Assembly: GCF_004339015.1 (NCBI RefSeq)
Contig: NZ_SMFQ01000002.1
Span: 186,001 to 250,000, forward strand
DNA length: 64,000 nucleotides
Source of the DNA: Cocleimonas flava
GTDB lineage: Bacteria > Pseudomonadota > Gammaproteobacteria > Thiotrichales > Thiotrichaceae
Direction of reading: 5' to 3'
In this document: positions 1 to 64,000 of the stretch, in pieces
How positions within the stretch are numbered: the stretch's first letter is position 1
Layout of the letters: each line of letters opens with the position of its first letter
The notes under the pieces: model-generated
The model's input: the letters and a program-made list of their open reading frames with translations, nothing else
What the model was told of the DNA's origin: nothing
Databases searched by the model: none
Position numbers and translations under genes: made by a program

Positions 1-1
1 G

Positions 2-784
2 TCATCACTCGGGTTTTCACCGTCTGGAGAAGCGTTCAATCTACGCTATGAAGATGTGGCAAGTTTTGCCGCAAAATCCTTACAGGCTGACAAACTGATC
101 TTTATCCATGCGGATGCGGCAACCCCTACACTCGATATAGACTTGCAACAACTGGATAGTTTTATCGAAGCGAATCCGGAGCAAAGTCGTTTGCTCAACC
201 ACATTAAAGCCGCAATGAATGATGGCGTTGAACGCGTCCATCTGGTCAGCACCGAAACCAAAGATGGTTTGTTGTTAGAGATTTATACACGCGATGGTAT
301 CGGCACCATGTTTAACGCCAGCCAGTATGAAAATATCCGTCAAGCAAAAATCGAAGACGTCAGCGGAATTATCGATGTGATCGAACCGCTGGAATTAAAA
401 GGTGCCCTAATCAAACGTTCTCGCGAACAGCTGGAACTAGAAATCGATAAATTCAGCGTCATAGAACGCGATGGAAAAATCATCGCCTGCGCAGCCTTAT
501 ATTTAATCGCAAATACCAATATGGGCGAACTCGCCTGCCTTGCCGTTCACCCAGATTATAAAGGCGGAGAACGTGGCGACAGACTGCTGAAGCGCATTAG
601 TCAGGAAGCGATGAATCGAAAACTCAGTCAGTTGCTGGTTTTGACAACCCAATCGATAGACTGGTTTAAAGAGCGTGGGTTTGAACCCGGCGAGGTTGAA
701 GATTTACCTGATCAGAAAAAGGCGCTGTATAATTTTCAGCGAAAGTCGAAGATTCTATTGAAAGAATTGTTGATTAAAACCTGA
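2..784 (+). CDS. argA: N-acetylglutamate synthase, C-terminal part (5' end outside window)
   Basis: Catalyses acetyl-CoA + glutamate to N-acetylglutamate, the first step of arginine synthesis, in the cytoplasm. The frame is open from base 2, so the gene enters from the left; a GTG at 56 is internal and not the start. About 260 residues are visible: the end of the amino-acid-kinase-like domain (GEAFNLRYEDVA), then a GNAT acetyltransferase domain with the acetyl-CoA loop region (HPDYKGGERGDRLL) and the typical ArgA tail (WFKERGFEPG, then ALYNFQRKSK). This kinase-plus-GNAT form is the classical gammaproteobacterial one. A degenerate copy of the dispersed C-tract element follows the stop codon at 813-843 and may end transcription. 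Identity is strong; nothing can be said about the missing N terminus. Confidence 0.93.
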   Translation, partial: SSLGFSPSGEAFNLRYEDVASFAAKSLQADKLIFIHADAATPTLDIDLQQLDSFIEANPEQSRLLNHIKAAMNDGVERVHLVSTETKDGLLLEIYTRDGIGTMFNASQYENIRQAKIEDVSGIIDVIEPLELKGALIKRSREQLELEIDKFSVIERDGKIIACAALYLIANTNMGELACLAVHPDYKGGERGDRLLKRISQEAMNRKLSQLLVLTTQSIDWFKERGFEPGEVEDLPDQKKALYNFQRKSKILLKELLIKT

Positions 785-812
785 TACTCGCCTTTCTTTA
801 ATATATTTAAAT

Positions 813-843
813 AAAGCCACCCTTGCTTATCGGCACTTTTTAA
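813..843 (+). repeat. C-tract element copy 1 (degenerate)
   Basis: Shows GCCACCCTTGCTTAT then CGGCACTTTTTAA, the same layout as the other copies (C-tract, CTTA, GGCAC, T-run) but with the C-tract broken. It lies 29 bp after the argA stop with the T-run distal, as a terminator would. Confidence 0.5.
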
Positions 844-858
844 TGGAGTAACGTGAAA

Positions 859-1302
859 ATGACTACTAAAGACATTTTTAACTTCATCCAGATTTCTGAT
901 GTTATCAGCACGTCAGGCCAACCTACCCCTTTCGAATTCGAAGTTATTGCGGATGCCGGTTTTCAGCACGTAATAAATCTTGCCATGCATGATTCAGATA
1001 ATGCCTTACCCGAAGAAGGTAGTTATGTAGCAGAAGCAGGAATGAACTACTTTCATATTCCAGTCCCGTTTGATGCCCCAACGATAGATCATCTCCAATT
1101 ATTTCTTAAACAAATGAGCATTTTAGAAGGTGATAAAATCTGGGTGCACTGCGCTTTAAACCATAGGATTTCAGCTTTTATGCAGCACTACCAACGCAGT
1201 GTAATGCATCGAACTGATGATGAGATTATCCCAATGGTATCCAGCTGGGAGCCTAGTGAAGTTTGGCAGGAATTTATTAAGCTTGATTTAAAGGATGACT
1301 AA
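859..1302 (+). CDS. Protein tyrosine phosphatase-like protein
   Basis: A 147-residue cytoplasmic protein resembling the small phosphatase-like family typified by DUF442 and its relatives: early SGQPT motif, then a central HVINLAMHDSDNA segment, then WVHCALNHRIS. The last resembles the phosphatase P-loop (Cys-x5-Arg), but only four residues separate Cys and Arg, so catalysis of the standard kind is doubtful. An in-frame GTG at 853 is possible. ATG 859 is preferred because the GGAGT at 845-849 then lies nine bases upstream rather than three. It stands alone between argA and a convergent hydrolase gene, and is followed by the hairpin form of the C-tract element. The substrate is unknown. Confidence 0.6.
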   Translation: MTTKDIFNFIQISDVISTSGQPTPFEFEVIADAGFQHVINLAMHDSDNALPEEGSYVAEAGMNYFHIPVPFDAPTIDHLQLFLKQMSILEGDKIWVHCALNHRISAFMQHYQRSVMHRTDDEIIPMVSSWEPSEVWQEFIKLDLKDD

Positions 1303-1371
1303 TTAAAAAAAGGCCTATATACACGCAAAGTTCTAGTATCTCCTTTCAGTCGAGCTATAACTAAGCTTTTG

Positions 1372-1471
1372 CATAAATTCGTTCTAACGTTTTAAAAAAC
1401 AAAACGAGAACTCATTCAAATAGGGGGGTGACTTAATTTTAGTCACCCCCCTACTTAGAGGCACTTTTTCT
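1372..1471 (+). repeat. C-tract element copy 2, extended hairpin form (terminator-like)
   Basis: Core at 1441-1471 (CACCCCCCTACTTAGAGG, CACTTTTT). Here the C-tract pairs with an upstream G-tract: 1421-1433 and 1441-1453 form a perfect 13-bp stem with a 7-base loop, followed by a T-run, which would make a good intrinsic terminator for the phosphatase-like gene. A second hairpin lies upstream (GTTCT..CGTTTT with AAAACGAGAAC, about 1381-1411). The stretch 1372-1430 resembles the sequence before copy 6 at 12461. Confidence 0.75.
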
Positions 1472-1489
1472 TCGTTGTTTAAATGAATA

Positions 1490-2314
1490 CTAACTAAGGT
1501 TAGCTTTCAAAAACTCAGTAGTCCTCTTCCATGCAGTTGCAGCATCTTCAGCGTCGTATCTTGCACCTGTTGGATTTGCGAAAGCGTGATTGGCGTCGTA
1601 CCAATTCACTGATAATGAATCCTTCTTGCCTGCTTTTTCCATTTCAGCTTCGAAGCCTCCGACCATTTCTTTATTGATGTTTTGATCTTGAGTACCGAAG
1701 TGGCCAAGTACTGGGCCTTTTAGTGATTTAAGTTGATCTGCTTTTTGGGTGACATAACCGTAGTAAACGATGGTTGCATCGACAGGTGTTGCGATTGAGG
1801 CGTTCACAGACCAACCGCCACCGAAGCACCAACCCATGGTGCCCACTTTGCCATTAGATTGTTTGTGATTTTTAAGGTAATCAACCCAACCCACTAAGGT
1901 TTCGGTTGCCTTGTCTCCATCAACGGCTGACATTAATGCTTTCGCTGATGGCGCATCTGTTCCGACTTTACCGCCATATAAATCTACTGCTAAAGCGACA
2001 TAACCCATTTCTGCCAGTTCGGCAGCGACCGCTTTGATTTGATCATTTAAACCCCACCACTCATGAATCAATAAGACTGTGGGTGCTTTTTCTGCTTTGG
2101 GTAAAGCGATTGCGGCACTGACTTCTGTGCCATCTGCTAGTTTAATCGATACATTATCAAGCTTTGCCGCAGCTGCCTGAGATAGCTCAGGAAAGGCCAG
2201 TACTGATGCCAACGGTAAACTCGCTAGCCCTTTTAAGAATAAACGTCTGTCTTCTGGTTTTACTTTTATTTCTGGTAGATGACTCTGATCACCACACCCG
2301 TCTAAATCACACAT
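1490..2314 (-). CDS. Dienelactone hydrolase family protein, Tat-exported
   Basis: An alpha/beta-hydrolase of 274 residues. The N terminus holds a twin-arginine signal (RRLFLKG, residues 23-29, followed by a hydrophobic stretch and an alanine-rich cleavage region), so the mature enzyme is probably periplasmic. The nucleophile elbow is GWCFGGG, with cysteine as in dienelactone hydrolase. The acid is likely the Asp in GTQDQN and the histidine the one in ANHAFANP, completing a Cys-Asp-His triad. The family hydrolyses dienelactones and other esters; the real substrate cannot be read from the sequence. It is monocistronic and convergent with the upstream plus-strand gene. Confidence 0.82.
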   Translation of the reverse strand: MCDLDGCGDQSHLPEIKVKPEDRRLFLKGLASLPLASVLAFPELSQAAAAKLDNVSIKLADGTEVSAAIALPKAEKAPTVLLIHEWWGLNDQIKAVAAELAEMGYVALAVDLYGGKVGTDAPSAKALMSAVDGDKATETLVGWVDYLKNHKQSNGKVGTMGWCFGGGWSVNASIATPVDATIVYYGYVTQKADQLKSLKGPVLGHFGTQDQNINKEMVGGFEAEMEKAGKKDSLSVNWYDANHAFANPTGARYDAEDAATAWKRTTEFLKANLS

Positions 2315-2439
2315 TTACAATCTCCCGTATTTATTCAATGAATTAATCAATTTTTGTTAACTGCAAATATCTTCTTCTATCAAGAATTCTAGTACAGAGT
2401 TGAGAAATTAATACGTAAATATGAAAGTTAGACTGCAAA

Positions 2440-2470
2440 AAAAGGGGCTATAAGTAGGGGGGTGTGTTTG
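2440..2470 (-). repeat. C-tract element copy 3
   Basis: Read on the minus strand: ACACCCCCCTACTTATAG, then CCCCTTTTTTT. It lies downstream of the cytochrome c gene (2541-2852, minus) with its T-run distal, in a terminator position. Confidence 0.7.
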
Positions 2471-2540
2471 AATAAAAGCAGAACTTGAGCGCCCTGCTTT
2501 TATTCGGGCACTATTGCATGCCTTGAAAAATTATTTTCTA

Positions 2541-2852
2541 TTAACTTGATGAAGCTAAAAACTCAGCAATTGCCTTAATTTCTTCATCAGTAACAGCTGC
2601 CATAATGCCTTTCATGACTGCTGATTGACCATTACTGCGCGCGCCGCTTTTAATATCTTTCATTTGTTGTTCTGTGTATTCCTTGCTTTGACCTACAACC
2701 TTTGGATACGCAGGCGCAATTGGGCTCTTACCGTCAGCACCATGACATGCCAGACAACCTTTAGACGCATACAAAGCCTCTCCATCAGCGGCGAACACAC
2801 TCGGACTCATAACAAGCATTAAGGTAGTTGCTAATAATATTTTTTTTGACAT
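2541..2852 (-). CDS. Periplasmic monohaem cytochrome c (c553/c5-like)
   Basis: A 103-residue protein with a Sec signal peptide (hydrophobic residues 4-20, cleavage near VFAADG) and one haem-binding CLACH motif near residues 33-37. A distal methionine (in SAVMKGIMAAV) is the likely sixth ligand, and the AIAEFLAS helix is the usual C-terminal helix of small class I cytochromes. It probably carries electrons in the periplasm. A near-perfect Dnr/Fnr box (2923-2936) is centred about 77 bp before the start, so it is probably induced with the neighbouring nirK and nor genes and may feed them. The donor-acceptor pairing is inferred. Confidence 0.85.
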   Translation of the reverse strand: MSKKILLATTLMLVMSPSVFAADGEALYASKGCLACHGADGKSPIAPAYPKVVGQSKEYTEQQMKDIKSGARSNGQSAVMKGIMAAVTDEEIKAIAEFLASSS

Positions 2853-2922
2853 TGTTGATCACTCCAAAGTGGGTTTAGTTTAAGTTCTTTGTGCATCTTA
2901 GTGGGACTCCACTGTAAAAGCC

Positions 2923-2936
2923 TTGAGGTATATCAA
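2923..2936 (-). promoter_or_regulatory. Dnr/Fnr-type box before cytochrome c
   Basis: TTGAGgtatATCAA, one mismatch to TTGATnnnnATCAA. If it acts at -41.5, transcription would start near 2888, giving a leader of about 36 bases for the gene starting at 2852. Confidence 0.6.
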
Positions 2937-2940
2937 GCGC

Positions 2941-3399
2941 TCATTCAGCTGAAACTGGAACGTTGATTTTTAATTTTCCGGCTTTTTCAAATTCCAGAGT
3001 GACTAAAACCTCTCCGTCTTGTTTGATCACATCATGGTTAATATTCATAAACATTAAATGATATGACATCGGTTTTAATATCAACTGAGCCCCTGGCTCG
3101 AATACATAATCTTCGACATGATTCATTTTTGCCATGCCATCTATGATCTCTGACTTATGTAGCATAATCATGCCTGCATCAGAACTGATGTTGATGAGGG
3201 TATCCTGAACATTTCCAGTATTTTCAATAACTCCATACGCCGCAGCGCTTGTTGCAACAGGGGGAGGTAAAATCACACGCAGCTGCTGTGTAGAAATAGT
3301 AGAACTATTGTCTGCCATTACATTTACCGTACAGCTTACAAAAACGAATAACCAAAAAAGTCTTTTGATCGCATCTATCATTCGCGTATTTTTATTCAT
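2941..3399 (-). CDS. PCuAC-type periplasmic copper chaperone
   Basis: A 152-residue protein with a signal peptide (hydrophobic core at residues 13-28). It matches the PCuAC (DUF461) family, which binds Cu(I) through a His/Met set (H-M-x10-M-x21-H-x-M). Visible are MLHKSEIIDGMAKM and, after the expected gap, SYHLMFM. These chaperones hand copper to oxidases and other cuproenzymes together with SCO proteins. It is the last gene of the nirK operon, overlapping the SCO gene by 8 bp, so delivery of copper to NirK is the natural inference. Confidence 0.85.
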   Translation of the reverse strand: MNKNTRMIDAIKRLFWLFVFVSCTVNVMADNSSTISTQQLRVILPPPVATSAAAYGVIENTGNVQDTLINISSDAGMIMLHKSEIIDGMAKMNHVEDYVFEPGAQLILKPMSYHLMFMNINHDVIKQDGEVLVTLEFEKAGKLKINVPVSAE

Positions 3400-4027
3400 T
3401 GATTAACATCCTTATTTTATGCGCAAAGTCATCTCTGGGGGTTCCTGTGTATTCCAAGCTTCTGGTGTAACCCTCCTTATCTATAAGGTAAAGCACAACA
3501 GTGTGTGAAAAGAGTGACGCTTTTTCATTTGTGTCGCTGGTTTTTTGTGGGGTTGTTCTTCTAATTTCTTTGGTGGCAACTTTGCCTTCAGAAAGATCAC
3601 TATATTCGGCTTTATACAACGATGTTATGTGTTTGATTTGTTCGTTTGAACCTGACAAACCGATAAAATCTTTATTGAAAAATTGAACAAATGCTTTTAA
3701 ATGCTCAGGGGTATCATAATCAGGATCAATCGTTACAAAGATAAAACGACTCTGTTCTTGTTCTTCTTTTGATAAGTTACTGTAAAGCTTTTTCAAATAC
3801 CCTAAGGTAAACGGACAGATATCTGCACAATTGGTATAACCAAAGGCCAGTACAACCGTTTTGCCTTTATAGTCTGCAAACGTTACGTTGTTGCCATCAC
3901 TATCTACAGCCGTAAAATCCCCACCTACACCACTTAATATGGGCAAGCTCATTTGATTGGCCAACGATATTTGAGAGGGGCCAAATATCATTAGAGCCAT
4001 GACTAAATTTTTGATTATCTTTAACAT
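3392..4027 (-). CDS. SCO1/SenC family copper metallochaperone
   Basis: A 211-residue thioredoxin-fold protein anchored or exported by an N-terminal hydrophobic segment. The Cu-binding CxxxC is present (CADICPF), with the family histidine in the FSHTVVLYLID segment. Start chosen at ATG 4027, which overlaps the stop of the preceding gene by 7 bp; the frame could extend to 4042 but that lies deeper inside the neighbour. SCO proteins insert or reduce copper sites in cytochrome oxidase. Located between an unknown gene and PCuAC behind nirK, this one probably serves NirK maturation. Confidence 0.88.
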   Translation of the reverse strand: MLKIIKNLVMALMIFGPSQISLANQMSLPILSGVGGDFTAVDSDGNNVTFADYKGKTVVLAFGYTNCADICPFTLGYLKKLYSNLSKEEQEQSRFIFVTIDPDYDTPEHLKAFVQFFNKDFIGLSGSNEQIKHITSLYKAEYSDLSEGKVATKEIRRTTPQKTSDTNEKASLFSHTVVLYLIDKEGYTRSLEYTGTPRDDFAHKIRMLINE

Positions 4028-5013
4028 ACCAAGCCCATCCATGGAGCGGTTACAGGAAGTAGATGTTCTTCAGTGATTGAGATTACTTCCCATGATTGAT
4101 CGGTTTTAATGTGTACTTTAATTTCTTGATGAATTCGGGCAATTACTGGCTTACCTTTCGGGCTAGTGCCTTTCCATTCGAGGATAAGATCAATAACAAA
4201 AGTATTTGATTCATTGTCTTGATTTTTAATATCTAGAGAACGTAGTAGGTGACCACCCTTTGCAAGGAGTTGCCTTCTTTTTACTAATATTGAAGGTATC
4301 GAATCTTCTGAATGATCCGACCCCATATTCAGTGAATATGTCGCTTTATCTAACCACGCTGATCCATTCATTGTGGGTTTTAATATTTTCACGCCATCAA
4401 TATAGGCTAACCATGCATAGGTAAACTCCCTCACCTTGTAATGCGAGCGATTGTATTGATGTGTCTTTGCCTTTTTTGTATCTACAGTTTTTGTATCTGC
4501 GTTTTCTGTATCTGCGCTTTGTATCGTTTCACTTTTATTTCTGCTGATGGTTTTTATCAGAGGCTGATTTTCATTAAGCAGAAAAGTGTTTTTAAACACA
4601 AAGGTTTCATCGAGTAATTGCGTCTGCAATTCATTTTTCACGCTATGTATAAATTTTGATTTAACGTTGAACTGATAACCATTGTCGTTTTCAAGTTTGA
4701 GCAAGTCATTACTAGTGATCAGTATTTGAGAAATATTCTTAGGATATTGAGATCGATAATCACTCCATTGATCTCCAGTATTTTTAGTGTTGAAACTAGA
4801 TTGTCTATCTTCAGCCTGATTATCAGTAATCAAACTTCCATACCAATTCATAATCACCACGGCGATGGTATTTAGTGACGTACTATATTCGCTACGATCT
4901 TCTATTTTAGAGGGAGCTGCATGAGCAACTCCCGCTAAAACTTGAGGAATAAATAGTGGCATAAAGAGTGACAAAAAGAGTGCCATAAAGGTAATGATGC
5001 TTGTTAATTTCAT
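4021..5013 (-). CDS. Unknown secreted protein of the nirK operon
   Basis: Product not recognised. It has 330 residues with a clear signal peptide (hydrophobic residues 5-30, VLAGVAHAAPSK). The middle (around residues 165-190) carries a low-complexity stretch with ADTENADTKTVDT-like repeats encoded by imperfect 18-bp units. The C-terminal half (YAWLAYIDGVKILKP, then DLILEWKGTSPKGKP, then DQSWEVISITEEHLLP) looks like one compact alpha+beta domain, possibly NTF2-like; that is a guess from pattern. No metal-binding Cys/His cluster stands out. It lies 28 bp after nirK and overlaps the SCO gene by 7 bp, so it is co-transcribed with nirK and its chaperones and probably acts with them in the periplasm. 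Confidence 0.6.
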   Translation of the reverse strand: MKLTSIITFMALFLSLFMPLFIPQVLAGVAHAAPSKIEDRSEYSTSLNTIAVVIMNWYGSLITDNQAEDRQSSFNTKNTGDQWSDYRSQYPKNISQILITSNDLLKLENDNGYQFNVKSKFIHSVKNELQTQLLDETFVFKNTFLLNENQPLIKTISRNKSETIQSADTENADTKTVDTKKAKTHQYNRSHYKVREFTYAWLAYIDGVKILKPTMNGSAWLDKATYSLNMGSDHSEDSIPSILVKRRQLLAKGGHLLRSLDIKNQDNESNTFVIDLILEWKGTSPKGKPVIARIHQEIKVHIKTDQSWEVISITEEHLLPVTAPWMGLVC

Positions 5014-5041
5014 GGCTATTTCCTATCAATCTAAGCTGCTA

Positions 5042-6184
5042 TTAAACAATAGGACCTGCTTTTTGTACCTGCTCCATCAGATCATTATTCCATTCACCTT
5101 CAACAGACACATGACCTAAGGCGCCCAACATAACCGCTTCAATTAAGTTGTGGTTTACATAGGCATAAACACCGGGCTGCTTGAAGGTATACATTGCTGC
5201 ACCTGCTTCACCACCAAGAATCGACCATGTTTCTCTGTCTACTGTTGGTGTGTTATTAAACGAGCCACCTGGCCAGACCAGATCACCATGTCCGCCAATC
5301 AAATGGATACGTGTATCTTCATTGGCTTGCGAATGAAGGAATAAAACAGTCTCTCCAACTTTTGCTGTCATCGCGTTATCGCCAGTTAACGCACCGACTT
5401 TGCCATTAAACGTAATATGCGTTGGATTCAATCCTTCCATGATTTTCAATGTATCTCCCATTGCTGCTATTGGAGAACTGTAACGCTTATATTTGCCTGT
5501 CTTATCATCAAAAGGAACGTACCAACCCTGTTCACCGATATAATAAACTTTGTCGTAGGTAACTGATTTTCCGTTGTTATCTTTCAAACCATCGCGAGGT
5601 AATACTAAAAGTGCACCGTACATTCCTGTTACAACATGATAAGGAATCATGATGCCACCAGGTGCACAGTGATAAACAAATACGCCTGGTCTATCACATT
5701 TAATACGAAGAATTGTTTGCTGACCTGGTGCAACGTGAGTTAACCCACCTCCACCTAATGCTCCCGTTGAAGCATGGAAGTCAATATTATGTGTCATCGT
5801 ATTAGTTAGAGGATTTCTGAGCGTTAACTCAAGATAGTCACCTTCATGAACAACCATCATTGGTCCAGGATTTGTACCATTGAATGTCATCGCCTGAACA
5901 AATACTCCTGGCTTTATTTCAATCTCTTTTTCTTCGATATCCATCACCACCTGAACCACTTTTGGTCCACCTTTAGCGACTTGGTCGTGCTCAGGTAAAA
6001 ACGGAGGGTTTACAAGTTTTTGAGAAACTCTCTCCAAATCTTTAACATTTGCTTCTACACCGATTTCACCAATTTTGGTGGGTGCTTCAGCAACGGCAGA
6101 AGAGCTAGTTACTAGGGCCGCTGATGTAGCAGCAATCGCGGAAAGTAAAAAATCTCTCCTTTTCATTTGCATCATTTGTTTCAC
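5042..6184 (-). CDS. nirK: Copper-containing nitrite reductase (NO-forming)
   Basis: Reduces nitrite to NO in the periplasm. About 380 residues: a Tat-like signal ([12 protein letters not shown]) followed by two cupredoxin domains. All copper ligands are visible: HNIDFH supplies a type 1 His and a type 2 His plus the catalytic Asp, VYHCAP supplies the type 2 His and type 1 Cys, IPYHVVTGM supplies the type 1 His and Met, and the later HLIGGHGD and YVNHNLIEA supply the catalytic and third type 2 histidines. The spacing is that of class I NirK. A TTG at 6196 opens the frame, but GTG 6184 is preferred because GGAG lies six bases before it. Two perfect Dnr boxes precede it. It heads an operon with an unknown secreted protein, SCO and PCuAC. 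Confidence 0.96.
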
Positions 6185-6252
6185 TTTATACTCCAATAAG
6201 TTTGTATGTCTGAATTCAGGAGTAGTATGAGGTTAAAAGAAGGAGCACCTCC

Positions 6253-6266
6253 TTGATGTAAATCAA
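6253..6266 (-). promoter_or_regulatory. Dnr/Fnr box, nirK proximal
   Basis: Perfect TTGATgtaaATCAA centred about 75 bp before the GTG start of nirK. Placed at -41.5 it gives a leader of about 34 bases. Confidence 0.8.
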
Positions 6267-6283
6267 CGGCTCCTCTTTATAAG

Positions 6284-6297
6284 TTGATAAATATCAA
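6284..6297 (-). promoter_or_regulatory. Dnr/Fnr box, nirK distal
   Basis: Perfect TTGATaaatATCAA, 31 bp centre-to-centre from the proximal nirK box. It may strengthen activation or allow repression. Confidence 0.65.
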
Positions 6298-6570
6298 ACT
6301 ATAGAGATTAACGGAAAGATGATTGGAAGCATTCTTTTTGAATATGAAGCTGCTGTTTTAAATCTTCGCACACAATACAAATGTAGCTTCTGGTTTGATC
6401 ACTCGACCTACATCAAATCACAGGACTATATTTAGACAATCAGTTTTGTTAAGGAAGTAAAGAGATTAAAAGACGAGCCTTTAAACGAATCAAAAACTAG
6501 TCATAGTTTTGATTTGTGGTGCAGATTTAAAATAAAAAAAGAACTTTGCTATCACTAAAATAAGTTAATA

Positions 6571-6606
6571 AAAGACGATAGTTATATTAAAGACGATAGT
6601 TAAATT
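6571..6606. repeat. 18-bp tandem duplication in the nirK-dnr gap
   Basis: Two adjacent 18-bp units (AAAGACGATAGTTATATT and the same with one T to A change) just downstream of dnr. The rest of the 6298-6626 gap shows no gene or clear terminator. Confidence 0.7.
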
Positions 6607-6626
6607 AAAGATTTCATTAATTTCTA

Positions 6627-7319
6627 TTAAATGAATAACATTTCTCTTAGTTTAGACGGATCTTTAACAAGGATATGTTCATCATATACTTCTATTAATT
6701 CATCTTGTGAAAGGCTTTTCAGAGTACGTGAAAATGTTTCAGGGGTGACTGAAATTCTGGAAGCAATGATACGTTTAGGCGCACCCAAGATTACTTTGGT
6801 TTCTTCAACACTTCCATGAGGAATATCTTCAAGCAAATAACTGATCAAACGATAGGACGCATTGTGCAGGCTTAAGCGCTCCATTTCATTCATCAACCAA
6901 TGCAAGCGAGCACTTAATCGACCAATGACTTTGAGACAGGCTTCGGATGAATTGCTCAACACCTGTATATATTTTTCAGCATTAATACGAAGTACTTTGG
7001 CATTACTCAACGCTTTTGCATTAACCGGATAGCCCTCCATGCCGTTTAAAATAATCACTTCCGCGAATGTATTGCCAGGATTGATGATATCGACGACTTT
7101 CTGCGTTCCTTCAAATGACAATAAGCTTATCTTGATCTTACCTTCAACCAGCAAGAAAAATTCGGTTGCCGGTTGCTTTTGTGAAAACAGAATTTCACCG
7201 GCACTCAATTCACAGACAGAAGTCCCCTGCAAGATCGTCGCAAAATCGCCTTCTTCAATATCCATAAACAGGTAATTGCTACGCATCGCTTCTTTATATT
7301 CAGGGTTTAAAACTTGCAT
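6627..7319 (-). CDS. dnr: Crp/Fnr family regulator, Dnr-like
   Basis: A 230-residue transcription factor: an N-terminal cyclic-nucleotide-type beta roll (EFFLLVEGKIKISLLS, then GNTFAEVIILNG), a long dimerisation helix (ARLHWLMNEMERLSL), and a C-terminal winged helix whose recognition helix is SVTPETFSRTLKSL. There is no N-terminal cysteine cluster, so it is not an oxygen-sensing Fnr. Its length and position between nirK and nor match Dnr/Nnr-type NO-responsive regulators, which sense NO through haem. Perfect TTGATnnnnATCAA boxes in front of nirK, norC, norE and itself make it the obvious regulator of the island. The symbol is by family and context. Confidence 0.8.
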   Translation of the reverse strand: MQVLNPEYKEAMRSNYLFMDIEEGDFATILQGTSVCELSAGEILFSQKQPATEFFLLVEGKIKISLLSFEGTQKVVDIINPGNTFAEVIILNGMEGYPVNAKALSNAKVLRINAEKYIQVLSNSSEACLKVIGRLSARLHWLMNEMERLSLHNASYRLISYLLEDIPHGSVEETKVILGAPKRIIASRISVTPETFSRTLKSLSQDELIEVYDEHILVKDPSKLREMLFI

Positions 7320-7415
7320 TGCTATCCTTCGATTGATTATTCATTTTATAGCGATCATTTAAGCCTTTCAGTGCTATCAAAAGAGTATACCGAATCACTG
7401 CATAGTTGTAATAAC

Positions 7416-7429
7416 TTGATCAACATCAA
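7416..7429 (-). promoter_or_regulatory. Dnr/Fnr box before dnr
   Basis: Perfect TTGATcaacATCAA centred about 103 bp before the dnr start, compatible with autoregulation. Confidence 0.65.
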
Positions 7430-7601
7430 GGTCATCCTTATTTCATCACTACTATCCAAACTCGTAAACCATGAAGCGCACATTTTTGTTGCTTATTTTT
7501 AGATTGCGTTTTCAATTACGTTTTCAAATTAAGAGCAAGTGTTGACGGAGACTTTTCATGATCTTTTCTACTAGCTGAAATCATTCATCGATCGTAGCCT
7601 T

Positions 7602-7632
7602 AAAAAAGTGCCTCAAAGGTGGGGGGTGCCTT
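7602..7632 (-). repeat. C-tract element copy 4
   Basis: On the minus strand: AGGCACCCCCCACCTTTGAG, then GCACTTTTTTAAG. It sits in the divergent dnr-norC gap, not after a gene, so a plain terminator role does not fit. Confidence 0.7.
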
Positions 7633-7696
7633 TACACATTCCGGAATGAATTAACAACAGTGCCTTTGTTCGTAGCAAAGAATATTCACTGCCGAA

Positions 7697-7710
7697 TTGA
7701 TTTTTATCAA
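7697..7710 (+). promoter_or_regulatory. Dnr/Fnr box, norC distal
   Basis: Perfect TTGATttttATCAA, 39 bp centre-to-centre upstream of the proximal norC box. Confidence 0.65.
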
Positions 7711-7735
7711 TTAATTTTTATTAGCTATAGACCAC

Positions 7736-7749
7736 TTGATGCACATCAA
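7736..7749 (+). promoter_or_regulatory. Dnr/Fnr box, norC proximal
   Basis: Perfect TTGATgcacATCAA. At -41.5 it predicts a start of transcription near 7784, 30 bases before the norC ATG. Confidence 0.8.
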
Positions 7750-7813
7750 GGCTAGCCGAGTCCTATGTGGATACAGTCGCGGCAACTATTAATGGACTGG
7801 AGTGTATATTGCT

Positions 7814-8251
7814 ATGAGAGAGACCTTTACAAAAGGTATGGCTCGCAACATTTATTATGGAGGAGGGGTTTTCTTCTTCCTGGTACTTATTGGATTAACC
7901 GTGGATACGGTGAGAGGCCTACCAAAAACCGATAATTCACAGAACCTTACCGAGGAAGTCGCAGCGGGTAAGAGACTGTGGGAAATAAATAACTGCATTG
8001 GATGCCACACTTTATTGGGAGAAGGCGCTTACTTTGCACCTGAACTGGGTAATGTTTACACCCGATTTGGCGAAAGCACTGATGCAATCAAAGGCTTTAT
8101 TATGAGCCGTCCTAAAGATGGTATTCCGGGTCGACGCAGCATGCCGCAATTCAACTTTACTCCTGATGAGTTAGAAGAAATTGCGCAGTTTCTTAAGTAC
8201 GTTGATGGCATTAAAGTCGCCAGAGACTGGCCACCAAATAAAGAAGGGTAA
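7814..8251 (+). CDS. norC: Nitric oxide reductase subunit C
   Basis: Membrane-anchored cytochrome c subunit that passes electrons to NorB for reduction of NO to N2O. About 145 residues: a single N-terminal transmembrane helix (VFFFLVLIGLTVDTV), then a periplasmic domain with the haem motif CIGCH and a likely axial Met in RRSMPQFNF. The ending (YVDGIKVARDWPPNKEG) is typical of NorC. The frame opens at GTG 7802, but ATG 7814 is preferred because the GGAG at 7799-7802 sits 11 bases upstream. norB follows after 12 bp. Confidence 0.95.
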   Translation: MRETFTKGMARNIYYGGGVFFFLVLIGLTVDTVRGLPKTDNSQNLTEEVAAGKRLWEINNCIGCHTLLGEGAYFAPELGNVYTRFGESTDAIKGFIMSRPKDGIPGRRSMPQFNFTPDELEEIAQFLKYVDGIKVARDWPPNKEG

Positions 8252-9658
<1,407 letters not shown>

Positions 9659-9681
9659 CAGATTCTGTTAATGTGTCTTTA

Positions 9682-9711
9682 AAAAATACCGCTTCTAAAG
9701 CGGTATTTTTT
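9682..9711 (+). terminator. Intrinsic terminator after norB
   Basis: An inverted repeat of AATACCGCTT and AAGCGGTATT around a 3-base loop, flanked by an A-run and followed by a T-run. It should limit readthrough from norCB. Confidence 0.88.
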
Positions 9712-9766
9712 TAGTCACGAACTCTGTCCAATTAAACGATCAAAATACTTAAAAGGAAAATGAGCG

Positions 9767-10144
9767 ATGATGAAATCTGAAACATCCAAAAACAATGAGC
9801 AACAGCTCAAAAATGCATCGAATGCTGCCCTCGCCTCTTTGTTAAATTTAACGATTTTACCCGTCATTAGTTTTATCGCGTTGTTGTTTATTTATAAGAA
9901 AACACAACCCGGAAACATTGATCATTATCATGCAGTTCTTGGCATAAAAATAAACATTACAGCAGCGCTGGCATTATTTTTAGTCAGCACATTGATGATA
10001 GTGCTTGGTGGTTTTCATTCGCCCTGGACGTGGGTGTATGTAATCACTTATTTCACCATTGTACATACGATATTTATCGTTTTTGCGATCTGGGCATTAG
10101 TACGATCATGGTCTGGAGACAAATTAAGGTCTAAACACAATTAG
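9767..10144 (+). CDS. Small membrane protein of the nor cluster
   Basis: Product not recognised. It has 125 residues with a short charged N terminus and about three transmembrane segments (SLLNLTILPVISFIALLFIY, then ITAALALFLVSTLMIVL, then a third around TYFTIVHTIFIVFAIWAL). It contains a HYHAVLG turn between the first two helices. A similar layout occurs in the later gene at 11985 (hydrophilic N terminus, a His-containing loop, four or so helices), so the two may be distant relatives of one family; this is by eye only. It lies between the norB terminator and norE and is followed by a C-tract element. Confidence 0.6.
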   Translation: MMKSETSKNNEQQLKNASNAALASLLNLTILPVISFIALLFIYKKTQPGNIDHYHAVLGIKINITAALALFLVSTLMIVLGGFHSPWTWVYVITYFTIVHTIFIVFAIWALVRSWSGDKLRSKHN

Positions 10145-10150
10145 TTAATA

Positions 10151-10188
10151 CTAAAAGCCACCCCCCACCTTTGGGGCACTTTTTTTAT
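10151..10188 (+). repeat. C-tract element copy 5
   Basis: AAAGCCACCCCCCACCTTTG, then GGGCACTTTTTTTA, 6 bp after the stop of the small membrane protein with the T-run distal. Here the C-tract can pair partly with the GGGG. Confidence 0.75.
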
Positions 10189-10210
10189 TAGGCGAATCGT
10201 TATTCATCAC

Positions 10211-10224
10211 TTGATGATCATCAA
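10211..10224 (+). promoter_or_regulatory. Dnr/Fnr box before norE
   Basis: Perfect TTGATgatcATCAA. At -41.5 the predicted transcript starts near 10259, 23 bases before the GTG of norE. Confidence 0.8.
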
Positions 10225-10281
10225 GGCACTTGCCGCTAATCATCATTACAGTTAAGTCATTAAAATTAGAATAGAAATACT

Positions 10282-10866
10282 GTGAATACTGCAATTATCG
10301 AACAAGAACCAAAGCTACTTCCGGGCGATTTAGCCATCTGGTTTTTTATATTTATGGAACTGCTGGTTTTCGGCATTGCTTTTATTAGTTATGCCGTAGT
10401 TCGTGTACAAAATGAGGATATGTTTAATCAATTCCAGTTAACGCTGAATACCGAATTAGGCGCGATTAACACTATTGTATTGATAACTTCCAGCTACTTT
10501 GTCGTACGTGCTGTGCATACGATTAAAAATCACGGTGATTATATTGGCTGTTCACACTGGCTATATGCCGCAATAGCAGGCGGTGGTGTATTTCTCGTTT
10601 TAAAATCATTCGAATACTACGATAAGTTTTCAGCAGGCATTAGCCTCAGCACCAATACGTTTTACATGTTTTATCTATCGCTAACGATGTTCCACTTTTT
10701 GCACGTCATCCTCGGCATGATTATCTTGCTGGCAATTGCGATAAAAGCACAACGCGGTGGCTATAGCGCAAGCAATCACATCGGTGTTGAATCCGGTGCT
10801 TCCTATTGGCACATGGTGGATTTGGTCTGGATTATTTTATTCCCCCTTGTCTATGTAATGCGCTAG
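10282..10866 (+). CDS. norE: NorE-like cytochrome c oxidase subunit III family protein
   Basis: A 194-residue membrane protein with five helices of the haem-copper oxidase subunit III fold, seen in WFFIFMELLVFGIAFISYAVV near the start and in the histidine-bearing HFLHVILGMI and YWHMVDLVWIILFPLVYVM at the end. NorE is an accessory protein of NO reductase operons that raises activity; it is not part of the catalytic core. It starts at GTG 10282 without an obvious ribosome site. It has its own perfect Dnr box and is followed after 13 bp by norF-like. Confidence 0.88.
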   Translation: MNTAIIEQEPKLLPGDLAIWFFIFMELLVFGIAFISYAVVRVQNEDMFNQFQLTLNTELGAINTIVLITSSYFVVRAVHTIKNHGDYIGCSHWLYAAIAGGGVFLVLKSFEYYDKFSAGISLSTNTFYMFYLSLTMFHFLHVILGMIILLAIAIKAQRGGYSASNHIGVESGASYWHMVDLVWIILFPLVYVMR

Positions 10867-10879
10867 TGAGCAATCGATT

Positions 10880-11140
10880 ATGAGAAGTTATTTCAACATT
10901 CACACCATCTGGATTGCATTGATATTACTCACACTTTCCACTTACGCCATGGGAGCACTTGGTTTTAGCGGGCTTCCTATTGTGATTGTGCTGTTACTCA
11001 CTGCTGCAATTAAAGGGGTATTGATCATCAGTGAATTTATGGAATTGCGTGGCGTTTCTTTGTTATGGCGAGTCATTATGTATGGCTGGCTATGGACCGT
11101 AATTATTGTGATCGCGATTACATACGCTATCACTATTTAG
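10880..11140 (+). CDS. norF: NorF-like cytochrome c oxidase subunit IV family protein
   Basis: An 86-residue protein made almost wholly of three transmembrane helices (IWIALILLTLSTYAMGALG, then IVIVLLLTAAIKGVLIISEFM, then a C-terminal helix). The KGVLIISEFMELRG segment is characteristic of the prokaryotic oxidase subunit IV / NorF family. It directly follows norE, as in other nor clusters, and is presumed to help assembly or stability of NO reductase. Confidence 0.78.
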   Translation: MRSYFNIHTIWIALILLTLSTYAMGALGFSGLPIVIVLLLTAAIKGVLIISEFMELRGVSLLWRVIMYGWLWTVIIVIAITYAITI

Positions 11141-11175
11141 CTTAAATATTTATCAACTCAAACAGGCACCATTCA

Positions 11176-11979
11176 ATGAGTAATATCCCTTTTTATCAAA
11201 GCCAGAACAATGAAGTTGAATTGTTTGGACACGCTTTCAACAACCAGCTCCCACTATTGATCAAGGGACCAACTGGCTGTGGTAAAACGCGTTTTATTCA
11301 ACACATGGCAGCCAAATTAAACCGCCCACTTTATACCGTTGCCTGTCATGATGACCTTACAGCAGCAGACCTTGTTGGTAGACATTTAATTGGTGATGGC
11401 GAAACCTATTGGCAAGATGGCCCACTGACTAAAGCAGTGCGTGAAGGTGCTATTTGTTATCTGGATGAAGTGGTTGAAGCGCGTAAAGATACGACTGTTG
11501 TGCTTCACCCACTGACTGATGATCGTCGCATTTTACCTATCGAACGTACCGGTGAAGTATTGACTGCATCACCAGAATTTATGTTGGTTGTTTCTTATAA
11601 CCCTGGTTACCAAAATCTGCTAAAAGGGATGAAACCTTCAACACGCCAGCGCTTTATCTCCATGCGGTTTGATTACCCGGATATTGAAACCGAAACCACT
11701 ATCGTCCAGCAAGAAGCAGCGATTGATAAAGATACTGCCATCCAGTTGATCGAATTGGCGCACGCTTTGCGTGTATTGAAAGATCATGATCTGGAAGAGT
11801 CTGCATCTACCCGTTTATTGGTTTATGCGGCTACCTTAATAAAGTCCGGATTTGACCCCATCGATGCTTGCCGCGCTGCAATTATTGAGCCTTTGAGTGA
11901 TGATGAAGAAACGGTTGAAGCGTTGATGGAAGTAGTCAGAGCTAAAATTGTGCCGACGAAAAAGGACGCATCAGTTTAA
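11176..11979 (+). CDS. norQ: NorQ, MoxR-type AAA+ ATPase
   Basis: A 267-residue cytoplasmic ATPase of the MoxR/CbbQ/NorQ group. Walker A is GPTGCGKT, Walker B ICYLDEV, sensor-like VVSYNPGY, and arginine finger candidates lie in STRQRF. NorQ works with the VWA protein NorD to insert the non-haem iron into NorB. norD follows 780 bp on, after two small genes, an unusual interruption of the normal norQ-norD pair. Confidence 0.93.
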   Translation: MSNIPFYQSQNNEVELFGHAFNNQLPLLIKGPTGCGKTRFIQHMAAKLNRPLYTVACHDDLTAADLVGRHLIGDGETYWQDGPLTKAVREGAICYLDEVVEARKDTTVVLHPLTDDRRILPIERTGEVLTASPEFMLVVSYNPGYQNLLKGMKPSTRQRFISMRFDYPDIETETTIVQQEAAIDKDTAIQLIELAHALRVLKDHDLEESASTRLLVYAATLIKSGFDPIDACRAAIIEPLSDDEETVEALMEVVRAKIVPTKKDASV

Positions 11980-11984
11980 ACGCT

Positions 11985-12416
11985 ATGAAGTCACCAAACA
12001 CCAAGGTTGCTAGCGAATTTATCGCAAAAGAACCTAGACAAGCCGAAGATCATGCGGGCACTATTGCTGAAGCATTCTTCATTGCGAATCTGCTGTTTGT
12101 GGGTATTTTTTATTTTCTGCTTTGGGGCTTATATTTTATGGCCTACAAGAATGCATCTGCCGTAAGTAAACATCACCTTAAACAAACGTTAATCGCGAGC
12201 AGCGTGAGTACATCTATCGCAATATTACTCAATATTATTATTCTGCTAACGACAGGATATGCTTCAGCGACTGCGCTTATTTTAGCGGAAGTGTATCTGA
12301 TGGTCATTGTTCCTGCTTTTTTGATTGCAGGTATTCTGGGTTTTACCAAAGCGGTTCAGGGATTGGACTTTACTTTCCCTTTAATTGGTCGTTTTGCTGC
12401 GAGTGCACAAACCTAA
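11985..12416 (+). CDS. Membrane protein between norQ and norD
   Basis: Product not recognised. It has 143 residues: a hydrophilic N terminus of about 25 residues, then roughly four transmembrane helices (AFFIANLLFVGIFYFLLWG, and a middle pair around ASSVSTSIAILLNIIILL), with SKHHLKQTL between helices. The pattern recalls small DUF4870-type membrane proteins. The gap to norQ is 5 bp, so it is certainly in the same transcript. A link to NO reductase assembly is inferred only from position. Confidence 0.6.
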   Translation: MKSPNTKVASEFIAKEPRQAEDHAGTIAEAFFIANLLFVGIFYFLLWGLYFMAYKNASAVSKHHLKQTLIASSVSTSIAILLNIIILLTTGYASATALILAEVYLMVIVPAFLIAGILGFTKAVQGLDFTFPLIGRFAASAQT

Positions 12417-12460
12417 TGAATAAGCTTGTCACACATTATTCTAAAAAAACGGCCCCACGA

Positions 12461-12543
12461 AGCATAAATTCTATTTACGTTTTAAAACAACAAAAACGTA
12501 ATATCATTCATAAGTGGGGGGGTGCCTTAGCTTACTTAGAGGT
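12461..12543 (-). repeat. C-tract element copy 6, extended form
   Basis: Contains AAGTGGGGGGGTGCCTTAG at about 12511-12530, preceded by a hairpin with arms ACGTTTT (from 12477) and AAAACGT (to 12499). The whole stretch from GCATAAATTC to CTTAGAGG matches the layout and much of the sequence of copy 2 at 1372. It lies between two plus-strand genes with the C-tract on the minus strand, so it is not in terminator orientation for the nor operon. Confidence 0.68.
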
Positions 12544-12552
12544 TGATATAAC

Positions 12553-12759
12553 ATGAGAGAGCTAAGCTGCGCCCATTGTGGCAAAACCCTATCTGCTGAT
12601 GATAAATCCTGTCCTCATTGCGGTATGCCGTTAGCCCCCAATCAGAGAAAGACGCCACAAGGTAAATTCATACTCTGGTTTATCGCCATCGTGATTTTCT
12701 GTGCGCTAATGATTTACCTTCTGCCCTTTTTGGGCTCTACAAGATTTCCGGGGCGATAA
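12553..12759 (+). CDS. Small zinc-ribbon membrane protein
   Basis: A 68-residue protein: an N-terminal double CxxC zinc ribbon (CAHC and CPHC, residues 6-24), a basic linker, then one transmembrane helix (FILWFIAIVIFCALMIYLL). The ribbon should face the cytoplasm. Such tiny ribbon-plus-helix proteins are common but of unknown role. It lies 3 bp before norD and was probably inserted into, or recruited by, the nor operon. ATG 12553 follows GAGG at 12539-12542. Confidence 0.72.
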   Translation: MRELSCAHCGKTLSADDKSCPHCGMPLAPNQRKTPQGKFILWFIAIVIFCALMIYLLPFLGSTRFPGR

Positions 12760-12762
12760 CTT

Positions 12763-14619
12763 ATGTTAGAGGAATTTGTTGGCGAAACCTGGCACAAGTT
12801 TATTACAAAACGTGCGGATAAAAGCTATCCGGAAGCGGTTGTGCATCTGGATGAGGTACGACGCACTGCTGGCATTTTCTTTCGTGCGCTTGGTGGCGAA
12901 GGTGGCTTACGCGTTGAAAACGCAACGGATTCTGAAGTTCATGCAAAACGCACTATTTTGCAACGCATAGCAGGTATTGCCGATAAAACCCAATACGCCT
13001 GGAGAGACGAAGAAACACTTCGCTTACCCGATAGCATCGCCCTATTTCCTACTCGTCAGCTGAATCTGGATTTATACCTCTGGTTAACCGCCTTATCGGT
13101 GATTGATAGTAATAATGCTACCGCTAAAGACTGGATTAGTCGTAATCAATACTGCACCTTAAGCACACTAGCCATCTGGCCGGGCTTGAAGCCACGTTAT
13201 GACAATCTACTGCAGGCGCATTTACAGCAACGACCAGACCCTAAACACTTAAGCAAAGGCGAAGCGAACCAGGAAACTGCAATCCAGAATGCTTTAATGG
13301 ATTCTGACAAAGCAGTTCAGCTTCAGTATGCCAAAAGACCACCTCAACCTGTGCCATTGTGGTTACACCCATCACCGCCTGAAGAAGAATTTTCTAACAG
13401 CATACCTCCTCAAGACCCTGATTTTGACGAGGCTGCTCAATCCAAAGAACAGAAAAAAGATCAGGAAAAACAACAAAAGCGCAAACAGGGAAAACGTACT
13501 GAAATGCCGGATGGTAATTCAGGTTTGATGAGTTTTCGCCTTGAAAGTCTCTGGAGTTGGGCCGAATACAGTAAAGTAGATCGCACCAGTACCGAAGATG
13601 ACGATGACAATGCCATGCGAACCGCAGAAGACATGGATAGCATTACCGTTGCTCAAGACAGTAAGACCACATCAAGCAAGATTAAACTGGATCTCGATTT
13701 ACCTTCCAGCAACTATGATGACATCGTATTAGGTGAAGGGCTTCCTATCGATGAATGGGATTATAAACAGCAGCGCATGCAAAAAGATCACTGCCGTTTA
13801 CAAACCATGGTGTCACGCGATGCAATCCCTACTGAATTGCCCGAGAGGCTTAGGGCTCAGACACATAAAGTGCGTCGCCAATTTGAGGTTTTAAAACCAC
13901 AACGCGTATGGAAGAATCGCCAAAACGATGGCACTGAATTAGATCTGGAAAACTACGTTAATTACCTCACTGATCGCAAGCATGGTCATGTGCAAAGTGA
14001 CACACCGGTTTATCGAGAGTTGAGAAACCAGAACCGCGACCTTTCCTGTTTATTGCTGGCTGATCTTTCACTCTCAACCGATGCACATATTAATAATGAT
14101 TCACGCGTGATCGATGTGATTCGTGACTCTTTGTATTTATTCTCTGAAGCATTGCATGCAACGGGCGATCGTTTTGCCTTACATGGCTTTTCTTCACGAA
14201 ACCGTAATCATGTTCGTTTCTACAATATCAAAGATTTCGATGAAAATTACAATGATGAAGTCCGTGGACATATCGATGCTGTAAGGCCGGGTTATTACAC
14301 GCGCATGGGTGCGGCAATTCGACATGCAACCGAGCAATTATCCAAACAGGCAACCAGCCAAAAACTCTTATTAATTCTCACCGATGGCAAGCCAAATGAT
14401 CTTGATAAGTATGAAGGTCGTTATGGAATTGAAGATACGCGCATGGCAGTGCTAGAAGCGGAAAAATTAGGCGTGAGACCGTTCTGCGTCACCATTGACG
14501 AACAAGCTGAAGATTACCTGCCTTATCTATTTGGTAGTCGCTCTTTTGTGCTTATTCGAAATGCCGCGGAGTTACCGAAGAAGCTGCCACTATTATACTT
14601 ACGACTAACTAAAAACTAG
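12763..14619 (+). CDS. norD: NorD, VWA-domain NO reductase activation protein
   Basis: A 618-residue cytoplasmic protein. The N-terminal 220 residues are a NorD-specific helical region; residues about 225-250 are charged and low-complexity (KEQKKDQEKQQKRKQGKR). The C-terminal third is a von Willebrand A domain with MIDAS motif DLSLST, a later GYYTRMG and ILTDGKPND. With NorQ it drives iron insertion in NorB. It ends 16 bases before copy 7 of the C-tract element and is convergent with the AAA gene at 14651. Confidence 0.93.
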   Translation: MLEEFVGETWHKFITKRADKSYPEAVVHLDEVRRTAGIFFRALGGEGGLRVENATDSEVHAKRTILQRIAGIADKTQYAWRDEETLRLPDSIALFPTRQLNLDLYLWLTALSVIDSNNATAKDWISRNQYCTLSTLAIWPGLKPRYDNLLQAHLQQRPDPKHLSKGEANQETAIQNALMDSDKAVQLQYAKRPPQPVPLWLHPSPPEEEFSNSIPPQDPDFDEAAQSKEQKKDQEKQQKRKQGKRTEMPDGNSGLMSFRLESLWSWAEYSKVDRTSTEDDDDNAMRTAEDMDSITVAQDSKTTSSKIKLDLDLPSSNYDDIVLGEGLPIDEWDYKQQRMQKDHCRLQTMVSRDAIPTELPERLRAQTHKVRRQFEVLKPQRVWKNRQNDGTELDLENYVNYLTDRKHGHVQSDTPVYRELRNQNRDLSCLLLADLSLSTDAHINNDSRVIDVIRDSLYLFSEALHATGDRFALHGFSSRNRNHVRFYNIKDFDENYNDEVRGHIDAVRPGYYTRMGAAIRHATEQLSKQATSQKLLLILTDGKPNDLDKYEGRYGIEDTRMAVLEAEKLGVRPFCVTIDEQAEDYLPYLFGSRSFVLIRNAAELPKKLPLLYLRLTKN

Positions 14620-14641
14620 CTATAAGTAGGGGGGTGTCTTT
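14607..14641 (-). repeat. C-tract element copy 7
   Basis: Minus strand: GACACCCCCCTACTTATAG, then CTAGTTTTTAG. It follows the stop of the AAA gene (14651, minus), T-run distal, and overlaps the last codons of norD. Confidence 0.7.
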
Positions 14642-14650
14642 CACTAGATA

Positions 14651-15601
14651 CTATAAATTGATCGAATACTTTTTTAATCGGTATAGCAGTGTATCTCTAG
14701 TTAAACCTAATAAGCGCGCCGCCTGGGATTTATTACCGCCGCTATTACGCAATGCCTGCTGCATCAAATCGACTTCTAAAACCTCTAACTCAACGCCAGA
14801 TTCGGGTAGTGTAAAAATCGATTTGGAACTTAACTCGGTATAGTGTCTAATTTCCGCGGGAAGATTCGTCACTTCAATGTTTTTGTTTTGGAATAACAAA
14901 AACATGCGTTCACAGAAATTGCTTAACTCCTGAATATTACCGGGCCAGTTATATTGCTTTAATTTGTGGATGGCTGGTGTACTAAATTCTGGAGCAGGTC
15001 TTCGATGTTGTTTTACCAATTGCTTGAAAAAATGGTCTGCTAATAACATGACATCATCTTCTCTTTCAGACAGCTTAGGTAGCTCAACTGGGATAGTACA
15101 TAATCTGTAATACAAATCTGCGTTGAATTTACCTTCGGCGACTAAATCTCTTAAGTTCTCAGAACTACTAGCTACTATTCTTACATCTAATTTTTGTTTC
15201 TTGAATGACTTGAATTGTTGAGTTGAAAGTACTTGTGCATTATCGATCAAATACAGTAATTGAGCTTGAGCCTCAAGATTCAGGTGAGTGACTTCTTGCA
15301 GATAGAGTGTTCCTGTATGAGCCTGAAATACAAATCCATTTTGTTCTGGTGTTAATTTATTAGCATAAGAAAACAATAACGATTCAGACGTTTCAGCAAA
15401 AAATGCTGCACAATTCACACTTATCAAATGATTACGTTTGCTTGCTTCATGTAAATATCGAGCTATCGATTCTTTTCCGGAGCCAGTTTCACCCAAAACC
15501 AAAACCGGCACATCGAGTTTTGCAATTAAATCAGTAACTCTAAGCGCTTCTTGAAACTTGGTTGAGTTACCTATTAATTTAATTTTTTCTCGATTCGTCA
15601 T
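14651..15601 (-). CDS. Degenerate NtrC-family AAA+ regulator lacking GAFTGA
   Basis: A 316-residue protein with the AAA core of sigma-54 activators and a C-terminal Fis-type helix-turn-helix (NKSQAARLLGLTRDTLLYRLKK), no N-terminal receiver. Walker A is intact (GETGSGKES), and so is the sensor 2 region (YNWPGNIQELSN). The GAFTGA loop that contacts sigma-54 is missing: the expected place reads YANKLTPEQNGF. Walker B reads LYLQEV, with Gln where Asp is expected. It probably binds DNA but cannot remodel sigma-54 holoenzyme; ATP hydrolysis is also doubtful. It is last in the exbB-exbD-tonB-SafE operon and may regulate copper uptake through the 18353 palindrome, which is an inference. Confidence 0.8.
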   Translation of the reverse strand: MTNREKIKLIGNSTKFQEALRVTDLIAKLDVPVLVLGETGSGKESIARYLHEASKRNHLISVNCAAFFAETSESLLFSYANKLTPEQNGFVFQAHTGTLYLQEVTHLNLEAQAQLLYLIDNAQVLSTQQFKSFKKQKLDVRIVASSSENLRDLVAEGKFNADLYYRLCTIPVELPKLSEREDDVMLLADHFFKQLVKQHRRPAPEFSTPAIHKLKQYNWPGNIQELSNFCERMFLLFQNKNIEVTNLPAEIRHYTELSSKSIFTLPESGVELEVLEVDLMQQALRNSGGNKSQAARLLGLTRDTLLYRLKKYSINL

Positions 15602-15616
15602 AATGAAATGTGTTTT

Positions 15617-16318
15617 CTACAATAATTGGAAATGTAACTGGTGATGTAGATGTGGATAAACCACCAGTATCAAACTTATAATACCCATTATTATCAATAG
15701 CAAACCTGATATAGATTGGATTTTTTTAGAATTCCTGAACTGAGTAATCTTTCCTGTCAAAAATCCAGTACTCATCATCGGTATCAGTGTGCCAATCCCA
15801 AAAACCATCATAAATAATGCGGAGTTAATTGCACCATCGCTTGCTGGCGACATCAATAACATATAGTACACTAATCCGCAGGGCAACCAGCCCCATACGA
15901 GACCGAACATAGTTGCCTTCCATATTTTATCTACCGGTAATAACTTCTGCCCTAAAGGTTGTAATAAAGACCAAATGGGAACACCGATTTTTTCAATACG
16001 AGAAAACTGCGGAAACCAGCCTGCAATATAGAAACCCATAGCAATTATCATGAAAGAGGCGATTAAACGAAGTAGGCCAATGCCATGCTCTGGCATAATG
16101 AAATCTTTAAAAACCTGGCCTAATAAACCAACCAATAATCCGGCAATCATGTAACTGATGATTCGCCCAAGATTATATGCAAATGTGTATTGCGCGAGTT
16201 TCAACTGGTTTTGTCTTATTTCAGGGCTTAAGCTCATTGTCATTGCGCCAACCAGCCCACCGCACATGCCGATACAGTGAATAGTGCTCAGTAAACCGAC
16301 AACAAAAGCAATTAGCAT
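15617..16318 (-). CDS. SafE/TauE-like integral membrane protein (COG2836 type)
   Basis: A 233-residue membrane protein with six or seven helices. The signature HCIGMCGGLVGA near the N terminus and the GWLPCGLVYYML segment place it in the cysteine-containing TauE/SafE-like branch that often sits beside copper and cbb3 oxidase genes, and is thought to move or handle metal or thiol compounds. It lies 3 bp after tonB and 15 bp before the AAA gene. In this setting, transport of copper across the inner membrane is a reasonable but unproven role. Confidence 0.8.
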   Translation of the reverse strand: MLIAFVVGLLSTIHCIGMCGGLVGAMTMSLSPEIRQNQLKLAQYTFAYNLGRIISYMIAGLLVGLLGQVFKDFIMPEHGIGLLRLIASFMIIAMGFYIAGWFPQFSRIEKIGVPIWSLLQPLGQKLLPVDKIWKATMFGLVWGWLPCGLVYYMLLMSPASDGAINSALFMMVFGIGTLIPMMSTGFLTGKITQFRNSKKIQSISGLLLIIMGIISLILVVYPHLHHQLHFQLL

Positions 16319-16321
16319 AAA

Positions 16322-17421
<1,100 letters not shown>

Positions 17422-17425
<4 letters not shown>

Positions 17426-17808
17426 GACCCTTCTTTGGTAATAATTTTGAGTTTTTCGAGATTATTCTTTTTCAATAAATCGATGACATCAACAAAATTT
17501 TTAAAAGCGACTTCTTGATCAACCCGTAAGCGAATCGGGGTATCCTTGGCTATATTTTCTAGCTTAGTTGAAAGAATTTCTCGTGTTGCAGGTTCACCAT
17601 CAATAAAAAGTTCCTTATTTGCATTTATCGAAATTTCGATAGTTGTTACTTCTGCTTGTTCTGATATCGGCTTGGCACTTTGTGCTTCAGGTAGATTGAT
17701 ATCAATCACTCCTTGAGAAATAAAGGTAGCCGTTGTTAGCACAATCGCGAGTAACACCAACATGATATCAATAAATGGAATCATATTGATTTGGTCAAAT
17801 CGTTTCAT
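17422..17808 (-). CDS. exbD: ExbD biopolymer transport protein
   Basis: A 128-residue protein with one N-terminal transmembrane helix (MIPFIDIMLVLLAIVLTTATF) carrying the essential Asp (in FIDIMLV), and a periplasmic domain ending in KIITKEGS. Part of the ExbB-ExbD proton channel that powers TonB. It overlaps exbB and tonB by 4 bp each, showing translational coupling. Confidence 0.93.
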
Positions 17809-18275
17809 GAGTTGTTTTGCGCTTCTTTATTCGTAGCATTAGTAGTATTTTGTGTGTCTCTAAACTCACGCCATCTTGCCGTTACCACATCCACTTTTCT
17901 AAGCAGAGCGTTGTAAAATATGATTGCTGGAATAGCGACTAACAAACCACCCGCGGTCGCTTTTAGTGCCAATGCCAGTCCAGTCATAATATTTTGTACA
18001 TCTATCTTTCCACCTTGCCCCATATCGTAGAAAGTTATGATAATTCCAAGTACTGTCCCTAATAGGCCAACATACGGCGCATTCGCTGCAATCGTAGAAA
18101 TAACAGTAAGATTCTGGGTTAATGACACATTCAAATTATCTTCATGGGTAAAACCCTCTACTTTTACACGCGCGAAGTAGAAATATCTTTCTATGACGAA
18201 CCACAGCATAAAAAAACTCATCAGGCCCAGAATGCCAAAGACCATATAGTCTAAATTATCTCTCAAAAAATCCAT
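17805..18275 (-). CDS. exbB: ExbB/TolQ-type proton channel protein
   Basis: A 156-residue protein with three helices: MVFGILGLMSFFMLWFVIE, then YVGLLGTVLGIIITFYDMG, then the one in GGLLVAIPAIIFYNALL. These hold the ExbB/TolQ signature TVLGIIITFYDMG and the polar helix with the conserved Thr/Pro. It is shorter than typical ExbB (about 220-240), lacking much of the cytoplasmic loop, as seen in many ExbB2-type proteins. First gene of the exbB-exbD-tonB-SafE-AAA operon. Confidence 0.9.
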   Translation of the reverse strand: MDFLRDNLDYMVFGILGLMSFFMLWFVIERYFYFARVKVEGFTHEDNLNVSLTQNLTVISTIAANAPYVGLLGTVLGIIITFYDMGQGGKIDVQNIMTGLALALKATAGGLLVAIPAIIFYNALLRKVDVVTARWREFRDTQNTTNATNKEAQNNS

Positions 18276-18352
18276 CGTTATATTTCTTCACTCATGTAAA
18301 ACGCAAACAGAATCTAACATTTATATTCTTTTGCAAATAATAATTACGTCCA

Positions 18353-18374
18353 AAGTGTGTGATATCACACACTT
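18353..18374. promoter_or_regulatory. Perfect 22-bp palindrome in the exbB-oprC divergent gap
   Basis: Half-site AAGTGTGTGAT followed directly by its exact reverse complement. It lies 78 bp from the exbB start and 102 bp from the chosen receptor start, an ideal place for an operator shared by both operons. TGTGA and TCACA are present but separated by only two bases, so it is not a Crp box. Confidence 0.75.
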
Positions 18375-18475
18375 CTGTGTCAATTAACCTATTCGAAATT
18401 TTATCCGTATCACCCTCAAATACTAATTCATATACTTGGGCGGATACATTATATGACTTATTGACGGGTATAAAC

Positions 18476-20599
18476 ATGGGAAATAAAAACCTCTTATTTT
18501 TGCTTTCACTTTCATTGGCGGTATCTTCAAATGTGCTTGCAGAAGAACTAGATAATATTGTTATTGAAGATGTATTAACTATTAATCCGAATTCAGCCGA
18601 TGCTAATGATATTAATCGAGTTAGCCCTACCAGTTCTGACGGAGGAGATTTTTTAACACAGGTGAATGGCGTTTCCATGAGCCGTTTTGGTGGCAGGGGT
18701 TTAGAGCCGATCGTACGCGGACAGAGTCAAACTCGTCTAAATATTTTATTAGATGGGGCATATATCCATGGCGGCTGCCCTAATCGCATGGACCCACCAG
18801 CAAGTTGGGCTGCATTGGAAACTTACGAGAATGTTACGGTACTTAAAGGCGTTCAAACACTTGCATACGGCAGCGGTGGAAGTGGTGGAACCGTTTTGTT
18901 TGAACGAGATACTAGAGATCTGGCTGAGGATAAAGGCGTCCATGGCCGTGTAAGTGCAACTTTTACTGATAATGCGATTTCTCATGACCTACTTGCAGAT
19001 GTTGTCGCGTCGGGTGAAAAAGGTTATCTACGTGGTATTGGAGAAATCAAAAAAGCGCAAAACTATGAAGATGGGGATGGTGTCGAAGTTCGATCATCCT
19101 ATGATCACAAACAGGCTGGCATCATCGCTGGTTTCACACCCACAGAAGACAGGCTTTTCGAGTTTAGTTTCGAAAGAAACTCATTTTCTGATGCACTTTA
19201 CCCCGGTGCAGGAATGGATAGTCCAACCGAAGATGCCGATATCATTCGACTACGTTATGAAGATAAACCAGCCACAGATAAAATAGATAGTATTAAAGCA
19301 GAAGCTTATTTAAGCGATGTAGATCATCTGATGGATAATTATAGCTTGCGCACACCACCAACTTATATGGCTTGGCACCCAAAAGCGGGGCAGGATATGT
19401 TACGCGCAACACCGACAACGTCTAAAACGACCGGCGGAAGAATAATTCTTAATTCAACTGTTGGCGCAAGCAAATGGGAATATGGAGTTGATCTTCAGCG
19501 TAACACCAGAAATGCATCACTTAATAATATGGATAGCGGAACTGCAGCACCCATCACATTGATGTGGCCCGATATTACTATTCAACAGTTAGGACTGTTT
19601 GCCGAAAGTACTCGATCACTCTCTAAAAAAGATACTTTAAAATACGGATTAAGAGTTGATCAAGTCGATGTCTCAGCGGGTAAAGCAAACGATATGATCG
19701 GTAGTATGCCAATGGGTGGTCACTCTGCAAACCAGTCTTATGCCGAATACTATGGCAGTAATGCGGATGATAAAGATGAAACTAATATTGGTGGCTTGCT
19801 GCGTTATGACAAAGACATGGGTAATGGAATATCGTTATTTACTGGCCTAAGCCGAAGTGTAAGAACAGCTGATAGTACCGAAAGAGGAATCAACAAATGG
19901 TCAGCTGTGCCCGGAACTGCGCCTGTTGAAGCGCAAGAAACTATTTTAGCTGGGCGCTGGATCGGAAACCCGGATATCAAACCTGAAAAACATCACCAAT
20001 TTGATATTGGTTTAAGTAAAACAACTGATACATTAGATTTCAGTGCCGTTGCATTTTATGACAAGGTTGATGATTACATCTTGCGTGATACTGCTCGCGG
20101 GCAAGATGGAATTCTCAAATCTGACGGTGCGGATATTTATCGGAATGTTGATGCTGAGCTGTATGGCCTGGAGTTTGAAAGCAAAATTAAGCTCTCAAAC
20201 CGATTAGATTTAAGTGGCAGTATTGCATTTGTTCGAGCCACAAATACCACTGATGATAATCGGCCCATTGCTCAAACGCCGCCTATTAACGGAAAGCTAC
20301 AACTGGATTACACCGGTGCTAAATGGGGCGCTGGAGCGAGAGTCAATTTTGCGTCTCGTCAAGATAGAATTGATGTCCTTAGCAAGCAGGAAGTTGGAGA
20401 AACGGCAGGTTACGGCACTTTAGATCTTTATGGTAATTACAAATTAAATAAGACCGTTAGCCTACGCGCTGGAATAGATAATGTGATGGATAAGACCTAT
20501 GCTGAACACGCAAGCCGATCTAATATTATGGATATTAATTCAATCAAAGTTAATGAGCCTGGACGAACTGCCTGGCTTAAAATAACCGCTGAGTTCTAA
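18476..20599 (+). CDS. TonB-dependent copper receptor, OprC/NosA type
   Basis: A 707-residue outer-membrane beta-barrel. Signal peptide at residues 1-24 (LLFLLSLSLAVSSNVLA). The plug domain has GGRGLEPIVRGQSQTRLNI and HGGCPNRMDPPASWA. The CPNRM is the CxxxM copper motif described for OprC. The barrel ends in TAWLKITAEF with the terminal Phe needed for outer-membrane insertion. Methionine/histidine pairs (PMGGHSAN) add to the copper character. The frame opens at 18359, but ATG 18476 is chosen because the signal peptide starts there and the 18353 palindrome then stays non-coding. A copper supply for NirK and its chaperones is the likely purpose. Divergent from exbB-exbD-tonB. Confidence 0.9.
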   Translation: MGNKNLLFLLSLSLAVSSNVLAEELDNIVIEDVLTINPNSADANDINRVSPTSSDGGDFLTQVNGVSMSRFGGRGLEPIVRGQSQTRLNILLDGAYIHGGCPNRMDPPASWAALETYENVTVLKGVQTLAYGSGGSGGTVLFERDTRDLAEDKGVHGRVSATFTDNAISHDLLADVVASGEKGYLRGIGEIKKAQNYEDGDGVEVRSSYDHKQAGIIAGFTPTEDRLFEFSFERNSFSDALYPGAGMDSPTEDADIIRLRYEDKPATDKIDSIKAEAYLSDVDHLMDNYSLRTPPTYMAWHPKAGQDMLRATPTTSKTTGGRIILNSTVGASKWEYGVDLQRNTRNASLNNMDSGTAAPITLMWPDITIQQLGLFAESTRSLSKKDTLKYGLRVDQVDVSAGKANDMIGSMPMGGHSANQSYAEYYGSNADDKDETNIGGLLRYDKDMGNGISLFTGLSRSVRTADSTERGINKWSAVPGTAPVEAQETILAGRWIGNPDIKPEKHHQFDIGLSKTTDTLDFSAVAFYDKVDDYILRDTARGQDGILKSDGADIYRNVDAELYGLEFESKIKLSNRLDLSGSIAFVRATNTTDDNRPIAQTPPINGKLQLDYTGAKWGAGARVNFASRQDRIDVLSKQEVGETAGYGTLDLYGNYKLNKTVSLRAGIDNVMDKTYAEHASRSNIMDINSIKVNEPGRTAWLKITAEF

Positions 20600-20677
20600 G
20601 TAGTAATAATAGTTGTAGTTATAAAGTAATAAGTAAAAATTTCATCGAATGTACTTACAGTTAACATTCTTGTTAAT

Positions 20678-20712
20678 TGTAAGTACACCCCCCTACTTTA
20701 AGGCACTTTTTT
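20678..20712 (+). repeat. C-tract element copy 8
   Basis: GTAAGTACACCCCCCTACTT, then TAAGGCACTTTTTTA, 79 bp after the receptor stop, T-run distal. AAGTA and TACTT can pair around an eight-base CACCCCCC loop. Confidence 0.8.
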
Positions 20713-20745
20713 AAAGCGTTTTTTAATCCGCTTAATTTAGTAACT

Positions 20746-21222
20746 TTACCTAACAGTATAAAAACGAAACGGCGCCATCATTACGCCTTTTTCCGTTTCT
20801 AACTTTACTTGGGCTTCCCATTCCATTCGCGTGTTAACACAAATAGGAATAGTAAATTTACCGCTATAATTATTGGGCTTGTCCAGTTTTAACTCACTGC
20901 GGTTAAAACCCATATCCATATTCAAACCGACAAAATCCACTTTGACTGATGAAGCTGTGATTCCTTTGGTTTCTACATGTAACGATAGCGGCGTTAAAAT
21001 TGGTATGTCTTTGGGGTTTAATGAAAAAGTGACAGATTCGCCATTAGGAAACACATTGATACAAGAGTCTTGTCTAAGATCACAGGGTTCTTGCAACGAT
21101 GCCTCGGCGATGTAATTTGAAACCAGAAATTTTTTATATAAATAGCTCGCAGCAATACCGCCAGCAAAAACAAGCAAAGCAACAATCGTCAGGAAGTTCG
21201 AGGATTTTTTGGTGTCGGACAT
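20746..21222 (-). CDS. Unknown membrane-anchored periplasmic protein after nuoN
   Basis: Product not recognised. It has 158 residues: a short cytoplasmic start, one transmembrane helix (FLTIVALLVFAGGIAASYLY), then a beta-rich periplasmic domain with the cysteine pair CDLRQDSC, a third Cys in IPICVN, and a conserved-looking MDMGFNRSEL. The Met/Cys content and the neighbouring copper genes hint at metal binding, but this is speculative. It starts 41 bp after the nuoN stop on the same strand, so it may be read from the nuo transcript. Confidence 0.6.
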   Translation of the reverse strand: MSDTKKSSNFLTIVALLVFAGGIAASYLYKKFLVSNYIAEASLQEPCDLRQDSCINVFPNGESVTFSLNPKDIPILTPLSLHVETKGITASSVKVDFVGLNMDMGFNRSELKLDKPNNYSGKFTIPICVNTRMEWEAQVKLETEKGVMMAPFRFYTVR

Positions 21223-21263
21223 GATTCAGCTAAATTAAACGATGAAAAGACTAAGACCGACGA

Positions 21264-22805
21264 TTATAAACTGGCTTCAACCGCGAGAACACATAAAGAC
21301 ATCAATGCGCCGGGTAAAATCCCTAGTGCTAATACTGATAGGCCATTCACGCTTAATAGTAATTTAAAATCGAAACCAGATTTAGCAGGTACGAGTAATT
21401 CTTCATCACCAACAAATTCATCGGGTTGATCAAAGTACATGAGTTTTATCGCACGCAAATAATAGTAAGCACCAATGACAGACATCACCACTGCAAACAC
21501 GGCGAGCCAAACCACTTCAGCACCGACAACTGCTTTTAATACAGATAGCTTTGCGTAAAAACCCACGGTTGGCGGAACGCCTGCCATGGAGAATAAGAAC
21601 AGCATCATCATAAAGGCATACCAGGGATGGCGTGAGCTCAAGCCTTGTAAATCGATCAATCGATCCGCTTCATAACCATCTCTACTGAGTAGGATAATGA
21701 TTCCGAATGCACCCATCGCGACTATTGAGTAAGTGATGATATAGAACATTGATGATGCATAACCTACTTCGGTTCCAGCAAGAATACCGAGAAGCACAAA
21801 ACCCATGTGCGAAATTGTAGAATACGCCAGCATGCGTTTGATATTAGTTTGCGCGATGGCAACAACGTTACCAATGAATAAAGATAATGCTGCAAGCAAT
21901 GATAGTATTTGCTGCCAGCCCAGTAACATTTCATCAAGCCCTTCCACGAGCAAACGGAACATCATCGCAAAAGCAGCAATTTTTGGTGCTGTTCCCAGGA
22001 ACAAGGTTACCGCTGTCGGTGAGCCATCATAAACATCGGGCACCCACATGTGAAAGGGTACGACACCGAGTTTAAAGCCAAGCCCTACAAGAACAAAAGA
22101 CAAGCCCAACAACAAGCCCATATTTGTCATCACATTATGGCCCATCATGAAACTATCAATATGATCAAGATGCAGGCTACCGGTAACACCGTAAATAATC
22201 GACATACCGTAGAGCAACATGCCGGATGCAATCGCCCCCAGTACAAAATATTTCATCCCTGCTTCGGACGCTCTTCCGTCATTTCTTCTGAATGCCACCA
22301 TCGCGTACATGGCTAACGAAAGAAGCTCTAATCCTAAATAGATGACTAACATGGTTTTCGCAGAAACCATGATCATCATTCCAAGAACCGCAAACATTCC
22401 CAGGGTAAAGTATTCGCCCTTGAACATTTGTCGTGTTTTTAAATAAGGGCGGGAATAAACGAAAACGCCAACAGTAATCAGCAGGATCGAAACTTTCAGT
22501 ACTTGCGACATAGGATCGAGCACAAACATCTCGCTAAACGTCGTTAAACTCGCTTTACCTGTTGTTTGCAATGCTTCTGCCATACTCACATCATTGATGC
22601 CACTAATGACTAGATAGGCAGTAATCAACAGCACGGTTTGTGATAGTAGGTATGTGATGTAACGATTTGAGTCTTTTAAAAACAAATCGACCAACAATAC
22701 CAAACAGGTTCCTGCCAATAGGAATATTTCAGGTATTGCCGGAGCGAAATCTGGAATAGCGAATTGCATCGGAATTAATGTAGCCGTTGTAAATGACATA
22801 AACAT
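21264..22805 (-). CDS. nuoN: NADH-quinone oxidoreductase subunit N
   Basis: Proton-pumping membrane subunit of complex I, 513 residues, about 14 helices of the Mrp antiporter fold. The conserved Glu is in LGLELLSLAMYAMV, and Lys residues lie in AGMKYFVLGAI and NIKRMLAYSTISHMGF. The frame opens at 22862, but ATG 22805 (or 22799) is preferred, one base after the nuoM stop. Last of the 14 nuo genes. Confidence 0.95.
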   Translation of the reverse strand: MFMSFTTATLIPMQFAIPDFAPAIPEIFLLAGTCLVLLVDLFLKDSNRYITYLLSQTVLLITAYLVISGINDVSMAEALQTTGKASLTTFSEMFVLDPMSQVLKVSILLITVGVFVYSRPYLKTRQMFKGEYFTLGMFAVLGMMIMVSAKTMLVIYLGLELLSLAMYAMVAFRRNDGRASEAGMKYFVLGAIASGMLLYGMSIIYGVTGSLHLDHIDSFMMGHNVMTNMGLLLGLSFVLVGLGFKLGVVPFHMWVPDVYDGSPTAVTLFLGTAPKIAAFAMMFRLLVEGLDEMLLGWQQILSLLAALSLFIGNVVAIAQTNIKRMLAYSTISHMGFVLLGILAGTEVGYASSMFYIITYSIVAMGAFGIIILLSRDGYEADRLIDLQGLSSRHPWYAFMMMLFLFSMAGVPPTVGFYAKLSVLKAVVGAEVVWLAVFAVVMSVIGAYYYLRAIKLMYFDQPDEFVGDEELLVPAKSGFDFKLLLSVNGLSVLALGILPGALMSLCVLAVEASL

Positions 22806-22806
22806 T

Positions 22807-24318
22807 TTAATTCCCCAACTTACTGGTTGTGGCTTGCTCAACAACATGAGCCAGTGAATCATTCATCACATGTACCAAAGGCTCTGGCCAAAGACCGAGA
22901 AGCAATACGAAAAAGGCTAAAGCAGCAAGTATGACGGTTTCACGCTTATTGATATCCGTTAATTCAGCAACATTACTGTTGGCGACGGCACCGAAAATTA
23001 CGCGTTTGACCAACCATAAGGTATAGGCAGCGCCAATAATTAAGGTAGTCGCTGCAAGAAATGCTATCCAGAAATTCGCTTTGAAACTGGTGAGAATAAC
23101 CATGAACTCACCGACAAAACCCGAGGTGCCCGGTAGGCCTGTATTCGCCATCGCGAATAATACAAAGAATCCAGCAAACCATGGCATTCTATTCGAAACA
23201 CCACCATAAGCGGTGATATCACGCGTATGCATCCGATCATATAAAACGCCGATACATAGGAACATCGCACCTGAAATAAAGCCATGTGACATCATCTGAA
23301 CCATACCGCCCTGCAAGCCTAATAGTGTTCCTTCAGCGCTGCCTGTTTTTGTCACAATTGGGAATAGCACAAAGAAACCTAAAGTCACAAAACCCATATG
23401 CGCTATCGATGAATACGCCACAAGCTTCTTCATATCGTTTTGTACCAAAGCGATAAAGCCAATGTAGACAATCGCGGTTAATGACATAAAGATCACCAGC
23501 CACGCAAGCTCACTTGAAGCATCGGGAACCATAGGCAAGGAGAATCGTATAAAGCCATACCCGCCTATTTTAAGCATCACTGCGGCTAGTATCACCGAAC
23601 CACCCGTTGGTGCCTGTACGTGAGCATCTGGCAACCAGGTATGTACTGGCCACATCGGTACTTTGACACCAAAGGCGATCAAGAAAGACAAGAAGATTAG
23701 AATCTGTGGCGTCATGCCCAATTTCACACTATGGAAATCTGCAATTGCAAAACTATCCGCTTGTGAATACATGTAAACCAGACTGATCAGCATAAATACT
23801 GAGCCGAAAAAGGTATAGAGGAAGAACTTGATAGTCGCATAAATACGATTATCGCCACCCCAGATTCCAATCACGATAAACATAGGAATCAGCATCGCTT
23901 CGAAGAACACATAAAACAAGATAGAGTCTTGAGCGGCAAACACGCCATTGATGATGCCTTCCATGATTAAGAAGGCAGCCATATATTGCGCAGGCTTATG
24001 TTTAATCACTTCCCATCCTGCAATAACAATCAAAACAGTAATGAAGGTATTGAGCAGTATTAGTGGCATTGAGATGCCATCAACGCCTAAGTGATAATTT
24101 ATTTTGAAGGCTTCAATCCACGGCGCTAATTCAACAAACTGCATTTGATGACCGACGGGATTAAAGTCAGTCCAGAGTGGAATACTGAGCAAAAAGGTTA
24201 AGGCACTGAATACCAATGCTATAGGTCGAGGCGCAAACTTGTCGCCAGTAAACAGCAGTATCAACCCACCGATGATCGGCAGCCAAATTAAAATACTGAG
24301 CAAATTACCCTCAAACAT
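22807..24318 (-). CDS. nuoM: NADH-quinone oxidoreductase subunit M
   Basis: Proton-pumping subunit of complex I, 503 residues, antiporter-like. Key residues: Glu in FYVFFEAMLIPMF, Lys in NDMKKLVAYSSIAHMGFV and in AVMLKIGGYGF. ATG 24318 (MFEGNLLS) is chosen; it overlaps the nuoL stop by 8 bp. An upstream ATG at 24330 is possible but adds only MERI. Confidence 0.96.
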   Translation of the reverse strand: MFEGNLLSILIWLPIIGGLILLFTGDKFAPRPIALVFSALTFLLSIPLWTDFNPVGHQMQFVELAPWIEAFKINYHLGVDGISMPLILLNTFITVLIVIAGWEVIKHKPAQYMAAFLIMEGIINGVFAAQDSILFYVFFEAMLIPMFIVIGIWGGDNRIYATIKFFLYTFFGSVFMLISLVYMYSQADSFAIADFHSVKLGMTPQILIFLSFLIAFGVKVPMWPVHTWLPDAHVQAPTGGSVILAAVMLKIGGYGFIRFSLPMVPDASSELAWLVIFMSLTAIVYIGFIALVQNDMKKLVAYSSIAHMGFVTLGFFVLFPIVTKTGSAEGTLLGLQGGMVQMMSHGFISGAMFLCIGVLYDRMHTRDITAYGGVSNRMPWFAGFFVLFAMANTGLPGTSGFVGEFMVILTSFKANFWIAFLAATTLIIGAAYTLWLVKRVIFGAVANSNVAELTDINKRETVILAALAFFVLLLGLWPEPLVHVMNDSLAHVVEQATTSKLGN

Positions 24319-26326
24319 TATTCGCTCCAAACAATAACCAACTCATAATTGCTAGAACACCAATGATGATTGAGAAAGCATAGTGATATAAATAACCCGT
24401 TTGCATGTGTCTGATAATCGATGAGAACCAGCCGGTCACTTTGGCAGAACCATTTACGACTAAACCATCGATCAAGAAACGATCTCCAACAGACCACAAT
24501 GTTTTGCCAAGAGCGATTGCCCCTCCAGCAAATACAGCCATATTGAACTCATCCGCGAAATATTTTTTATCTAGAATTACGTGGATGAAACGCAATTTGT
24601 CATAACCCCATTTGGCAATTGAAGGCTGCTTCATATAGATATAATACGCGCTACCTGCACCAGCCATTGCTAACCAGAATGGAAGGGCAATCAAACCATG
24701 CCCGACAAAACTAAATATATTCACTATCCAAGTTTCACTTCCATGAAAGTGATGTGTAATCGTTTCAACAGCAGGATGGCTTTCATCAACATGTATTACA
24801 CCATCAAAGAAATCACCCACAACCATCGGGTCTAAAAAGTAACCTGTTAACACTGCTGGAATAGCTAATGCTATCAAAGGCCACGTCACGACTTTTGCAG
24901 GCTCATGTAAATGAGATTTAGTGTGTTCATCCATGCGCTCTTCACCGTGGAATACCAGGAAGAACATTCTGAAGCTATAAAATGCGGTAACGAATACGCC
25001 GAGTAAAACCATCCAGTAAGCGTATTCTGATCCGGGAATATTTGCAGCATGGACTGCTTCGATTATTAAATCTTTGGAGAAGAAACCAGAAAAGAATGGA
25101 AAGCCAATTAAGGCTAAAGAACCCACTAGTGAAGTCCAGTAAGTAATCGGTAGATACTTTTTCAATCCCCCCATTTTACGAATATCTTGTTCGTGATGCA
25201 TGGCAATAATGACAGAACCAGCCGCCAAGAATAATAGTGCTTTAAAGAAGGCATGAGTCATCAAGTGGAACACAGCAGCGCTGTAAGCCGAAGCACCTAG
25301 CGCCACTGTCATATAACCGAGCTGTGACAACGTAGAGTAAGCAACAACGCGTTTGATATCGTTTTGCACTATACCAATCAGCCCCATAAAAAATGCCGTT
25401 GTGGCTCCAATGATTAGCACCATACTCAATGCTGTATCCGACATTTCAAAGATGGGTGACATACGCGCCACCATGAAAATGCCCGCGGTCACCATTGTCG
25501 CCGCATGTATCAACGCTGAAATGGGTGTTGGGCCTTCCATCGAGTCGGGTAACCACACATGCAATGGTACTTGCGCTGATTTTCCCATGGCGCCGATGAA
25601 TAAGCAGATCGCAATAATACTGACCAACATCCATTCGGTATTCGGCAAAATTGTTAGGGTAATATGTTCAATTGCCGGTAAGCGCTCAAACACTTCTTTG
25701 TAATCGACTGAACCAGTGTAAGTCCAGATTGCCGCGATACCTAATAGGAATCCAAAGTCACCGACACGATTCACTAAAAAGGCTTTCATATTGGCAAAAA
25801 TTGCCGTTTCTCGGGTAGACCAGAAACCAATCAATAAATAAGAGACAAGACCTACTGCTTCCCAACCAAAAAACAGCTGCATGAAGTTATTCGACATAAC
25901 CAGCATTAACATGGAGAAGGTAAATAACGAGATATAAGCAAAGAAGCGCTGGTAACTATTTGTGCCACCACGACTATCTTCAGGCCAATTATGCTTATCG
26001 TCTTGCATATAACCGATGGTGTAGATATGCACCATTAATGACACAAAGGTCACCACAACCATCATCATCGAGGTTAGGCGGTCTATCTGAAAACCGACAG
26101 CGAATTTCGTATTGCCTACTTGCGCCCAGGTATACACATCACCATAAAAAGTATGCCCATCAAAACCCACATGCTTAAGTACAACAAAAGACAAGAAGCA
26201 CGAAATACCTACACCTAAAATGGTAATTGCATGTGCGCCTTTTCGGCCAATGATACCGCCGAATAAACCGGCGATAATTGCACCAATAAGAGAAGCAAGA
26301 GGAATAGCTAGATAGATACTTTCCAT
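24311..26326 (-). CDS. nuoL: NADH-quinone oxidoreductase subunit L
   Basis: The largest antiporter-like proton-pumping subunit of complex I, 671 residues. Signature Glu in FFGWEAVGLVSYLL, Lys in ALIHAATMVTAG context and QNDIKRVVAYSTLSQLGYM, and the long C-terminal lateral helix region that braces NuoM and NuoN. Eight bp after nuoK. Confidence 0.97.
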   Translation of the reverse strand: MESIYLAIPLASLIGAIIAGLFGGIIGRKGAHAITILGVGISCFLSFVVLKHVGFDGHTFYGDVYTWAQVGNTKFAVGFQIDRLTSMMMVVVTFVSLMVHIYTIGYMQDDKHNWPEDSRGGTNSYQRFFAYISLFTFSMLMLVMSNNFMQLFFGWEAVGLVSYLLIGFWSTRETAIFANMKAFLVNRVGDFGFLLGIAAIWTYTGSVDYKEVFERLPAIEHITLTILPNTEWMLVSIIAICLFIGAMGKSAQVPLHVWLPDSMEGPTPISALIHAATMVTAGIFMVARMSPIFEMSDTALSMVLIIGATTAFFMGLIGIVQNDIKRVVAYSTLSQLGYMTVALGASAYSAAVFHLMTHAFFKALLFLAAGSVIIAMHHEQDIRKMGGLKKYLPITYWTSLVGSLALIGFPFFSGFFSKDLIIEAVHAANIPGSEYAYWMVLLGVFVTAFYSFRMFFLVFHGEERMDEHTKSHLHEPAKVVTWPLIALAIPAVLTGYFLDPMVVGDFFDGVIHVDESHPAVETITHHFHGSETWIVNIFSFVGHGLIALPFWLAMAGAGSAYYIYMKQPSIAKWGYDKLRFIHVILDKKYFADEFNMAVFAGGAIALGKTLWSVGDRFLIDGLVVNGSAKVTGWFSSIIRHMQTGYLYHYAFSIIIGVLAIMSWLLFGANNV

Positions 26327-26333
26327 AGCGCCC

Positions 26334-26639
26334 CTACCCTTTCATATCATCAAGCTCTTGCACATTGATGGTTCGACGATTTCGAAAAACCGTAACCAGA
26401 ATTGCAAGCCCGATAGCGGCTTCAGCAGCAGCAACGGTGAGAATAAAAAATACAAAAACCTGTCCAGCCATATCACCTAGATAATGAGAAAAGGCGATAA
26501 AGTTCAGATTCACTGCGAGTAGCATGAGCTCGATACACATCAAAAGAATAATCATATTCTTCCGATTGAGAAAAATTCCAGCCACAGCAATTGAAAACAG
26601 CAAAGCACCAACAATGAGAAAATGCGATAAAGGTATCAT
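26334..26639 (-). CDS. nuoK: NADH-quinone oxidoreductase subunit K
   Basis: A 101-residue, three-helix subunit of the complex I membrane arm. The conserved glutamates of the E-channel are in [12 protein letters not shown] and in [11 protein letters not shown]. It overlaps nuoJ by one base. Confidence 0.96.
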
Positions 26640-27244
26640 TATCTTTCTCCCTGCTTAGCTTCTGTTTTCATTTTAACGATGCGTAATCGATCTTCTTTGC
26701 GGGTTCGAATTTGCGCTCCCTGATCCTGCTTTTTAACGCCTTCACGTCGACGCAGTGTTAACGCGATAGCAGCGATAATAGCGACCACTAAAATGACTGC
26801 TGCAATTTCGAATGGGTAGACATATTCAGTGTATAGAATCTCGCCGATTGCTTCGGTATTGCTACTGTCTAACGGCGCAGCTTCTGGTATCGGACGATCA
26901 AAGGTTTTTGACTTCATCACCAGAATCATTTCAGCGGCGACAGCCACGGCAACCAGAATTCCTATGGGCATATATCGCGTAAAGCCTTCTTTCAGCGTAT
27001 CTATATTGATATCAAGCATCATGATCACGAATAAAAACAGCACCATAACCGCACCGACATAGACCAGCACCAAAACCACACCAAGGAATTCAGCTTCAAG
27101 TAATACCCATGTTGCAGCACTGGTAAAAAACGCCAGAATCAAAAATAAGGCGGCATAAACAGGATTACGCGCAGTCACTACACCGACTGCAGAAAACAGT
27201 GTTACTGCTGAAAAAACGTAAAATATGAATAGCTCGAATGTCAT
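26639..27244 (-). CDS. nuoJ: NADH-quinone oxidoreductase subunit J
   Basis: A 201-residue, five-helix membrane subunit of complex I, with the conserved [21 protein letters not shown] segment that contributes to the E-channel. The C terminus is charged and extends into the cytoplasm ([17 protein letters not shown]). 62 bp separate it from nuoI. Confidence 0.95.
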
Positions 27245-27306
27245 TTTCTTCCTTGTTTAACCTTACTTACTTCTTAGTTCTACAAAATTAGTTCTATCAA
27301 GTAGCA

Positions 27307-27798
27307 CTATTTATAAGGTGCGTCTGCTGCTTTTCGTTTTGCGATTTCGCTTTCATGTTTATCACCAAAGGCTAATAACTCTTCCTTTGTGATGATGTTT
27401 TTGCCACGTTCTTCAAAGTGGTATTCAAAAATATGGGTTTCTACAATCGCATCCACTGGGCAGGCTTCTTCGCAGAACCCACAGTAGATACACTTGAAGA
27501 AATCAATATCGTATTTAGTGGTACGACGGGTTCCGTCTGCGCGTTCTTCCATTTCAATATCAATCGCCAACGCAGGACAAACTGCTTCACACAATTTACA
27601 CGCGATACAACGCTCTTGCCCGTTGGGGTATCTGCGTAATGCATGATGTCCTCTAAAACGAGGAGACATCGGCGTTTTCTGTTCTGGATATTGGATCGTA
27701 ACTTTGCGTTTAAATAAGTATTTACCGGTAACGCCCAAGCCTTGAAACAATTCAAATAGCGTAAAGGATTTGATGAAATGTTTGATTGATCTAATCAT
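27307..27798 (-). CDS. nuoI: NADH-quinone oxidoreductase subunit I
   Basis: A 163-residue iron-sulfur subunit of the complex I peripheral arm. Two ferredoxin-type [4Fe-4S] motifs, [12 protein letters not shown] and [12 protein letters not shown], hold clusters N6a and N6b that lead electrons towards NuoB. It follows nuoH after a 114-bp gap that holds copy 9 of the C-tract element. Confidence 0.97.
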
Positions 27799-27850
27799 GA
27801 CAACCTCTTTTACATTTCATCTTTGCTAACGATATACCCTTTCCCAAAAA

Positions 27851-27880
27851 AACTGCCTGTAAGTGGGGGGGTGCCTTTTT
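27851..27880 (-). repeat. C-tract element copy 9, between nuoH and nuoI
   Basis: Minus strand: AAGGCACCCCCCCACTTACA, then GGCAGTTTTTTT. It follows nuoH in terminator orientation, inside the nuo operon. Confidence 0.75.
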
Positions 27881-27912
27881 ACTTATATTGATAAACGTAT
27901 TCTCAATGATGT

Positions 27913-28974
27913 TTACAACCATGGCTGCCACCCAAGAGCAATTGCAATGCCCTCGCCAAAGATCCAGACTAACGTTACAGGAATTAGTATTTTCCAGCCT
28001 AAACGCATAATCTGATCGTAGCGATATCTGGGGAATGTCGCTCTAAACCATAAATAACAGAATAGGAAAAACATCGCTTTTAAAAGTAACCAGTGAAAAC
28101 CATCACCCATTAGAAAACCAAGCACCGGAATATCATCCATAGCTGTACCAAATGGAGACAGCCAGCCGCCAAAAAACAGCAAAGCGGTTAATGTTGATAT
28201 TAATATCATGCTGGCATATTCCGCGAGGAAGAATAACGCAAACGCCATGCCGGAATACTCGACGTGAAAACCAGCAACGATTTCAGACTCGCCTTCTGCC
28301 ACATCAAATGGAGCACGGTTGGTTTCTGCTACACCAGAGATAAAAAACACCACGAACAAACCAAAGAGTGGCCATACATTCCAACCGAACAGCCCCCCAC
28401 TTTGAGCTCTTACTATTTCTGTGAGATTCAAACTCCCTGAAACCATTAATACGCCAACCAAGGCGAAACCCATGGCAATTTCGTACGAGACTACCTGTGC
28501 GCCAACTCGAAGTGAACTCAAAATCGCATACTTGGAATTTGATGCCCAACCAGCGAGGATAATGCCAAAAACATCCAGTGAGTTAATCGCCAAAATGAGC
28601 AGTAAGCCTGCATTTACATTGGCTAGAACACCGCCATCCCAAAATGGAATTACTGACCATACGGCTAATGCTGGTGCCAATGCCAACATCGGAGCAATAA
28701 AAAACACCACTTTGCTGGAGTTCGTAGGCGTAATAATCTCCTTAAACATCAGCTTTACTGTATCAGCGATGGGTTGCAACCACCCTTTTGGCCCAACACG
28801 GTTTGGCCCCATTCGGGCTTGCATATAACCAATAACTTTTCTTTCAGCAAATGTGGTGTAAGCGACAGCAAGTATTAAAGGCAATAGGATAGCGATGATC
28901 TTAAGCAAGATCACAATCAGAGTGGCTAAACCCTCTGGTAGGAAACTGTTTAAAAATGTCGTTAAAGTATCCAA
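27913..28974 (-). CDS. nuoH: NADH-quinone oxidoreductase subunit H
   Basis: A 353-residue, eight-helix subunit forming much of the quinone chamber of complex I. Family signatures are [20 protein letters not shown] and the [20 protein letters not shown] loop with its chain of acidic residues. Complex I couples NADH oxidation to quinone reduction and proton export at the inner membrane. Confidence 0.97.
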
Positions 28975-29058
28975 TTTATCCCTGTTACATTTATCTATTT
29001 AAAATCTGGTTTAAATCACGTCGTACTGCACCAAAACTATTCTAAATCTATTCTAAAA

Positions 29059-31470
29059 CTATGCTGTTATTTCTATCTCTCCAAAAGCTGAACCTAATAA
29101 GCTACTCGATTTAGTACCCGAAGCCAGTAAAGCACATTTATCTGGAATATTGTCATTGATCAACAGTGGCATTGAAACAACCACTTCACCCTGCTTTACA
29201 TCAACCATTACTTCTTTCTCAGCGTGTTCATTATCTACTGTAGGCAAATCTTTCAAACCTAACAAAGCAGCTTGTTTAGCATTGAGTTGCACTGCATTTT
29301 GCTCTGGGTTGCTTTTTTGTAATGCTGTGGCTCTTCTTACTAGTGAGTCCCCAGAAAATTCGCCCACATTACCGATGCGATACAAAGACTGACTTGTAAC
29401 GTCATCAAGTTTTGTATAAATGCCTTCAACACTCACAGGATTTTCATTATTAACATTTTCACAAAGGCCTTGAAGTTCGTTTCTAACATCTTTAGAACTT
29501 ACGTAATCAAAACCTTTAACGTCTAATTTATTTCCTAATACACGTAGAATTTTCCACGCTGGTCTTGCTTCGCCATAGCTTTTAGCGGCAGCTTTAAAAC
29601 TTTGCCAGGTACCTTCGGCATTCACGTAAGTACCCGATGTTTCAGCATAGGCAGCGCTAGGTAAAATGATATCCGCTAAAGATAATAAGGTTTTATTGGC
29701 GTAAGGAGTCACAGCAATGATCGTATCTGCCTGATTCATGGCTGCTTTAGCTTGTTGAGGATTATCGGAGTCTCGTTCTAGCTCCAAATCCAAAAGCATA
29801 TACACTTTCTTCGTTTTCGAGAGCATCTCGCCCGCATTTTTCCCGATAATATCGGCTTTTTGACCCGCTTCTTTTTGATGTGGTACGACACCGGCTAACC
29901 AGGCTCCGGCTGAGTTTGAAGCACCTGATAAATACGCCAATGTGGATCCCGTATTACCGGCGATTGCTTTAGATAATGCTCGTAACGTTGAATAACCAGG
30001 ATGTTGCATCGAAATACTACCCAGAAATACCGCTGAATTTTTCGATGCAATCAAGTTTTCAGCAAATACCTTATCTGCTTTATTCAACCTGACGGAAGTA
30101 AACAGATCATTCAAGCCTGCCGGAATTTCTGTTTTACTCAAGATATAGCTGGCTTTAGCGATGATCGCCAACGTTTTAATCATTTCAACGGGATTACTTA
30201 CTCGTTGCGCATCAACATCGTAATTAAAATCCAATTCAAGCGGATTCACGCACATTATCTTAGCGCCATTTAAAGCCGCTTTGCGAATACGCTGATTAAT
30301 CATTGGTTGCTCTTTTCTTACATTAGAGCCGACTAAAAGAATGCTATCTAGATTTTCTATATCTGCAATCTTCATGCCCAGCGAAGGGTATGCGCCCGAA
30401 CTTTCCTGATCATTAAAATCAACCTGACGTAAGCGATGATCGATATTCGCAACACCAATACTGCGCATAGACTTTTGCAGCAAATAAAGCTCTTCAAGCG
30501 TTGCGCGGGCAGAAGCTAATACAGCAATATCCTTTGCCGAAACCTCTGTTAGTTTTTCAACGGTTCTATCAAGTGCTGTTGACCAATCGACTTCTTTCCA
30601 GATGCCGTTATATTTTATCATCGGTTTTTCTACGCGATCATCCGCATAAACCCCTTGATAACTGAAACGGTCACGGTCAGAAATCCAACACTCATTAATA
30701 TCTTCATTCTCGGCAGCTATCACGCGCACTAATTTTTTCTTGAACGTATGCAATTTAACATTAGAACCGACACAATCATGCGATGCGATTGATGGTGTTT
30801 GCATCATTTCCCATGCTCGGGAATGGTATCGTGAAGGTTTTGCGGTAAGCGCCCCAACCGGGCAAATATCGATGATATTTCCTGAAATTTCTGAATCCAG
30901 GCTTTTTTCAACAAAGGTGCCTATTTCCATTCGATCGCCACGACCCGTTGCACCCATTTCACGCATTCCAGCAATTTCTTCACCGAAACGGACACAACGT
31001 GTGCATTGAATACAGCGTGTCATTTCAGTAGCGACAAGCTCTCCAATATCCTTATCAACGACAACACGTTTCATTTCATGGAAATTTGATGTACCACTAC
31101 CAAACTCCATTGATAAATCTTGCAACTCGCACTCACCACCCTGATCGCATATAGGGCAATCCAATGGATGATTAATCAGCAAAAACTCCATGGTATCTTT
31201 TTGTGCGGTTAATGCTCTTTCAGATTTTGTCCATACGACCATGCCCTCATTAACGGGAGTGGCACAAGCAGGTAATGGCTTCGGTGCTTTTTCTACATCA
31301 ACAAGACACATCCGGCAGTTTGCGGCTACGGATAGTTTTTTGTGATAACAAAATCGTGGGATATGAATATCTGATTTATCAGCAACATCAATCAGCATCG
31401 ACCCTGGAACAGCCTCTATCTCCTTATCATTGATAGTAATTGTTACGAATTGTTTATCCGTATTACTCAT
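29059..31470 (-). CDS. nuoG: NADH-quinone oxidoreductase subunit G
   Basis: The 803-residue large iron-sulfur subunit of complex I. The N-terminal ferredoxin-like region carries the N1b, N5 and N4 cluster motifs ([41 protein letters not shown]), followed by a molybdopterin-oxidoreductase-like domain that no longer binds cofactor in this family. ATG 31470 (MSNTDKQF) gives an ATGA overlap with nuoF; the open frame reaches 31491. Confidence 0.96.
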
Positions 31471-32747
31471 CTGCCATCCACCATTGAACAACCGTTTTCA
31501 ACATAATGAACAAACTCTTCTCTAAAGCTTTTCACAAAGCTCCACACTGGCATTGCAGCGGCATCGCCTAAGGCGCAGATAGTGCGACCTTCTATTTTGT
31601 GTGCAACTTCGTCTAGGCGATCAATATCTTCTAAACTCCCTTTGCCTTCGACAATGCGACACAACATACGATACAACCAGCCTGTACCTTCACGACAAGG
31701 CGTACATTGCCCACACGATTCAGAAAAATAGAATCGAGAAATTCGTTGCAGCACTTTAACCATATCGGTCGTTTCATCCATGACGATAACAGCACCAGAA
31801 CCTAAAAAGGATCCTGCTTTAGCAATGGTGTCGTAATCCATCGTCAGTTTCATCATTTCATCTCCTGTTAATACTGGAACTGACGAACCACCTGGAATCA
31901 CTGCCTTAAGTCTATTGCCATTTCTAACACCACCAGCCATCTCTAGTAATTCTGCAAATGGTATTCCCATAGGAACTTCAAAATTACCGGCATTATTGAC
32001 GTGACCAGAAACAGAAAATAGCTTTTCTCCTCCTGAGCCTTCAACACCCATATTTTTAAACCACTCGCTTCCGCCCCTTAGGATTGCAGGTATTGAGGAT
32101 AAACTTTCGGTGTTGTTGATAGTTGTAGGTCGCCCGTACAAACCAAAACTAGCAGGAAATGGAGGTTTAAATCGTGGCTGCCCTTTTTTTCCTTCTAAAG
32201 ATTCAAGTAATGCGGTTTCTTCTCCACAGATATAAGCGCCTGCACCTAAAGCGCCATATAATTCAAAATCCACACCACTTTTTTGAATATTCGTTCCAAG
32301 ATAACCAGCGTCATAAGCCTCTTTCACGGCTTGTTCAAAACGAATAAAGGGTTCATCCATAAATTCGCCGCGCATATAGTTGTATCCAACGGTTGCGCCA
32401 ATGCAATACCCAGCAATCGCCATTCCTTCAACCAAGGCATGGGGATTAAATCGAAGGATATCCCGGTCTTTACAGGTACCAGGCTCTGACTCATCTGAAT
32501 TACAAACAATGTATTTTTGACCGGGCATATTGCGCGGCATAAAACTCCACTTTAATCCGGTAGGGAAACCAGCCCCGCCTCTTCCTCGTAAACCTGAGTT
32601 TTTGATCTCTTCAATCAGGTCATTAGCATCCGTTCCCTCTTTCAGAATTTTTTGCCAGGATTGATAACCACCTAACTTCAAATAGTTTTCAAGAGAATAG
32701 CAGTCATCACCATATTGTTTCGTTGCAAAGCAAACTTGATCGACCAT
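31467..32747 (-). CDS. nuoF: NADH-quinone oxidoreductase subunit F
   Basis: A 426-residue flavoprotein that binds NADH, FMN and cluster N3. Visible are the glycine-rich [16 protein letters not shown] (NADH/FMN loop), [17 protein letters not shown], and the N3 ligand motif [12 protein letters not shown]. Electron entry point of complex I. Starts directly after nuoE. Confidence 0.97.
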
Positions 32748-33277
32748 TAGCTCACCTCCTTATTTTTTAAGGAAGCTTTACTTCTAACACCATCAAGAAG
32801 CTCATCAACTTTTTCAGGTGTTAGATTTTCGTGGTAAACGTGATTCAACTGCATCATTGGCGCACCACAACAGGCAGCCAGACATTCTTCTTCGATTTTG
32901 AAGAAAAACTCGCCGTCGGGAGTTGTTTCACCCATCTTGATACCGAGCTTTTCTTCAATATGTTCCACAATATTATCTGAACCATTCAGCATACAAGAGA
33001 TATTAGTACAAACAGCGATAGTGTTTTTAGCCGCTGCTTTTTCTTCTAATTCGTACATTGAATAAAAACTGGCAACCTCGTAAACAGCAATCTTTGAAAG
33101 CCCCAAGTAATCAGCAACGGCATCCATCTTCTCTGTAGAAAGATAATGATCCTCATGCATCACAGCTCTTAACGCTGCTAATAACGCTGATTGTCCACGA
33201 TCTTCAGGAAAGCGCTTTAACCACATATCGATTTCGTCAGTTTCGTGCTTCGTCAGAATTGTTTGAGTAGCAGCCAT
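32747..33277 (-). CDS. nuoE: NADH-quinone oxidoreductase subunit E
   Basis: A 176-residue thioredoxin-like [2Fe-2S] subunit (cluster N1a). Its four cysteines are in [10 protein letters not shown] and [13 protein letters not shown]. It pairs with NuoF and overlaps nuoD and nuoF by single bases. Confidence 0.96.
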
Positions 33278-34530
33278 TATCTGTCTACCTCACCAAATAC
33301 GATATCCATAGTGCCTATAATAGTAACCACGTCAGCCAACATATGTCCTTTGGTTAGTTCATCCATAGCCGACATATGAGCAAAACCCGGAGCACGAATT
33401 TTTAGGCGATATGGCTTGTTTGCACCATCCGATACGATATAACAACCAAACTCTCCTTTAGGGTGCTCAATCGCAGCATAGGCTTCTCCTTCTGGTAAAC
33501 AATAGCCTTCTGTTGCTAGTTTAAAGTGATGAATCAATGCTTCCATATCACCCTTCATATCTTCGCGTTTTGGTGGTGTGATTTTATGATCAGCATGCAT
33601 CACAGGGCCCGGATTTTTACGTAGCCAATCAACACACTGCTTAATAATTCGATTCGACTGACGGAATTCTTCAATACGTACCAAATAGCGATCGTAGCTA
33701 TCCCCGTTTTTGCCAACGGGAATATCAAAGTCTACTTGATCATACATTGCGTATGGCTGCTTCTTTCTTAAATCCCACTCAACACCAGAACCTCGTAACA
33801 TTGCTCCGGTTAAACCAAGTTGCAATGCCCTTTCTGGAGAAACAATACCAATATCGACCAAACGTTGCTTCCAAATTCGATTATCGGTTAATAGTGTTTC
33901 GTATTCATCCACGCATTTAGGGAAACGGTTTGTGAAATCCTCAATAAAATCCAATACGCTTCCACTACGGGTCTGATTCAAACGTTCGATATCAGCATCA
34001 CTATGCCAGCGTGATTTTTCATGAAGCGGCATCACGTCGGGCAAGTCTCTGTAAACGCCACCCGGACGATAATAAGTAGCGTGAAGACGCGCGCCTGAAA
34101 CGGCTTCATATACATCCATTAAATCTTCGCGCTCACGGAATGCATATAAAAACATGGTCATCGCACCAACGTCTAAAGCATGAGCACCAATCCAGAGAAG
34201 ATGATTCAGGATTCGCGTAATTTCATCAAACATGGTTCGAATGTATTGCGCACGAATAGGCGCTTCGATTCCCAGCATTTTCTCTAACGCCAGAACATAA
34301 CCATGCTCGTTGCACATCATGGATACATAGTCGAGACGATCCATATAACCAATGCTTTGATTATAGGGTTTGCTTTCTGCTAACTTTTCGGTGCCGCGAT
34401 GTAGCAATCCTATATGAGGATCGGCTCGCTGAATGACTTCGCCGTCCATCTCCAACACTAATCGCAATACACCATGCGCCGCGGGATGAGCCGGACCAAA
34501 ATTTAATGTGAAATTACGAATCTCAGGCAT
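33277..34530 (-). CDS. nuoD: NADH-quinone oxidoreductase subunit D
   Basis: The 417-residue 49-kDa-type subunit, related to [NiFe]-hydrogenase large subunits and lining the quinone site. Signatures are [20 protein letters not shown] and [13 protein letters not shown] at the N terminus. nuoC and nuoD are separate here, not fused as in Escherichia coli. Confidence 0.97.
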
Positions 34531-35267
34531 TATTCTTGCGCCTCTTTATCTGTTTGATTCGTTTTATCCGTTTCGTTTTCTTTGCTTGCGGTAAAGCGTA
34601 AATCATCTCTAATGACTCTGGGCACAAGCACACGCGGCTCTATCGATACGGGCTCATACACTACTCTTTGTTGATCTTCATCGTAGCGCATTTCTACTTG
34701 CCCAATTAACGGAAAGTCTTTTCTGAATGGATGACCAGAAAAACCATAATCAGTCAGTATTCTGCGTAGGTCGGGGTGACCACTATACATAATTCCAAAA
34801 AGATCAAATGCTTCGCGCTCGAACCAGTTTGCAGAATTCCAGATAGTTGTCACCGAATCTACAATTGGAAATTCATTGTCATCGCAGTATGTTTTTAAAC
34901 GGATTCGATGATTGTGTTTAAGTGAAAGTAAATGAATCACAGAAGCAAAACGCTTGCCTTGAAATTCGATGTCAGTTTCATCCATTTCGCTGTCATCAAA
35001 TGAAAATTCTCTTTTGACACCTCTAGAAAAACTACTTGCATCGATATCCCATTCAGATTCGCCATAAGCGAGATAATCGACGCCGCAAAGGTCGATTAAT
35101 TGTTCGAAACAGCATGAATCATCATCGCGTAAAAATTGCGCCGTTGAAATCAAATCAACAGGCGCTACTTCAATCGTAAGCTCGTTGATTGCGATTTTAC
35201 TGGAAATTAGTTTATCGGATAAAGACTCAAGCAAATATGTCTTTAACACTCTTAAAGCTTCCGTCAT
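34530..35267 (-). CDS. nuoC: NADH-quinone oxidoreductase subunit C
   Basis: The 30-kDa-type subunit, 245 residues, with the family signature ERE then [20 protein letters not shown] and HPFRKDFPL. The C terminus is an acidic, threonine-rich tail ([15 protein letters not shown]) probably not conserved. It overlaps nuoB by 4 bp. Confidence 0.95.
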
Positions 35268-35755
35268 GCAACTTCTTCCTGACGGGCAATTGTGTTTGTA
35301 TTTTTTATTTTATTTTGCAATTGAATGATTCCGTACAACAACGCTTCCGCTGTTGGAGGGCAACCAGGTACGTAGATATCTACTGGCACGATACGATCAC
35401 AACCTCGCACAACCGCATAAGAATAGTGATAATAGCCGCCACCATTCGCACAAGACCCCATTGAGATCACCCAGCGAGGCTCAGCCATCTGATCGTATAC
35501 TTTACGTAATGCCGGAGCCATTTTATTGGTAAGTGTGCCAGCAACAATCATGACATCTGATTGACGAGGACTGGGGCGAAACAGGATTCCGAAACGATCC
35601 ATATCATAACGAGACGCGCCTGCTTGCATCATCTCTACAGCACAACATGCCAAACCAAATGTCATTGGCCACATTGAACCGGTTCTTGCCCAGTTGATCA
35701 ACTTGTCTGCACTGGTAGTTACAAAGCCTTCGTTAAGTTTTCCTTCTATTCCCAT
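35264..35755 (-). CDS. nuoB: NADH-quinone oxidoreductase subunit B
   Basis: A 163-residue subunit carrying cluster N2, the last electron carrier before quinone. Cluster motifs are [19 protein letters not shown] and [14 protein letters not shown] 35755 is chosen since GGAG lies seven bases before it; the frame opens at 35776, which would overlap nuoA by 31 bp. Confidence 0.96.
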
Positions 35756-36102
35756 TCCAAGGCTCCTTTCTTCCACTCGTATATAAAGCCGATGATTAGA
35801 ATACCGAGGAATATGCCCATTGCTATAAGACCAAACAATCCTATTTTATCGAGCACAACTGCCCATGGAAAAAGAAAAGCTATTTCAAGATCAAAGATAA
35901 TAAATAGAATGGCAACCAGATAGTAACGCACATCAAACTTCATACGCGCATCGCCAAATGCTTCAAAGCCACATTCAAATGGGGAGTCTTTCGCTTCGCC
36001 AGGACGACGTGGAGAGAGTAATGACCCAAGTAGCAACATTAAAATCGCCATTGCAAATCCAACACTCAGAAATACAAGAACAGGCAAATATTCTGCAAGC
36101 AT
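35746..36102 (-). CDS. nuoA: NADH-quinone oxidoreductase subunit A
   Basis: A 118-residue, three-helix membrane subunit of complex I with the signatures [15 protein letters not shown] and [22 protein letters not shown]. First gene of the nuo operon; the promoter should lie in 36103-36489. Confidence 0.96.
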
Positions 36103-36358
36103 AAACTCTCCATAGCGTTTAAGGTTTTATTATTATATAAAATAACCACCAAATCCTTAATGATGTTTATTTACTAACTAACAAGAATATACACTTATTT
36201 TTACCCAGTTCACAACTAAGCTGGCGAATAATTCCGAGAAAAGTCTAACTCATTGACCCGATGATTTACGGACTTCCTAATGCTGCTTGCCATTGAAGAA
36301 TGGCGCTATGAATACTTATCAGTTACTTACCGCATAGAGAAAAGCGATTTAATAAAAC

Positions 36359-36394
36359 GTAAGTACACCCCCCTACTTACAGGCACTTTTTTTT
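36359..36394 (+). repeat. C-tract element copy 10
   Basis: GTAAGTACACCCCCCTACTT, then ACAGGCACTTTTTTTT. GTAAGTA and TACTTAC form a 7-bp stem around CACCCCCC, the clearest hairpin of this type. No plus-strand gene lies upstream. The surrounding 36103-36489 gap otherwise holds a weak Fnr-like box and the icd terminator hairpin. Confidence 0.8.
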
Positions 36395-36400
36395 ATATTA

Positions 36401-36414
36401 TTGATGTGCGTCAA
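36401..36414. promoter_or_regulatory. Weak Dnr/Fnr-like box in the nuoA-icd gap
   Basis: TTGATgtgcGTCAA, one mismatch. It lies about 300 bp before nuoA and 8 bp after the C-tract element, so function is uncertain. Confidence 0.3.
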
Positions 36415-36445
36415 AAAGTTCAGAAATCTAACTCATTAAATACAT

Positions 36446-36480
36446 CCTGACGATCAAATGATATACATTTGATCGTCAGG
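36446..36480 (-). terminator. Hairpin after icd
   Basis: A perfect 15-bp inverted repeat (CCTGACGATCAAATG and its complement) with a 5-base loop, 9 bp after the icd stop on the minus strand. There is only a weak T-rich tail, so termination may be partial. Confidence 0.65.
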
Positions 36481-36489
36481 TAAAAACAG

Positions 36490-38724
36490 TTAAACCTTAA
36501 ATTCTCTGATCGCTTGATTAAACGTCTCACTAGGTCTCATTACTACTTTTGTTTTTTCTGGGTCCGCATAGAAATAACCACCGATGTCTACGGCATCACC
36601 TTGCACCGCATTCATTTCTTCAATGATTTTTTGCTCATTTTCAGCTAATTGTTTAGCTAAAGGTGCATACTGTTTTGCAAGATCAGCATCTTCAGTTTGC
36701 TCTGCGAGCATCTTTGACCAATACATAGCCAGATAGAAATGACTTCCTCGACTATCTAATTCTCCGGTGCGCTGAGATGGAGACTTGTTCTCATCGAGTA
36801 GCACACCGATCGCCTGATCCAGAGTTTTAGCCAATATTTTGGCTTTATTATTTCCTGTAAATTCACCAGCTTTTTCTAGTGATACAGTAATTGCCAAGAA
36901 CTCACCTAGGGAATCCCAACTCAAATGATTTTCTTCTAATAGCTGCTTAACTAATACAGGAGCAGTTCCACCAGCACCAGTTTCAAACAAGCCACCACCT
37001 GCCATTAGGGGAACCACTGATAACATTTTTGCGCTGGTACCTAATTCCATGATTGGGAAAAGATCTGTCAGGTAATCTCGTAGGATATTACCCGTTACAG
37101 AGATTGTATCTTTACCGCGAATAATTCTTTCAAGGGTATAACGCATCGAACGTAATGGAGACATAATTTCAATATCCACCCCCGTAAGATCATGATCTTT
37201 TAAGTAGTGTTTTACCTTTTTAATGATTTCAAAATCATGCGGGCGATATTCATCAAGCCAGAATACTGCAGGAATTTGCGCTTCACGCGCACGATCAACC
37301 GCCAGTTTAATCCAATCTTGAACAGGAATATCTTTAGTTTGACACATTCTCCAGATATCACCTTCTTCGACTTCCTGCTCAATGACAAAGTTACCTTCAT
37401 CACAAACGATTCTTGCCGTACCAGCTTCTTTTATTTCGAAGGTTTTATCATGCGAACCATATTCTTCAGCTTTTTGTGCCATCAAGCCAACGTTTGGTAC
37501 TGTACCCATTGTTGTTGGATCAAACTTACCGTTACTTTTACAGAAATTGATCATCTCTTGATAGATACGCGCATAGGTGCTTTCTGGCATTACCGCTTTT
37601 GTGTCCTTAGGCTTTGCGTCAGGCCCCCACATTTTACCGCCATTACGAATCATTGCAGGCATAGACGCATCGACAATCACATCATTCGGCGCATGCAGAT
37701 TGGAAATTCCTTTAGCGGCATTTACCATCGCTAACTCTGGACGTTCTGCATAACACTTATGAATATCTTCCAGAATTTCTTCTTTAATTGATCCTGGTAG
37801 CGTTTCGATTTTTTCATAAACACTACTAATTCCATTATTAGGATTAACGCCTAGCTTATCGAAAAGCTCACCGTGTTTTTCAAACAGGTGTTTATAAAAT
37901 ACCTTTACAGCGTGGCCAAATACAATGGGATGCGACACTTTCATCATCGTGGCTTTTACATGCAAGGAGTACATGACACCCGTTTCTTTTGCATCTTCCA
38001 TCGTATCTTCAAGAAATTCGCAAAGTGCTTTCTTGCTCATAAACATGCTGTCTATGATTTCACCCTTGAGCAAATCTGTTTTTTCTTTTAGAACGGTTAC
38101 TTTGCCTTCTTTATTAACAAACTCCATTCTAACGGTGCAGTCATTTTCAACCGTTTTGCATTTTTCACTGGAATAAAAATCACCATGACGCATATGTGCA
38201 ACATGGGTTCTCGATGCGGGACTCCAGTCAGCCATTTCATGTGGATTCTTTTGCGCATAACGTTTTACAGCAGGTGGTGCTCTTCGGTCTGAGTTACCTT
38301 CGCGTAAAATAGGATTAACCGCACTACCTAATACTTTCGCATAACGCTCATGGACTGCTTTTTCCTCATCGGTTTCTGGCGCTTCAGGATAATCTGGAAG
38401 GGCAAAACCATGCGATTGCAATTCTACAATAGCCGTCAGTAATTGCGGCACAGACGCACTAATATTTGGTAACTTGATTATATTCGCACTAGGCTCACCA
38501 ATAACTCTTCCCAGATCAGCTAAATTATCAGGGATTCTCTGATCTTCTTCGAGGTAATCACCAAACTCTCCAATAATTCTTGCTGCAAGAGAGATATCAC
38601 TCTTCTCTATTTCGACACCTGCCGCTGACATAAATGCTCTCAAAATGGGAAGCAAAGAAGCAGTTGCTAAAAGTGGCGCCTCATCAGTGAGTGTATAAAT
38701 TATTTTTGAGCTTTCTGTTCCCAT
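36490..38724 (-). CDS. icd: Monomeric NADP-dependent isocitrate dehydrogenase
   Basis: Oxidative decarboxylation of isocitrate to 2-oxoglutarate with NADP, in the citric acid cycle. At 744 residues it matches the monomeric (IDH-II) family, not the dimeric 416-residue enzyme. Typical segments are [20 protein letters not shown] at the start, [31 protein letters not shown] and [20 protein letters not shown] near the end. Monocistronic, between the tRNA-Leu/secG unit and nuoA, a gap where many gammaproteobacteria have secG, tRNA-Leu and nuoA nearly adjacent, so icd may be an insertion. Confidence 0.96.
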
Positions 38725-38880
38725 TTGCAGTATTTCTCCATTGCGATTAATTAAGCTTATGTGCGGATTAAAATACTTGAGTATATAACGTTTAAACTCT
38801 TACGACCCTTACTTTCTTCAATGAAGGGTATTTGACAGTAGAAATTCACAACCAAATAACTCGAATAGCATAAATCCCAG

Positions 38881-38917
38881 ATACAAAAAATCCTGCTCGA
38901 AGCAGGATTTTTTGTAT
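38881..38917 (-). terminator. Intrinsic terminator after tRNA-Leu
   Basis: Perfect inverted repeat with arms of 17 bases (core TCCTGCT and AGCAGGA) and a CGA loop, flanked by A- and T-runs. It ends the secG-tRNA-Leu transcript. Confidence 0.9.
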
Positions 38918-38936
38918 CTGAAAATATTCAGGAATT

Positions 38937-39021
38937 TGGTGCCGATGGCCGGAGTCGAACCGGCACTGCTTGCGCAACACGCCCCTCAAGCGTGCGTGTC
39001 TACCAATTTCACCACATCGGC
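38937..39021 (-). tRNA. tRNA-Leu (GAG)
   Basis: Eighty-five bases including an encoded CCA. Acceptor arms GCCGATG and CATCGGC pair; the anticodon arm is CACGC, loop TTGAGGG, GCGTG, giving GAG; a long variable arm (TTGCGCAAGCA) marks a class II tRNA; the T arm is GCCGGTTCGACTCCGGC. It lies 11 bp after secG, the common arrangement. Confidence 0.97.
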
Positions 39022-39031
39022 TAATTTGATA

Positions 39032-39406
39032 CTACTTAGGTATATCTGAGGGAGCTTCTTCTTTGGCAGGAGCAACTTCGCCCGAACCTTTTGGTAGATC
39101 TATTTCAGGAGATCCTGCTGGTGCAGGCTCCGTAATCGCAGTAGGTATAATTGATTCACTAACAACACCGTCTGGGTGTGCAACCAACCACGCTAACATA
39201 AGCGAGTTCGCAAAAAATACTGTTGCAAGAACTGCAGTAAGTTTGGTTAAAAAGTTACCAGAACCACGCGAACCAAAAACTGTACCCGAAGCACCACCAC
39301 CAAAAGCTGCACCTGCATCCGCGCCTTTACCATGCTGAATTAATACTAGGCCAATAATACCTAGTGCCACCATGATCTGAATAATTAACATTACGTTATA
39401 TAACAT
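39032..39406 (-). CDS. secG: Protein-export membrane protein SecG
   Basis: A 124-residue subunit of the SecYEG translocon with two transmembrane helices. The family signature VLIQHGKGADAGAAFGGGASG lies between them, followed by VFGSRGSGNFLTKLTAVLATVFF. The C-terminal tail is proline- and glutamate-rich and not conserved. It follows tpiA and precedes tRNA-Leu, a frequent order. Confidence 0.95.
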   Translation of the reverse strand: MLYNVMLIIQIMVALGIIGLVLIQHGKGADAGAAFGGGASGTVFGSRGSGNFLTKLTAVLATVFFANSLMLAWLVAHPDGVVSESIIPTAITEPAPAGSPEIDLPKGSGEVAPAKEEAPSDIPK

Positions 39407-39464
39407 GTAAAACCTTTTACCTTATTAAGCCTGTATCGCAAACCGGGAGAAATTTATTTAATCT

Positions 39465-40211
39465 CTAACCTGCTTTGCAAATTGCCAAAAAATCTTCTGC
39501 TTTCAATGAAGCGCCACCGATAAGACCACCGTCTATATCAGCCATAGCAAAAAGCTCATCGGCATTTCCACCATTTACGCTTCCGCCGTATAAAATTTGT
39601 ACTTTTTCAGCCACACCTGCATTTAATGCTGCAATTTTTCCTCGAATAAATGCATGTACATCTTGTGCTTGCTGAGGCGATGCCGTCATACCTGTACCTA
39701 TAGCCCATACCGGCTCATAAGCAATAACACCATCTGCAAGAGCTTCCACACCTTCTAATTCAATCACAGCGTCTAATTGACGAGCAACTACTTCTTCGGT
39801 GATACCCTGCTCTCTTTCTTCCAATAACTCACCAACACATAAAATCGGCTTCAAACCATGTTTACGTGCTGCTGCAAATTTATTTGCTGTATCTGAGTCT
39901 TTCTCAGCAAATAAAGTACGTCTTTCCGAGTGACCTACGATTGCATATTCACAATCAAAGTCCTTTAACATAGCACCCGATATTTCACCGGTATAAGCAC
40001 CCGAATCATATTCAGAAATGCTTTCTGATCCGTATGCCACATCAGTACCCGACAACAACTCTTGTACTAGCGGAATGTAAATATAAGGAGCACATACAGC
40101 AACATCTGATTTTGCTTCCGACATTCCCGCCAGAACACCACCCAACAATTCTTTAATACTATCTTTAGAACCATTAAGCTTCCAATTACCAGCTACCAGA
40201 GTTTTACGCAT
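39465..40211 (-). CDS. tpiA: Triose-phosphate isomerase
   Basis: A 248-residue cytoplasmic TIM barrel interconverting dihydroxyacetone phosphate and glyceraldehyde 3-phosphate. N-terminal AGNWKLNG carries the catalytic Lys, VGHSERR the catalytic His, YEPVWAIGTG the catalytic Glu, and LYGGSVNGGN the phosphate loop. Confidence 0.97.
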   Translation of the reverse strand: MRKTLVAGNWKLNGSKDSIKELLGGVLAGMSEAKSDVAVCAPYIYIPLVQELLSGTDVAYGSESISEYDSGAYTGEISGAMLKDFDCEYAIVGHSERRTLFAEKDSDTANKFAAARKHGLKPILCVGELLEEREQGITEEVVARQLDAVIELEGVEALADGVIAYEPVWAIGTGMTASPQQAQDVHAFIRGKIAALNAGVAEKVQILYGGSVNGGNADELFAMADIDGGLIGGASLKAEDFLAICKAG

Positions 40212-40285
40212 GTGTTTCCCTGCTGTGTTTTTTTGAATCGCGGAAGGTTAACCCTAGGTCACGCAGAAATCAAATGTTTTGTGCA

Positions 40286-41623
40286 TTAGCGCGCGACTTT
40301 CTCAACAACATCTGCAATATATTGCGCATATTGTTGCGTATGTTTCTCTTCTTCCGCCTCAACCATTACCCGAATAAGTGGCTCTGTGCCCGACGCTCTT
40401 AAAAGCACACGACCACTACTACCCATCTGGGTTTCAGCTTCTTTGACAGCATCTTGAATTTTTTTATTTTCCTTCAAATCAATTTTATTATTAATACGTA
40501 CATTAATTAATTTTTGAGGATATTTAGTCATAACTTGCTTCAACTCATGCAAGTTTTTACCACTAGCAATAACCGCATAAAGCACTTGAAGCGCAGCAAT
40601 TGTGCCATCACCTGTTGCGATACGATCACGAACAATTATATGACCAGATGATTCGCCACCGAGAATACCGCCTGACTTGCGCAATAACTCCATCACATAT
40701 CGATCACCAACATCAGCACGATGAAAATTCAACCCCATGCCTGCCATGGCTTTTTCCAAGCCCAGGTTACTCATCAAGGTTCCAACCACATCCTTTTTGA
40801 GCCCTTCTTTCTGCATTCGATGCGCCGCTATGATGGCCAATATTTCATCACCATCGACCACTTCACCCTTATGATCCACCATCATTAAGCGGTCGCCATC
40901 ACCATCTAAAGCTATTCCGAGATCAGCCCGATACTCTTTGACGCTTTTTTGCAATAAAGCCAAAGACGTCGCACCGCAGCCATCATTGATATTAAAACCA
41001 TCTGGTCTCGCTGCTATTTTAACCACATCAGCACCCAGCTCAGAAAAAACATGAGGACTAACGTGATAAGTAGCTCCGTTAGCACAGTCGACAACAATAC
41101 GAAGCCCATCTAACGTCACATGCGAGGGAATTGCACGTTTACAAAACTCTATATAACGTCCCGCAGCATCATCAACACGCTCTACTTTCCCTAACTTATC
41201 AGAACTTACAGTAACCAGATCTCGCTCTAAATAATCTTCAATCTCCAACTCTGTCTCATCTGAAAGCTTTGTACCTTCGGCAGAAAAGAATTTCACCCCA
41301 TTATCTTGATAAGGATTATGCGAGGCACTGATAACTACGCCCGCTGAAGCTCTAAAGGTTGTCGTTAGATAAGCCACCGCCGGAGTAGGCATTGGCCCTA
41401 GCAAACGTATATTGACTCCTGCTGCTACAAGACCAGCCTCAAGCGCTGATTCAAGCATGTAGCCTGATATACGCGTGTCTTTACCTATTATAACGAGAGG
41501 CGTGCCATGAGCGGCCAACACCTTACCCGCAGCCCAACCCAGTTTTAAAACAAAATCTGGCGTCATAGGCGTTTTGCCTATTTCTCCACGAATACCGTCC
41601 GTGCCAAAATACTTTCTGCTCAT
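40286..41623 (-). CDS. glmM: Phosphoglucosamine mutase
   Basis: Converts glucosamine 6-phosphate to the 1-phosphate for cell-wall precursor synthesis. About 445 residues. Signatures are [11 protein letters not shown] at the start, the phosphoserine loop [12 protein letters not shown], the metal loop [20 protein letters not shown] and the phosphate-binding [15 protein letters not shown] 41623 ([10 protein letters not shown]) is chosen over the open frame from 41710, whose extra residues are not family-like. Confidence 0.96.
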
Positions 41624-41750
41624 AAATTCAGTACTGTTCAACGTTTGATTAAATTTGTGTGACAAACTATAGCATTTTTCTTTTGTTTGATGACCATTTA
41701 CCACATTCAAAATATCGCAAGAAAACAGATAAACCAGAAATCTTCTAACA

Positions 41751-41783
41751 AAAAAGTGCCTGTAAGTAGGGAGGTGCCTTTTG
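41751..41783 (-). repeat. C-tract element copy 11
   Basis: Minus strand: AAAAGGCACCTCCCTACTTA, then CAGGCACTTTTTT. The C-tract has one T. It lies downstream of ftsH in terminator orientation, just beyond a conventional terminator hairpin. Confidence 0.75.
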
Positions 41784-41798
41784 AAAAAAGTTCAGAAT

Positions 41799-41828
41799 AA
41801 AAAAAGGACGCTAAATGCGTCCTTTTTT
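41799..41828 (-). terminator. Intrinsic terminator after ftsH
   Basis: AAAAAAGGACGC and GCGTCCTTTTTT around a 5-base loop, 20 bp after the ftsH stop. Confidence 0.88.
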
Positions 41829-41847
41829 ACAGAATATAACAATTATC

Positions 41848-43782
41848 TTAAAGAGATTCAGCAGGATCGCCTATTACATCTTTTTTAGATTTTTTATCAT
41901 CTTTAGATGAATCAGCTTCTACAGCAGAACCGCCGTCATCGCCATCAATTGGAGAATCATCATCAGTCCAACCTTCAGGTGGAGGTGGAACATCACCCTT
42001 CATGATTGCTGCAATTTGCTCCTGATCAATTGTTTCATATTTAATCAGCGCTTTAGCCATTGCATCCAACTTATCAATATTCTCTTTCAGAATAGTTTCA
42101 GCACGAACGTAATTAGTGTCTATTATTTTTCGAACTTCATCATCAATTTCATGAGCCGTATCATCAGATACACTCTTAGTTGGTGCGCCCATGAAACCTT
42201 GATTTTCATCATCACTGTATGACAATGGTCCTAGCTTTTCAGACAAGCCCCATTTAGTCACCATATTACGAGCGATGGATGTAGCGCGTTCGATATCATT
42301 TGATGCTCCGGTAGTTACACCTTCTTTACCAAGAATCATTTCCTCAGCAATTCGCCCACCAAATAATGTCGAAATCTGACTTTCCAGATTTTGTTTACTG
42401 GCACTGTACTTATCTTCCTCAGGCAAAAACATAGTCACACCCAAAGCACGACCACGAGGAATAATTGTCACCTTATAAACAGGATCATGATCTGGAACAA
42501 TCAAACCTACGATTGCGTGACCTGCTTCATGATAAGCCGTGTTCGATTTCTCTTTCTCATTCATCACCATAGACTTGCGCTCTGCGCCCATCATAATTTT
42601 GTCTTTAGCCTTTTCAAATTCTTCCATGCTAACTACGCGCTTATCGCCTCTAGCAGAGAAAAGTGCAGCCTCATTCACAAGGTTCGCTAGATCAGCACCA
42701 GAAAAACCTGGGGTACCACGCGCTAAAATTGCAGGCTTAACATCTTCACCTAAAGGTACTTTACGCATATGTACTTTCAAGATTTGTTCACGACCACGAA
42801 CATCTGGTAACGGAACAACGACTTGGCGATCAAAACGACCTGGACGAAGCAATGCCTCATCAAGAACATCAGGACGGTTGGTAGCAGCAACTACAATAAC
42901 GCCTTCAGTACCTTCAAAACCGTCCATTTCAACCAATAACTGGTTTAGTGTTTGCTCACGTTCGTCATTACCGCCACCCATTCCAGAGCCACGCTTACGA
43001 CCTACGGCATCAATTTCATCGATGAATATTATGCAAGGTGCATGTTTCTTTGCTTGTTCAAACATATCACGAACACGAGATGCACCAACACCAACAAACA
43101 TTTCAACGAAGTCAGAACCAGAAATACTAAAGAAAGGTACTTTAGCCTCACCAGCAATTGCTTTAGCAAGAAGCGTTTTACCTGTACCAGGAGAACCAGC
43201 CAGTAAAACGCCGCGAGGAATCTTTCCACCCAACTTCTGGAATTTGCTCGGGTCACGCAAGAACTCTACTATTTCAAAAACTTCTTCCTTCGCCTCTTCA
43301 CAACCTGCAACGTCATTAAATGTTACTTTAACCTGGTCTTCCGTCATCATTCGCGCTTTACTCTTACCGAATGACATTGGACCACCTTTGCCACCACCGC
43401 CTTGCATTTGGCGCATGATGTAAATCCATAGACCAATAATCAATAAGAATGGAATGGTGTTCACTAGAATATCTACAAGAACTGAACGACCTTCTGGCTC
43501 TTTTACGTTAATTTTCACATCATTAACAATCAACTCATCCACTAATTTTGGATCGTTGTAAGGCGCATAAGTCTGAAACTTTTCACCAGAGGTGCTTTGA
43601 CCAGTGATTGTTTGACCGCTAATTTCAACTTCTTTAACGCCCTTGTTATCTACGCGCTTAATAAAGTCCGAATAAGACATGCCAGTCGATTGCGCTGTTG
43701 GCACATTGAATTTGCTGAAAACAGCAACCAATACCAGCGCTATTACCACCCACATGACTATATTTTTATTTAAATCGTTCAA
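41848..43782 (-). CDS. ftsH: ATP-dependent zinc metalloprotease FtsH
   Basis: Membrane-anchored AAA+ protease of 644 residues. Two N-terminal transmembrane helices flank a periplasmic domain; the AAA core has Walker A GSPGTGKT, Walker [12 protein letters not shown] and the second region GRFDRQV; the zinc protease site is HEAGHA. The C terminus is a charged, disordered tail. It degrades LpxC, SecY and sigma-32 in well-studied relatives. It follows rlmE after 85 bp, the classical rlmE-ftsH order. Confidence 0.97.
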
Positions 43783-43867
43783 GAAATATTCCTCTACTTA
43801 AAATATTATGTTTGTTGAAAAAAACAAACCATTTACATCTGATCTTACACTAATATTTCTGACTTTA

Positions 43868-44500
43868 TTAGTTATAAAAACCTTGAGCTACAACATAAAC
43901 TTCGCGACTACGGGGCCTAGAAGCCTTTGGTTTTCGCACCTTTACTTTCTTAAAATGACTTCGAACATCTTTTAAAAATGCATCCGATCCATCACCCTGA
44001 AACACCTTTGCAACAAACGATCCACCTGGCTTTAATATCTGACAAGCCATATCTAATGAAAGTTCGCATAAGTAAATAGAACGAGGCTGATCTGTTGCTT
44101 CCACACCTGACATGTTTGGGGCCATATCTGAAATTACAACATCTGCCTTGTAATTAGTTGAATCTTTATACAATACGTTCAATATATCATTTAAGACGCT
44201 TTCTTCTGTAAAGTCACCTTTGACAAATTCCACGAATGGAAGCGGATCGATATCTAAAATATCGCTAGCAACAACACGACCATTTTTCCCTACTAACTCA
44301 ACAGCATACTGGCTCCAACCACCTGGAGCAGCACCCAAATCGACAACTTGCATATTTGGACGGATTAAATTGTCTTTCTGTTGAATCTCTTCAAGCTTAT
44401 AAACCGCTCTGGATCGATAGCCATCATTTTGTGATCTTTTGACATATTCATCATTAAAGTGTTCTTTTAACCAGTCTCCACTGGTTTTGCTTCTAGCCAT
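43868..44500 (-). CDS. rlmE: 23S rRNA 2'-O-methyltransferase RlmE (FtsJ)
   Basis: A 210-residue SAM-dependent methyltransferase that modifies U2552 of 23S rRNA. SAM loop [13 protein letters not shown]; catalytic tetrad residues in [22 protein letters not shown] and [10 protein letters not shown]. Upstream of ftsH and divergent from yhbY, a conserved arrangement. Confidence 0.96.
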
Positions 44501-44529
44501 TTACATCTACCCGCATTATGATTGCGCCC

Positions 44530-44820
44530 ATGAATAAATTAGAAATTAAACAGCTTAAAGCATTAGCTCACAAACTCAAGCCGATTGTTACTGTTGGTCA
44601 ACACGGCATGAAAGACTCAATTGGCGAAGAATTAGATTCTGCGCTCGATTTTCATCAACTCGTAAAACTGAAAGTAAATTTGGGTGATCGTGATGCCAGA
44701 GATGCTTTAGTTGAAGAATTAGCAACAAAGTACAAAGCGGAACTCGTACAGCGCATTGGGAATATTGCTGTCTACTACCGTAGAAACTTCGACAAAGAAA
44801 ATCTACTTAAAAAATCCTAA
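44530..44820 (+). CDS. yhbY: YhbY, CRM-domain RNA-binding protein
   Basis: A 96-residue protein, one CRM (YhbY) domain with the KPIVTVGQHGMKDSIGEELD segment containing the GxxG-type RNA-binding loop. It associates with pre-50S ribosomal particles. ATG 44530 (MNKLEIKQ) aligns with known family starts; ATG 44518 adds four residues. Its start is only about 30 bp from that of divergent rlmE, so the promoters must overlap coding sequence. Confidence 0.92.
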   Translation: MNKLEIKQLKALAHKLKPIVTVGQHGMKDSIGEELDSALDFHQLVKLKVNLGDRDARDALVEELATKYKAELVQRIGNIAVYYRRNFDKENLLKKS

Positions 44821-44863
44821 GCAACATGCTTTCAAACTTTTAGCTTTATATTATTTAACAAGA

Positions 44864-45112
44864 TTAAAGCTTACTATGCTCACGATCGCAAAAAGGGGCA
44901 TTTTTAGTGTGCTTACAGCCGCATAAACCATATTTTTTCTGCTCATCAACCTCGAACTTTAACGGTTCGAGGTTTGTATCTTTATGAGAACCATCGCAAA
45001 AAGGCTGGTTTTCAGACCTTCCACAAGCACACCAGAAATAGGTCTTACCCTGCTCTAACTCAACAACATAAGGTCCTTTCTTTGCAATAACAGGATTAGA
45101 TCGATGTGGCAC
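44864..45112 (-). CDS. Double CDGSH iron-sulfur protein
   Basis: An 82-residue protein with two mitoNEET-type motifs: CACGRSENQPFCDGSH and CGCKHTKNAPFCDREH. Each should bind a [2Fe-2S] cluster through three Cys and one His; the second has Arg-Glu for Gly-Ser. No signal peptide. Role probably in iron-sulfur or redox handling. Convergent with yhbY. Confidence 0.9.
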   Translation of the reverse strand: MPHRSNPVIAKKGPYVVELEQGKTYFWCACGRSENQPFCDGSHKDTNLEPLKFEVDEQKKYGLCGCKHTKNAPFCDREHSKL

Positions 45113-45194
45113 AATAGTTTTCCTTTATATTTTCATAGATATTTATGTACAAGTAACACAAAAATTACTACAGACATAAATTTATTGGAAGCAC

Positions 45195-47405
45195 TTACTT
45201 TTCTTTGCGTTTAAAAAATCTACTAAATATTTTTTTCGGAGCATCTTCTTTTTTCGACGCAGACGATTTATTGGCTCTATCCGCACCTGGATTAAACTCA
45301 ATCAAGCCAAGACTTAATAATGCACTATAAACATCAGCCAGATTCGCTTGCTCAATCCCCAAGTGCTGCTGAATCCCCGACAAGCTATATGAACCCTCAT
45401 CCAATAAATCAACAATTTCAATCATATTAGGCATAACGGCCAATTGAGTCAAAACAGGCTTATTTTTCAAGCCTATAATCCTAGCTAAATCAGTGCCTTC
45501 TGGCATTCTACCTTTAGATGTATATTTACTCGCAGCCCAGACAAACGCTTCTACCGAATGAGAAAGTTCAGGCTTTTCACGCCTAAAACTCTGATGGGTT
45601 TTAGCCTCATCATAATTTAACTCGGAGATTGAACAAACTTCTGATTCAATCAACATAGAGCAACGCTCTTCAAACTTTTCGGAATCCAAAGCAGTATTAC
45701 AGTAAACCGTGTTCAACGTATGATCGATAATTATCAAGATACCTTTACACTTAATTTCAATGAGCTTATAAACCTGCTTCGCTATTTCTAATTGATGTAA
45801 AAAGGTAGATAAGAGATATTTTTCAGGAATAAAGTATTCCAGCTCCTCTGGCTCAACCTCTATCTCCCTATCAGCAAATAACTCCACCCCCCCACTTTCA
45901 GGGCTTTTTTCTAAATTCTCTTCAAAATCACTTATAACGTCATCATTATTTTGAGGCAACTGATCGAGACTAGAAGCCTTTTCAGTTTCAACAACTTCTA
46001 AAGTTTCGACTGCTTCTTCCTCTACGGTTAAAGCTTCAGACTCCTGATTCTTTTGTGCTTTTTTAGATTGCACTTCTAATGCCTGATTAAGCTTCGCCGC
46101 CAGATCATTAGGTTCCGAGACTTTATTATTACTATTCTGGTTCTGGGCTTGAATCTTCTGCTGCTTGAGTAGATATTTTTCGTGCTTTAATTTTTCCCGC
46201 TCCAATCTTAGCTTTTCTTGCTCGCGACCAATCCTCTCCATGGCGAGGCGTTCTTTTTCTAAAGCGGCATTCTCTCTTTTTTCTATTTCAAGCCTTTCTT
46301 GCTCTATTCTGGCTAACTCAAGATTTTCCCGAGCCTTCTGTTCTTTTTCGGTTTTCTCTTTCTCTAACCGCTCTGCTTCAAGACGTTCTGCCTCGAGTCG
46401 TTCCGCTTCAAGTCGTTCCGCTTCAATTCGTTCCGCTTCAATTCGTTCCGCTTCAATTCGTTCCGCTTCAATTCGTTCCGCTTCAATTCGTTCCGCTTCG
46501 ATTCGTTCGGCTTCAATTCGTTCCGCTTCAATTCGTTCCGCTTCAATTCGTTCCGCTTTGAGTCGTTCTGCTTCGAGTCGTTCTGCTTCGATTCGTTCTG
46601 CTTCGAGTCGTTCTGCTTCGAGTCGTTCTGCTTCGAGACGTTCTGCTTCGAATCGTTCGGCCTCGATTCGTTCTTCTTCGAGTCGTTCTGCTTCGAGTCG
46701 TTCTGCTTCGAGTCGTTCTGCTTCGAGTCGTTCTGCTTCGAGTCGTTCTTCTTCGAGTCGTTCTGCTTCGAGACGTTCTCGCTCGAGTCTTATCTTTTCT
46801 AGCTTTGCTTGCTTGAGCCTTGCTTTCTCTAACTTTGCCTTCTCGAGCCTTGCTTTCTCAAGCTTTGCTTTTTCTAGTCTCGCTTTTTCGATCTTAGCTT
46901 TCTCAAGTTTTGCTTTCTCAAGTTTTGCTTTCTCGAGTCTCGCTTTTTCTAATTTCGCCTGTTCTAACTTAGCTTTCTCTAACTGTTCTTGTTTTATTCG
47001 TTCTTTTTCAAGCTTTTCTTGCTCCAGTCTTTGCTGATGAGAATGATCAACATCATCTTCCGTTGATTTATGAACATGCAGAGTTGAACGGAGTTTTTCA
47101 AAAACACTCGGCTTGGTTTTTACTGTTAAAGCAGGAGGCTTCGGAGGCACGACAGGCTGATCCTTATTTTTAGCTTGCTGTGGTTCTCGTTGCTTTTCGG
47201 GAGTTTCTGTTTTTTCAGGCGCTTGTACTTGATCTTCTTCAGCCAGAGAGGCCAAGATCATATCTAACTCATCCTCTGAACTAATGATTTCCATAGGATC
47301 GATAGCGCTATCATTCTGTTTTTCAGATGCACATAATTCTTCAGATACCAGCTTTTCACCCAGCTCTGATAAAGACGATTTTAATGGAGTCCTATCCACA
47401 GACAT
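45195..47405 (-). CDS. Long repetitive coiled-coil protein with C-terminal domain
   Basis: Product not recognised. It has 736 residues, no signal peptide. Residues about 1-130 are acidic and proline/glutamine-rich. Residues about 139-345 are nearly perfect pentad repeats ([10 protein letters not shown], then [10 protein letters not shown]) predicted to form one long charged helix. A second disordered acidic part follows. Residues 525-715 form a globular region with [21 protein letters not shown] and a winged-helix-like end ([32 protein letters not shown]). The pentads are coded by 15-bp tandem repeats and copy 12 of the C-tract element is read as residues about 498-508. A structural or polarity-related role is possible but unsupported. 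Confidence 0.7.
45885..45913 (+). repeat. C-tract element copy 12, inside a coding sequence
   Basis: CACCCCCCCACTTTCAGG, then GCTTTTTT, in antisense to the coiled-coil gene and read there as [10 protein letters not shown]. Otherwise the family lies between genes. Confidence 0.65.
46370..46990. repeat. 15-bp tandem repeat block in the coiled-coil gene
   Basis: Roughly 40 units of 15 bp. The most homogeneous part (about 46430-46560) repeats ATTCGTTCCGCTTCA with few changes; neighbours read AGTCGTTCTGCTTCG, and the 46790-46990 part is an older, diverged LEKAK version. Unit length is a multiple of three, so copy-number change keeps the frame. Confidence 0.92.
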
Positions 47406-47650
47406 TTCAACAACCTATACATTCTTTTTTATTATTTTTGCCCAGTATATTCTGGAGACTTTATCTTTTAGCAACCAAAAGAGCGCATAAAGACATAACA
47501 ATTATTTTTTTGTTTGTACTTTTTTACTATAAGTTATTTTATAAATTCAGTCACTCTCTACCAGATAGAGGGACTTACTTTTTGTAATTTTTCATAACTT
47601 TTATGATTATTTTTCCTTTGGAGAAACCTCTAATGAAAATAACAGACATA
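47406..47650. other. AT-rich gap, no gene seen
   Basis: Upstream region of the coiled-coil gene. No family-like ORF, RNA gene or clear operator was found. Confidence 0.5.
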
Positions 47651-47676
47651 AAAAAACCAGCTAAAAACTGGCTTTA
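47651..47676 (-). terminator. Weak terminator-like hairpin
   Basis: Minus strand AGCCAG, a 7-base loop, CTGGTT, then a T-run, downstream of the small secreted protein gene. Confidence 0.45.
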
Positions 47677-47767
47677 AATATTTGGCGTACTGAGGACAAC
47701 TCGACCCCTGACACTCTAATTCATGGAAAAATAAAAACACCCACATTATAAAAAATTGAAGTATCAA

Positions 47768-48016
47768 TTAATCAGATTTAGATTCAGTTGATTGCTGCCC
47801 TTCAATTACTCGTTCAACCTTTTCAACAGATACTTCTTTTTCTTTTTTCCACTCAGACAAAACAAAAGCCACACCTCCACCATACCAAGTTCTTGATGAA
47901 GAACCGGTATAAACATTCGCTGCAGACGTATAACCATTATTAGAGCCAGCAACAGAAAGACTGGAGCTTGCCAAAAAAAGTAGAGCGACTAATAACTTAA
48001 TTAAACTATATTTCAT
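47768..48016 (-). CDS. Small secreted protein of unknown function
   Basis: An 82-residue protein: Sec signal peptide (LIKLLVALLFLASSSLSVAG), then a Gly/Ser/Tyr-rich segment (NNGYTSAANVYTGSSSRTWYGGG), then a charged helix. Not recognised. It has a good ribosome site (GGAGG, 7 bases before the ATG). It lies after the hupC operon but a strong terminator separates them, so it is probably independent. Confidence 0.6.
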   Translation of the reverse strand: MKYSLIKLLVALLFLASSSLSVAGSNNGYTSAANVYTGSSSRTWYGGGVAFVLSEWKKEKEVSVEKVERVIEGQQSTESKSD

Positions 48017-48038
48017 AAAGCCTCCTTAATTTATCTTT

Positions 48039-48109
48039 AAAAAAAAAATCGACTATTTGATGCGTCATACCGCTAACTTAAAGGAAAAGAATCAGCATCA
48101 AACAGTCGA
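48039..48109 (-). terminator. Terminator of the hupSL-hupC operon
   Basis: Arms of 15 bases (48049-48063 and 48095-48109) with one mismatch, a 31-base loop and a run of T on the minus strand, about 30 bp after hupC. Confidence 0.8.
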
Positions 48110-48137
48110 AATTATTAGGCATTGAAAACAAGGCTAT

Positions 48138-48851
48138 TTAGCGCCCATCATCAATTTTTCCGTCGTCTTTAAAGTTACGCCAACCACTAATCATTGAACT
48201 AACAATAGATTGCCTGGACATAATATCTTCACGAATCGCCACGTAAATATGTACTATCGCAAAAATAATAATCCACCACATTCCAAAATGATGCCATGTA
48301 TGAACATCCATACTTTGTCCCATCAGTGGAATAATCCATGAAGAAAACAAGTTATGCGACCATGAACCAGGCCCTGTGCCTTCTCCATACAGCGCAAAAC
48401 CGGTAAAGATCATAAATATCATTCCCCATACAAACATGAAATGCATTGTAAGTAAGGCCAATGGATTATGACCAGTATATTTGCGTGGCTCTTTTGCCAT
48501 GAATAAATACCATTTCAATTCATGCTTTACGCCACTCCAAAAACCCGGGCTAAAAAAAGGAGGAAAGAAAATTTCTCGTGAGTGAGAATTACCTACCAAC
48601 ATCCAATAAATACGACCTAGAAAACCAACTAATAAAATATATCCTGCCGCAAAGTGCGCAAATCGAATATATCCCATTAAATAATGGTCACTTGCCTCTC
48701 CAGACATTGTGGGCAAAGGGCTACCCACAAAATACCCTGAAATACCTAATACCAGAATGGCAAAGGCATTAACCCAATGCCATAATCTGATAGGAGCCTC
48801 ATAGACATAAACGGAAGGTTCACTACGCGTAATGTGAGCTTCTGAACTCAT
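48138..48851 (-). CDS. hupC: Ni/Fe-hydrogenase cytochrome b subunit
   Basis: A 237-residue, four-helix di-haem cytochrome b that anchors HupSL to the membrane and passes electrons to quinone. The haem-ligand histidines are in PIRLWHWVNAF, YIRFAHFAAGYI, MDVHTWHHFGMW and IFAIVHIYVAI. It follows a short HupE-like gene, the fourth gene from hupS. Confidence 0.94.
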   Translation of the reverse strand: MSSEAHITRSEPSVYVYEAPIRLWHWVNAFAILVLGISGYFVGSPLPTMSGEASDHYLMGYIRFAHFAAGYILLVGFLGRIYWMLVGNSHSREIFFPPFFSPGFWSGVKHELKWYLFMAKEPRKYTGHNPLALLTMHFMFVWGMIFMIFTGFALYGEGTGPGSWSHNLFSSWIIPLMGQSMDVHTWHHFGMWWIIIFAIVHIYVAIREDIMSRQSIVSSMISGWRNFKDDGKIDDGR

Positions 48852-48864
48852 AACTTCCTCCTTA

Positions 48865-49128
48865 TTATTTGTTAGTATCCTTCGACTTAGCTCTTTTTAT
48901 TGCTTTATGTTTAGCGCCTTTCTTGAGAAGAAGGGCGGTTATCAAAACCCCACTTGCAATAATTCCAACATGAAATGGGCTAGCAAATACGTGACTGATT
49001 ATTTGAGACATCGAAAATTCCATATGACCACCGGGGTGGGCATTTGCTTCAAATACTACTAACAAAGCAGGTATAGCAAGCGATACACGTGTTAATGAAT
49101 TTTTTAACTTAGTTTTAAACATTCTCAT
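48865..49128 (-). CDS. Short HupE-like membrane protein
   Basis: An 87-residue protein with a signal peptide ending at ANA, then HPGGHMEFSMSQIISHVFASPFH, then one transmembrane helix (VGIIASGVLITALLL) and a lysine-rich tail. The N-terminal HPG and spaced histidines recall HupE/UreJ nickel permeases, but those have about six helices; here only the first part remains. It sits between hupL and hupC where hupE is not usual. It may bind nickel or simply be a small complex subunit. Confidence 0.55.
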   Translation of the reverse strand: MRMFKTKLKNSLTRVSLAIPALLVVFEANAHPGGHMEFSMSQIISHVFASPFHVGIIASGVLITALLLKKGAKHKAIKRAKSKDTNK

Positions 49129-49139
49129 ACTCCCTTTGA

Positions 49140-50954
49140 TTAGCGTACTTTTACGTTTGCAAGCTCTTCACCATCTTCACTCATCACATGCGTGGAACAC
49201 GCAAGACATGGATCGAAGCTATGAAGATTACGCAAAATCTCTACAGGCTCATCTGCACGCTCAACAGGTGTCCCCATCAAACTAGCTTCAAATGCACCAA
49301 TATTACCTGCCGGGTCACGAGGCGAACCATTCCAGGTTGTTGGAACAACGCATTGATAATTTTCTATCTTCCCATCTTTGATTCGAATCCAGTGCCCCAA
49401 TGCACCACGAGGCGCTGCAGTTGTTCCTACTCCTTTTGCTTCTTTAGGCCAGGTAGAAGGATCCCACTTATCCATATTTGCTGTAGAAGTATCGCCATTC
49501 TTGATATTACTGATTAACTCATTCCAATCATCAACCATCATGTCTCCACAATATTCCGACTCCAAAGCACGAGCCAAAGTACGGCCTATCGTTGAATTAA
49601 GCGCTGTTTTTGCATCAAGATTTGTACCTGCTAATTGATTAAATCCTGCAAGACTCCGGTTAACTTGCTCTACTACATAGTCAACTCCATGCGCATAAGC
49701 CAATGTATATCGAGATAATGGCCCGACTTCAACAGCATGACCTTTCCAGCGCGGCGCTTTGATCCACGAGTATTTCGCTTCTTCATCCAACTCTTCTATA
49801 TTGGTGCTTGTGCCTTTGGCATTTGGGCCAAGCTTGTAGTTGGGTTCAGTAATTCCATCCCAGGGATGCAAACCTTTTGTTTCATCAGGGTAGCTATACC
49901 AGGCATGATCAACAAATTCCTGAACCTGCTCAGGATCACGTGGGTCTACGGGGTAAATCTCATCCCAATTTCCATTGAGTATCACGCCACCAGGAAGCTG
50001 ATCAGTTGATTTGTCGTAATTAACCTTTGGATACGCACCGTAATCCATCACACTCAAGGCGCCCAGACCGCCACCCCACAGTTGCTTCTTGTAGAAACTT
50101 GCAATCGCTATAACATCAGGAACATATACATTCTTATTGAAATCCACCATCTCTTGAATACGGGCAAAAACAAAATTTAAGCGTTCCATATTAAGCGGAG
50201 CGCCAGCAGACATATCTCCATCCATGTTTATGGCACAAGGCACACCACCTACAAGATAATTCGGGTGTGGATTTTTACCGCCAAATACAGTGTGTAACTT
50301 TACAAATTCTTTTTGCAGATCTAGTGCTTCAAGGTAATGAGCGACCGCCATTAAATCCGCTTCTGGTGACAATTTATAAGCAGGATTATCCCAATAGCCA
50401 TTCTTAAAGGGCCCTAATTGTCCGGACTCTATAAATCGTTTAATACGAGTTTGTACATCTCGAAAATATCCAGGACTAGACATTGGATGATGAGGAGAAA
50501 CGACAGCTTGCAAGCTAGAAGTCGCTTTAGGGTCGGCTTTCAGCGCATTAACTGGATTAACCCAATCTAAAGCATGCAAATGATAAAAATGAACAACATG
50601 ATCATGAACCTGAAGGGTTTTAGCCATCATTTCGCGAATCAAATGAGCATTGGGTGGAATTTTTATATCCAAAGCATCTTCTACAGCTCGAACCGAGGTC
50701 AGCGCATGACAACCCGTACACACACCACAAATACGCTCTACAAATGCCCAGGCATCCCGCGGGTCGCGCCCTCTTAATATTACCTCGAGGCCGCGCCACA
50801 TTGTTCCTGTAGAAACTGCATTTACAATTACGTTATTTTCATCCAGATTAACTTCACACCGCATGTGACCTTCAATGCGTGTAACCGGATCTACAACAAC
50901 TCGCTTACCAGAATTATCTAACCTATATCCATTGGGAGTATTTATAACACTCAT
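49140..50954 (-). CDS. hupL: Uptake [NiFe]-hydrogenase large subunit
   Basis: Catalytic subunit for H2 oxidation in the periplasm, 604 residues. The nickel-binding motifs are [15 protein letters not shown] near the N terminus and [12 protein letters not shown] at the C terminus; HupD cleaves after that His once nickel is in place. It overlaps hupS by one base. With HupS of the six-cysteine type and HupC, this is a membrane-bound group 1d enzyme feeding the quinone pool. Confidence 0.97.
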
Positions 50955-52024
50955 TATGCATTCTCCTTCTTCTGTGCACGTTTAACAGCGGATATCGCCG
51001 CATGTGCTGCCACCGCTGTCCCAACTACAGCAGCTGCTGTGCCACCCACTTTATCTGCGTTACCTTCTATTCCAAACTGATGCACATCAGTAAGGCGGGC
51101 ATACCAGGAACCTTTATCCCAGAAACCATCTTCTGAACAACCAATACAACCATGACCAGCCTGAATTGGAAAAGAGGTACCTTCATTCCAGCGAATCGTA
51201 GAACAGGCGTTATAGGTCGTAGGTCCTTTGCAACCTACCTTGTATAAGCAATAGCCTTTTCGCGCACCTTCATCGTCAAATTTCTCAACAAACTGCCCAG
51301 CATCAAAATGAGGACGGCGATAACATTTATCGTGAATACGCTGGCTATAAAACATTTTAGGGCGACCTTGACGATCAAGCTCCGGAAACCTCTCAAAGGT
51401 TAAAATATAAGTAACAACTGCGGTCATTACTTCTGCAATAGGTGGGCACCCCGGAACCTTTATAATTGGCTTATTTGTTTTTATCGCTTTATGTGTAGGT
51501 GTTGCTTTAGTTGGATTAGGGTGAGCTGCCTGAACACAGCCATACGAAGCACAAGACCCCCAAGATATTATCGCCTTACAGTGCTCTGCAACATGATTTA
51601 ATTGCTCTAAAAAAGGCTTGCCAGCGATGATACAGGACATCCCTTCTTGATTTAGCGGTGCATTACCTTCAACCGCCAGTATGAAATTTCCGTCATACTT
51701 TTTGATAGTCTCTTCAATTATTGCCTCTGCCTGAGTACCCGCCGCTGCCATGATCGTATCATCGTAATCCAGAGATACCATTGATAAGACAACATCTTTA
51801 GCTAAAGGGTGAGCAGAACGAATAAACGATTCAGAGCAACAAGTACACTCTAATCCATGCAACCAGAGAATAGGTATTCGAGGTTTGGTTTCCATAGCAT
51901 GTGCTATCTTTCCCGCAAACTCTGGGGCAAGCCCTAATGCCGCTGCGGTTAAACTGCAATATTTCAAGAAACTTCTACGAGATATTCCTTGCCTACGCAT
52001 TACTTCATAAAATGTTTCGGTCAT
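50954..52024 (-). CDS. hupS: Uptake [NiFe]-hydrogenase small subunit, oxygen-tolerant type
   Basis: Electron-transfer subunit, 356 residues. A Tat signal (SRRSFLKYC) exports the folded HupSL pair. The proximal-cluster region reads [10 protein letters not shown] and [11 protein letters not shown]: the second Cys of CTCC and the Cys after SYG are the two extra ligands (numbers 19 and 120 in E. coli Hyd-1) that make the [4Fe-3S] cluster of oxygen-tolerant enzymes. A C-terminal hydrophobic helix ([18 protein letters not shown]) anchors to HupC. Expressed from the sigma-54 promoter at 52125-52142. Confidence 0.97.
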
Positions 52025-52124
52025 TTATGACTCCTCCTATTTAATCGATAGCCATGCTTTATCCAAAATGCACTTAGAATATTTAATTTATTTTTTCTAA
52101 ATCGAAGCGGCTATATCGTGGAGA

Positions 52125-52142
52125 TAGCAAAACCTGTGCCAA
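52125..52142 (-). promoter_or_regulatory. Sigma-54 promoter of hupS
   Basis: Minus strand TTGGCAC, five bases (AGGTT), TTGCTA: GG and GC exactly ten bases apart as required. About 100 bp upstream of the hupS start, so the leader is about 90 bases. HupR with intact GAFTGA is the evident activator. Confidence 0.88.
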
Positions 52143-52233
52143 CTTTGAGAAACGTTGCCACACCAAGCTCGAACACAAAATTCGATCACTTATACAAAAA
52201 AACCTAGACAGAAAACTCTCGACTTACCTTAGC

Positions 52234-52252
52234 TATCGGAAAGTAGCTTTCC
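52234..52252. promoter_or_regulatory. Possible HupR enhancer site upstream of hupS
   Basis: Inverted repeat GGAAAG-TAG-CTTTCC, within TATCGGAAAGTAG, about 105 bp upstream of the sigma-54 promoter. The 12-mer TATCGGAAAGTA recurs at 53109 before hupD. Confidence 0.45.
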
Positions 52253-52353
52253 ACCAAAAGCAGATCCAGTTTCAGAATTATTTAAAATACAGGCTCGTAA
52301 TTATTTTTTTTATTCCATAATATGCATGTAAAATACCTAAAAGGGATCCCCTA

Positions 52354-52671
52354 ATGAGCCAAAATGAGAAAGACAAGCAGCTAGAAGCAGACAAAAAATT
52401 TATCAAAATAGCTGATCAATTTATCAATCACGCCAATCAGCAATGCAATGAAAATGATCATCAGCTAGTTAATGCATCTTTACTTTATGCATCAGCTAGA
52501 TTCAGCGCATTCATCACTGCATCGTTATCAGAATCGAAAGAAGCATTTGAAGATGGAACCGATGAAGCGGTTGAATTCTACGTAGAAGAATTTGAGAAAA
52601 TGCTGAGAGAGCACATGAAACAATACAAATCTACATTTGATAAAAAAGTTAGTCCCCCTTATCCTCATTAA
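52354..52671 (+). CDS. DUF3144-like cytoplasmic protein
   Basis: A 105-residue helical protein resembling the DUF3144 family (ADQFINHANQQ, then VNASLLYASARFSAFITAS), function unknown. ATG 52354 follows GGGAT. It sits in the divergent gap between hupS and hupD, but nothing shows a hydrogenase link. Confidence 0.7.
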   Translation: MSQNEKDKQLEADKKFIKIADQFINHANQQCNENDHQLVNASLLYASARFSAFITASLSESKEAFEDGTDEAVEFYVEEFEKMLREHMKQYKSTFDKKVSPPYPH

Positions 52672-53183
52672 TGTTAAATAGATATATAATTCATTTAATT
52701 CAATTAGTTATAAATTTTATTATTTTTATAAATTGTTAATAACTTTTTACAATCTAGTTATTTTTTTCCAATACGACTCTTCGGACAGAACATTTAATTA
52801 AAAAAAAACCTCAAAAAAAACCATCTCAAACTTATTCACAATGTTTTTATTTAGACAAACCTTCCTGCCCTCCTTCGCACAATATTCTTCAATACATTTG
52901 GCAGACTTATCTTTTAACTCTATTTCCTGATGCTTAAATACCAGACACTAATCGAACATTTAAGAGATAAAAGTCTTAATCAATCGTGATTAAGATCTGC
53001 GTACCAGCTACAAAAAAAACAACTAAGTAAACTTCTCTGTATCAAAATGAGATCTACCCCTTGATGAGTGACATGAAAAAAGACATCAAACACAAGATCT
53101 TTTTAAAATATCGGAAAGTATTATTGCACTTTAATACAAAAATGTAATAGTATATTACAGCAAATAACTATTTAACCTACCTA
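52672..53183. other. AT-rich gap before hupD
   Basis: No gene or RNA seen in 512 bp. It should hold the promoter of hupD-hupV. The only notable site is TATCGGAAAGTA at 53109-53120, shared with the hupS upstream region; a following TTGCAC gives a sigma-54-like GG/GC pair, but with 11 rather than 10 bases between. Confidence 0.45.
53109..53120. promoter_or_regulatory. 12-mer shared with the hupS upstream region
   Basis: TATCGGAAAGTA, identical to 52234-52245. It lies 64 bp before hupD. Possibly a HupR or other activator half-site. Confidence 0.35.
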
Positions 53184-53879
53184 ATGACAAGCAAAAAAAC
53201 CTTAATTCTAGGCATTGGAAATGTACTTTGGGCCGACGAGGGATTTGGAGTTCGATGCGTGGAAGCCATCAATCGAAAATATGAATTTTCGGAAAACGTT
53301 GAGTTAATGGATGGTGGAACTCAAGGCATTTACCTTGTTCAGCACGTACAAGCTTGCGACTACCTTATTGTCTTTGATGCGATTGATTACAACCTTGAAG
53401 GTGGCACCATGAAAATCATTCAAGATAAGGATGTACCAAATTTCATGGGCGCAAAAAAGATGAGCTTACATCAAACTGGGTTCCAAGAAGTTCTATCTAC
53501 AGCGGAATTACTCGACGACTATCCTGAAAAAATCCTGCTCATTGGCGTTCAACCCGTTGAACTAGAAGACTTTGGAGGGAGTTTACGCCCAGCCGTCAAA
53601 TCACAAATTGAACCAGCCATTAATATCGCCATTAATTATTTAAAAGATTTAGGTATTGAGTGTAAAAAACGCACTAAACCCTTAGCAGAAACCGAAGCAT
53701 TATCTCCCTCTGAGTTAGCTTTAGAACAATACGAAAATGGACGACCTTCAGCCGAAAAAGCCTGCAGAACAGGCGATGAACGCATACTATCGAATAAAAA
53801 AATGAAGTTTGACCCTAAAGCCCCCACTCTTGAGAACCCTCTTGCTGTCGATGTAGATTACCGGGGCCAATACGACTAA
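53184..53879 (+). CDS. hupD: Hydrogenase maturation endopeptidase HupD
   Basis: Nickel-dependent protease that trims the HupL C terminus. 231 residues: GIGNVLWADEGFGVR holds the first acidic ligand, DAIDY the second and LHQTGFQEVL the histidine. The conserved part ends near residue 160; a 60-residue charged tail follows that is longer than usual. It overlaps hupF's start by one base. Confidence 0.94.
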   Translation: MTSKKTLILGIGNVLWADEGFGVRCVEAINRKYEFSENVELMDGGTQGIYLVQHVQACDYLIVFDAIDYNLEGGTMKIIQDKDVPNFMGAKKMSLHQTGFQEVLSTAELLDDYPEKILLIGVQPVELEDFGGSLRPAVKSQIEPAINIAINYLKDLGIECKKRTKPLAETEALSPSELALEQYENGRPSAEKACRTGDERILSNKKMKFDPKAPTLENPLAVDVDYRGQYD

Positions 53880-54214
53880 TGTGCATAGGAATCCCCATGC
53901 AAGTCATCGAAATGCGTGAATCTCACGCACTTTGCGAAGCCGACGGAAAGCAAGAACTCATAGACATGTTATTGGTAGGCGATCAACCAAAAGGCACATG
54001 GATTCTCAATTTTTTAGGTGCCGCACGTGAAGTTATGTCCAATGAATTTGCAGAGCAAACACGCCAGGCATTGAAAGCATTAGACAATGTGATTAATGGT
54101 GAAACAGATGATTGCCAACAGTTTGACCATCTGTTTCCTGACTTAATAAACCAAGAACCTAAATTACCAGAACACCTAAAAGCACTTGTGCCACCGAACA
54201 CTATCAAGCAATAA
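53879..54214 (+). CDS. hupF: HupF, HypC-type hydrogenase chaperone
   Basis: A 111-residue HypC/HupF family protein with the essential N-terminal Cys (MCIGIPMQV). HypC-type proteins carry the Fe(CN)2CO unit to the large subunit; HupF-type paralogs protect HupL under oxygen. It fits with an oxygen-tolerant hydrogenase. Confidence 0.92.
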   Translation: MCIGIPMQVIEMRESHALCEADGKQELIDMLLVGDQPKGTWILNFLGAAREVMSNEFAEQTRQALKALDNVINGETDDCQQFDHLFPDLINQEPKLPEHLKALVPPNTIKQ

Positions 54215-54231
54215 ATTATTAAGGATACAAA

Positions 54232-54654
54232 ATGCAAAAAGAGACTACTCCTGCTCCATTAATCGATAGGCTCACTGCTGAGTTAAAATACCCTGTCCTT
54301 GATCTAACAAATATTGATGAGTTTTTAGAAAACAATGAGTTTTCAGTTTTATTCTTTACAGAAGATATAAAACGTTTTCCAGAAACAAATGATGTTGCGG
54401 TTGTATTACCCGAATTACTCAGCGTATTTCCAGATTTAAGTCCGGCAATAATTGCTCGCAATGATGAGAAAAAATTACAAAACCTGTATGGATTTCGCGC
54501 ATGGCCAGCATTGGTTTTTATGCGCCGAGATCAATATCTGGATGCAATCACAGGAATACAAGATTGGGGGGACTACCTTACCCAAATCAAATCCATACTA
54601 ACATCAGAACCCAAGCGCCCTCTTTCGATTGGCGTCCCTGTAGTTAGCAGCTAA
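54232..54654 (+). CDS. hupG: HupG, HyaE-family hydrogenase accessory protein
   Basis: A 140-residue thioredoxin-fold protein without the CxxC. FSVLFFTEDIKRFPETNDVAV and YGFRAWPALVFMRR are typical of HyaE/HupG, which binds the Tat signal of the small subunit to delay export until maturation is complete. Confidence 0.9.
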   Translation: MQKETTPAPLIDRLTAELKYPVLDLTNIDEFLENNEFSVLFFTEDIKRFPETNDVAVVLPELLSVFPDLSPAIIARNDEKKLQNLYGFRAWPALVFMRRDQYLDAITGIQDWGDYLTQIKSILTSEPKRPLSIGVPVVSS

Positions 54655-54665
54655 AGGAAAATAAT

Positions 54666-55550
54666 ATGCCAGATAAACCCTATTACGGAAGACCAATAGA
54701 TATTCCTGTCATTGGAGAAGGCTCACAACCAGGTATTGATGGAGACGAAAACTTTAACTTCACTCAGTCACCAGGGGCGATGCACACCTATGACATGCCG
54801 CTCATTCCTGAGCCAGAAGAGGTAAAAAACCTTACTATAGCAAAATCTATACTGGCCCAGCTTTTAAAGACAATCGACGCCCACAAAGCAGGCGATCCTG
54901 CAGTAGGGTTTGATATAAGTGATATAGATGCAGCCAATACCGATCTGATTAATCAGGTTTTTAACGAAGGTGAAGTTAGTGTCCTTTACCAATCTGATAC
55001 CTCCGTACAAATACAGGAATCAGTACTAACAGGCATTTGGCGTATTCGAGTAACTAATGAATCAGGAGAGCCTATCAGCGATAAAATCGAGATAGGTGAC
55101 ATTCCTTCCATCGTCAGGGAAAAGACTTTTTTAAACTCAACACCTATTGACACCAACCTAGAAAAAACACCTGAAAATGTATTAAACGCTCCACCATTAG
55201 TGATCGAACTTTCCGAAAAAATGGAAGCATGGAAAAAAGGAGATATGCACCATGTGATTAATCTAACCTTGCTCCCACTTTCTACCGAAGATTTACATTT
55301 TCTTGGTGAGCGTCTAGGCGTAGGACCCATTACTATACTTTCACGAGGTTACGGCAATTGCCGTATTGGCAGCACCTCCAAGAAAAATATATGGTGGGTA
55401 AAATACTTTAATTCTGAAGACAAATTAATACTGAATACGATTGAAGTCATTGATATCCCAGAGGTAGCAACTGCCGCACCTGAAGACTTGCGAGATAGTG
55501 CTGAACGCCTCAGGGAAATTTTAGAAGTTTATGATGTTGATATTGGATAA
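54666..55550 (+). CDS. hupH: HupH, HyaF-family hydrogenase accessory protein
   Basis: A 294-residue cytoplasmic HyaF/HupH protein, with LGERLGVGPITILSRGYGNCRI and NIWWVKYFNSEDKLILN as strong family segments. Takes part in assembly of small-subunit clusters. 11 bp after hupG. Confidence 0.92.
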   Translation: MPDKPYYGRPIDIPVIGEGSQPGIDGDENFNFTQSPGAMHTYDMPLIPEPEEVKNLTIAKSILAQLLKTIDAHKAGDPAVGFDISDIDAANTDLINQVFNEGEVSVLYQSDTSVQIQESVLTGIWRIRVTNESGEPISDKIEIGDIPSIVREKTFLNSTPIDTNLEKTPENVLNAPPLVIELSEKMEAWKKGDMHHVINLTLLPLSTEDLHFLGERLGVGPITILSRGYGNCRIGSTSKKNIWWVKYFNSEDKLILNTIEVIDIPEVATAAPEDLRDSAERLREILEVYDVDIG

Positions 55551-55554
55551 AACC

Positions 55555-55803
55555 ATGAAAGAAACAAACATAAAAAACGAATTTGGAAGCGGGTCATTTG
55601 AGGGTTCTTATGGCGGAGATGATGCTCGAATCTCTGATGATGACAAAATGGAGTGTAAAATTTGCTGGAAAGTATACGACCCCACTGAAGGCGATGATTA
55701 CTGGCAAATTCCTGCCGGCACACCGTTTTCGCAATTACCCGATCATTGGCGATGCCCCGAGTGTGACGGCACAAAAGATCAGTTTATGGTAATACTGAGC
55801 TAA
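55555..55803 (+). CDS. hupI: HupI rubredoxin
   Basis: An 82-residue rubredoxin. Iron site CKIC and CPEC, with DDYWQIPAGTPFSQLPDHW between. HupI-type rubredoxins support HupS maturation under oxygen. ATG 55555 is chosen (4 bp after hupH); the frame opens at 55531. Confidence 0.93.
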   Translation: MKETNIKNEFGSGSFEGSYGGDDARISDDDKMECKICWKVYDPTEGDDYWQIPAGTPFSQLPDHWRCPECDGTKDQFMVILS

Positions 55804-56450
55804 TGCCCTTTTCTACCACAAACCTGGAAGAGACATTTCGCAAAATTCAAAACACGCGAATGAAGGGAGTGCCTGTTATCAATAAACATCTAAATGTTAA
55901 AACCGTTGATTTTCAAGAATGGAATAATTACCACCTAGGTATATTAATCACCCCATGGTTTATGAATTTAATGCTCTTTCAAAAAAGCGGCGATGCAAAC
56001 ACCACTTCTTTAAAAACAGGCTCTGTCACTCAGCACACTTTCCCCTCTGGGTCTTATGAATTTGTATCAGGTTTTGAAGAGGAAATTGGCCACTACCAAA
56101 GCTGTTCTCTATTTTCTCCTATGCTTGAATTTGAAAACCAGGAAGCAGCCGAAATAGTAGCAAGTGAAGCCTTAAAAGCGATTATGGATGAAGAAAATAT
56201 AGACACTTCATCACAAAATCCTGCTGATGAAATTGAACAAATCTGGAAAGGTGAAAAGCCGCAACCCAAAATCACCCATAATTTTGATGGTTCAGAAATA
56301 CCTAATGCGTCAAAAGAAGAAATTAGCAAACCAGGAAGCACAATATCAGAAAGATTAGCAGAGCCAACATCTAGAAGGGATTTTTTACGAGGAAAAGCAT
56401 TCAAGAAGGAATCACTCAATAATAACAATTTGAGTGAGCATAAATCCTAA
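55803..56450 (+). CDS. hupJ: HupJ, HybE-family chaperone with Tat-like C-terminal motif
   Basis: A 215-residue HybE/HupJ family protein (WNNYHLGILITPWFMNLMLF, then FPSGSYEFVSGFEEEIGHYQSCSLFSPM). The C-terminal 70 residues are an extension with SRRDFLRG at about 190-197, which resembles the Tat signal of its client (SRRSFLK in HupS). It overlaps hupI and hupK. Confidence 0.88.
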   Translation: MPFSTTNLEETFRKIQNTRMKGVPVINKHLNVKTVDFQEWNNYHLGILITPWFMNLMLFQKSGDANTTSLKTGSVTQHTFPSGSYEFVSGFEEEIGHYQSCSLFSPMLEFENQEAAEIVASEALKAIMDEENIDTSSQNPADEIEQIWKGEKPQPKITHNFDGSEIPNASKEEISKPGSTISERLAEPTSRRDFLRGKAFKKESLNNNNLSEHKS

Positions 56451-57595
56451 TGACGAGCATAGCTGGCGAATTGAATATTTCAATATCCTATACAGATACA
56501 AACATTGATAGCCGAATTGAATCAAGCCGCCCTTTGCACGCGTCAAAAATTTTTACAGGAAAATCGATTACACATACACTAACTACAATTCCTTTATTAT
56601 TTAATATCTGCGCTAAAGCACAAACTGTTACGGCAGTCCGCGCAATTGAAAGTGCCACAGAAAAACCTTCATACAAACAAACAGAATCTTTTCGAGAAGC
56701 ATTAATAACTCTTGAAAACCTGCGAGAACAATCTTTACGTGTGGTAATGGATTGGCCGAAATACAGAAACGAACAAGCTGAAGTTGAATGCATATCTCAT
56801 ATATCCTTAGGCATAGCAAAGCTCATGCATGCCCTGGAACCTGTCAAAGTATTAGACTACCAAGGCCAACCTTCACCGAATTACTCTTTTAAAACCAGCG
56901 TAGAATTATGGATGATCTTTAGCGAAAAACTATCACAAACTATTTTCGGATCATCAGCGAATGATTGGCTCGAAAACACATACAAAAAAGAACAGCTGGA
57001 CATCTGGGCAGGCAAAGAACAATCTCAAGCAGCAAAATTCATTCACTGGTTAAATCAGAAAAAATGGAAGCATTCGGGTAAATCAAACATTACACATATC
57101 CCCGATATAAATGACATTGAGGTGCGAGAACTACTAAAAACACAAGGACATGAGTTTACAGGACACCCTAAATGGGATGACCAATGCTATGAATTAAGCT
57201 GGTTTAGTCGCAAACAATGCCAACCACATCAGGATAATGGCATTTATAGCCGTATGATTGGTCGACTTAAGGAAATCGCCGATTTAATTTTAAAACTGGA
57301 TACGTTTTATATTAAAGGCACCCAACTCGAATCAGGCAAAAGCTCTGTTAGCGGCATAGCACATAGTGAAGCTGCTCGTGGTCGTTTAACGCATTTTGTA
57401 GAAATTGAAAATGAAACGATTAAAAAACTAGTCATACTTGCGCCTACAGAATGGAATTTCCACCCAGAAGGGGTCGCCGTTAAAAGCCTAAATAATTTAG
57501 ATGCAAAATCCCCCCATGAATTGCATCAACAAGCCGAACTATTGATTCATGCAATTGACCCTTGTGTGGGTTTTAACTTAAGCATCGAAGGATAA
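56450..57595 (+). CDS. hupK: HupK, large-subunit-like maturation protein
   Basis: A 381-residue protein related to [NiFe]-hydrogenase large subunits but lacking nickel-binding CxxC motifs. SGIAHSEAARGRLTHFVEIE and APTEWNFHPEG are the recognisable segments. HupK is thought to act as a scaffold for the metal centre before HupL. Confidence 0.88.
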   Translation: MTSIAGELNISISYTDTNIDSRIESSRPLHASKIFTGKSITHTLTTIPLLFNICAKAQTVTAVRAIESATEKPSYKQTESFREALITLENLREQSLRVVMDWPKYRNEQAEVECISHISLGIAKLMHALEPVKVLDYQGQPSPNYSFKTSVELWMIFSEKLSQTIFGSSANDWLENTYKKEQLDIWAGKEQSQAAKFIHWLNQKKWKHSGKSNITHIPDINDIEVRELLKTQGHEFTGHPKWDDQCYELSWFSRKQCQPHQDNGIYSRMIGRLKEIADLILKLDTFYIKGTQLESGKSSVSGIAHSEAARGRLTHFVEIENETIKKLVILAPTEWNFHPEGVAVKSLNNLDAKSPHELHQQAELLIHAIDPCVGFNLSIEG

Positions 57596-57603
57596 AATAG
57601 CAC

Positions 57604-57945
57604 ATGCATGAAATGTCTCTTTGCGAGGGTGTATTACAAATAATTGAAACAGAAGCCAGGAATCAGGATTTCGACAAGGTTAAACGAGTCATACTTGATG
57701 TTGGTGTATTATCAGGAGTAGAGATTCCCGCATTAGAATTTGCTTTTGAGGTAGTAATGCGGGGATCGATCGCAGAAAACGCTACACTTGAAATCAATGA
57801 ATTAGAAGCACAGGCATGGTGTATGCAATGTGCTGAAACAGTTACGGTAAAACAGCGCTATGACGCTTGCCCGAAATGTGAAAGTTACCAACTACAGATC
57901 AGTAGTGGTGATGAAATGCGTATTAAAGAACTAGAAGTAGATTAA
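57604..57945 (+). CDS. hypA: Hydrogenase nickel chaperone HypA
   Basis: A 113-residue protein. N-terminal MHEMSLCEG holds the Ni-binding His; the zinc site is CMQC and CPKC. It delivers nickel to the large subunit with HypB. Confidence 0.95.
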
Positions 57946-57965
57946 ATTCAAAAGAGGATAAAAGA

Positions 57966-58889
57966 ATGTGCACAGTATGCGGATGCGGTAGCGATGAAGT
58001 TAAGGTTGAAGGACATTCTCACAATCATAGCCACGATCATGATCACAGTCACAATAATCATAGCCATGAGCACTCTCATGCCAATGGTCACACGCATAGT
58101 CATGAACATCACAATCATGAACACAACCAAGACACCCACTATGGCTTAGGTCCAGCTCATGCTCACGTCCCAGGACTTAGCCAATCGAGAATGATAGAAA
58201 TCGAACAAAATATTCTCGGAAAAAATCATGAATACGCAAATGAAAATCGACGCTTTTTTACCGAACAAGGCGTACTCAGTTTAAATCTAGTATCAAGCCC
58301 AGGCTCAGGCAAAACAACACTACTAACTCAAACGATAACTGACCTAAAAGATGATTTATCACTATCCGTTATCGAAGGGGATCAACAAACCGCAAATGAT
58401 GCCGAACGCATCCGTGCGACAGGCGTTCCCGCATTACAAATCAACACAGGCAAAGGCTGCCATCTTGATGCGCACATGGTCGGACACGCAATGGAAAAAA
58501 TGACACCAGAAGAAGGTGGAGTCTTATTTATTGAAAATGTTGGAAATCTGGTTTGCCCTGCTGCATTTGATTTAGGTGAAGCACATAAAGTGGCCATACT
58601 TTCGGTAACAGAAGGTGAGGATAAACCACTAAAATACCCTGATATGTTTAATGCTGCAGATATCATGCTTTTGAATAAAATTGATCTATTACCTTACCTA
58701 CAATTTGATGTAGACAAATGTATCGAATATGCTCGACGAGTTAACCCAAGCATTCAAGTATTACAAGTTTCCGCCACATCAGGCGAAGGCATGGAAAACT
58801 GGTATCATTGGATTAAATCAACACGTCAAATGAAACTCATTGGACACCCTAGTTTTAATACGACTACAGCAACCGAAAACCATTTATGA
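57966..58889 (+). CDS. hypB: Hydrogenase nickel GTPase HypB
   Basis: A 307-residue SIMIBI GTPase. N-terminal CTVCGCG binds Ni tightly; residues about 15-60 are a long His-rich stretch ([18 protein letters not shown]) for Ni storage. G1 is [11 protein letters not shown], with NKIDLLP as the base-recognition motif. It overlaps hupR by 4 bp. Confidence 0.96.
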
Positions 58890-60397
58890 GTGATACCTCT
58901 GCCAATTTATTACCCAGTATTCTAATCGTTGATGATGAGGCCCGCTCTATAGAAACGTTAGAGCGCATCCTTGATGAATACTTTGATGTTCACACCGCTA
59001 GCAATGCAAAAGAAGCGCTCGACATTCTCGAACAAGAGTGGATACAAGTAGTGCTATGCGACCAGAGAATGCCTGATGTTACAGGCGTAGAATTATGCGG
59101 ACAGATTCGTGAAACCTGGCCTGAAGTTATACGCATGATTATCTCAGGCTACACTGACTCAGAAGATATTATAAACGCGATCAACGAAGGCGGAATTTAC
59201 CAATACATTAGCAAACCCTGGCACCCGGAAGACGTAATTTTAAAACTTAAAAATGCCGTGGAGTTATCCGAACTCCATCGAAAAAATGAAAGACTAGCTA
59301 TCGAATTAAAGCTACACCCTAAAACACTAAAAGAAGCGATAGAAGTACAACGAAAAGCCCTGCAATCACATTATAGCTGGGAAGGTATCGTAAGAAGCCC
59401 CGACAGCATCATGAACGCGACCTGCGACACAGTAAAGCAAGTCTCTCCTTTTGATGTCAGCGTGTTAATAACCGGCGAATCAGGAACTGGCAAGGAGCTT
59501 TGCTCTCGTGCTTTGCATTACAACAGCCTGCGCCAGAATGAGCCATTCGTTGCAGAAAATTGCGGCGCACTACCTGACGAATTATTAGAAAGTGAATTAT
59601 TCGGCCACAAAAAAGGAGCTTTTACAGGTGCAGTTGAAGATCGGATAGGTCTCTTCGAATCAGCGAATGGCGGCACTATTTTTCTCGATGAAATCGGTGA
59701 CATCTCCCCCGCTTTTCAACTGAAACTCTTACGAGTCTTGCAAGAAAAAGAAGTTCGCCCGCTGGGTAGCAACAAACGCCGCCCGGTAGATGTTCGCATT
59801 GTTGCAGCTACCAATAAAAACCTTGAAGATGAAGTACGAGAAGGTCGATTTCGCCAAGACCTATATTATCGCCTTGCGACATTTACCATCCAATTGCCTC
59901 CTCTGCGTGACAGACTCGAAGACATCCCTTACCTCACCACTTTCCTACTTGATGAAATAATGAATGAATTAGGAAAACGTGTAGACGGCATCACAACCGA
60001 GACCATGGATTGCTTTCAAAAATACCAATGGCCAGGCAATGTTCGCGAACTACAAAACGAACTAAAACGGATGCTGGTATTGACCCAAACAAACAAACTA
60101 GAAGCCAACACAATATCCCCACATATTTTACGCGCTACTCCCGATCATATGCGAAAAGACATGTCTCTTGTGACAGGTAACACAAACGGCACCTTAAAAG
60201 ACCGGATCGAACAGCTAGAGTCGCGCGTTCTAAAAGAAACCCTAGTAAGGCACAGCTGGAACAAAACACGTGCAGCAGAAGAACTCGGACTATCCAGAGT
60301 CGGCCTGCGCAGCAAACTAGAACGCTACGGTTTAGAGCAAGCTGATCAGGATGTGGTACAGTTACCAAGCAAAAAGAAAATAAGTAATAGCAGTTAA
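58886..60397 (+). CDS. hupR: HupR/HoxA-type NtrC-family response regulator
   Basis: A 503-residue regulator: N-terminal receiver domain with [10 protein letters not shown] (phospho-Asp), AAA domain with GESGTGKEL, intact KGAFTGA and [11 protein letters not shown], and a C-terminal Fis-type HTH ([20 protein letters not shown]). Intact GAFTGA means it should act with sigma-54, matching the hupS promoter (HoxA-like). In many such systems the non-phosphorylated form is active. A C-tract element (60402) separates it from hupT. Confidence 0.93.
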
Positions 60398-60401
60398 ATT
60401 T

Positions 60402-60432
60402 AAATACACCCCCCTACTTATAGGCACTTTTT
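60402..60432 (+). repeat. C-tract element copy 13
   Basis: AAATACACCCCCCTACTTAT, then AGGCACTTTTTAAG. In terminator orientation after hupR but within the hup gene series. Confidence 0.8.
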
Positions 60433-60459
60433 AAGAGAATTAGGAACCATAAAACGACT

Positions 60460-61851
60460 ATGGCATCACAAATAATTCCCCACCACTCTCTAACAGAACA
60501 GGTTCCTGATGCACAACAACTAAGCCCAGCGATGGCAGATGATGCATGGATAGAAGTCATCCAGCGAATGGATGCTATCTATGCCGACCTTGTAAATTCT
60601 CAAGTTGCACTAGAAGAAAAAAATTCAGAACTAGAACAAACCCAACAATTTATTGAAAGCGTTCTATCATCCATGCACGATGTATTAGTGGTTACTGATA
60701 TCAATGGAAACATTCAACGCGCCAATCTTGCCCTTGAAAAACTGACAGGAAAAAATAGCCAACAGCTCTGCAATAAACCTTTGAATATTCTTTTCCCCGA
60801 ATCTGCGATCACGCAAGTTGATGAATTCCCAGAAAAGATTCGTTCAGGTAATCTGGTTGATTGTGAAATCGACATGCTCAATGCCAATAAAAAATCTGTG
60901 CCAATGGCCGTCATCTGTAAAGCACATTATGACAACGAAGGTAGACTACTCGGCTCAGTATTAACCGGCAGGCCTTTATATGAAATTCGTAAAGCATACC
61001 GCGAACTGAAAGAGACCCATGAAGCTTTAAAAGCAACCCAGCAACAATTGATTCAGTCTGAAAAAATGGCATCCTTAGGTAGACTGGTTGCAGGCGTAGC
61101 ACATGAACTAAACAACCCAATTAGTTTTGTATTTGGCAACATGTACGCCTTACAAAATTACGAAGTACGCTTTAGTAAATACCTCAAGGCGGTTCACAAA
61201 AACATCAGCATCGAGGAGCGCGACAAGTTACGAGCCGAACTTAAAATTGACCGCATTCTGGATGATGTAAAACCACTTTTAGAGGGCTCGCTCGAAGGCT
61301 CTACCAGAGTAAAAACAATTGTTCAGGAACTACGTCGCTTCTCAACACCTAAGCTAAACACCTTAGAACGTTTCGACCTGGTAGATCTTATAAAAAGTTC
61401 TATTCACTGGGTAACTCATTCCGCGCGCACCAAACCAAAACTCATTACAGAACTACCAGAAACCTTAGAAATCACCGCTAACGAAGGCTATATACATCAA
61501 ATATTAATAAACCTTTTACAAAATGCATTAGATGCTCTCGAAGAATGCTCGAACCCGACTCTAGAAATCACTCTTATCGAGAAAAAGAATGAGGTAGACA
61601 TTATCTGCCGAGACAATGGCAAAGGCATTTCTGATAAACACCTATTAAGTATTTTTGACCCTTTCTTCACTACCAAACCTGTTGGCAAAGGAACCGGGCT
61701 TGGTTTATATATTAGCTATGGACTTGCAACCGAACAGTGCAATGGAAGCTTAAAGGTCGACAACCACCCTGATGGAGGTGCCATGTTCACCTTATCTCTT
61801 CCGTTAAATCATGAACCTTTATCCACAACAACACATACTACCAATGTTTAA
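60460..61851 (+). CDS. hupT: HupT/HoxJ-type sensor histidine kinase
   Basis: A 463-residue soluble kinase: coiled coil, PAS domain (residues about 65-175, SVLSSMHDVLVVTDINGNI), HisKA domain with GVAHELNNPISF (phospho-His), and an ATPase domain (LLQNALDAL, then GTGLGLYISYG). No transmembrane segment, as expected of a kinase that docks to HupUV and phosphorylates HupR. Confidence 0.92.
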   Translation: MASQIIPHHSLTEQVPDAQQLSPAMADDAWIEVIQRMDAIYADLVNSQVALEEKNSELEQTQQFIESVLSSMHDVLVVTDINGNIQRANLALEKLTGKNSQQLCNKPLNILFPESAITQVDEFPEKIRSGNLVDCEIDMLNANKKSVPMAVICKAHYDNEGRLLGSVLTGRPLYEIRKAYRELKETHEALKATQQQLIQSEKMASLGRLVAGVAHELNNPISFVFGNMYALQNYEVRFSKYLKAVHKNISIEERDKLRAELKIDRILDDVKPLLEGSLEGSTRVKTIVQELRRFSTPKLNTLERFDLVDLIKSSIHWVTHSARTKPKLITELPETLEITANEGYIHQILINLLQNALDALEECSNPTLEITLIEKKNEVDIICRDNGKGISDKHLLSIFDPFFTTKPVGKGTGLGLYISYGLATEQCNGSLKVDNHPDGGAMFTLSLPLNHEPLSTTTHTTNV

Positions 61852-62833
61852 TGTCTTATGGTTACAATCAGGAGGGTGCGGAGGCTGTAGCCTATCATTG
61901 CTCAACGCCGAATCACCCAACTTAATCACTCGATTTAAAAGCGCTCAAATCAATATGCTTTGGCATCCATCTTTAAGCGAAGCCTCGGCTGATGAGTTTA
62001 TTAATATGCTTGACGATATACTTTCAGACAAAATCCAACTCGACGCACTCTGCCTTGAAGGTTCTGTCATGCAGGGTCCAAATGGCACCGGCAAATTCCA
62101 CATGCTAGCCGGCACTGGCAAACCCATGATGACATGGCTGGAAGAGCTAGCAGAAAAAGCACATTACACATTAGCGATTGGCTCATGCGCTGCTTTTGGC
62201 GGTATCACGGCTGCCGGAAATAACCCTGGGGAAGCTTGCGGATTACAATATGACGGCAAAAAAGCCGGCGGTTTACTTGGAGCCGAATGGCGAACAGCAA
62301 GCCAGTTTCCTGTCATTAATGTGGCAGGTTGCCCCACTCACCCCGACTGGGTGACAGATGTTCTGAGCCAATTAGCTATGGGTGACTTAAAACTCAATCA
62401 TCTCGATGAACTCAATCGTCCACGCGCTTACACCGATCACCTTGTACACCATGGTTGTGGTCGTAGCGAGTATTATGAATACAAAGCAAGCGCGGAAGAA
62501 CTCGGTGACATAGGTTGCTTTATGGAACACAAGGGCTGCTTAGGCACGCAAGCTCGTGCCGATTGTAATATCCGTCCATGGAATGGAAAAGGCTCTTGCC
62601 TTAATGGTGGCTACCCATGCATCAATTGCACCGCCCCAGAATTTGAAGAACCAAGACTAAACTTTACCGAAACACCTAAAATCGCAGGCATCCCCATCGG
62701 CCTACCTACCGATATGCCAAAAGCATGGTTTGTTGCACTTTCTTCTCTTTCAAAAGCAGCCACTCCCAAACGCCTAAAAGATAATGCCACAGCCAGTAAA
62801 ATTATTACCCCACCAGGAAATAAGACACCATGA
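61844..62833 (+). CDS. hupU: Regulatory hydrogenase small subunit HupU/HoxB
   Basis: The small subunit of the H2 sensor, 329 residues, with no Tat signal so cytoplasmic. Cluster motifs start at SGGCGGCSLSLL, the standard pattern (not the extra-Cys type of HupS), then AIGSCAAFGG and VAGCPTHPDW; the C-terminal clusters follow (HHGCGRSEYYE, then GCLGTQARADCNIRPW). ATG 61844 is chosen; the frame opens at 61811 within hupT. Confidence 0.93.
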   Translation: MFNVLWLQSGGCGGCSLSLLNAESPNLITRFKSAQINMLWHPSLSEASADEFINMLDDILSDKIQLDALCLEGSVMQGPNGTGKFHMLAGTGKPMMTWLEELAEKAHYTLAIGSCAAFGGITAAGNNPGEACGLQYDGKKAGGLLGAEWRTASQFPVINVAGCPTHPDWVTDVLSQLAMGDLKLNHLDELNRPRAYTDHLVHHGCGRSEYYEYKASAEELGDIGCFMEHKGCLGTQARADCNIRPWNGKGSCLNGGYPCINCTAPEFEEPRLNFTETPKIAGIPIGLPTDMPKAWFVALSSLSKAATPKRLKDNATASKIITPPGNKTP

Positions 62834-64000
62834 CGCGCAAAATCTTAGGACCTTTCAACCGTGTTGAAGGTGACCTTGAAGTCGAAGTAGAAATCGCTGA
62901 TGGCATCGTGACCAAGGCATGGGTGAACTCTCCACTTTATCGTGGCTTCGAACAAATCCTGCAAGGCAAACCACCAATGGATGCGCTCACCTATACACCG
63001 CGCATCTGTGGCATCTGTTCTGTCTCGCAATCCATTGCTTGCGCAAGCGCCCTCGCACAAATACAAAACATCACACCACCTAGTAATGGCCAATTAGTTT
63101 CAAACCTTATTCTTGCCTGTGAAAATATTGCTGATCATTTGACGCACTTTTATCTGTTTTTTATGCCCGACTTCGCCAGAGACAGCTATCAAAATAAATC
63201 GTGGCATAAAAACATCTCTAACCGCTTTCGCGCTCAAACAGGCACCGCAACACCCACCATGCTAAAAGCCCGCGCTGAATTTATGCACATCACAGGAATA
63301 CTTGCAGGCAAATGGCCGCACACACTTAGCATTCAACCCGGCGGAACAACCACCTCTGTCAGCGCATCAGATAAAATACAACTTTTGGGAATATTAACCA
63401 GTTTCCGTGAGTTTCTGGAAACTCAACTTTTTGCAGACACTCTAGAAAACATTATCCAACTTGAAACGGATGACTCACTCAAGTCATGGATGGAAAACCA
63501 CCCACAAGCGGACTTTGCTGAGTTTTTACAGATAGCCGAAGATTTAGATCTGCACAAACTCGGAAAAATCGATGCAAAGTTTATGAGTTATGGCGTTTAT
63601 ACGCATGAAGACAACTCATTCTTACCACAGGGACTCTGGGCGAATGGTGAGCTCAGTGAGCTGGATACCAACCTAATCAAAGAAGATATATCCAGCAGCT
63701 GGATGCTCTCTCAAAATGGAGCTAAACACCCCTATCAAGGCAATACATTGCCTGACCCAGATCAAGCTGATGGCTATAGCTGGTGCAAAGCTCCAAGATA
63801 CAATGAGCAAGTTATCGAAGTCGGCGCACACGCCCGACAAACTATCGCACAGAACCCGTTAGCACTCGACTTGGCAAAAAACAGTCAAAGCAATGTTCGA
63901 AACCGGGTTATTGCAAGGCTTCTAGAACTTGCGAGAATTGTCCCAGAAATGGAAAAATGGGTAAGACAAATTAACCCTGAAGAACCATTTCAAATTATTA
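62830..64000 (+). CDS. hupV: Regulatory hydrogenase large subunit HupV/HoxC, partial
   Basis: The large subunit of the H2 sensor. It overlaps hupU by ATGA; 390 codons are visible and the gene runs out of the window. Start FNRVEGDLEVEVEIADG, nickel motif RICGICSVSQSIACASAL (the SVSQS form typical of regulatory hydrogenases). It senses H2 and controls HupT. Confidence 0.94.
   Translation, partial: MTRKILGPFNRVEGDLEVEVEIADGIVTKAWVNSPLYRGFEQILQGKPPMDALTYTPRICGICSVSQSIACASALAQIQNITPPSNGQLVSNLILACENIADHLTHFYLFFMPDFARDSYQNKSWHKNISNRFRAQTGTATPTMLKARAEFMHITGILAGKWPHTLSIQPGGTTTSVSASDKIQLLGILTSFREFLETQLFADTLENIIQLETDDSLKSWMENHPQADFAEFLQIAEDLDLHKLGKIDAKFMSYGVYTHEDNSFLPQGLWANGELSELDTNLIKEDISSSWMLSQNGAKHPYQGNTLPDPDQADGYSWCKAPRYNEQVIEVGAHARQTIAQNPLALDLAKNSQSNVRNRVIARLLELARIVPEMEKWVRQINPEEPFQII

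Follow-up and report, generated by a model that had tools for sequence, protein, structure and literature searches.

What can a regulator of bEBP architecture do once its GAFTGA loop is gone, and why should it close a TonB operon next to a copper receptor? The question is raised by a 316-residue protein encoded at 14651..15601 on the minus strand of the window, by which we mean the whole 64,000-nucleotide stretch of the Cocleimonas flava genome analyzed here.

A bEBP fold without the sigma-54 loop

The reading frame, taken from the ORF list and characterized with Pfam and an ortholog alignment, encodes an AAA+ module followed by a Fis-type HTH: Sigma54_activat (PF00158) covers residues 9-172 (4e-37, 127.9 bits vs a cut-off of 20.2), AAA_lid_14 is also matched, and HTH_8 lies at the C-terminus (55.5 bits vs a cut-off of 22). 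Pfam finds no domain N-terminal to the AAA+ module and no receiver. Walker A is intact (GETGSGKE). At the aligned positions that we take to be the GAFTGA loop, Walker B and the arginine fingers, the LFGHxKGAFTGA...G of the orthologs reads LFSYA----NKLTPEQNG, with four residues deleted and the remainder replaced; Walker B reads GTLYLQE where the orthologs have GTLFLDE, i.e., a change from Asp to Gln; and the arginine-finger segment FRxDLFYRL becomes FNADLYYRL, the first finger position having changed from Arg to Asn. Judged by the features of a bEBP, the protein thus retains PF00158 with its Walker A and the Fis-type HTH, and lacks the GAFTGA loop, the full Walker B DE and arginine-finger set and a -24/-12 promoter at its presumed target; NCBIfam bEBP models score it far under their cut-offs.

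Pfam and the alignment therefore confirm what the original prediction had read in this frame, namely its position, the kept Walker A and Fis-type HTH, the replaced loop, the exchange of the Walker B Asp for Gln and the missing receiver. The structure prediction that it had proposed as a check (pLDDT 79.9, pTM 0.67, on a seven-row alignment), together with a fold search, returned a bEBP fold and nothing beyond it. A sequencing error is unlikely, since an ortholog of 69% identity in the second Cocleimonas genome (G007), which stands in the same gene order, has a loop of equal length and the same YLQ.

The host genome (4.49 Mb) keeps rpoN, with one match, and encodes 11 bEBP-like proteins, the regulator counted. 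Two of these, L010 and L011, also have no GAFTGA and an altered Walker B (LSDIG and LKSID, respectively), so that, with the window regulator, three of the 11 are atypical. The window contains one more NtrC-type gene (58886-60394, plus strand), whose product has a receiver-like N-terminus and an intact GAFTGA.

The copper operon and its neighborhood

The regulator is the last of five genes that run head to tail on the minus strand with overlaps or gaps of at most 15 bp: ExbB (17805..18275; TIGR02805, above cut-off), ExbD (17422..17808; TIGR02804, above cut-off), TonB (16322..17425; Pfam and NCBIfam), a SafE-like/DsbD_2 membrane protein (15617..16318; Pfam), which ends 15 bp upstream of the regulator, and the regulator itself. 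Across an intergenic region of 197 bp (18276..18472), a TonB-dependent copper receptor of the OprC/NosA type is transcribed divergently (18473..20599, plus strand; TIGR01778, 504.6 bits vs a cut-off of 472.45); its start is likely the ATG at 18473, before the signal peptide, though the longest ORF begins at 18359. The operon that had been claimed originally stands as to its gene order and to the copper receptor, which lies opposite; the name SafE needs qualifying, because the match is to Pfam DsbD_2.

Beyond oprC, a protein of 158 aa (20746-21222, minus strand) has no Pfam or NCBIfam match and may belong to the copper module, given that a homolog lies upstream of safE and the regulator in L055-L057. 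At 8264-14619, and likewise in the other Cocleimonas genome, the copper operon faces a convergent group of genes: one for a heme-copper-oxidase-like subunit, one that is subunit-III-like, one for an AAA protein of the NorQ/CbbQ type and one with a VWA domain (NorD-like).

A 7.2-kb block that holds exbB and oprC (17108-24275) has 92.6% nucleotide identity to the corresponding Cocleimonas locus L053, as compared with 78.8% for the regulator region, and the exbB-oprC spacer is identical at 224/224 positions in the two Cocleimonas genomes, suggesting that the receptor block was recently exchanged between them. Operator conservation between the window and L053 was considered as a footprint and dropped, as the identical spacer sits in this recently shared block.

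A family of single-domain regulators and its repeated loss of the loop

A profile (A2) made from a 21-row alignment was run on 369 genomes of the class, with the best six candidates per genome scored, and 57 genomes gave a match of at least 338 bits, the next match among those listed being at 317.5. The window regulator reaches 444.6 bits, a score that is not independent because the protein is itself one of the 21 rows; a plain protein search with the regulator recovers the same group. In the taxonomic family to which the window belongs, a copy scoring at least 419 bits is present in 32 of 63 genomes, and the next match scores 304.

We read the surroundings of 79 copies. SafE stands directly upstream of the regulator in 42/79 loci, an OprC-type receptor (at least 100 bits) lies within the fetched stretch in 28/79, one or both of these apply to 57/79 and neither to 22/79, although absence of a neighbor goes partly unseen, as 13 of the 79 stretches are shorter than 8 kb. 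This synteny argues that the place in a copper operon is inherited rather than unusual, as it had been called at first sight; the window regulator shares with the family the SafE and OprC neighbors and the operator described below. Cys230, in the AAA+ lid, is found in 70/79 orthologs and in 0/8 paralogs. Ten genomes of genus g2 in family f1 (G073, G075-G083) stand outside the 79-locus set; the nine copies of these genomes that were read (L076-L078, L080-L085) carry GAFTGA, the G075 copy and a second copy each in G079 and G080 lying outside this count.

The 79 copies divide into 56 with an intact or near form of the loop (GAFTGA, GSFTGA, GAYTGA, GAFSGA), nine with a variant (GAFTDA, GAFIEA, GSFTSA, GAFTSA, GSFTHA) and 14 in which it is lost, in differing ways. 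A tree computed by a quick method, with the loop and Walker-B columns left out, requires six changes to explain the lost state, only three of them forced by strongly supported branches. Intermediates exist, for the neighbor of the window's genus on the tree is a GAFIEA copy (L054) and an adjacent clade mixes GAFTDA copies (L059, L065, L191) with lost ones (L060, L189, L190). The catalytic set of Walker A, Walker B DE and both arginine fingers is complete in 55/56 intact, 8/9 variant and 5/14 lost copies, with Walker A kept in 79/79 and the HTH in all 14 loop-less copies.

Another taxonomic family, f3, has a copy in 51/57 genomes, of which 30 were read together and one more (G424) as L176, with 20 unread. 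All 30 are loop-less, with a single loop length and no GAFTGA; 26/30 retain the Walker-B DE, which argues against a general catalytic decay, and the five usable pairs among 435 give a dN/dS of about 0.03. Between the window and L053, dN is 0.20 and dS 2.2 (saturated). The search for orthologs with the same motif loss, suggested originally, has turned it up in 14 of the 79 loci and in 30/30 f3 copies read. Orthologs with an intact GAFTGA in the same position, which the original prediction would have taken as a sign of a sequencing artefact or recent decay, do exist, but that interpretation of them fails: the occurrence of the loop-less state in both Cocleimonas genomes and in 30/30 f3 copies at a dN/dS of about 0.03 argues against either.

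Assembly error and recent decay as causes of the loss are ruled out by the second genome and by the f3 conservation. Loss of rpoN is also ruled out, as the gene is present in 34 of the 35 genomes tested (among them G173, which has no regulator locus), including all 14 loop-less ones; the one miss is G057, which is 69% complete and has a variant loop.

A predicted palindromic operator shared with loop-bearing relatives

The spacer between exbB and oprC contains a perfect 22-bp palindrome, AAGTGTGTGATATCACACACTT (18353..18374), which is the predicted operator of the regulator by its match to that of loop-bearing relatives; the palindrome at 18353 that had been proposed for a DNA-binding test is thus of the operator type of intact-GAFTGA orthologs. 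Its 16-bp core (18356-18371) is the sole perfect TGTGTGAWWTCACACA in the genome, which has five further sites with two mismatches, the reversed control pattern giving three. In loop-bearing loci, palindromes like AACTGTGTGAAATCACACAGTT lie upstream of -24/-12 sites, and GC-rich loop-bearing loci have GGCA-2-TGCC palindromes instead; GTGA arms with a 2-base gap occur in 7/21 sequences and GGCA arms in 5/21, the shuffle maximum being 4.

Within the 79 loci, TGTGTGAWWTCACACA gives 28 matches of at least 14/16 (0.6 expected) and 17 of at least 15/16 (0.0 in shuffles), a count that is partly circular since the pattern was derived from some of these loci. Co-occurrence in the taxonomic family points the same way: the operator, with at most one mismatch, is found in 26/32 genomes that have the regulator versus 5/31 that do not (p 2e-7), and in 10/16 versus 5/31 outside genus g2 (p 0.0024), the reversed pattern being found in 3/63 genomes. 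Five genomes have an operator-like palindrome and no regulator at threshold, i.e., G031, G016, G021 (perfect), G014 and G032; there the palindrome may serve a regulator that has diverged, or some other protein.

Loop-bearing loci tend to have a pair of operators. When one hand-picked primary site per locus was taken in 31 of the 79 loci, the mean score of a second site 20-22 bp away was, out of 16, 11.6 in intact, 11.2 in variant and 9.0 in lost loci (Mann-Whitney p 0.004, intact plus variant vs lost). The tandem spacing is a tendency only, since the window operator, too, has a second site that scores 12/16 at a distance of 20 bp. The idea that the ancestor regulated its own gene by way of palindromes in the promoter of SafE was considered and rejected, palindromes of 7-8 pairs occurring there in 4/26 intact loci, about the shuffle level (0.12 per locus).

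Loss of the -24/-12 site and a putative sigma-70 layout in f3

Promoters of the sigma-54 type were scored in the region around the receptor start with a -24/-12 matrix that follows what we take to be the consensus and is not fitted to these genomes, at a threshold of 13.4 set after a first look. A -24/-12-like site accompanies an OprC-type receptor in 12/17 intact, 3/5 variant and 0/6 lost loci; the comparison of 15/22 with 0/6 yields a Fisher p of 0.0046, which is not corrected for kinship, the six loop-less receptor loci amounting to about three lineages. In 12 of the 15 cases the site precedes the ORF start by 26-62 bp; the other three (L065, L155, L179) fall inside the longest ORF, whose start is uncertain. 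Loci below the threshold are L144, L146 (with 36 bp upstream only), L148, L174 (12.9) and L187 (12.6) in the intact class and L054 and L143 in the variant class. Base composition by itself does not account for the missing sites, given that the AT-rich variants L065 (GC 0.36) and L191 (GC 0.33) have one.

When the fetched stretches were scanned irrespective of gene names, a site preceded a gene in 20/56 intact, 3/9 variant and 0/14 lost loci, several of these sites being chance-like; the genes behind them include those of MbnP copper-binding lipoproteins (L068, L069, L072; TIGR04052, 264-281 bits vs a cut-off of 140), of a PepSY_TM protein in L070 and of a further TonB receptor in L135. In the window the exbB-oprC spacer has no -24/-12 site, the best scores being 7.3 in the oprC direction, far from the start, and -1.4 in the exbB direction. 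The claim that a sigma-54 activator has here become a different, predicted DNA-binding regulator is supported, in that intact orthologs often adjoin the same genes and have -24/-12-like sites ahead of copper genes, and in that the palindrome matches their operator.

What may replace the sigma-54 promoter is most legible in f3. There the operator matches at 13/16 or better 45-76 bp upstream of safE in 27/31 loci, those under this score being L193 (with almost no upstream sequence), L197, L215 and L221, and no -24/-12 site is found upstream of safE in any of the 31 loci. A TGnTAnnnT motif starts 27 bp downstream of the operator centre in 29/30 loci (L193 dropped), as compared with 1/960 at the other offsets tried, and an upstream TGTGTTTT element is likewise conserved. 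Activators of class II bind about -41.5/-42 upstream of the start. Read as an extended -10, the f3 motif would place the operator at about -42 with no evident -35, which we interpret as a putative class II sigma-70 layout; it counts as one evolutionary event, since the 30 sequences come from one taxonomic family.

A -10 at the f3 distance was not found in the exbB-oprC spacer of the window, and a general promoter scan of the window gave nothing above shuffles. On the exbB side, an extended -10-like TGTTAGATT stands 47 bp from the operator centre as an unsupported match, and L057 has TGnTATCTT at 46 bp from the operator; both may be due to chance, as offsets of 15-70 were all looked through. 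The spacing of TGTTAGATT would suit a class I position.

A probable copper activator uncoupled from sigma-54, and the alternatives

The reading that we find rather likely is that of a copper-acquisition activator that has repeatedly become uncoupled from sigma-54 and would have been kept as a sigma-70-type regulator. Its ancestor would have been an orphan activator that bound GTGTGAWWTCACAC-type operators, often two of them spaced by 20-22 bp, ahead of a -24/-12 promoter, and opened the sigma-54 polymerase by ATP hydrolysis and the GAFTGA loop; its presumed targets were the genes of TonB-dependent copper receptors and, in some genera, of MbnP copper-binding proteins. From the window lineage the loop, two catalytic positions (the Asp of Walker B and one of the arginine fingers) and the receptor's -24/-12 site would then have disappeared, while Walker A, the HTH and the exbB-oprC operator stayed. 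Its regulator most likely still binds the predicted operator, probably in the form of a dimer or small oligomer that is either ATP-bound or gated by copper or redox state, and would act through the sigma-70 polymerase on the divergent exbB operon, its own gene included, and on oprC. Binding to the palindrome, sigma-70 control of exbB and oprC, activation and the copper signal are all steps that we infer from sequence; C230 in the AAA+ lid may serve as a copper or redox ligand or as the sensing residue.

As regards the sign of control, activation is favored by the f3 arrangement, in which the operator lies about -42 relative to a conserved extended -10 and no -35 is evident, although either sign is possible in the window, where this geometry is not found. 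The foremost competitor, which we hold to be unlikely, is a plain repressor that activates nothing and, when copper suffices, blocks sigma-70 promoters at the exbB-oprC operator. A single perfect 22-bp palindrome in a divergent spacer of 197 bp is a classic repressor layout, the loss of catalytic residues would be immaterial to such a protein, and the window has no established promoter geometry of the activator type; however, the f3 arrangement fits class II activation better, and the loop-bearing relatives resemble activators.

The gene could also be a relaxed relic, decaying after its -24/-12 promoter was lost and with no present function. Within the window's genus, loop-less copies do differ in Walker B, the arginine fingers and the loop, and 6/12 members of this genus searched have no ortholog at threshold, though five of those six assemblies are less than 90% complete; yet the frame is open, the HTH and Walker A persist in 14/14 loop-less copies, and the substitution values for the window and L053, the low f3 dN/dS and the loop length common to the 30 f3 copies read make this explanation improbable. 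A dominant-negative subunit that forms mixed rings with other bEBPs and makes no use of an operator of its own would suit the kept AAA+ fold and the 11 bEBP-like proteins of the genome, but with an HTH in 14/14 loop-less copies and a unique perfect operator by its own operon it is hardly credible.

Around the activator uncoupled from sigma-54 a wider proposition can be built, to which we would give an even chance: that one ortholog family switched promoter class several times independently, the loop and the -24/-12 site being lost together and the operator and HTH kept, and that at least one bacterial family rebuilt a class II sigma-70 target with the same operator.

Relation to known systems

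PspF is a single-domain bEBP that consists of AAA+ and HTH only, keeps GAFTGA and drives the psp genes; the window regulator resembles it in domain content and differs in having no GAFTGA, and the NCBIfam PspF model gives it 185.3 against a cut-off of 443.55. TyrR and FleQ have bEBP architecture and can act at sigma-70 promoters or with no sigma-54 loop; the TyrR model scores the window regulator at 143.8 bits vs a cut-off of 576. VpsR of Vibrio cholerae (spelled 'VspR' in that source) appears in the excerpted text of PMC10274813 as a GAFTGA-less bEBP acting at sigma-70 promoters. VpsR, TyrR and FleQ differ from the window regulator in sensory domains and regulons and, as far as tested, are not of the same family.

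A close parallel is the GAFTGA-less NtrC of Rhodobacter capsulatus and Caulobacter, for which the same excerpts report a loop-1 deletion and activity at sigma-70 promoters (PMC10274813). Like the window regulator, those proteins are described there as an NtrC-type AAA+ module plus HTH with the loop-1 deletion; unlike it, they have a receiver, a cognate kinase and nitrogen genes. The window regulator, conversely, has no sensor domain, a copper context and an altered Walker B, and its losses recur within one ortholog family.

On the side of the targets, the portions consulted of PMC12914433 and PMC10422930 describe OprC/NosA and CrtA as TonB-dependent transporters that import copper, some beside exbBD-tonB or PepSY_TM genes, and attribute their regulation to CruR or to copper-responsive expression, with no sigma-54 activator or GAFTGA-less regulator named in those portions; PMC5744179 and PMC11722255 were compared alongside, likewise in part. 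Among the matches listed from titles and abstracts of open-licence literature, neither the family nor a sigma-54 activator of OprC-type receptors is described. An operator and a regulator are proposed here for bacterial copper import, the control of which is poorly known.

GAFTGA-less bEBPs are, in sum, already known, and what looks new is the single-domain, copper-linked family and the joint loss of loop and promoter within it. Intermediate stages of a move from sigma-54 to sigma-70 with the regulon retained are rarely seen; here the relatives display intact, altered (GAFTDA, GAFIEA) and deleted loops, often by the same copper genes, and in several of them both promoter and operator can be read. 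Should promoter class indeed have been switched several times independently, the family would offer a set of natural replicates in which to follow a regulator's departure from sigma-54.
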